A DNA stretch of 33,107 nucleotides from an uncultured Rhodospirillales bacterium (GTDB lineage Bacteria; Pseudomonadota; Alphaproteobacteria; Acetobacterales; Acetobacteraceae): positions 1 through 33,107 of the forward strand of contig CAITOL010000032.1 of the NCBI GenBank assembly GCA_903893975.1. Direction: 5' to 3'. A program made the position numbers and the translations under genes. The notes below the pieces were generated by a model. It ran no database searches, was not told the origin of the DNA, and saw nothing but the letters and a program-made list of their open reading frames with translations. Positions within the stretch are counted from its first letter, which is position 1. Every line of letters starts with the position of its first letter. This document shows positions 1 to 33,107 of this stretch, in pieces.

Positions 1-30
1 CTCTTTCCCTACACGACGCTCTTCCGATCT
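1..30. other. Illumina sequencing adapter left on the contig end
   Basis: The first 30 bases equal the 3' part of the Illumina TruSeq read-1 adapter; on the minus strand it begins AGATCGGAAGAGC. Genomic sequence starts at 31. Read in the ftsI frame, the adapter adds the non-biological peptide RSEERRVGKE to that protein. This is an untrimmed assembly end. Confidence 0.97.
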
Positions 31-1893
31 GGTCGCGGCCACCGGTGGCGCCGGGGCAGTCGCCGGCGCCGCGCCACGCGTCGGCTCCAGCGGAATATAC
101 AGCGACGCCTGGATCGCGGCGGCATTTTCCGTATCGGGCAACATGCCCAGCATCGGCGCCGCACGGGCAATCACCCGCCCCACCGCTGGCGCAATCACCC
201 AGCCCGCGGTCGCATAGCCATGCGTCTTGGCGTTGGCATGCGCTTCGTCGAGCATCATATAAACCGCGTAACGCGGTGCATTCATCGGAAAGACCGAAGT
301 AAACGCCTGCACGTTGACGTGTTTTTTGTAGCCACCCGGCCCGGATTTCTCGGCAGTGCCAGTCTTGCCACCCACGTAATAGCCCGGCACCTCCGCCGCC
401 TTGCCAAACCCGTCCGACACCACCAGCCGCATCAGCTTGCGCATGATGTCCGACGTCGATTGCTGCATCACCCGCTCACCCTGCACCGGCGGGTCATCGT
501 CATTGCGCGCCAACAGGGTCGGGCGCACTTCCACCCCGCCATTGGCCACGGCGGAGGTGCCGCGCACCACATGCAGCGGCGTCACCGCGATGCCATGCCC
601 GAAGGCGATGGTCATGGTGGCGATATCCTTCCAGTTGGCCGGGCTCGGCGCCATCGGCCGCCGCGTCTCGGGCAACTCGATCGGAATGCGGCTGAGCATG
701 CCCAACTTCTGATGCCACTCGCGCTGCCGCTCCGCTCCCACAGTCAGCGCAATTTTCGCTGCCCCGATGTTGGAGGAGTAGGCAATCACCTCGGGCAGAT
801 ACAGCGGCCGATGCTTGCCCTCGAAGTCATTGATCGTGAAACGGCCGACGTGAATGGCGCTGGACGCATCATACACGTTCCAGATCTGCGCCACGCCGCT
901 ATCAAGCGCCATCGCCGCGGTTTGCAGCTTGAAAGTGCTGCCCGGCTCATACAGGCCCAACGTCGCCCGGTTAAACCGTTGCTCCTGGCTCGCTTTGCCA
1001 AAATTATTGTTGTCGAAATCCGGCAAATTCACCATCGCCAGAATTTCGCCCGTGCGCACATCCATCATAATGCCGCAGCCGCCCAAGGCAGTGAAATCGG
1101 TCACCGCTTTGGACAGTTCGTCACGCATCACCGCCTGCACCCGCAGGTCGAGCGACAGTTTCAGCGGCTCGGGGTTATCCCGCAGCCTGGTGTCGAAGAA
1201 TTTTTCGAGCCCAGCGACGCCCTTGCCATCCACATCGACGCCGCCCAACACCTGCGCCGCCACCGTCCCAAGCGGATAACGCCGGCGCTCGGAATGCTCG
1301 AAATCAATCCCGGGAATGCCGAGCGCGTTAATCGCCAGCACTTCCCGCTGACTAATCCGCCGGGCGAGGTAAACAAACTGCTTGTCGTCCTTCGACAGCA
1401 GCTTTTTCAACTCCACCGGATCGAGTTTGGGCAGCACGCTGCGCAGCTTGATGACGATCTGGTCAACGTCGTACAGCACTTTCGGATTGGCGATCAGGTC
1501 GGCAATCGGCAGTGACAGCGCCAGCGGCTCACCATTGCGGTCGGTAATCGTCGCGCGCGGCGCTTTCAGACCAAAATCCTGCGGGCTGATCGGCGCACTC
1601 ACCCGCGACAGCCCGGCCACATCGGTCGGCGGCGGCGGCTCGGGGTGGCGCACGGCGGCCACCTGCTTCGGCGCCACCGGCAAAATCACCGTCGCCAGTG
1701 TCAGCTTTACCACCACGGCGGCGAACAGGGCGGCGAAGCCACCGGCCACCACCACCAAGCGGCCGCGCGACCGCTCCAGCGGGTCACCCGGCTTCGCGCG
1801 CACCGTCTCCCGCTGCGGCACCGCACCGGCACGCGGCGCCCCAACCCGCCGGGCCAGCCAAGACCCTTTTGGGCGGATCTCCTCGTCGCTCAT
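31..1893 (-). CDS. ftsI: FtsI / PBP3, septal peptidoglycan transpeptidase (3' end missing)
   Basis: This is the division-specific DD-transpeptidase that cross-links septal peptidoglycan at the inner membrane. I read 621 codons from the ATG at 1893 to the adapter junction. The protein has a short cytoplasmic N-terminus, one membrane segment (about residues 46-70), a dimerisation domain, and a transpeptidase domain with all three penicillin-binding motifs: S319-T-F-K322, S373-S-N375 and K510-T-G-T. The start overlaps the ftsL stop by 4 bases (ATGA), so translation is probably coupled. The last visible residues are a proline/alanine-rich tail, and no stop codon is present because the contig ends. 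By family length (about 580-660 residues) little is missing. Any residues after position 621 would come from adapter. Confidence 0.95.
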
Positions 1894-2732
1894 CGCGCCG
1901 GTCCGTCATAGTTCGGCGCCGATGGCGGCGTCGGGCGGGCGCGGGCCATGCCAAGCGCCGAGGTGAAGGCCGGTCGCGGCGCGTCCGACACCGGGCGCAC
2001 CGCGCTCACCTGTTGCAATTGCGGGCGCTGCACCGTCTGGGGCGCGGCTTGCGGGAGAGGCGCGGCAGCCGTCGCCGTATGCGTCGGCGGCGCCAACGGG
2101 GTTGCGGCGATGGCTGATGTTGGCGCGGTGGCCGGCGACGGGCGCGCCGCGACAACGGGCGACGTCGGTTGCGCCGGTGCGGTGGATGGCGTCGGTGCCG
2201 CTGGGCGCAATGGCGTCGGCGCATTGGTCAGCGCAGCCGGCTTGGCCGCTTGCGGCTGCGCCGCAGCAACCAGTGGCGCCGGGGCCGGGGGCGAGGCTGG
2301 GCGCGGCGGTGGCGGGGCGACCACCGGCTTCGGCGGCGCGGCCACAACCGGGGCCGGGGCGACCGCCGGGGCCGGCGGCGGCACCGGCGGCAACTCGAAC
2401 AGTTCCGTCTCCGGCGGCTCCGGCGGCGGTTCCGCGGGCGCCTGTTCCACCGCCGGCAACCGACGTGAAATATCCGCCAACGTCGCAAACTGCGTCGGCA
2501 CGGTCGGGCGCAGCGCCAGATGCTTATCGGCCAGTTCCTGCAAGCGGGCCGGATCGTTCAACATCTGATATTCGGCGCGCAGGATGCCGATGCGCCCCTT
2601 CACCTCATCCGCCGCCTTCAGCGTATGCGCGATGTCGCGGTCCAGCATCTGCGCCTGATGCTTGCTTTGATACAGATAAAGCATTGATCCCGCAGCAAAC
2701 ACGCCACACAGCAAGGTAAAGGGACGGATCAT
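1890..2732 (-). CDS. ftsL: FtsL-type divisome protein with long Pro/Ala-rich tail
   Basis: FtsL is a bitopic membrane protein that joins FtsB and FtsQ and helps activate FtsW-FtsI. The 280-residue protein starts at the ATG at 2732, which overlaps the rsmH stop (ATGA). An upstream in-frame start would run into rsmH. Visible are a very short cytoplasmic end, a membrane segment at about residues 4-21, a coiled-coil-like stretch at about 22-75 containing [18 protein letters not shown], and then about 190 residues rich in proline and alanine. FtsL is typically about 100-130 residues, so the tail more than doubles the protein. The call rests on position between rsmH and ftsI and on the TM plus coiled-coil layout, since FtsL sequences diverge strongly. 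Confidence 0.85.
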
Positions 2733-3676
2733 GCCACGCCCCCCGGCAGCCGTTCCAGCGTGCGCAACCGGGCGCTGCGGGCGCGCGGATTGGCGGCGCA
2801 TTCCGCCTCGCTCGGCTTGACCGCTTTGGCGCTCACCACTTTGAATCCCGCCACCTTCGCCGGCAGCAGGCCGCGCGGATCGTAGCGCGACGGCGCCGGC
2901 AACCGCCCGCCTTCCGCCGTCATGAACGTTTTCACCAGCCGATCCTCCAGGCTGTGGAACGACACCACAACCAGCCGCCCGCCCGGCGCCAGCAAGCGCG
3001 CCGCCTGCGCCAGCGCCCGCTCGATCTCACCCAATTCGTCGTTCACCCGAATGCGCAGCGCCTGAAAGCTCCGCGTCGCCGGATGATGGCCGGACCGGTC
3101 GGGCGGCAGCACGGCGCGGATCACGCTGGCCAGCCGGCCGGTGGTCATAATCGGCGCCTCCGCCCGCGCCGCGACGATCGCCTTGGCAATCCGGCGCGAT
3201 GCCCGCTCCTCGCCGAGGGTATAGAGCGTATCGGCCAGTTCCGCCTCGCCCAGCGTGTTCACCAGGTCCGCCGCCGTGGCGCCGCTATGGTCCATCCGCA
3301 TATCCAGCGGCCCGTCGAAGCGGAAGGAAAACCCCCGCTCGGCCTGGTCGAGCTGGAAGGACGACACGCCCAGATCCAGCACCACCCCATCCAGCTGGCG
3401 CACGCCCTGGCCGTCCAGAAGGCTCAGCATGTCGCCGAACCGGCCATGCAGCAGATGCAACCGGCCGGGAAATTCGCTGGCCAAAGCCGCGCCGCGGGCA
3501 ATGGCATCCGGGTCGCGATCAATCGCCCACAGCGTGCACGCCGCCGCCTGCAAAATGCCGCGCGCATAGCCGCCGCCACCGAACGTCCCGTCGAGGTAGA
3601 CGCCACCATCGCGCGGCGCCAACGCCGTCAGCACCTCGGGCAGCAGCACCGGGATATGGCCGCCGGTTCCGCTCAT
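2729..3676 (-). CDS. rsmH: 16S rRNA (cytosine-1402 N4)-methyltransferase RsmH
   Basis: RsmH (formerly MraW) uses S-adenosylmethionine to methylate N4 of C1402 in 16S rRNA, in the decoding centre. The 315-residue protein is of normal length. It shows the family N-terminus [10 protein letters not shown], the SAM-binding motif DGTFGGGGY at residues 29-37, [11 protein letters not shown], and the C-terminal [14 protein letters not shown] block. I chose the ATG at 3676 because it overlaps the mraZ stop (ATGA) and gives the expected N-terminus; a longer reading into mraZ adds only low-complexity residues. It lies in the division operon between mraZ and ftsL, its usual place. Confidence 0.97.
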
Positions 3677-4155
3677 GGCGCCCCCCGCGGCCCCGGCGCC
3701 ATCTGCGCCGGCAAGGTCATGCGCAGCAGCTTCGCCTGCGACAGCGCTTCCGCCACCCGGCGCTCGGCCGCCGCCGGTTCCCAAATCTGGAAATGCGACC
3801 CGGCGCCCAGAAACACCACCTTGTCGCCCAGGCCGGCATAGTCGATCAGCTTGGCCGGCAGCACGATCCGCCCTTCCCGGTCGGTCTCCACATCGGTGGC
3901 CACCGAGTTCAGCGCCAGCGCCAGCGTCTCCTCCTCCACGCTAAAGCGCGGCAAGGCGGTCAGCATTTCCTCCTGCGCGTCGAACCCGGCCGGGGACCAG
4001 CCTTCGATGCATGGGAAATTATGGGACGGGCGCAGCACAATTTGCAGCGTCTCCGGGTTGTCCCCGCCTTTCAGCGCGGTTCGGAAGGCAGACGGGATCG
4101 AGACGCGGTTCTTAGCGTCCTTTTTCCCCTCATGATTTCCCCGAAACCGGCTCAT
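3673..4155 (-). CDS. mraZ: MraZ, transcriptional regulator of the division cluster
   Basis: MraZ is a ring-forming DNA-binding protein of the SpoVT-AbrB fold that usually represses its own division and cell-wall operon. The 160-residue protein shows the two expected half-domains with matching signatures, DAKNRVSIP at residues 13-21 and DREGRIVLP at 92-100. It is the first gene of the minus-strand mraZ-rsmH-ftsL-ftsI run. Four ATGGG repeats (4215-4280) in the upstream region are candidate binding sites for its own product. The C-terminal 20 or so residues are proline/alanine rich and overlap the rsmH start. Confidence 0.96.
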
Positions 4156-4214
4156 CCGCGTGCGACCTACCCTTATGGCAAGTCCGGAATTTAGCGGAAA
4201 TCGCGCTCAAGTCC

Positions 4215-4280
4215 ATGGGATTCTGCCCCACTTCATGGGCATTTTGCGCAAAACCATGGGATCACAAACCTCCCAATGGG
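4215..4280. promoter_or_regulatory. Four ATGGG direct repeats upstream of mraZ, candidate MraZ boxes
   Basis: ATGGG occurs on the plus strand with its TGGG at 4216, 4236, 4257 and 4277, a spacing of 20, 21 and 20 bases, so all copies face the same side of the helix. Known MraZ operators are short TGGG-type direct repeats spaced near one helical turn. Here the spacing is near two turns. The array lies 60-125 bases upstream of the mraZ ATG in the 218-base gap between mraZ and rnpB, where I see no gene. I could not assign a convincing -35/-10 pair. Confidence 0.55.
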
Positions 4281-4373
4281 TAAAGCCCAGCCGTGTCAGG
4301 CCATTAGCCCGCGCGCAGGCGAACGGCTTTGAAACGAGAATTTTTTTGGAGACATTGAACCGATGAGGAAATT

Positions 4374-4787
<414 letters not shown>

Positions 4788-4808
4788 GCCCCGGTCATGC
4801 GCCCGGCA

Positions 4809-5540
4809 TCACGCCGCGTCAATCAGTCTCGCCACCGCCGCCACGCGCGCCAGGGTGCCGCTATCCGCCTGCCCGGTCACCGCCTCCGGCCGCCAATGGC
4901 GCTGAAACGCCCGTAACACGGTGGCCAAAGCCGGGTCCAACCCGCCTTCCGGCGCCACGCGATAGCCGATCGCCCCCAGCGCCGCGCGCACCGGCTGCAA
5001 ACTGGCCGCATCGCGCACCACGCCCAAGGTGCCCAGGTCCGGCACCCCGCGCGGCCACAGCCCGACGCCAGCCGCGGCAAAGCCCGCCCAGTCGAATTTT
5101 TCCCCCGGATCGTCCTTGCGGTCCGGGGCGATGTCGCTATGCGCCACCACGTCGCGGGCCGCGATCGGGTGGCGGGACAGGATGCCCAGACACAAATCGC
5201 AGACCACCGCCAGTTGCAGCACCGGAAATTCCGGGTAGCCGTGCGCATGGCCGGGATTGGCGATTTCAATGCCGATCGACCGATCATTCAGCCCGGTCCG
5301 GCCACGCCAGAACGACACGCCGGCATGCCAGGCCCGCCGCCCCTCCGGCACCATGCGCCACACCGTGCCATCGGTTTCCACCAAATAATGGCAGGACACT
5401 TCCGCCGCCGGATCGCGCAGCAGGGCCAACGCCGCCCCGGTATCGGTCATGCCGGTATAATGCAGCACCAGCGTGTCAATCGGCACGCCCGGCGGGCGGG
5501 CATTGTGGTTGGGGCTGGGCAGGTCGCGGAAGTGCAACAC
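4809..5540 (-). CDS. N-acetylmuramoyl-L-alanine amidase, AmpD/AmiD type
   Basis: This is a zinc amidase predicted to cleave the bond between MurNAc and L-alanine in muropeptides or anhydro-muropeptides. The 243-residue protein has an Amidase_2 domain (about 1-155) with the expected zinc ligands H27 (VLHYTG), H134 (AHSDIAP) and D144 (RKDDPGEKFDW), and the IGIEIANPG segment with E92. A C-terminal domain (about 170-240) resembles a peptidoglycan-binding domain; with it the protein is closer in layout to AmiD than to cytoplasmic AmpD. I see no signal peptide or lipobox, so a cytoplasmic recycling role is favoured but not shown. It follows djlA by only 5 bases, suggesting one transcript, and precedes rnpB. 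Confidence 0.92.
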   Translation of the reverse strand: MLHFRDLPSPNHNARPPGVPIDTLVLHYTGMTDTGAALALLRDPAAEVSCHYLVETDGTVWRMVPEGRRAWHAGVSFWRGRTGLNDRSIGIEIANPGHAHGYPEFPVLQLAVVCDLCLGILSRHPIAARDVVAHSDIAPDRKDDPGEKFDWAGFAAAGVGLWPRGVPDLGTLGVVRDAASLQPVRAALGAIGYRVAPEGGLDPALATVLRAFQRHWRPEAVTGQADSGTLARVAAVARLIDAA

Positions 5541-5545
5541 AAGCG

Positions 5546-6310
5546 CTACAGCCCGCGTTCGCGCTTAATCCGGTCCCACGCCGCGTTGATCCGCGCCACC
5601 TTGTCGCTGGCACTGCGGATAAACGCCTCCGGCACCCCACGGCTGGCGAGGCTGTCCGGGTGGTGCTCGCGCATCAATTTCTTCCAGGCCGCGCGCAGTT
5701 GGTCCGGTGCGGCATCGCGGGACACGCCGAGCACCGCATACGGGTCCTCCCCCATTTCGGCCGGCCGCGCCGCCGCCCCGCCGCGCGCCCGGTCCCAGGC
5801 CGGCCCGCCCAGGCCGAACGCCGCCCAGACCTGGCGCAAAAACGCGTCCTCTGCCTTGGTCACCGGCGCATCGGCGCGGGCAATGCCAAACAGCGCCGTC
5901 AGCACTTCCTCCAGCACGAACGGGCTGTCGGCAAAGGCGTTGCCCATGCGGGTGGCATAGGGCAGGTAGCCATCGGCGCTGTCGCGCGCCTCATCAAACA
6001 ATTTGCCGACATCGCGCACCGATTCCTCGGGGATGCGGAAATGGCGCTTAAACGCGGCAATCTCCGCCCGGTTCACCGGCCCGTCGCATTTCGCCAGCTT
6101 GGCCGCCAACACCACCACGCCGAGCGCGAACACCTGATCGCGCTGGCGCGGCGGGGCGGCGATACGCGGGCCGCCGAACCCGGCGATATTAAAGTTGAAC
6201 TGCCCGAAGCCGCCATTCTCCGCCGCATGGCCAAGCGCCGCCCCCACCATGGCGCCCATTGGGCCGCCCATGGCAAAACCAGCCATTGCCCCGACGATTT
6301 TACCCCACAC
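5546..6310 (-). CDS. DjlA-like J-domain protein with TerB domain
   Basis: This is a co-chaperone of the DnaJ class that would stimulate a DnaK partner. The 254 residues hold three parts. A glycine-rich, glycine-zipper-like hydrophobic N-terminus (1-30) may associate with the membrane. A TerB-type helical domain spans about 55-170. The C-terminal J domain at about 189-254 carries the essential HPD triad at 217-219. This arrangement is that of DjlA. Its translation start faces the 5-oxoprolinase gene across a 131-base divergent gap, in which I see no further gene and no strong promoter match. The amidase gene follows at 5 bases. Confidence 0.9.
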   Translation of the reverse strand: MWGKIVGAMAGFAMGGPMGAMVGAALGHAAENGGFGQFNFNIAGFGGPRIAAPPRQRDQVFALGVVVLAAKLAKCDGPVNRAEIAAFKRHFRIPEESVRDVGKLFDEARDSADGYLPYATRMGNAFADSPFVLEEVLTALFGIARADAPVTKAEDAFLRQVWAAFGLGGPAWDRARGGAAARPAEMGEDPYAVLGVSRDAAPDQLRAAWKKLMREHHPDSLASRGVPEAFIRSASDKVARINAAWDRIKRERGL

Positions 6311-6441
6311 GACAGCGACCCCGGATGCGTTGCAGGCCGGCTGTCTATCACGCAGAGGTTAGCGATGCCAAAACGCCGACTTGCCGGAGACCGGCGGTAT
6401 CAGCATGCTCGCCTCCCGATTATTTGGCAGCAAGGCTCATC

Positions 6442-10044
<3,603 letters not shown>

Positions 10045-10048
10045 AGGC

Positions 10049-10183
10049 CTTCTTTGTTTGAAAACAAAGAAGCAAAAAACTTTCTGACTTCCTAGCCGTT
10101 GGCGTAATCTCACCGGGGGGAGTACGCCGCAGGCAAGATTGTGATAAAAAGTTTTTTTGGTTCTTTTTGTTCACAAAAAGAAC
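10049..10183. repeat. Inverted pair of AT-rich hairpin elements
   Basis: Left hairpin 10049-10072 pairs CTTCTTTGT with ACAAAGAAG and is followed by CAAAAAACTTT. Right hairpin 10160-10183 pairs GTTCTTTTTG with CAAAAAGAAC around a TTCA loop and is preceded by AAAGTTTTTTTG. Read on opposite strands, the two are clearly copies of one element of about 40 bases, and the A/T tracts can pair with each other across about 65 bases. In the plus direction neither hairpin is followed by a T run, so they are not ordinary terminators. The AT-rich block stands out from the GC-rich surroundings. It fills most of the 203-base gap between the oxoprolinase gene and kdsD. Confidence 0.75.
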
Positions 10184-10247
10184 ACCTTCCCCTGCCTTCA
10201 CCGCGCCCAAAGTTGCCTTGCCCGCCAGAAAGCACCAAATACCCCGC

Positions 10248-11228
10248 ATGTCCCAACCCGCCACCCTCCCCTCCGATCTCGACACGGCCCGCGACGTGCT
10301 GGCCACCGAAGCCGCCGGTCTACGTGCCTTGGCCGCCTCGCTCGATGGCCGCTTTGCCGCCGCCGTTGATGTGCTGATCGGCGCCAGCGGCCGCGTCGTC
10401 GTCTCCGGCATGGGCAAATCCGGCCATGTCGCCACCAAAATCGCCGCCACCCTCGCCTCCACCGGCACCACCGCGCTCTACGTCCATCCGGCCGAAGCCT
10501 CGCATGGCGACCTCGGCATGATTGTGGAGGGCGATGCGGTGCTGGCGCTGTCCAATTCCGGGGAAACGGCGGAACTGGCCGACCTGATCGCCTATACCCG
10601 CCGCTTCGCCATCCCGCTGATCGCCATCACCGGCGGCGCCCAATCCTCGCTTGCTCAGGCGGCCGACGTTGCCCTGATCCTGCCGCCGGCGCCGGAAGCC
10701 TGCCCGATGGGGCTGGCCCCCACGACCTCCACCACCATGCAAATGGCGCTGGGCGACGCGCTGGCAGTGGCCTTGCTCACCCGGCGCGGCTTCAGCCCGA
10801 CCGATTTCCGCCGCTTCCATCCCGGCGGAAAGCTGGGCGCCAAGCTGCGCCGGGCGCGGGACCTGATGCATACCGGCAGCGAATTGCCGCTCGCCGCGCC
10901 GGATACCCCGATGCACGATGCGCTGCTGCTGATGACGGAAAAGCGCTTCGGCTGCCTCGGCGCGGTCGATGCCGAAGGCCGGCTGGTCGGCATCCTCACC
11001 GATGGCGATCTGCGCCGCGCCATGGGGCCGGACCTGCTGTCCCGCCGCCTGGGGGAGGTCATGAACCGCACCCCGCGCAGCATCGGGCCCGACGCGCTGG
11101 CGGCGGAGGCGCTGCACCAGATGAACACCGCCACCAGCCCCTTCACCACCTTGTTCGTGGTCGATGCCGCCCAAAAGCCGCTCGGCATCCTGCATATTCA
11201 CGATCTGCTGCGGGCCGGGCTGGCCTGA
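10248..11228 (+). CDS. kdsD: Arabinose-5-phosphate isomerase KdsD
   Basis: Interconverts D-ribulose 5-phosphate and D-arabinose 5-phosphate, the first step toward Kdo of the LPS inner core, in the cytoplasm. The 326-residue protein has a SIS domain with GMGKSGH at 54-60, SNSGET at 102-107 and APTTSTTM at 157-164, the family block FHPGGKLG from 190, then a tandem CBS pair (about 205-325) typical of KpsF/GutQ/KdsD. The ATG at 10248 gives the normal N-terminus; longer readings would use a TTG inside the upstream hairpin repeat. It heads a tightly packed run with lptC, lptA and lptB. kdsC, often between kdsD and lptC in enterics, is absent here. Confidence 0.95.
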   Translation: MSQPATLPSDLDTARDVLATEAAGLRALAASLDGRFAAAVDVLIGASGRVVVSGMGKSGHVATKIAATLASTGTTALYVHPAEASHGDLGMIVEGDAVLALSNSGETAELADLIAYTRRFAIPLIAITGGAQSSLAQAADVALILPPAPEACPMGLAPTTSTTMQMALGDALAVALLTRRGFSPTDFRRFHPGGKLGAKLRRARDLMHTGSELPLAAPDTPMHDALLLMTEKRFGCLGAVDAEGRLVGILTDGDLRRAMGPDLLSRRLGEVMNRTPRSIGPDALAAEALHQMNTATSPFTTLFVVDAAQKPLGILHIHDLLRAGLA

Positions 11229-11230
11229 GC

Positions 11231-11920
11231 ATGGTGCGCATCCCCGGCCGAGACCTGGGCGACCGCCGCCCCGACCGCGCCCAAAGCGCCCTGGGGACCA
11301 TGCGCCGCACCCAACGCACCCCAACGCAGGATTTGCGCCGGCGCTGGCTGGTCACCTTGGCCAAGCGGGTGCTGCCGCTGGCCGCCCTCGGCCTGCTCGC
11401 CCTGCTGACGCTGTGGCCCGAATTGAGCACCGATGCCGATCGCGCCCGCATCGCCTACCGCCGCGGCAACGTCACCCCCGAAGGCGGCGTGCTGCGCGAT
11501 GCGTCCTATACCGGGGTGGATGAAAATGGGGAGCCCTATCGCCTCACCGCCCGCTCCGCCCGCCAGATCATGGGCGGCGGCGCGCCAGAGCGCACGGTGC
11601 TCACCGCCCCCACCGGCGACATCGCCCTGGCCACCGGCGGCTGGCTGATGGTGCAGGCGGCGCAGGGGGTTTATATGCAACGGGATAACCAGCTGGATCT
11701 GTCCGGCGAGGTCAGCCTGTACCGCGACGATGGGATTGAAATGCAAACCAATTCGGTCACCCTGGACCTGAAAGCCGGCGCGGCCCTGGGCACGGAACAG
11801 GTGCATGTGCAAGGCCCGTTCGGCCAGTTGGACGCGCAAGGCTTCAGCGTGACCGATCGCGGCGCGACCTTGCATTTCGTCGGCCCGGCGCATCTCGTAC
11901 TCGACGGTGCCGGCAAATGA
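11231..11920 (+). CDS. lptC: LptC, LPS export bridge protein
   Basis: LptC is the bitopic inner-membrane protein that receives LPS from LptB2FG and hands it to LptA. The 229-residue protein has a basic cytoplasmic end, one membrane segment at about 46-63 (RVLPLAALGLLALLTLW), and a periplasmic beta-rich domain with YTGVDENGEPYRLTA and LDLSGEVSLYRDDGIEM. It starts 2 bases after the kdsD stop and its own stop overlaps the lptA start (ATGA). Sequence conservation in this family is low; the membrane layout and position between kdsD and lptA support the call. A later ATG at 11300 is an alternative start that keeps the membrane segment. Confidence 0.9.
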   Translation: MVRIPGRDLGDRRPDRAQSALGTMRRTQRTPTQDLRRRWLVTLAKRVLPLAALGLLALLTLWPELSTDADRARIAYRRGNVTPEGGVLRDASYTGVDENGEPYRLTARSARQIMGGGAPERTVLTAPTGDIALATGGWLMVQAAQGVYMQRDNQLDLSGEVSLYRDDGIEMQTNSVTLDLKAGAALGTEQVHVQGPFGQLDAQGFSVTDRGATLHFVGPAHLVLDGAGK

Positions 11921-12759
11921 AGCGCAGCCTCGGCCTGCTCCTGCTGCTGCCCAGCCTCGCCAGCGCGCAATCGCTGGACCTGACCCGTGGCGGCCCGATC
12001 GGCATCTGGGGCGAAGACCTGGAAGTGCACGACCAGGAACGCTACGCCCAGGCGACGGGGGAAGCCCGTGCCACGCGCGGCGACGTGACCGTCACCGCCG
12101 ACACGTTGGTGGCGCGCTACCGCAAGAAAACCGCCGCCAATGGCGCAGCGGCCACCGGCATGGGCGGCAATGAAATCTACCGGCTCGAAGCGCGCGGCCA
12201 TGTCCATATCTACACCCCGACGGACGAGGCGGTGGGCGATGTGGCGGTCTACGACCTCGACCAGGCGGTGCTGGTGATGACCGGCGGCAGGCTGAAGCTG
12301 ACCACGCCGCAACATACCATCACCGCGCGCGACAGCCTGGAATACTGGTCGGACAAGCACATGGCCGTCGCGCGCGGCAATGCGGTGGTGCTCACCGCCG
12401 ACGCGCGCCGCATGGCGGCCGATACCGTGGTCGGCTACACCGCCGCCGCGCCGTCCGGCCAACCCGCCAAAGCCAACGCCGACCCGCTGGCCAGCGGCGG
12501 CGCGCTGGAGCGGGTGGAGGCGTACGGCAACGTCGAAGTCCGCACCGCGACCGACACCGTGCGCGGCGATCGCGGCCTCTATCTGGCCGAGCGTGCTTCG
12601 GCCTGGCTGGAAGGCAACGTCCACCTTACCTCGGCCGCCAACGGCCAGCTGGATGGCGGGGCTGCCGAAGTGAACATGAAAACCGGCGTTGCCAAGCTCG
12701 CCCGCGCCCCCGGCGCCCGCGTGCGTGGCATGATCGTGCCCAACAAGGCCAAACCGTGA
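11917..12759 (+). CDS. lptA: LptA, periplasmic LPS transport protein
   Basis: LptA polymerises into the periplasmic bridge carrying LPS between LptC and LptD. The protein is 280 residues, longer than the enteric form of about 185. A signal peptide is visible at residues 1-17 with an ASA-Q cleavage site. The mature part consists of repeated short beta segments (IWGEDLEVHDQERYAQATGEA, split over residues 28-49; YRLEARGHVHIYTPTDEAVGD; GNVEVRTATDTVRGDRGLY), fitting the OstA beta-jelly-roll fold. The start overlaps the lptC stop and the stop overlaps the GTG start of lptB (GTGA), so the Lpt proteins are likely made in a coupled way. Confidence 0.93.
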   Translation: MKRSLGLLLLLPSLASAQSLDLTRGGPIGIWGEDLEVHDQERYAQATGEARATRGDVTVTADTLVARYRKKTAANGAAATGMGGNEIYRLEARGHVHIYTPTDEAVGDVAVYDLDQAVLVMTGGRLKLTTPQHTITARDSLEYWSDKHMAVARGNAVVLTADARRMAADTVVGYTAAAPSGQPAKANADPLASGGALERVEAYGNVEVRTATDTVRGDRGLYLAERASAWLEGNVHLTSAANGQLDGGAAEVNMKTGVAKLARAPGARVRGMIVPNKAKP

Positions 12760-13514
12760 CCGATTTACGCATCGTGCCCTCCGGCCATCCCTCCTCCGGG
12801 CTCACCGCCACCGGCGTTGGCAAAACCTTCCGCAAGCGGCCGGTTGTGCGCAACGTGTCGATCAATGTGCGCCGTGGCGAAGCGGTGGGCCTGCTCGGCC
12901 CGAACGGCGCCGGCAAAACCACCACGTTCTACATGATCGTCGGCCTGGTGCGGCCCGATACCGGCGCCATCCTGCTCGATGGGCACGACATTACCGACCA
13001 GCCAATGTTTCGCCGCGCCCGGCTCGGCATCGGCTACCTGCCGCAGGAAGCCAGTGTCTTTCGCGGCCTGAACGTGGAGCAGAACGTGATGGCGGCGCTG
13101 GAAGTGGTCGAACCCGACCGCGACCGGCGCGAACAGATGCTGGAGGAGTTGCTGGGCGAATTTGGCGTCGGCCATCTGCGCCGCACCCCGGCGCTGGCGC
13201 TCTCCGGCGGCGAACGCCGGCGGGTGGAAATCGCCCGCGCGCTCGCCTCCCAGCCCAGCTACATCCTGCTCGATGAACCGCTGGCCGGGATCGACCCGAT
13301 TGCGGTGGGCGAAATCCGCGACCTGGTCTCCCACCTCAAAGATCGCGGCATCGGCGTGCTGATCACCGACCATAATGTGCGCGAAACCTTGGAAATTATC
13401 GACCGCGCCTATATCCTGCACGAAGGCCGGGTGCTGATGGAAGGCACGCCAGAGGAAGTGGTCGCCGACCGCGATGTGCGGCGTTTTTACCTCGGCGAAC
13501 GCTTCAGCCTGTAA
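12756..13514 (+). CDS. lptB: LptB, ATPase of the LPS export complex
   Basis: Cytoplasmic ABC ATPase that powers extraction of LPS from the inner membrane by LptB2FG. The 252-residue protein contains Walker A GPNGAGKT (48-55), the Q-loop at Q97 in YLPQEASVF, the signature LSGGE (149-153), Walker B YILLDEP (169-175) and the H-loop histidine in TDHNVRETL. YLPQEASVFRGLNVEQN and the C-terminal RRFYLGERFSL are typical of LptB. It begins with GTG, inside the lptA stop overlap. lptF and lptG are not in the window, as is usual. A 119-base gap to rpoN follows. Confidence 0.97.
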   Translation: MTDLRIVPSGHPSSGLTATGVGKTFRKRPVVRNVSINVRRGEAVGLLGPNGAGKTTTFYMIVGLVRPDTGAILLDGHDITDQPMFRRARLGIGYLPQEASVFRGLNVEQNVMAALEVVEPDRDRREQMLEELLGEFGVGHLRRTPALALSGGERRRVEIARALASQPSYILLDEPLAGIDPIAVGEIRDLVSHLKDRGIGVLITDHNVRETLEIIDRAYILHEGRVLMEGTPEEVVADRDVRRFYLGERFSL

Positions 13515-13537
13515 TTTTTCAATCGTAAGTCGAAATT

Positions 13538-13553
13538 TAGCACGATTCTTGCT
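13538..13553 (+). promoter_or_regulatory. Candidate sigma-54 (-24/-12) element upstream of rpoN
   Basis: The sequence TAGCACG-ATTC-TTGCT matches the sigma-54 consensus TGGCACG-N4-TTGCW at every specified position except one: the first G of the -24 GG is A. Spacing between the two halves is exactly canonical. It lies about 80 bases upstream of the rpoN ATG in the gap after lptB. The GG-to-AG change could weaken activity, and RpoN may bind here to repress or activate its own gene. Confidence 0.5.
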
Positions 13554-13633
13554 TGCATTGACGGGCATGGCGCGCTGATGTGCGGGCTGCGGCACATCGC
13601 CGCAGTATAGCGCAACCAAAGAGCCCCGTTTTC

Positions 13634-15169
13634 ATGGCGATCGGCCCACGCCTCGATATCCGCCAATCGCAATCCCTGGTCATGACGCCACAATTGCGTC
13701 AGGCCATCAAGCTGCTCCAGTTCAACAACATCGAAGCCGCTGCCTTCGTTGAAGAAGAACTCGAACGCAACCCGCTGCTCGAACGGGACGAATATGGCGG
13801 GCTGGATAGCCCGATCGGCGAACGCGCCGCGCTGGACCAGCGCGAACCGAGCACCGCCGCGCAGGAAAACCAGGCCGAAAGCGCGTGGGACAGCGGCACC
13901 CCGGCGCGCGACACCGCCGATGCCGTCGCGGCCGAGACCTTGCCCGCCGATGCACCGCTGGATGCGGAGGCCGCCGAATCCTACGACCCCGGCGGCGCCG
14001 GCGACGGCGCCGCCTCCCCTGGCGGCGGCAGCCAGAGCTTCGATGACGATGACCGCAGCATCGACGATTTCGCCGAGAAAGCCGCCACCCTGCGCGAACA
14101 TCTCGGCGAGCAGCTGCGCCTGTCGTTCAACGACCCGCAGCAGCGGCTGATCGGCGCCTATCTGATCGCCCTGCTCGAACCCACCGGCCGCCTGTCCGCC
14201 ACGCCCGCGGCCCTCGCCCAGGCCCTCGGCACCAGCGTGGATGCGGTGGAGGCGGTGCGGGCACGGATGATGCGCTTCGACCCAACGGGGATGTTCGCGC
14301 TGGATCTGCGCGAATGCCTCGCGGTGCAACTGGCGGAAAAAAACCGCCTCGATCCGGCCATGGCCGCCTTGCTGGACAATCTCGAACTGCTCGCCAAACG
14401 CGACCTGAAGCAGTTGATGGTCATTTGCGGCGTCGATGCCGCGGATATGGCGGATATGATCGCCGAAATCCGCCGGCTGGACCCGAAACCGGGCGCCACC
14501 TGGGATGCCACCCCGCCCGCCCCGGTGATCCCGGACGTACTGATGCGCCCCTCCCCCACCGAGGAAGGCGGCTGGCTGCTGGAACTCAACCCGGAAACCA
14601 TGCCGCGCGTGCTGGTCAATCAAGGCTACAGCGCCAGCGTGCTTACCCGCGCCAGCAAGGATGAAAAAGCCTTCCTGGCGGAAAAACTGCAAACCGCGTC
14701 CTGGCTGGTCAAATCGCTGCAACAGCGGGCGCAGACCATCCTGAAGGTCGCCGCCGAAATCGTCCGCAGGCAGGACGCGTTCTTCCGCCACGGGGTCAGC
14801 CATCTGCGCCCGCTGATCCTGCGCGACATTGCGGAGGCGGTGGAACTGCACGAAAGCACCGTCAGCCGGGTGACCTCGAACAAATATCTGGCCACCCCGC
14901 GCGGCGTGTACGAGCTGAAATACTTCTTCACCACCGCCGTCGGCAGCAATGATGGCGGGGAAAGCCACAGTGCCGAAGCGATCCGCCAGCGCATCCGCGC
15001 CATGGTCGCCGCCGAAACGGCGGATCATATTTTGTCAGATGACGCGATCGTAACCACTTTACGCAAGGAAGGCGTGGACATCGCACGCCGGACCGTGGCC
15101 AAATACCGCGATGCGCTGCACATACCAAGCTCAGTGCAGCGCAAACGGGAGAAGGCCGTGCCAGCCTAG
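13634..15169 (+). CDS. rpoN: RNA polymerase sigma-54 factor RpoN
   Basis: Alternative sigma factor that directs polymerase to -24/-12 promoters and needs an AAA+ enhancer-binding activator. The 511-residue protein shows the glutamine-rich region I (LDIRQSQSLVMTPQLRQAIKLLQ), an acidic region II (about 60-150), the core-binding region III, a helix-turn-helix (DIAEAVELHESTVSRVTSNK) and the RpoN box ARRTVAKYRDAL at residues 484-495. The ATG at 13634 gives the standard N-terminus. Position after lptB and before hpf is the common proteobacterial arrangement. A near-consensus sigma-54 site lies upstream. Confidence 0.97.
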   Translation: MAIGPRLDIRQSQSLVMTPQLRQAIKLLQFNNIEAAAFVEEELERNPLLERDEYGGLDSPIGERAALDQREPSTAAQENQAESAWDSGTPARDTADAVAAETLPADAPLDAEAAESYDPGGAGDGAASPGGGSQSFDDDDRSIDDFAEKAATLREHLGEQLRLSFNDPQQRLIGAYLIALLEPTGRLSATPAALAQALGTSVDAVEAVRARMMRFDPTGMFALDLRECLAVQLAEKNRLDPAMAALLDNLELLAKRDLKQLMVICGVDAADMADMIAEIRRLDPKPGATWDATPPAPVIPDVLMRPSPTEEGGWLLELNPETMPRVLVNQGYSASVLTRASKDEKAFLAEKLQTASWLVKSLQQRAQTILKVAAEIVRRQDAFFRHGVSHLRPLILRDIAEAVELHESTVSRVTSNKYLATPRGVYELKYFFTTAVGSNDGGESHSAEAIRQRIRAMVAAETADHILSDDAIVTTLRKEGVDIARRTVAKYRDALHIPSSVQRKREKAVPA

Positions 15170-15225
15170 GGGCAAACCCGAAGCGGCTGGTAGGCGGTCC
15201 CGAACGCGAAGATGGGGAACGGCCC

Positions 15226-15816
15226 ATGCAGATCACGGTTTCGGGCAAACAAGTCGACCTTTCAGACGCCTTGCGCGTTCGGGTCAACCAACAGCTCACC
15301 ACGATCACCGGTAAATACTTTAATCACGCACAGGAAGCGCATGTCACCTTCGGGCGTGCCCGAAGTTTTTTCACCTGCGACATTAACATCCACGCCGCGC
15401 GCGGGCTGACCCTGCGCGGCGAAGGCGAAGCAGCGGATGCGAACGCGGCGCTTGATGACGCCGCCGAACATATCGCCAAACGCCTGCGGCGCTATCGGCG
15501 CCGGGTCAACGAACACCAGCGCGATCAGGCCGGCCGGGCCCGCCCGCAAGCCGCCACCCAATACGTGCTGCGTCAGGAGGAGGAGGAGCCGCCGGCGGAA
15601 ACCGATGGCGTCATCCAGGCGGCGACCTATGCCACGGTCATCGCCGAATCTCCGGCCGAAATCGCCGTGTTATCGGTGGGTGATGCGGTCATGCGGATGG
15701 ATCTGGCCGATACCTCGGTGATGATGTTCCGCAACTCCGCCAATGGGGAGCTGAACGTCGTCTACCGCCGCAGCGACGGCCATATCGGCTGGATCGACCC
15801 GACCACCGCCAACTGA
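15226..15816 (+). CDS. hpf: Ribosome hibernation promoting factor, long form
   Basis: Binds the 30S subunit in stationary phase or stress; the long form alone brings 70S ribosomes together as inactive 100S dimers. The 196-residue protein has the N-terminal HPF/YfiA domain (1-100, starting MQITVSGKQVDLSDALR), a charged variable linker containing QEEEEPP, and a C-terminal dimerisation domain (about 130-190) with LSVGDAVMRMDLADTSVMMFRN and VVYRRSDGHIGWIDP. It follows rpoN by 56 bases. In many proteobacteria ptsN comes next, but here a terminator follows directly. Confidence 0.95.
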   Translation: MQITVSGKQVDLSDALRVRVNQQLTTITGKYFNHAQEAHVTFGRARSFFTCDINIHAARGLTLRGEGEAADANAALDDAAEHIAKRLRRYRRRVNEHQRDQAGRARPQAATQYVLRQEEEEPPAETDGVIQAATYATVIAESPAEIAVLSVGDAVMRMDLADTSVMMFRNSANGELNVVYRRSDGHIGWIDPTTAN

Positions 15817-15833
15817 CCACCCTCGGCGCCAAG

Positions 15834-15865
15834 CGGGTCCGCAGCCAAAGCTGCGGGCCCGTTTT
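15834..15865 (+). terminator. Intrinsic terminator after hpf
   Basis: CGGGTCCGCAG (15834-15844) pairs with CTGCGGGCCCG (15851-15861) around a CCAAAG loop, with a single T-G mismatch or wobble, and is followed by TTTT. It closes the kdsD-lpt-rpoN-hpf block on the plus strand. Confidence 0.85.
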
Positions 15866-15936
15866 GGCCTGGCAGGTTGCCGTACCGCCAATGCCATCCG
15901 ATATTGATCCAAACACCGGCATATATTGGGCAAACG

Positions 15937-16908
15937 ATGGCGAAGACCGACTGGGAAATTCCGAGTAACCTGCAACCAAACGCCGCCGACTACGCGTTCG
16001 ACCTCGATCTGGCGTTGCGTTCCGTCGTCGGGCTGCGCGCCAATGTGCCGGCGGATGCGTTCACCGCCAACACCCTGGGCACCGAACGCGTCGGCAACGG
16101 GGTGGTGATCCGCGATACCGGGCTGGTGCTGACCATCGGCTACCTGATCACCGAAGCGGAAACCATCTGGCTGATCACCCATGATGGCCGCGCCGTGCCC
16201 GGCACGCCGCTGGCCTTCGACCAGATTACCGGCTTCGGCCTGGTGCAGGCGCTTGGCCGCCTGGGTGTGCCGGCGATGGAACTGGGCGATTCCGATAGCT
16301 TGGACCTCGGCGCCGAGGTGGTGCTGGCCGCCGGCGGCGGGCGGGAACACGCGGTGGAAACCAAAGTCGTCGGCCGGCAGGAATTCGCCGGCTATTGGGA
16401 ATATCTACTGGACAACGCCATCTTCACCTCCCCCGCGCATCCGTTCTGGAGCGGTGCGGCCCTGATCGGGCGGGACGGCAAACTCCTCGGCACCGGCTCG
16501 CTCATCCTGCAACAGGGCGACGGCAAGCGGCGCATGGACATGAACATGATCGTGCCGATCGCCTATCTGAAGCCGGTGCTGGACCAGTTGCTGGCGCATG
16601 GCCGGCAGCCGCAGCCGCCACGGCCCTGGCTCGGCCTGTACGCGCTGGAGAATGATGGCGGCCTGGTGGTGGGCGGCGTGTCGGATCGCGGCCCGGCGGC
16701 GCAGGCCGGGGTGCAGCAGGGCGACCGCATCCTGGGCATTGGCGACGAAGAAGTGACCGAACTCGGGGCGTTGTGGCGCAAATTATGGGCCAGCGGCCCG
16801 GCTGGCAGCCCGGTGCTGTTGCGGCTGTCGCGGGATGGCAAGGCGATGGCGGTGCGCATGACCAGCACCGACCGCACCAGCCTGTTCCGCGCCCCGCGCC
16901 TGCATTAA
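15937..16908 (+). CDS. HtrA/DegP-like protein with degenerate catalytic triad and PDZ domain
   Basis: The 323-residue protein follows the S1C (HtrA) layout: trypsin-like fold at about 25-210, then a PDZ domain at about 230-315 (WLGLYALENDGGLVVGGVSD, RGPAAQAGVQQGDRILGIGD). Aligned by eye to HtrA, the LTNNHVV histidine is Y69 (VLTIGYLITEA), the DPETDLAVL aspartate is G99 (FDQITGFGLVQ), and only the serine position is kept as S172 in FWSGAAL in place of GNSGGPL. The oxyanion-hole glycine context is also changed. I see no signal peptide, whereas HtrA proteases are exported. It is therefore probably an inactive, possibly cytoplasmic, binding protein. Start ATG at 15937 was chosen because an upstream in-frame reading crosses the promoter region after the terminator. 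Its stop overlaps that of the convergent glycosyltransferase gene. Confidence 0.82.
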   Translation: MAKTDWEIPSNLQPNAADYAFDLDLALRSVVGLRANVPADAFTANTLGTERVGNGVVIRDTGLVLTIGYLITEAETIWLITHDGRAVPGTPLAFDQITGFGLVQALGRLGVPAMELGDSDSLDLGAEVVLAAGGGREHAVETKVVGRQEFAGYWEYLLDNAIFTSPAHPFWSGAALIGRDGKLLGTGSLILQQGDGKRRMDMNMIVPIAYLKPVLDQLLAHGRQPQPPRPWLGLYALENDGGLVVGGVSDRGPAAQAGVQQGDRILGIGDEEVTELGALWRKLWASGPAGSPVLLRLSRDGKAMAVRMTSTDRTSLFRAPRLH

Positions 16909-17786
16909 CCGGCCAGCAACCGCTCCGCCGCCGCCAACGCCGCCGCAACCGGCAGCCCGGCCATCGTCGCATCAGTGCTGCGGGCGATCGCCGTCGCCCG
17001 CCCGGCCGGGCCGTATTCGTCCGCCGGCGTCGGCCCGAACAGCCCCAGCGTCGGCGTGCCGGTGGCGGCGGCCAGATGCATCAGCCCGGAATCATTGCCG
17101 ATAAAAATCGCCGCCCGCGCCAGACACGCCGCAGCCTCCGACAGGCTCAGCGTGCCGCAGAGATTGATCGCCTCCGGCAACGCATCCAGCACCGGCTGCG
17201 CCAGCCCTTGCTCGTAGGCCCCCGGCCCTGCCAGCACCATCACCCGCGCCCCCGGCAACGCGCCGGCGCGCAGCGCATGGAATAGCGCGATGAACCGCTC
17301 CGCCGGCCACACCTTGCCGGCCCAGTTGGCCGTGGGCCCCAGCGCGATGACCGGCCCGCCCGCCGGCACCAGGGTGGCCGCCTTGGCGCGATCCTCCGGC
17401 CCGGTCCACGCCACCGGCAACGGCGGCGGCACCAGGTTGAGCAGTGCCGCCAGCTGCACCGTTTTATGGCCCGGCCGCTTGCGCATCACCGCCCGCCGCC
17501 AGGTCGGCAGCAGCCAGGACAGCGCGGAGGCCCGAATATCCACCACCAAGGCCCAGCGGGTGAACACGCATTGCCACCACAGCCCCAGCCAATGCCGGGC
17601 ATAGCGCCGCTTATCGAACACGATCAGCCGCTCCAGCCGCGGCATATGGCTAAACAGCCCCGCCGCCACCGGTCCGCACGCCACGGTGAACCGGGCATCG
17701 GGGTATTGCCGCAGCAAATGGTCGAGCAACCCGGTGGAGAGCACCGCGTCGCCAATCCGGCTGGAGGTTACAAACAGGATCCGCAT
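16905..17786 (-). CDS. Glycosyltransferase family 9 (heptosyltransferase-like)
   Basis: GT9 enzymes transfer heptose or related sugars from nucleotide donors to lipid A core on the cytoplasmic face of the inner membrane. The 293-residue protein begins MRILFVTSSRIGDAVLSTGLL, which matches the GT9 N-terminus, and carries the donor-binding block FIGNDSGLMHLAAATGTPTL near residue 235 followed by GLFGPTPADEYGP. The ATG at 17786 was chosen on this match; an upstream extension would run into asnB. No other LPS-core genes adjoin, so the acceptor is unknown. Its stop overlaps that of the HtrA-like gene (TTAA shared) and it is divergent from asnB across 58 bases. Confidence 0.9.
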   Translation of the reverse strand: MRILFVTSSRIGDAVLSTGLLDHLLRQYPDARFTVACGPVAAGLFSHMPRLERLIVFDKRRYARHWLGLWWQCVFTRWALVVDIRASALSWLLPTWRRAVMRKRPGHKTVQLAALLNLVPPPLPVAWTGPEDRAKAATLVPAGGPVIALGPTANWAGKVWPAERFIALFHALRAGALPGARVMVLAGPGAYEQGLAQPVLDALPEAINLCGTLSLSEAAACLARAAIFIGNDSGLMHLAAATGTPTLGLFGPTPADEYGPAGRATAIARSTDATMAGLPVAAALAAAERLLAG

Positions 17787-17844
17787 ACCCCGCTGGTTAG
17801 CATGTCCTTGGCCGGCGCGCGCGGGGCGTGTAGAGGGTACGGCC

Positions 17845-19590
17845 ATGTGTGGCATTGCTGGCGTGATGATGCGGAACGGGCAGAAGCCGGATGAAGACCG
17901 TCTGGCGCGCATGCTGGCGGCCATCGCCCATCGCGGCCCGGACGGGCACGGACGCTGGGTGCAAGGCGGCGTGGCCTTGCTGCAAGCCCGGCTGGCGATC
18001 ATCGACCTGAAAACCGGGGACCAGCCGCTATTTGCCCCCGGCGGCACCGTGCTGGTGGCGAACGGGGAAATCTACAACAACCCCGAACTGCGCGCCGCGC
18101 GACCCAATGCGACCTTCCACACCCAATCGGACTGTGAGCCGCCGGCCTTTCTCTACGAAACCGCGGGCATGGCGTTCGCCGATCCGTTGCGCGGCATGTA
18201 CGCCATCGCGCTCTACGACCCGGCGCGCCGCCGCCTGGTGCTGGCGCGCGATCCGTTCGGCATCAAGCCGCTCTATTACGTTGAAACTTCAGACGCTTTT
18301 GCCTTCGCCTCCGAACCGCAGGCGCTGATTGCCGGCGGGTTCGCCACCGCCGCCATCGACCCGCGCCGCCAGGCCGAGTTGCTGCAACTGAAATTCACCA
18401 CCGGGGCGGATACGATCTTCCCCGGCATCAAACGCGTGCTGCCGGGCGAAACCCTGGCGATTGAAGCCGGTGGCCAGTGGATTGTCGAACGCCGCCAGCG
18501 CGCCGCTTTGCCCGATGGCGGGCCGCGCGGCCCGGCGACCACCGCGCAGCTGGAGTCGGTGCTGCTCGACAGCGTCGCCGTGCATTTGCGCTCCGATGTG
18601 CCCTATGGGCTGTTCCTCTCCGGCGGCATCGACAGCGCCAGCGTGCTGGCCCTGATGCACCGCGCCACCGGGCAGCGCATCGCCGCGATCACCTGCGGCT
18701 GGGAAGGCGGTGCCGGGGTCGATGAAACCGCCGAAGCCCTGCGGCTGGGTGCGCTGATGGGGGCGGATTGCCATCGCATTGAAATGGGTGCGTCGGATTT
18801 CTGGTCGCTCGCGCCGCGCATCGCCGCCTCGATTGACGACCCCACCGCCGATGCCGCGGTGTTGCCCACCTGGCTGCTGGGCCGGGCCGCCCGCGCCCAG
18901 GGGCTGAAAGTGACCTTGTGCGGCGAAGGGGCGGATGAATTATTCGGCGGCTATAGCCGCTACCGCAAACAGCGCCCGCCTTTGTCCTGGCTCAGCCGCA
19001 AGCCGCGCAGCAAGGGCACGCTCGGCGCGCACCCGGCGCTGAGCGGCTGGCGCGACGGCATCGCCGCGCACGAACAGCATGCTGCCCCCGGCCGCAGCGC
19101 GGTGCAGAACGCCCAGGCGATCGACATCGCCGAGTGGCTGCCCAACGACCTGCTCACCAAGCTGGACCGCTGCATGATGGCGCACGGGGTGGAAGGCCGT
19201 ACACCGTTCCTGGACCCGGTGGTGGCCGATTTCGCCTTCCGCCTGCCAGACGCGCAAAAGGTCGGCTACCGCTTCGGCAAGTTGCTGCTGCGCGACTGGC
19301 TGGCCGGCGCCTTCCCGCAGGCTGGCGCTTATGCGCGCAAGAAAGGCTTCAAGCCGCCGGTCGGCATCTGGATGCAGGCGCGGGCGGATGAACTTGGTCC
19401 GCTGGTCGCAGCCCACCCAGCGATTGCCGCCTGCCTGCCGGCGGAGTTCGTGCGCGGCTGCTTCGCCCAGGCCGCCACCGAGCCGCAACGCGCCTGGAGC
19501 CTGCTGTTCTACGCGCTCTGGCACAGCCATCACATCCTGGGTATCGCCAGCGATGGCGATATTGGCGACGTGCTAAGGGCAGCCTACTGA
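17845..19590 (+). CDS. asnB: Asparagine synthetase B (glutamine-hydrolysing)
   Basis: Makes asparagine from aspartate, ATP and glutamine; some paralogues modify cell-surface sugars or peptides. The 581-residue protein starts MCGIAGV, so Cys2 becomes the N-terminal nucleophile of the class II glutaminase domain (about 1-190), with AHRGPDGHG. The synthetase domain has the ATP-pyrophosphatase loop SGGIDS at 259-264 and CGEGADELFGGYSRYRKQ further on, then LPNDLLTKLDRCMMAHGVEGRTPFLD, all of which characterise AsnB (quoted block spans two segments). The start is fixed by the required Cys2. It ends in a 7-base overlap with the convergent methyltransferase gene. The divergent GT9 neighbour leaves a role in surface polysaccharide possible. 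Confidence 0.93.
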   Translation: MCGIAGVMMRNGQKPDEDRLARMLAAIAHRGPDGHGRWVQGGVALLQARLAIIDLKTGDQPLFAPGGTVLVANGEIYNNPELRAARPNATFHTQSDCEPPAFLYETAGMAFADPLRGMYAIALYDPARRRLVLARDPFGIKPLYYVETSDAFAFASEPQALIAGGFATAAIDPRRQAELLQLKFTTGADTIFPGIKRVLPGETLAIEAGGQWIVERRQRAALPDGGPRGPATTAQLESVLLDSVAVHLRSDVPYGLFLSGGIDSASVLALMHRATGQRIAAITCGWEGGAGVDETAEALRLGALMGADCHRIEMGASDFWSLAPRIAASIDDPTADAAVLPTWLLGRAARAQGLKVTLCGEGADELFGGYSRYRKQRPPLSWLSRKPRSKGTLGAHPALSGWRDGIAAHEQHAAPGRSAVQNAQAIDIAEWLPNDLLTKLDRCMMAHGVEGRTPFLDPVVADFAFRLPDAQKVGYRFGKLLLRDWLAGAFPQAGAYARKKGFKPPVGIWMQARADELGPLVAAHPAIAACLPAEFVRGCFAQAATEPQRAWSLLFYALWHSHHILGIASDGDIGDVLRAAY

Positions 19591-20189
19591 TCGAACACGA
19601 TCCGCGCCGGCTGGCTGCGGTCGCGGGCGGCATCGAACACGATCCAGGCATGATGATGCTGGCCGGCATTGGTCTTGTTGCCCATCTCGAACCAGCGAAT
19701 GCGCCGGGTCAGCACCAGCACGCTGTCCAGCGTCCCCTCCCCCAGCATCGCCGCCGCGCGCTTGCCGGCCATCCATTGAAACCGCACCAGCAGCGCCAGT
19801 TGCCCATTGGCCGCCATCGACAGATCGAGCGCATGGCGCACAAACCGCAGCATCCCGGACGAAGCATTGGTCGCCTTGCGCGACGCGCCGCCATCGCCAT
19901 AGGGCGGATTGGTCACCAAAGCACCGCAGCCGGGCGGGAACGCATCACACGCGAACACATCCACCCCCGCGGTGCCAAACCCACGATCCTCGGCGTCGCT
20001 TGCCACCACCGGATACTGGTGCGCCTGCAACATCCTGGCGATTGCCCCGTCACCGCAGCATGGTTCCCACACCTGCCCGCGCAGGCGCACATGGCGGAGC
20101 AGACACGCCGTCACCCAGTCCGGGGTCGGGTAGAAATCATGCGCCTCCCGCGCGTAACCGGAAATGTGGACGGGACGGAACAATTCCAT
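19584..20189 (-). CDS. Small SAM-dependent methyltransferase with NPPY motif
   Basis: The 201-residue protein has a SAM-binding motif EPCCGDG (42-48), an acidic residue in ASDAED for ribose binding, and the catalytic NPPY (94-97) of N6-adenine or related amino-methyltransferases. DFYPTPDWVTACLL near the N-terminus recalls stand-alone, often phage-derived, adenine methyltransferases. There is no room for a separate target-recognition domain and no restriction gene beside it, so it is an orphan. The substrate may be DNA, rRNA or protein; I favour DNA only weakly. The ATG at 20189 is supported by normal length, while a longer reading would overlap the sulfatase gene. It lies 31 bases downstream of the sulfatase and may share its transcript. 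Confidence 0.78.
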   Translation of the reverse strand: MELFRPVHISGYAREAHDFYPTPDWVTACLLRHVRLRGQVWEPCCGDGAIARMLQAHQYPVVASDAEDRGFGTAGVDVFACDAFPPGCGALVTNPPYGDGGASRKATNASSGMLRFVRHALDLSMAANGQLALLVRFQWMAGKRAAAMLGEGTLDSVLVLTRRIRWFEMGNKTNAGQHHHAWIVFDAARDRSQPARIVFDQ

Positions 20190-20220
20190 GCAGCGCGGCC
20201 TCGCAGGTCGGGTCGGGTGG

Positions 20221-22536
20221 CTAGTCGCGAAGTTTCTGCATGACCGCTTCGAGTTTGTTAAGCCTCGAATCGGGGGCCGGCGTACCAGGCTCAATCCGCA
20301 CCCGGTCGATGGAACCGGTGTATTTGAACGTCCCGCGATCGGCGTAGCGGTTCGACGTCCGTTGCCGCCGATCAAGCCCGACATCCATGCCTTCGCAATG
20401 AACGCCGAGTAGGGTTGGTGCCATGTCGGTCAGCGGCAAGGCTTCAGTGTCGTTGATCAGCACCCGCCCCTCGCCGCGCCGCTTGCCCAGTGCCCGGTAG
20501 TCGATCTCGATTTTCTGTCCGCCCGCCGCCATCGCCATGCCAGGGAATTCGAGCGGGTCCATCCAACGCTGGTAGACGAAAAACGCCTTGCCGGCCATGA
20601 CGTACAGGACCAGCCCGGAGAAGGCGTCGCCGAGGGTGAAAATCACCCCCTCCTGCCCCGGCTGCCAATCAAACCAGGCGGAGATTTTGAAACACCGGTC
20701 GCCGATCAATGGCGAGGCGATGATCCGGCTGACGGTCTGGCCACCAGGATAGAAATCGCGGGTCTGGTTGACGCTTTTTTCCAGGAACGCCGGGATGGTG
20801 ATCGCCCGCTCCAGCGCACGGTTGTCGAGCGGATAGACATAATTTGCCCAGGCCGCCTCGTCGAAGGCGGCGACCAGTTCGTCCACCTTTTCCGGATGCA
20901 GCTTTGCCAGGTCGTTGCACTCGGTGGGGTCATCGGCGAGGTTGAACAGCATCCAGTTGTCCAGAGTCTCGATCTTTCCGCCACGCATTTGCAACGAAAC
21001 TACTTTCCAGTCGCCCTTGATGTAGGCGCGGTTGGCTTCCAACTCGTAGTGCTGATCCACGCGGGCGGATGGCGCAGCGTTGGCCAGCATCGGCTTGAAG
21101 CTGACGCCGTCGGGCTTGCGGGTGGCGTAGCCGTTCACCGCATCCGGATGCGCGATACCGATGACATCCAGGATGGTCGGGGTGATGTCGGTGACATGCA
21201 CCCAGTCCCGACGGACGGCGCCACCGTCCTTGACGCTACCCGGCCAGTGCACGATCAACGGCACCCGAATGCCGCCATTCATCGGCGTGCGCTTGAAGTA
21301 GTAGAATGGCGTGTTGGAAACCTGCGCCCAGCCGGTGGGATAGGCGACCGCTGTGTCGTCGCGGCCGAGCCGGCCGGCCTCCAGCAGGTCATAGGCCTGT
21401 GCGAACTTGCCCGGGAACCCCTCGCGCTGTTCGATGTAGTTTGCCGTGCCGGTCAGCCCGCCAACAGCGCTGGCGCCATTGTCGGACGACAGGATCACCA
21501 TGGTGTTGTCGAGTTGGCCCGATTGTTTCAGGAACGCGATGAGGCGCCCGACATTCTGGTCGATATTGTCGACCACCGCAGCATAGATTTCCATATATTT
21601 GATGAACAGCGCTTGCTTGTCCGCCGGAAGATCGGCCCACGGCGCCACACCGGGCGGCATCGGGGCCAGTCGGTAATGCTCGTCGAGCAGGCCGATCGCC
21701 TGCTGGCGGGCGAAACGTGCGGCGCGCATCGCGTCCCAACCATCGGCGTATTTGCCGCGATACTTGTCCTGGTCGATATCCTTGGCCTGCAACGGCATGT
21801 GTGGCGCGTTGTAGGCGACATACATGAAGAACGGGCGGTCGGGCTCACTGGACTGATGTTCTTTCATCCAGCCGAGGGCGCGCGTGGTCCAGTCATCGGT
21901 GGCGAAATGGCCCTCGGCATACGCATCCACGTCGTGCACCTGGTTGCCGTCGTAGATCCGTTCCGGATGGAAATAGTTCGTTTCGGCATCCATGAAGCCG
22001 TAAAATTTCTCGAAACCCCGCTGTGTCGGCCAGGACGCCTTGTCCGCCCCCTCATGAACATTGTGATGCCATGTGTTGTGCCACTTGCCGACCATCATGG
22101 TCGAATAGCCATTTTCACGCAGGATTTCGGCCAGGGTCGGCGCGTCGGCGGATATCTCGGAGTTGTAGCCGGGATAGCCGGGATTGGCGTGCGCGATCCA
22201 GCCACAGCCGACCGAATGCGGGTTCTTGCCGGTCAGCAACGCCGCGCGTGCCGGGGAACACATCGGCACGGTCGTATAATTCATGAAACGCAGCCCGCCG
22301 GCAGCCAGCGCGTCGATATTCGGGGTGGAAATCTCGCTGCCGAAACATCCCAGATCGGAAAACCCGAGATCGTCGAGATAGATAATCAGCACGTTCGGCG
22401 CGCCGTTCGGAGCGTGCACCGGCTGCGGCCACCAGGGCTCGGATTCCTTCAGAACCCGACCGATCTTGCCTTGGAACAAGGCGCCGGGATCGCCGATCTT
22501 GAGCCCGGACGCGGCTTTTTTCTTGCTGTCATCCAT
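20221..22536 (-). CDS. Type I arylsulfatase (large AtsD-like form)
   Basis: Hydrolyses a sulfate ester, using a formylglycine made from cysteine. The protein is 771 residues from the ATG at 22536; the in-frame ATG at 22545 is an alternative, but an AGGA abuts it directly and sits 9 bases before the 22536 start. Visible are the metal-binding LDDLGFSD block, the sulfatase signature CSPARAALLTG (Cys at residue 93), MVGKWHN with the signature-2 lysine, and SSDNGAS with further metal ligands. After the sulfatase core is a C-terminal region of roughly 200 residues, as in 770-790 residue mycobacterial-type arylsulfatases. No signal peptide is seen, suggesting cytoplasmic action on an imported substrate. 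The formylglycine-generating enzyme is not in the window. It is third in a run with the mandelate-racemase-type and GMC genes. Confidence 0.92.
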   Translation of the reverse strand: MDDSKKKAASGLKIGDPGALFQGKIGRVLKESEPWWPQPVHAPNGAPNVLIIYLDDLGFSDLGCFGSEISTPNIDALAAGGLRFMNYTTVPMCSPARAALLTGKNPHSVGCGWIAHANPGYPGYNSEISADAPTLAEILRENGYSTMMVGKWHNTWHHNVHEGADKASWPTQRGFEKFYGFMDAETNYFHPERIYDGNQVHDVDAYAEGHFATDDWTTRALGWMKEHQSSEPDRPFFMYVAYNAPHMPLQAKDIDQDKYRGKYADGWDAMRAARFARQQAIGLLDEHYRLAPMPPGVAPWADLPADKQALFIKYMEIYAAVVDNIDQNVGRLIAFLKQSGQLDNTMVILSSDNGASAVGGLTGTANYIEQREGFPGKFAQAYDLLEAGRLGRDDTAVAYPTGWAQVSNTPFYYFKRTPMNGGIRVPLIVHWPGSVKDGGAVRRDWVHVTDITPTILDVIGIAHPDAVNGYATRKPDGVSFKPMLANAAPSARVDQHYELEANRAYIKGDWKVVSLQMRGGKIETLDNWMLFNLADDPTECNDLAKLHPEKVDELVAAFDEAAWANYVYPLDNRALERAITIPAFLEKSVNQTRDFYPGGQTVSRIIASPLIGDRCFKISAWFDWQPGQEGVIFTLGDAFSGLVLYVMAGKAFFVYQRWMDPLEFPGMAMAAGGQKIEIDYRALGKRRGEGRVLINDTEALPLTDMAPTLLGVHCEGMDVGLDRRQRTSNRYADRGTFKYTGSIDRVRIEPGTPAPDSRLNKLEAVMQKLRD

Positions 22537-22561
22537 GTCGGTCATTCCTATTTGTGGCAGA

Positions 22562-24184
22562 TCAGCGCGCAGCGTCGAGGGCGAACTGGGCCACTCGTTC
22601 GCCGGTCATGATGGCGGCGGCATTGGTGTTGGCGGCCGGCATGGTTGGAAAGATCGAGGCATCCGCGATCCGAATGCCGTCCAAGCCGTGCACCCGCAAT
22701 TGCGTATCAACCACGCTTTCGCCGGCGCGGCCCATGCGGCAGGTGGCGATCGGATGATAGACCGTGAGCCCGGTGCCCTTGGCGTAGGCCAACAATTCCT
22801 CGTCGCTGTCGATGTTCACGCCGGGGAACGTCTCGGAAACGATGTAGGGCGCGAAGGCCGGCTGGGCGGCAAGCCGGCGTGCCAGCCGCAACCCGGCGAC
22901 GGAAACCGCCTGGTCGTAGCTGTCGGACAGAAAATTGGTAAGGATATTCGGCTTGTCCCACGGCGAAGTGCCGGTGATATGCACCCGTCCGGTTGAACGC
23001 GGGTAAATCGCCCAATTAAGCAGCGAAATGCCCGAGACCTTATCGACGGGATAGCCAAGCTGGCCGCGTTTGGAAAAATCATTGCTGATCGCGTTAAGCT
23101 GCACCTTCAGGTCGGCACGATCGACCAGGTCGCTGGATCGCGTGGTCAGCTGACTGTTCATGGTGGACGTCCGCAGCCAGCCGCGGCGGAACAGCATGAA
23201 TTGCAACCCGGCGCGCATTTTCGGGATCAGCCCATGGGTGATGTCGTTCACCGTCAAGGCGCCTTTGGTGCGATAGGTCACCGCGCTGCGCAGGTGGTCG
23301 CGCATATTCTCGCCGACATGTGGCATATCGTGCCGCACATCGATCCCCAGCGCCTGCAGAACCTCCGGCCGGCCGACGCCAGAGCGTTCCAGCAAGGCGG
23401 GCGAATGGTAGGCGCCGGCGCAAACAATAACCTCCCGCGCCGCGCGCGCGACCTGGCGGTCCCCGTCGCGGCTGACATGCTCCACGCCAACCACCCGTCG
23501 GCCCTCGAAGATCAGCCGGTCCGCGCCGCGCCCGGTCATCACGTGCAGATTGGCGCGCCGCATGGCCGGCTTCAAATAGCCTTCATAGGTTGAAACGCGC
23601 CAACCGTTGCGGGTGTTGGTTTGCAGGTAGGTGTAGCCCTCGATATTGCCGTTGTTATAGTCGGCGGCAGCGGGAATGCCGAGTTGCCGGGCGCTTGCCA
23701 GGAAGGCGTCACCGAGCGCGTCGGGCTTGTTTTTCGTGATGGTGATCGGCCCATCCTGACCGCGATCCGCGGCATCGCCGGCCTTGTAGGTTTCGATCCG
23801 CTTAAAAAACGGCTGCACGTCGCGCCAGCCCCAGCCTTCGTTGCCAAGCTGGCGCCAGTGATCATATTCGCTGGCGTCCCCGATCGCCCAGATCATGCCG
23901 TTGATCGCGCTCGATCCGCCCAGCCCGAGACCGCGCGGGGAATAGACCATATGCCCGCCGAGCGATTTTTCCGGGCCGCTGACAAATCGCCAGCTCCATT
24001 TCGGGTTCGACACCAGTTTGACGACCGCCAGCGGCAGCCGGTGGTTGATGCTGTCGGTCTTTTCCCCCGGCTCTAGCAGCAACACCGTGTGCTTGCCGTT
24101 TTCCGACAACCGCGCCGCCGCGGCCGCGCCCGCCGATCCGGCGCCGACGACAATGAAGTCCCAAGTTTGCATGTCCGTCACCAT
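22562..24184 (-). CDS. GMC-family FAD oxidoreductase (alcohol/choline dehydrogenase-like)
   Basis: FAD-dependent oxidation of an alcohol to an aldehyde or ketone. The 540-residue protein starts with the dinucleotide-binding motif VVGAGSAGAAAAARLSE (GAGSAG at 14-19), contains the GMC signature blocks PRGLGLGGSSAINGMIW and GAYHSPALLERSGVG, and ends with the catalytic-histidine segment HPIATCRMG (His477) and PAANTNAAAIMTGERVA. Length is normal for bacterial GMC enzymes. A start at residue 5 (24172) is also possible. It overlaps the end of the upstream mandelate-racemase-type gene by 7 bases and is followed by the sulfatase after about 25 bases, so the three are probably co-transcribed. The substrate cannot be read from sequence. 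Confidence 0.92.
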   Translation of the reverse strand: MVTDMQTWDFIVVGAGSAGAAAAARLSENGKHTVLLLEPGEKTDSINHRLPLAVVKLVSNPKWSWRFVSGPEKSLGGHMVYSPRGLGLGGSSAINGMIWAIGDASEYDHWRQLGNEGWGWRDVQPFFKRIETYKAGDAADRGQDGPITITKNKPDALGDAFLASARQLGIPAAADYNNGNIEGYTYLQTNTRNGWRVSTYEGYLKPAMRRANLHVMTGRGADRLIFEGRRVVGVEHVSRDGDRQVARAAREVIVCAGAYHSPALLERSGVGRPEVLQALGIDVRHDMPHVGENMRDHLRSAVTYRTKGALTVNDITHGLIPKMRAGLQFMLFRRGWLRTSTMNSQLTTRSSDLVDRADLKVQLNAISNDFSKRGQLGYPVDKVSGISLLNWAIYPRSTGRVHITGTSPWDKPNILTNFLSDSYDQAVSVAGLRLARRLAAQPAFAPYIVSETFPGVNIDSDEELLAYAKGTGLTVYHPIATCRMGRAGESVVDTQLRVHGLDGIRIADASIFPTMPAANTNAAAIMTGERVAQFALDAAR

Positions 24185-25296
24185 TCCGGGGTTGCAACGC
24201 GATAGCGTAGGAGTTGCTGCATGTCGATCTCCACACCCAGGCCGGGCGTGTCACCAAGGTCGAGCCTGCCGTCGCGGATTTCATGCTGCACGAAATCGTC
24301 GCGCGCCGGGTTGTATTCGATGCCGTATTCCAGCGCGCCGTCCGGCGAATTGCTGGCGGCCAGCAGATGCGCCGAGGCGAGCAGGCCGGGCGCGCCGGAG
24401 AAAATATGCGGACAAAAGCGCAAGCCCGCGGCGATGATGCGCTCGGCCATCGGCAGCGCACCGGAAAACCCGCCCCATTTGCACATGTCCGGCTGGATCA
24501 CGCCATAGGCGCCGGAGCCGATCGCGGCCTCAAACATTTCCGCCGTCAGCATGTTCTCGCCGCCGGCAATCCTGGTCGGCGCGGCCCGCGCCAACGCGCG
24601 CCAGGCGTCCAGCGGCGCATCAACCGGAATGGCTTCCTCCAGAAACGCCAGCCGCACATCGGTAAACCGCTTGGACCATTCCGCCGCCCGGTCGACCGGC
24701 CATGACTGGTTGGCATCGGCCATCAACGCCATATCGTCGCCGATCTGTTTGCGCGCCGCCACATAAGCCCCGATATGATCGGCGACATCGCCCCAGACGC
24801 GTAGCTTGAAGCCGCGGAAGCCACGCTGCATGGCTTTCTCGATCAGCGGGCCGGCGCCATGCGAACGTCCGAGGCTGGCATAGGTGTTGACGCTGCCGCT
24901 GTTGCCGCCAAGCAGCTTCCAGATCGGCTGCCGCGCGCGCTTGCCGACGATATCCCACAGCGCAATGTCGATGCCGGCGATCGCGGCCGCGAACGGCCCG
25001 GTTTCGCCGCTTTGCAGCCGCAGCACATTGGCGGTCGCCTGCATCGCATCCCATGCCGCGCGCGGCCCGGTGAAGGTCCGCGATTTCAGCAACGGTTCCA
25101 GCACGCGCTTGACCAGCACGGCGCGATGGAAGGCGCCGAACCGGGGGAAATTGCACCACACCTCGCCCCAGCCTTCCTCACCGGTCTGCGACGTGACGCG
25201 GATCAGCAGGGCGATCGTGCTGTCCACCATGCCCATCGGGGTTTTAACCGGCGCCCGCAGCGGGATACGAAGGATATATGGCTCGATCGCATCCAC
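24178..25296 (-). CDS. Mandelate racemase / muconate lactonizing enzyme family protein
   Basis: Enolase-superfamily enzyme, likely a dehydratase or racemase acting on a sugar acid or similar carboxylate, abstracting the alpha proton. From GTG at 25296 the protein has 372 residues, normal for the family. The barrel shows a KxR base motif (K164-L-R166), metal ligands D194 (MADANQSW), E220 (FLEEAIP) and E247 (IAGGENM), and the D270/H297 dyad (QPDMCKWGG, CPHIFSG). The GTG has GGAA 6 bases upstream. A much better ribosome site (GGAGGGAG) precedes an ATG at 25328, but that ATG is in another frame, so the start is uncertain and a one-base error or frameshift is possible. It is first of the probable operon with the GMC and sulfatase genes, divergent from the Crp/Fnr gene. 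Confidence 0.87.
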   Translation of the reverse strand: MDAIEPYILRIPLRAPVKTPMGMVDSTIALLIRVTSQTGEEGWGEVWCNFPRFGAFHRAVLVKRVLEPLLKSRTFTGPRAAWDAMQATANVLRLQSGETGPFAAAIAGIDIALWDIVGKRARQPIWKLLGGNSGSVNTYASLGRSHGAGPLIEKAMQRGFRGFKLRVWGDVADHIGAYVAARKQIGDDMALMADANQSWPVDRAAEWSKRFTDVRLAFLEEAIPVDAPLDAWRALARAAPTRIAGGENMLTAEMFEAAIGSGAYGVIQPDMCKWGGFSGALPMAERIIAAGLRFCPHIFSGAPGLLASAHLLAASNSPDGALEYGIEYNPARDDFVQHEIRDGRLDLGDTPGLGVEIDMQQLLRYRVATPEW

Positions 25297-25373
25297 CGCG
25301 ATTTCCGAGACAAATCTATTTGCGCCATTTTCAAGCTCCCTCCGGTCACACCGCGACCGCGACGCAGTTAGGG

Positions 25374-25393
25374 CAAACCGCCGCGCGTGTTTG
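25374..25393. promoter_or_regulatory. Inverted repeat CAAAC-N10-GTTTG between divergent genes
   Basis: CAAAC (25374-25378) and GTTTG (25389-25393) form a perfect 5+5 dyad with a 10-base centre, extended loosely by outer GG/CC pairs. It lies in the gap of about 146 bases between the enolase-superfamily gene and the Crp/Fnr gene, a natural place for an operator acting on both. It does not match the usual CRP (TGTGA-N6-TCACA) or FNR (TTGAT-N4-ATCAA) half sites. TTGACA at 25402-25407 could serve as a -35 hexamer, but I found no good -10. Confidence 0.35.
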
Positions 25394-25442
25394 TACCGAA
25401 GTTGACAATCGAACCACGGCGATCGCACGGTTGCCGCGTGTA

Positions 25443-26225
25443 ATGGCCGGACCGCACGGCCCTCGAAAATCTTTGCCGGAAAGGACCAGGCCGGTGTCGC
25501 GGTCGACAGATATCGGGCTTGCATGGCCAACCGCCAAACTTGCCGCGCTGTTGCGCGCCGGGGTGTGGCCCAATCTGTCCGACAACGCGGTTGCCGCACT
25601 CCGGTCCGTCGGGCGTTTCGTCGATATCCCGGAAGGCCGCCAGATTGCGTCCCGCGCCGAACCCATCGCGCGTTTGTATCTGGTGCTGACCGGAGCGGTG
25701 CGGCTGTGCATGCGCACATCCGACGACCGCGAATTCGTGGCCGCGCTGACCCAGCCAGGGAATCTCTGCTTTCTGGTCGCTTGTCTGGACGGCCGGTTAA
25801 GCCAGTACGACGCCTATGCCCAGATCCCGACGACGGCGCTGGCAGTCGGGGCGGGTGAACTGCGCGCGCTGATGCAGCAAAACGCCGAACTCCAGAACGC
25901 GGTGCTGATGTTGCTCTGCCGGCGGCTGCGGCAGTCCTTCAATGGGCTGGAGCAATTCGCGATGTGGACGCCACGCGCCCGACTGGCGGCCTGCCTGCTT
26001 GGTCTCGCCCGGTCAGGCGGACAATCGCAGGGCGAGGACAGCGAGATCACGTCGCATTTGCAGCAAGCCTCACTGGCGGCGATGATCGGCGTTTCCCGGC
26101 CGCGCACCAACAAGATGCTGAAGGCGCTGGAAGAGGCGGGGGTGCTGCGGCTGGGCTACGGGCGCATCACCATCCGCGATCCCGGCCGCTTGCGCGACGA
26201 ATTGGGGCTGCATCACCCAAGCTGA
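25443..26225 (+). CDS. Crp/Fnr-family transcriptional regulator
   Basis: The 260-residue protein has a cyclic-nucleotide-binding-type beta barrel at about 45-150 (FVDIPEGRQIASRAEPIARLYLVL, in two adjoining blocks), a dimerisation helix at about 145-175, and a Crp-type winged helix at about 178-240 with the recognition region ASLAAMIGVSRPRTNKMLKALEEAGVL. The cNMP-binding RxS signature is not evident, and there is no N-terminal cysteine cluster for an FNR-type iron-sulfur centre, so the effector is unknown. I chose the ATG at 25443; its ribosome site is weak and the true start may differ. It is divergent from the enolase/GMC/sulfatase genes and probably controls them. Its end overlaps that of the convergent E1-beta gene by 13 bases. 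Confidence 0.88.
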   Translation: MAGPHGPRKSLPERTRPVSRSTDIGLAWPTAKLAALLRAGVWPNLSDNAVAALRSVGRFVDIPEGRQIASRAEPIARLYLVLTGAVRLCMRTSDDREFVAALTQPGNLCFLVACLDGRLSQYDAYAQIPTTALAVGAGELRALMQQNAELQNAVLMLLCRRLRQSFNGLEQFAMWTPRARLAACLLGLARSGGQSQGEDSEITSHLQQASLAAMIGVSRPRTNKMLKALEEAGVLRLGYGRITIRDPGRLRDELGLHHPS

Positions 26226-27187
26226 CGACCGTTAACCAAGCCTAGTGCCGCCGCCACGATCGCAGGCGCCTGCACGCGAACCGCATCCTCCAGCGGCGGC
26301 GCATAGCCGATCGGGGCGCGCGGCGCGCCGAGCCGGCGGATGCGGGCAGTGATGTGTTCGGCGGCGGTGGCAGCGATTTCGGCCCCAAAGCCACCGGCCT
26401 GGACCGCCTCGTGGACAATCAGCAGCCGCCCGGTGCGTGCCGCGCTGGCCAGCACGGTTTCCTTATCCCACGGCCACAAAGTGCGCAGATCGATCAGTTC
26501 GGCCTTGACGCCCTGGCGGGCGAGAGTGGCGACCGCATCGGCGCAGACATGAACTTGCGCTGACCAGGACACGATGGTGAGGTCCGAGCCGGGCGTAACA
26601 ATCGCGGCCTGGCCAAACGGCAGCACATGGTCGCCATCCGGCACCTCGCCCTCAAGTGGCCACAAATGCTTGTGCTCCAGATACACCACCGGATCATCGC
26701 TACGGATCGCCGCCTTCAGCAGCGCCTTGTTATCGGCGGGGGTGGACGGACACACCACCACCAGGCCGGGAATATGCGCGTACCACGCTTCCAGCGACTG
26801 CGAATGCTGCGCGGCTGAGGAACGCCACATCCCCATCGGTTCACGCACCACCAACGGCACCCGAGTTTGCCCGCCAAACATGTAGCGCGCCTTGGCGGCC
26901 TGGTTGACCAGTTCATCGACCGCGCACAGGGCAAAGTCGGAAAAGCGCATTTCCACCACCGGCCGGGTGCCCATCATCGCCGCCCCGACCGCCGCGCCCA
27001 AAATGGCGGCTTCCGAAATCGGCGCGTCAGAAATCCGCTCCGGCCCGAATTCCTCCACCAGTCCGCGATATTGCGAGAAAACGCCGCCCCGGCCCAGATC
27101 CTCGCCCACCGCCCAAACCGTCGGGTCACGCCGCATTTCCTCGGCCAACGCCGCGCGGGCGGCATCCAGATACGTCATCATCGCCAT
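26213..27187 (-). CDS. E1-beta subunit of a 2-oxoacid / acetoin dehydrogenase
   Basis: Transketolase-like beta subunit that forms an alpha2-beta2 thiamine-diphosphate decarboxylase with the gene upstream. The 324-residue protein shows MTYLDAARAALAEEMRRDP at the start, VGEDLGRGGVFSQYRGL, RISDAPISEAAILGAAVGAA, and the C-terminal transketolase domain with LIDLRTLWPWDKETVLASA and GRLLIVHEAVQAGGFGAEI. These fit PdhB/AcoB/BkdB proteins; the acetoin type seems most likely but is not proven. The ATG at 27187 overlaps the E1-alpha stop by one base (TGATG), so the subunits should be made together. No E2 or E3 gene is in the window. Confidence 0.9.
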   Translation of the reverse strand: MAMMTYLDAARAALAEEMRRDPTVWAVGEDLGRGGVFSQYRGLVEEFGPERISDAPISEAAILGAAVGAAMMGTRPVVEMRFSDFALCAVDELVNQAAKARYMFGGQTRVPLVVREPMGMWRSSAAQHSQSLEAWYAHIPGLVVVCPSTPADNKALLKAAIRSDDPVVYLEHKHLWPLEGEVPDGDHVLPFGQAAIVTPGSDLTIVSWSAQVHVCADAVATLARQGVKAELIDLRTLWPWDKETVLASAARTGRLLIVHEAVQAGGFGAEIAATAAEHITARIRRLGAPRAPIGYAPPLEDAVRVQAPAIVAAALGLVNGRQLG

Positions 27188-28179
27188 CACACATGCTCCA
27201 GGCTGGGGGCGCCGGCATCTTGCACATCGGTAAACGCCACAGCCGGGTCCGGGAACGGCGCGGCTCGGGCGGCGAGGAACGCGGTGAGCATCTCCTGCTC
27301 CGCCGCCGCCCGGTCGGCCGCCAGGTCATCAGCACTCAGCCCCGCCTCGGCCAACACCGCAGCGGTGCGGGCAATTGGTTCCAGCGCCCGGGCGGCCGCA
27401 ACCTCGGCCGCTGGCCGGTAGGTCGCCGGGTCCGCCCCGGTATGCCCGGTCAGCCGATAGGTATGGGCGTGCAGAAAGCGCGGGCCGCCGCCGGCGCGGA
27501 TCTCCGCCACCAACCGGCGGGCCATACTGTCCACCGCCAGAATGTCGTTGCCATCCACCTCCTCAGCCATCAGGCCCATGGCGCGCGCCCGCACCGATGG
27601 CCCGCCGCCGGCCGTCATCGTCGCCGTGCGCGTAGTGGCGGCGAAGCCGTTATCCTCGCAGACGAACAGCACCGGCAAGCCGAACACCTGCGCCCAGTTC
27701 AGCCCCTCCAGAAATGGGCCACGATTGATCGCGCCATCGCCGAAAATGCAGCAGACCACCCGGTCCTCCCGCTTCAGCTTGATGGCATGCGCGGCGCCGG
27801 CGGCGATGACGATATTCGCCCCGACCACGCCGTTCGCCCCCAGCATGCCCACGCTGAAATCGGCGATGTGCATGGAGCCACCTTTGCCGCCGCAATTGCC
27901 GCCGATACGGCCAAACAACTCGCACAGCATCGCATCCGGGTTCGCGCCTTTCGCCAGCGTATGGCCATGCCCGCGATGGGTGGACAGCAGAATGTCATCC
28001 CGGCGCAAATTCCCCACCACGCCCACCGCCACCGCCTCCTGCCCGATGGAGGGGTGGATGGCGCCGAGCACGATCTTCTCATCAAGGCCGCGCAGCGCCG
28101 CTTCCTCCAACGCGCGGATGCGCCACATCATCCGATGCTGGTCGCGCAGGCGGGATAGGTCGAGATTAGGGATTGGCAT
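27187..28179 (-). CDS. E1-alpha subunit of a 2-oxoacid / acetoin dehydrogenase
   Basis: Thiamine-diphosphate-binding alpha subunit paired with the E1-beta gene downstream. The 330 residues include HPSIGQEAVAVG, the STHRGHGHTLAKG loop (about 66-78), GRIGGNCGGKGGSMHI and the TPP/magnesium motif from GDGA (147-150) through INRGPFLEGLN to EDN (N177), then HTYRLTGHTGADP, all typical of PdhA/AcoA. The substrate could be pyruvate, acetoin or a branched-chain oxoacid. The ATG at 28179 faces the GSHGG gene across 77 bases, suggesting a shared divergent control region. Confidence 0.91.
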   Translation of the reverse strand: MPIPNLDLSRLRDQHRMMWRIRALEEAALRGLDEKIVLGAIHPSIGQEAVAVGVVGNLRRDDILLSTHRGHGHTLAKGANPDAMLCELFGRIGGNCGGKGGSMHIADFSVGMLGANGVVGANIVIAAGAAHAIKLKREDRVVCCIFGDGAINRGPFLEGLNWAQVFGLPVLFVCEDNGFAATTRTATMTAGGGPSVRARAMGLMAEEVDGNDILAVDSMARRLVAEIRAGGGPRFLHAHTYRLTGHTGADPATYRPAAEVAAARALEPIARTAAVLAEAGLSADDLAADRAAAEQEMLTAFLAARAAPFPDPAVAFTDVQDAGAPSLEHV

Positions 28180-28256
28180 GGACGCCCTCTGGTTTCACCG
28201 TTGGAAGGTTGCTAGCACGGGCCAGCAATTTCGGTCCATGCGAGGGAGAGCCGCCA

Positions 28257-29069
28257 ATGCCAATCGTGACCGCGCCCACGGTAACCAAATTGGGCGCCGA
28301 TGCGCGCGGCGCCGTGCTGGTCACCGGCTCACATGGCGGCGTTTATCCGGGCGGGCTGGCGGCGAAGGCGCAGGTTCGGGCGGTGATTTTTCACGATGCC
28401 GGGCTGGGCCGCGGCGATGCTGGCATCGGCGCACTAACCTTGCTGGCGAAGCTCGGCATTGCCGCCGCCGCCGTGTCGCACATGTCCGCGCGCGTGGGCG
28501 ATACCGAGGATATGCTGGCCCGTGGCGTCATCAGCCGCTTCAACGCGGCCGCCGGGGATGCCGGGGTCACCCGCGCGATGCCCTGCGCGGTCGCCGCCGA
28601 CATGCTGCAAGCTGCGCCCTGGCGCATCGTGCCGCCGCCGATCGCCGATGAAGCACGTTCGGTCACCCGCCCGGACGGCGCGTTGCGCAATCTGGTGCTG
28701 ATCGACTCGGCAGCCTTGGTGGACCCGGTGGCCGATCGCGGCGCGGTGATCGTCACCGGATCGCATGGCGGGCTGGTTGGCGGCGTGCCGGCCATGGCGC
28801 TGCGCGCCGACGGCTACGCCGCCGCGTTCAACGATGCCGGCATCGGTATCGATCAGGCCGGCATTGGCCGCCTGGCAGCCTTGGACACGCGCGGCATCGC
28901 CGCCATCACCGTTGCCGCCCATTCCGCCCGCATCGGCGCGGCGCAATCAACGCTGGATGACGGCATCGTCTCCGCCGTCAACGCCACCGCCGCCGCATGG
29001 GGCGCGCAAACCGGCGCCCGCGCCGCGGATCTGCTGCTTGCCTGGACCCGCCGCCGCGACCAGAGTTAA
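28257..29069 (+). CDS. Protein of unknown function made of two tandem GSHGG domains
   Basis: I do not recognise the family. The 270 residues consist of two copies of one domain, about 17-121 and 161-264, joined by a linker. Both begin RGAVLVTGSHGG or RGAVIVTGSHGG (GSHGG at 24-28 and 168-172) and share, in order, DAGLG/DAGIG (47 and 193), AGIG, LGIAA/RGIAA, a SARVG/SARIG motif (77 and 223), a GVIS/GIVS element and an N-A-A pair. Conserved Ser-His, Asp and Arg in both halves could form paired active or binding sites. There is no signal peptide or membrane segment, so it is likely cytosolic. The ATG at 28257 has a GAGGGAGAG ribosome site. It is divergent from the E1 genes and 20 bases upstream of the DOPA-dioxygenase-family gene. 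Confidence 0.85.
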   Translation: MPIVTAPTVTKLGADARGAVLVTGSHGGVYPGGLAAKAQVRAVIFHDAGLGRGDAGIGALTLLAKLGIAAAAVSHMSARVGDTEDMLARGVISRFNAAAGDAGVTRAMPCAVAADMLQAAPWRIVPPPIADEARSVTRPDGALRNLVLIDSAALVDPVADRGAVIVTGSHGGLVGGVPAMALRADGYAAAFNDAGIGIDQAGIGRLAALDTRGIAAITVAAHSARIGAAQSTLDDGIVSAVNATAAAWGAQTGARAADLLLAWTRRRDQS

Positions 29070-29089
29070 CCATCACCCAGGAGGCCCCG

Positions 29090-29461
29090 ATGCGCGATAC
29101 CGCCGCCGAAACCACCCCGATCTACGCCTGGCACGCCCATGTCTACTACACGCCGGAGACCAAACCCGTGGCGCTCAGGCTGCGGGAATGGGTCGGCGCC
29201 CGCTTTCCCGCCGCCGTGCTTGGACGCTGGCACGACGCAAAGGTGGGGCCGCATCCGCAATCCATGTATCAGATCGCCTTCCCCGCCGAGCTATTCCCCA
29301 CTCTGGCGCCGTTTCTGGCGCTCAACCGCATGGGGCTGACGGTGCTGCTGCACCCTGAAAGCGGTCGGCCGAAGGATGATCACCTGCTGCACGCCATGTG
29401 GATGGGCGCGGTGCTGCCGCTGGATGACAGCATGTTGCCGGAGGTCGAGGCACGGCATTAG
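29090..29461 (+). CDS. DOPA 4,5-dioxygenase family protein
   Basis: Members of this small family cleave catechol-type rings (DOPA 4,5-extradiol dioxygenase in fungi and plants); bacterial members are mostly uncharacterised. The 123-residue protein has the full family pattern: WHAHVYYTP (His15, His17), LGRWHDAKVGPHPQSMYQI (His48, His55), and LLHPESGRPKDDHLLHAMWMG (split here as LLHPESGRPK and DDHLLHAMWMG; His88, His98, His101). The start at 29090 has an excellent AGGAGG 6 bases upstream. It is probably co-transcribed with the GSHGG gene and is followed at once by a bidirectional terminator. The substrate is unknown. Confidence 0.9.
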   Translation: MRDTAAETTPIYAWHAHVYYTPETKPVALRLREWVGARFPAAVLGRWHDAKVGPHPQSMYQIAFPAELFPTLAPFLALNRMGLTVLLHPESGRPKDDHLLHAMWMGAVLPLDDSMLPEVEARH

Positions 29462-29468
29462 CCAACGC

Positions 29469-29500
29469 AAAAAGGCCCGGAGCGAACTCCGGGCCTTTTT
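29469..29500. terminator. Bidirectional intrinsic terminator between dioxygenase gene and rplQ
   Basis: GGCCCGGAG (29474-29482) and CTCCGGGCC (29487-29495) form a perfect 9-pair stem with a CGAA tetraloop, flanked by AAAAA on the left and TTTTT on the right. It therefore ends both the plus-strand dioxygenase transcript and the minus-strand alpha-operon transcript. Confidence 0.93.
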
Positions 29501-29525
29501 CACAGCACCGCCGAAGCGGGGCTGA

Positions 29526-29948
29526 TTAGTCCTCGCCTTCCTCGGCGGCCACTTCCGGGCGTGGGCCGCTATCGAGGCCCTTGGCGCCAACGTCGCGCTC
29601 AACGAGCTCGATAACCGCCATGTCGGCCGCATCGCCGTAGCGCATGCCGGCCTTCAGCACGCGGGTGTAGCCACCCTGACGGTCCTTGTAGCGTTCCGCG
29701 ATGACCGTGAACAACTTGGTGACAATCACGTCGTCACGCAGTTGCGCGTAAGCCTGACGGCGGGCGTGCAGGCCACCGCGCTTGCCCAGGGTGATCAACT
29801 TCTCCGCAACCGGACGCAGTTCCTTCGCCTTCGGCAGCGTGGTGGTGATCTGCTCGTGCTTGATCAACGCATGCGCCAGGTTGCGGAACATGGCGAAGCG
29901 GTGGCTGGTGGTAACGCCGAGCTTCCGCCCGGAAATGCCATGACGCAT
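29526..29948 (-). CDS. rplQ: 50S ribosomal protein L17
   Basis: Component of the large ribosomal subunit near the exit tunnel. The 140-residue protein begins [20 protein letters not shown] and contains [27 protein letters not shown] (in two adjoining blocks), which are diagnostic. An acidic tail (EVAAEEGED) extends the common core of about 120 residues. An AGGAG lies 7 bases before the ATG. It is last in the alpha operon, 40 bases after rpoA, and is followed by the bidirectional terminator. Confidence 0.98.
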
Positions 29949-29988
29949 GGTCTAACTCCTCACACGCTCGAAGCGTGCTGCAATAAAT

Positions 29989-31020
29989 TTAGAACGGCTC
30001 TTCGAGACGTTTGGCGAGATCTTCGATGTTTTCCGGCGGCCAGCCAGAGACTGCCATGCCGAGCGAAAGCGCCATCGAAGCCAGCACTTCCTTGATCTCG
30101 TTCAGCGACTTGCGGCCGAAGTTCGGCGTGCGCAGCATTTCCTGTTCGGATTTCTGCACCAGATCGCCGATATAAACGATGTTGTCGTTCTTCAGGCAGT
30201 TCGCGCTGCGGACCGACAGTTCCAACTCATCAACCTTGCGCAGCAGGTTGCGGTTGAACGGCAGATCGTCTTCCGGCTCTTCCGAACGGGCGGCCTGCGG
30301 CTCATCGAAGTTGATGAACAGCTGCAACTGGTCCTGCAAAATGCGCGCAGCCAAGGCCACCGCATCCTCAGGTGCAACCGCGCCATTGGTTTCGACGTTC
30401 AACACCAGCTTGTCATAGTCGGTGATCTGGCCGAGACGGGTCGGCTCCACCTTGTAGGACACGCGGCGCACCGGCGAGTAGATCGAGTCGATCGGGATCA
30501 ACCCAATCGGCGCATCTTCCGGACGGTTGGCGCTGGCGGGCTGATAGCCCTTGCCCAGCTGCACCGTGAATTCCATGCCCAGCTTCACGCCATCATCAAG
30601 CGTGCACAGCACCAAGTCGGGGTTCATCACCTCGATATCGTGGCCGGTGGTGATCTGGCCAGCGCGGACTTCGCCGGGGCCAACCGCGTTCAGCACCATG
30701 CGCTTCGGGCCTTCGCCATGCATCCGCAGCGCAAGCTGCTTGATGTTCAGGACGATATCCGTCACGTCTTCCCGCACGCCAGGAATGCTGCTGAATTCAT
30801 GCAGCACACCGTCGATTTGCACCGCCGTCACCGCCGCACCTTGCAGCGACGACAGCAACACGCGGCGAATGGCGTTACCAAGAGTGATACCGAAACCGCG
30901 CTCCAGCGGCTCGGCGACAACCGTCGCGACGCAAGACGGATCAGACCCGGGCTCAACACCCAGCTTTTCCGGCTTGATCAGCGATTGCCAGTTTTTTTGC
31001 AGAACAGCGCTCAGTCTCAT
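29989..31020 (-). CDS. rpoA: RNA polymerase alpha subunit
   Basis: Scaffold subunit of RNA polymerase and contact point for UP elements and activators. The 343 residues comprise the N-terminal assembly domain (about 1-235, with [20 protein letters not shown]) and the C-terminal domain (about 255-340). [18 protein letters not shown] keeps the Arg and Asn that in E. coli (R265, N268) contact DNA, and [13 protein letters not shown] follows. Length is normal. The SD AAGGTG precedes the ATG. It lies between rpsK and rplQ. Confidence 0.98.
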
Positions 31021-31093
31021 GGATATGTCACCTTACGGCCAGATGCCGCTTGAAAGGGACAAAGGCGGCCGGACGGCCACCCGGAATGTCTCA

Positions 31094-31122
31094 CGCCTTG
31101 GCGCCATGCAGGCGCCAAGGCG
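31094..31122 (-). other. Perfect 12-pair stem-loop in the rpsK-rpoA gap
   Basis: CGCCTTGGCGCC and GGCGCCAAGGCG flank a 5-base loop, starting 6 bases after the rpsK stop. No T run follows on either strand, so it is unlikely to terminate transcription. A role in mRNA processing or protection between rpsK and rpoA is possible. The rest of the 108-base gap shows nothing else. Confidence 0.7.
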
Positions 31123-31128
31123 ATTGGG

Positions 31129-31521
31129 TCACACGCGGCGACGCTTGCGCGGGCGGCAGCCATTATGCGGGACAGGCGTCATGTCGCGGATCGCGGTGAT
31201 CGAGAAGCCAACCGCCTGCAAGGCGCGCAACGCGCTCTCGCGGCCCGAACCGGGACCGGCGACTTCGATTTCCAGCGTTTCCATGCCGTGCTCGCGCGCC
31301 TTGCGGCCCGCATCTTCAGCAGCCACCTGTGCGGCGTACGGGGTCGACTTACGGCTACCCTTGAACCCCGACATCCCCGCCGACGACCAGGCAATGGTAT
31401 TGCCCTGCGCATCGGTGATGGTGATCATCGTGTTGTTAAAGGTCGCGGCCACATGGGCCACGCCGGAAGTGATGTTTTTGCGCTCTTTGCGACGGGGGCG
31501 CGAGGCAGCGGGCTTCGCCAT
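31129..31521 (-). CDS. rpsK: 30S ribosomal protein S11
   Basis: Part of the small-subunit platform, near the mRNA exit and Shine-Dalgarno helix. The 130-residue protein has [21 protein letters not shown], split over residues 20-40, then [17 protein letters not shown] and the C-terminal [18 protein letters not shown], all diagnostic of S11. An AGGA lies 9 bases before the ATG. It is second in the alpha operon, with 125 bases to rpsM upstream. Confidence 0.98.
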
Positions 31522-31555
31522 ATTCTATCGTCCTATCCAACAATGTGCGACCGGC

Positions 31556-31576
31556 TTCCCCCAGAAGGTGGGGGAA
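31556..31576 (-). other. Stem-loop in the rpsM-rpsK gap
   Basis: TTCCCCC and GGGGGAA form a 7-pair stem around a 7-base loop, about 35 bases upstream of the rpsK start. No T run follows. The rest of this 125-base gap holds only the rpsK ribosome site. Confidence 0.6.
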
Positions 31577-31646
31577 AGCGGGCCGCGAGGTGTTCAGCGC
31601 TTCAGATGTGCGCGAGTCGAGCAATCGAACAAACGTCGGAGGACGC

Positions 31647-32024
31647 TTACTTCGTAACCTTTTTCTTGCCGGCGATCGCCACGGCCTTGCCCTTCCGGGT
31701 GCGGGCGTTGGTGTGCGTGCGCTGACCGCGGACCGGCAGGCCACGGCGATGACGCAGACCGCGATAGCAGCCGAGGTCCATCAACCGCTTGATGTTCATC
31801 GCGGTTTCACGGCGAAGATCGCCCTCGACGCGATATTCACGATCCACGAGCTCGCGGATGCGCAGCACCTCGTCATCGCTGAGCTGGTTGACGCGACGAT
31901 CTTCCGGGATGCCAAGCTTGGCGCAGATTGCATCGGCCTTGGTCGGGCCGATCCCGTAGATGTAGCGAAGGCTGATCTTTACCCGCTTGTTGGTCGGGAT
32001 ATTCACACCGGCAATACGCGCCAC
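31647..32024 (-). CDS. rpsM: 30S ribosomal protein S13
   Basis: Head protein of the small subunit that contacts the P-site tRNA and bridges to the large subunit. The 125-residue protein begins [26 protein letters not shown], read here in two blocks, and has the basic tail [20 protein letters not shown], which is typical. The start is GTG, with AGGAG 9 bases upstream, rather than ATG. It is the first gene of the alpha operon behind its own promoter, with a structured leader of about 110 bases. Confidence 0.98.
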
Positions 32025-32056
32025 GCTTTGTCACTCCTGAACGCCCGCCATGGCAC

Positions 32057-32075
32057 TGATATCATTGTGATATCA
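32057..32075 (-). promoter_or_regulatory. Tandem TGATATCA palindromes in the rpsM leader
   Basis: Two identical 8-base palindromes, TGATATCA at 32057-32064 and 32068-32075, lie 11 bases apart, one helical turn. As DNA they could be a two-site operator. As RNA the copies can pair with each other to make an 8-pair hairpin with a CAA loop, 33 bases upstream of the rpsM GTG. Confidence 0.5.
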
Positions 32076-32105
32076 ACCCACATGACGGGTGGAAAAATCG
32101 ACGAA

Positions 32106-32130
32106 CGGCACCCGCTTCGCGCAGGTGCCG
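32106..32130 (-). other. GC-rich stem-loop at the start of the rpsM leader
   Basis: CGGCACC (32106-32112) and GGTGCCG (32124-32130) pair, and CGC/GCG inside extends the stem with a 2-base bulge. It lies just downstream of the predicted transcription start, so the rpsM mRNA would begin with this hairpin. Confidence 0.6.
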
Positions 32131-32143
32131 CCCTGGGGCGCGC

Positions 32144-32171
32144 ACTATAGCGACGACGCCCCGAGAGTCAA
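32144..32171 (-). promoter_or_regulatory. Sigma-70-type promoter of the alpha operon
   Basis: On the minus strand TTGACT (32171-32166) and TATAGT (32149-32144) are separated by 16 bases, a close match to the housekeeping consensus. The start would be near 32137, giving a leader of about 113 bases before the rpsM GTG. It lies in the adk-rpsM gap and would let rpsM-rpsK-rpoA-rplQ be transcribed apart from the upstream ribosomal genes. Confidence 0.75.
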
Positions 32172-32173
32172 CG

Positions 32174-32192
32174 CGCAGAGATCAACTCTGCG
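32174..32192 (-). terminator. Weak stem-loop just after adk
   Basis: CGCAGAG and CTCTGCG form a 7-pair stem with a 5-base loop, 6 bases after the adk stop and directly before the -35 of the rpsM promoter. There is no T run, so at most it is a weak or factor-dependent terminator or a 3'-end protector of the secY-adk mRNA. Confidence 0.35.
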
Positions 32193-32198
32193 TGATGA

Positions 32199-32852
32199 TT
32201 AGCGCAACCCATCCAATAGCGTGATGAGTTCCTGGGTCACCGCATCAATGTCGGCCATGCCGTCCACCTGATGCAGCTTTCCTGAAGCCTTGTAGTGCGG
32301 CAAAATCGGCGCCGTCTGGGCGTGATACGCCTCCAGCCGCGCGGCCACAGTCTCCCGCTTGTCGTCCGCGCGACGGACGAATTCGTTGCCGCCACACCGG
32401 TCACACACTCCGGCACGGGCCGGCTTCTGGAACACGTCGTGATAGCCTTCACCGCACTTGCCGCAGGTGTAGCGACCAGCGATACGCTCGACCAACGCCC
32501 CGTCATCAACGACCAGCTCGATCACCGCATCTAGCTGCTTGCCGAGTCCAGCCAACATCGTATCGAGCGCCACAGCCTGCGGCACCGTCCGCGGAAACCC
32601 ATCAAGGATGAAACCCTGGGCGCAATCCGGCCGGGTGATACGCCCCGCCAGCATACGGATCAAGATATCATCGGATACCAGCGCACCGGCCGCCATCACG
32701 GCCTTGGCCTGCAAGCCAACCTCACTGCCGGCGGCAACTTCTGCCCGCAACATATCACCGGTGGAAATCTGCACCGTGCCATAGCGGTCCTGGAGCCGCT
32801 TAGCTTGGGTGCCCTTTCCCGCGCCAGGCGGTCCAAGCAGGATCAGATTCAT
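32199..32852 (-). CDS. adk: Adenylate kinase, zinc-binding lid form
   Basis: Converts ATP and AMP to two ADP in the cytoplasm. The 217-residue protein has the P-loop GPPGAGKGT (8-16), the AMP-binding [19 protein letters not shown], and a long lid with four cysteines, C130-x2-C133 and C150-x2-C153, arranged to bind zinc. Enteric Adk lacks these. The start overlaps the secY stop (ATGA). adk between secY and rpsM is common in alphaproteobacteria. Confidence 0.98.
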
Positions 32853-33107
32853 TTGCCGCGCCCCTTCACCCGTGCCTTCTTGATCAGCCCTTCATACTGA
32901 TGGGCGATCAAATGCGATTGAATTTGGGTGACCGTATCCATCGTCACCGAGACAATGATCATCAGGCTGGTGCCGCCAAAGTAGAACGGAACCCCATACC
33001 GGCTGATCAGAATTTCCGGCAGCAGGCAGACCAAACACAGGTACAAGCCGCCAATGGTGGTAAGACGGGTCAGGATGGTGTCGAAATGCTCGGCCGTCGC
33101 CCGTCCA
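32849..33107 (-). CDS. secY: SecY, protein translocase channel (C-terminal part only)
   Basis: Central channel of the Sec translocon in the inner membrane. Only the last 85 or so residues are in the window; the gene runs off the right edge. The visible part includes [20 protein letters not shown], a hydrophobic segment ([13 protein letters not shown]), [19 protein letters not shown], split from its tail [20 protein letters not shown], and a basic end, all diagnostic of the SecY C-terminus. The stop overlaps the adk start. Confidence 0.97.

Follow-up and report, generated by a model that had tools for sequence, protein, structure and literature searches.

The window, which is the whole 33,107-nucleotide stretch of DNA analysed here, encodes a conserved uncharacterised protein built of two tandem domains, which is probably an enzyme of small-molecule catabolism. 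The linkage of its family to a gene set around an acetolactate-synthase-like ThDP enzyme is strong, and we put the probability that the protein acts in the catabolic pathway to which these ThDP enzymes belong at about 0.8. The gene set that awaits a name comprises E1 alpha, E1 beta, the AHAS-like enzyme and the two-domain protein, joined in some species by TRAP transporter and IclR genes. A substrate found for this set would name several enzymes at once. The family is present in 48 of 385 class-level genomes (the window genome counted; a few matches are partial or weak) and on haloarchaeal and Rhodococcus plasmids, yet Pfam, NCBIfam and PDB give it no confident cover.

The duplicated protein and its family

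The coding sequence at positions 28257 to 29069 (plus strand, stop codon included) starts with ATG, contains no internal stops and translates into 270 amino acids. Comparison of residues 1-128 with residues 139-270 by BLASTP gave 49 identities over 105 positions (47%, E 9e-19), the two aligned halves being residues 17-119 (28305-28613, plus strand) and residues 161-262 (28737-29042, plus strand). The local alignment score between the halves was 187, while 1000 shuffles reached a maximum of 72 (mean 42.1, sd 7.7). The tandem duplication proposed in the preliminary description of this DNA is thus confirmed, far beyond chance. The motifs GSHGG, DAG(L/I)G, AGIG, SAR(V/I)G and G(V/I)(I/V)S follow one another in the same order in both halves, as had been described. 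In a tree of halves, the smallest clade containing all 40 of the 40 C-terminal halves also includes 3 of the 40 N-terminal halves; the two copies do not separate cleanly.

Conservation was counted over an alignment of 38 family members (alignment A1). In the first half, Ser25 and His26 of the GSHGG motif (28329-28334) are kept in 37 and 35 members, Asp47 (28395-28397) in 36 and Arg79 (28491-28493) in 33. In the second half, Ser169 and His170 (28761-28766) are kept in 35 and 37 members, Asp193 (28833-28835) in all 38 and Arg225 (28929-28931) in 36, all of these codons lying on the plus strand. The conservation of Ser-His, Asp and Arg in both halves, previously noted from the window protein, therefore extends across the family at 33 to 38 of 38 members, and L012, L045 and L046, which are divergent, are among the exceptions. 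Asn96 and Asn242 (37 and 38 of 38) are kept as well as or better than these residues, and the glycines at 90, 236, 103 and 249 are invariant (38 of 38 each).

With the window genome counted, the family was found in 9 of 40 relatives and, with a half-domain model, in 5 of 299 genomes of the phylum, one of them a weak match. It also occurs on plasmids of Alphaproteobacteria, haloarchaea and Rhodococcus (13 records), where twelve of the homologues are annotated as hypothetical protein and one has no annotation. Single-domain homologues of about 130 residues, for which a search had been suggested, are present in L009, L010 and L223, together with a 132-aa frame in L088. No relative from viral contigs and no publication on the two-domain family appeared among the matches listed.

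No confident family model covered the whole protein in Pfam, NCBIfam, PHROGs or a PDB sequence search, in agreement with the earlier view that it was unrecognised. In Pfam, DUF1805 (PF08827, which we take to be YunC of Bacillus subtilis) scored 19.5 bits on the window protein, with a cut-off of 29.5, and spanned 53 of the 64 model positions; the other Pfam matches were weaker. The protein could be a distant tandem form of DUF1805 sharing the function of that domain, since 33 of the 38 A1 members match the model at E up to 0.1 (best 3e-8) and the divergent member L045, one among the members scanned singly, exceeds the cut-off at 32.5 bits. However, the score of the window protein itself stays below the cut-off, and the DUF1805 model searched against the window genome gave nothing over the cut-off and did not return the two-domain gene. 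In addition, 25 of the 38 members also match the Y-family polymerase model IMS. In members scanned singly, the IMS and DUF1805 matches lie on overlapping or nearby stretches, and several are just 24 to 50 residues long. DUF1805 was not adopted as the identity of the protein and was retained as an alternative that we consider unlikely.

The IMS model (PF00817) matched the window protein below its cut-off (17.8 versus 23.2 bits), covering 31 of its 148 positions. The family profile had its best PDB matches in a stretch of DNA polymerase IV. Kinship with Y-family polymerases was set aside, and the similarity was attributed, at least in part, to a short helix motif in common. Three family members (L046:7956-8738, L045:6953-7735 and L224:5511-6356) exceed the IMS gathering cut-off over about 30 residues, which is a possible source of wrong annotation.

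AlphaFold2 gave poor models both for the full protein with one other sequence (L040; pLDDT 39.4) and for one half with four halves (pLDDT 52.0), the latter showing alternating strands and helices. With the half model, Foldseek returned zero matches at E up to 0.001, and VIA returned only generic matches to varied Rossmann-like chains (Z at most 6.3). Given these pLDDT values and the generic nature of the structural matches, we claim no fold for the protein.

Gene neighbourhoods and genome-wide linkage

In the window, the gene for E1 alpha (PF00676; 27187-28179, minus strand) is divergent from the two-domain gene and lies 77 bp from its start, and the gene for E1 beta (PF02779 and PF02780; 26213-27190, minus strand) overlaps the end of E1 alpha. 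Neighbours were counted by tblastn with 25 queries within 6 kb of the family gene in 50 neighbourhoods (49 loci and the window), a non-random set composed mostly of best matches to the window protein, in which some neighbourhoods end at contig ends and three are from near-identical haloarchaea. E1 alpha and beta were found together in 27 of the 50, so that the E1 neighbourhood first noted in the window is a stronger feature of the family than had been described. In 14 of the 50 E1 alpha is divergent at a distance of at most 250 bp (measured between alignment ends), as in the window. An acetolactate-synthase-like ThDP enzyme was found in 24 neighbourhoods and adjoins the family gene on the same strand in 11. 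Either E1 or the ThDP enzyme was present in 31 neighbourhoods and neither in 19; among the latter, L041, L050, L054 and L070 matched none of the 25 queries. Other neighbours were SDR (15 of 50), the TRAP large permease (11 of 50) and IclR (7 of 50).

A dedicated E2 gene in the cluster, by which a 2-oxo acid dehydrogenase complex would be recognised, was not found beside these E1 genes: tblastn with the two E2 genes of the window genome as queries detected no full E2 in 66 neighbourhoods, the sole match being 79 residues long, in L086. Both E2 genes of the window genome lie on other contigs (C172 and C33), and this genome carries further E1 alpha-type genes.

The DOPA 4,5-dioxygenase-family gene (29090-29461, plus strand) begins 20 bp after the stop codon of the two-domain gene, its start at 29090 being preferred over the listed 28997. 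The association with this gene, on which the preliminary description had drawn, turned out to be local (3 of 50 neighbourhoods), and a creatininase-family gene was matched in 2 of 50; at these counts, neither was accepted as a functional partner. In two close relatives the creatininase-family gene follows the DOPA-dioxygenase gene (L040:7179-7970 and L049:4094-4939), and none was found beside the DOPA-dioxygenase gene in the window. Beyond E1 beta and on the same strand, the window encodes a GMC oxidoreductase and an MR_MLE (mandelate racemase/muconate lactonizing) protein (22562-25719, minus strand). MR_MLE was matched in the window only among the neighbourhoods, and L056, L085 and L086 gave further matches of the GMC type. 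On the other side, adjoining the DOPA-dioxygenase gene, the stretch 29526-32852 (minus strand) reads by eye as a housekeeping run, which we take to encode L17, rpoA, two small ribosomal proteins and adenylate kinase. The contexts of the family in Rhizobium, Rhodococcus and Aminobacter resemble acyl-CoA or aromatic catabolism. The gene contexts are those of small-molecule catabolism, and the role in small-molecule metabolism proposed earlier is well in line with them.

Since the neighbourhoods had been picked mostly as close relatives, linkage was also counted over the 385 genomes. The genomes in these counts are related, the ThDP and transporter queries were taken from family-bearing genomes, and each genome contributed only a few scored candidates. 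Within this scope, the ThDP enzyme (query from L060) was found in 36 of the 385 genomes, the window genome included, and a family gene is present in 34 of these 36 (Fisher p = 4.6e-35, with no correction for relatedness). Conversely, 14 of the 48 family genomes have no ThDP enzyme, and 2 of the 36 ThDP-enzyme genomes have no family gene. On plasmids, the ThDP enzyme gave no match at E up to 1e-100. The enzyme is not encoded in the window; its closest copy in the window genome, with 71% identity, lies on another contig. In the PDB, the L060 enzyme ranks closest to BbmA, followed by acetolactate synthases and glyoxylate carboligases, and it falls under the cut-off of every NCBIfam model shown. 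The ThDP enzyme is the strongest partner of the two-domain family.

One of the two genomes with the AHAS-like ThDP enzyme and without the family carries this enzyme in the locus L264:6967-14526. By eye, its surroundings include tripartite tricarboxylate transporter-like genes, hydantoinase-type subunits and an HpcH-type aldolase, and this locus provides a second lead to the substrate of the ThDP enzyme.

Clues to the substrate

Two contexts bear on the substrate. In the L062 cluster, the TRAP binding protein aligns over its full length with PDB 4p8b (471 bits), a structure presumably solved with 2-acetolactate as ligand. Proteins at least 55% identical to this binding protein occur in 8 of 53 neighbourhoods, and close 4p8b-like binding proteins occur in 16 of the 385 genomes, 12 with the family and 4 without. 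A review lists 2-acetolactate as one of the TRAP binding-protein ligands that a large survey identified (PMC5812351). A binding protein produced in E. coli may carry a ligand other than its natural substrate. At L266:7367-10481 and L273:4858-9861, a 4p8b-like protein is encoded beside E1 alpha and beta; the ThDP enzyme and the family are absent nearby, indicating that the transporter and E1 make up a separate unit.

In the second context, an RLP gene and a gene for a four-carbon acid sugar kinase accompany the family gene (L043, L044, L048, L057 and L224, and L274 by annotation); the family gene of L057 is of the single-domain form. A PGDH_C-type gene is present in L043, L048, L057 and L224, and also in L056, which has no RLP. 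In L224, the genes for the RLP, the kinase, the PGDH_C-type protein and the family protein follow in this order on one strand, an arrangement that resembles an operon, and an ABC sugar transporter and a lactonase-like gene were recognised nearby by eye. The RLP and the kinase are closest to OiaX and OiaK (models NF042437 and NF042436), with scores of 453.5 and 511.7 in L224 and of 536.5 and 447.8 in L043 against a cut-off of 700. OiaX/OiaK-type genes were not found in the window. In all three genomes of the class sample that have an OiaX-like gene, the examined locus contained no family gene; two of them have no family gene anywhere, and the third carries its copy on a different contig.

OiaX and OiaK reportedly belong to a branch of D-apiose catabolism described by Carter in 2018, a study cited in PMC6302742. 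The compound 3-oxo-isoapionate has the skeleton of acetolactate with a hydroxyl on each methyl. According to PMC6302742, the RLPs of apiose pathways act on 3-oxo-isoapionate-4-phosphate. Both contexts could therefore concern 2-hydroxy-3-oxo acids of the acetolactate type. Because acetolactate and 3-oxo-isoapionate have a common skeleton, we infer ketol acids as the substrate class of the two-domain protein, a tentative assignment of low probability, and the class could also be broader or different.

Proposed role and comparison with known systems

We propose that the two-domain protein may act as a stand-alone enzyme in a catabolic pathway with two ThDP enzymes, the acetolactate-synthase-like one and the two-subunit E1, which the TRAP transporter would feed in some species. 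Each half would fold into a small alpha/beta domain in which three successive strands are followed by Ser-His, Asp and Arg, respectively. Relatives with a single domain would form dimers, an arrangement that would be built into the fused protein. The likeliest substrates would be branched 2-hydroxy-3-oxo acids of the acetolactate type, or ketols that derive from such acids. The reaction may be an isomerisation or racemisation that needs no cofactor and supplies the ThDP enzyme or the kinase/RLP branch with the right isomer; this step is more speculative than the substrate class. Several observations count against the proposal: the 19 of 50 neighbourhoods with neither E1 nor the ThDP enzyme, the 14 family genomes that lack the ThDP enzyme and the 2 ThDP-enzyme genomes that lack the family, the 4 of 16 genomes that have a 4p8b-like binding protein and no family gene, the OiaX-like loci of the class sample, and the acyl-CoA or aromatic contexts in Rhizobium, Rhodococcus and Aminobacter. 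Taken as a whole (pathway enzyme, ketol-acid substrate, isomerisation or racemisation, and domain pairing), this is the best explanation that we can offer, and it is unlikely to be right in every part. More doubtful still is a reading in which the family founds a new enzyme superfamily. In that reading, a cofactor-free enzyme with two pseudo-symmetric Ser-His/Asp/Arg sites would isomerise or racemise branched ketol acids within an as yet undescribed ThDP-enzyme pathway for acetolactate-like compounds, in Alphaproteobacteria and also in haloarchaea, where the pathway would have an OiaX/OiaK-like branch.

The protein could serve the same pathways with other chemistry, as a Ser-His-Asp decarboxylase, hydrolase or lactonase. 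This is possible, although improbable in our judgement: it would have the same gene linkage and would make use of the Ser, His and Asp conserved in each half, and an acetolactate decarboxylase would supply acetoin to the E1 pair. However, Ser and His are adjacent in the sequence, unlike in usual catalytic triads, and OiaX-type loci already possess a decarboxylase of their own. The protein might instead be a non-catalytic subunit that assists or regulates the ThDP enzyme, much as IlvN serves IlvB. The co-occurrence in 34 of 36 ThDP-enzyme genomes and the same-strand adjacency in 11 of 50 neighbourhoods are what such a subunit would show, but the 14 of 48 family genomes that lack the ThDP enzyme, the RLP/kinase loci with no ThDP enzyme beside the family gene, and the preservation of charged polar motifs in both halves make this role quite improbable.

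The protein might also sense a ligand for the divergent E1 operon or regulate that operon, a role that would fit the position of the gene close to and divergent from E1 alpha (14 of 50 neighbourhoods). We consider this role very improbable, since no DNA-binding domain was matched in Pfam or NCBIfam, an IclR-type gene is already present within 6 kb in 7 of 50 neighbourhoods, and the family gene is elsewhere co-directional with metabolic genes.

Several known systems resemble parts of this picture. The C-terminal part of a half resembles the DUF1805 model over up to 53 positions, but the match does not reach the Ser-His and Asp motifs, and the two-domain protein has two tandem copies and scores below the cut-off. 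As in acetoin and pyruvate dehydrogenase clusters, PDH-type E1 alpha and beta genes adjoin the two-domain gene; in contrast to those clusters, the 66 neighbourhoods hold no full E2 beside these E1 genes, and the E1 proteins score under the PDH equivalog cut-offs. The family shares loci with OiaX-like and OiaK-like genes of the D-apiose branch, although these neighbours fall below the equivalog cut-offs and the two-domain protein resembles no library-known enzyme of the pathway. Finally, aspartate/glutamate racemases consist of two pseudo-symmetric alpha/beta halves that both contribute catalytic residues. The library searches gave no sequence match to them. We propose a similar arrangement for the two-domain protein, in which motifs of Ser-His, Asp and Arg would stand in place of the paired cysteines of these racemases.
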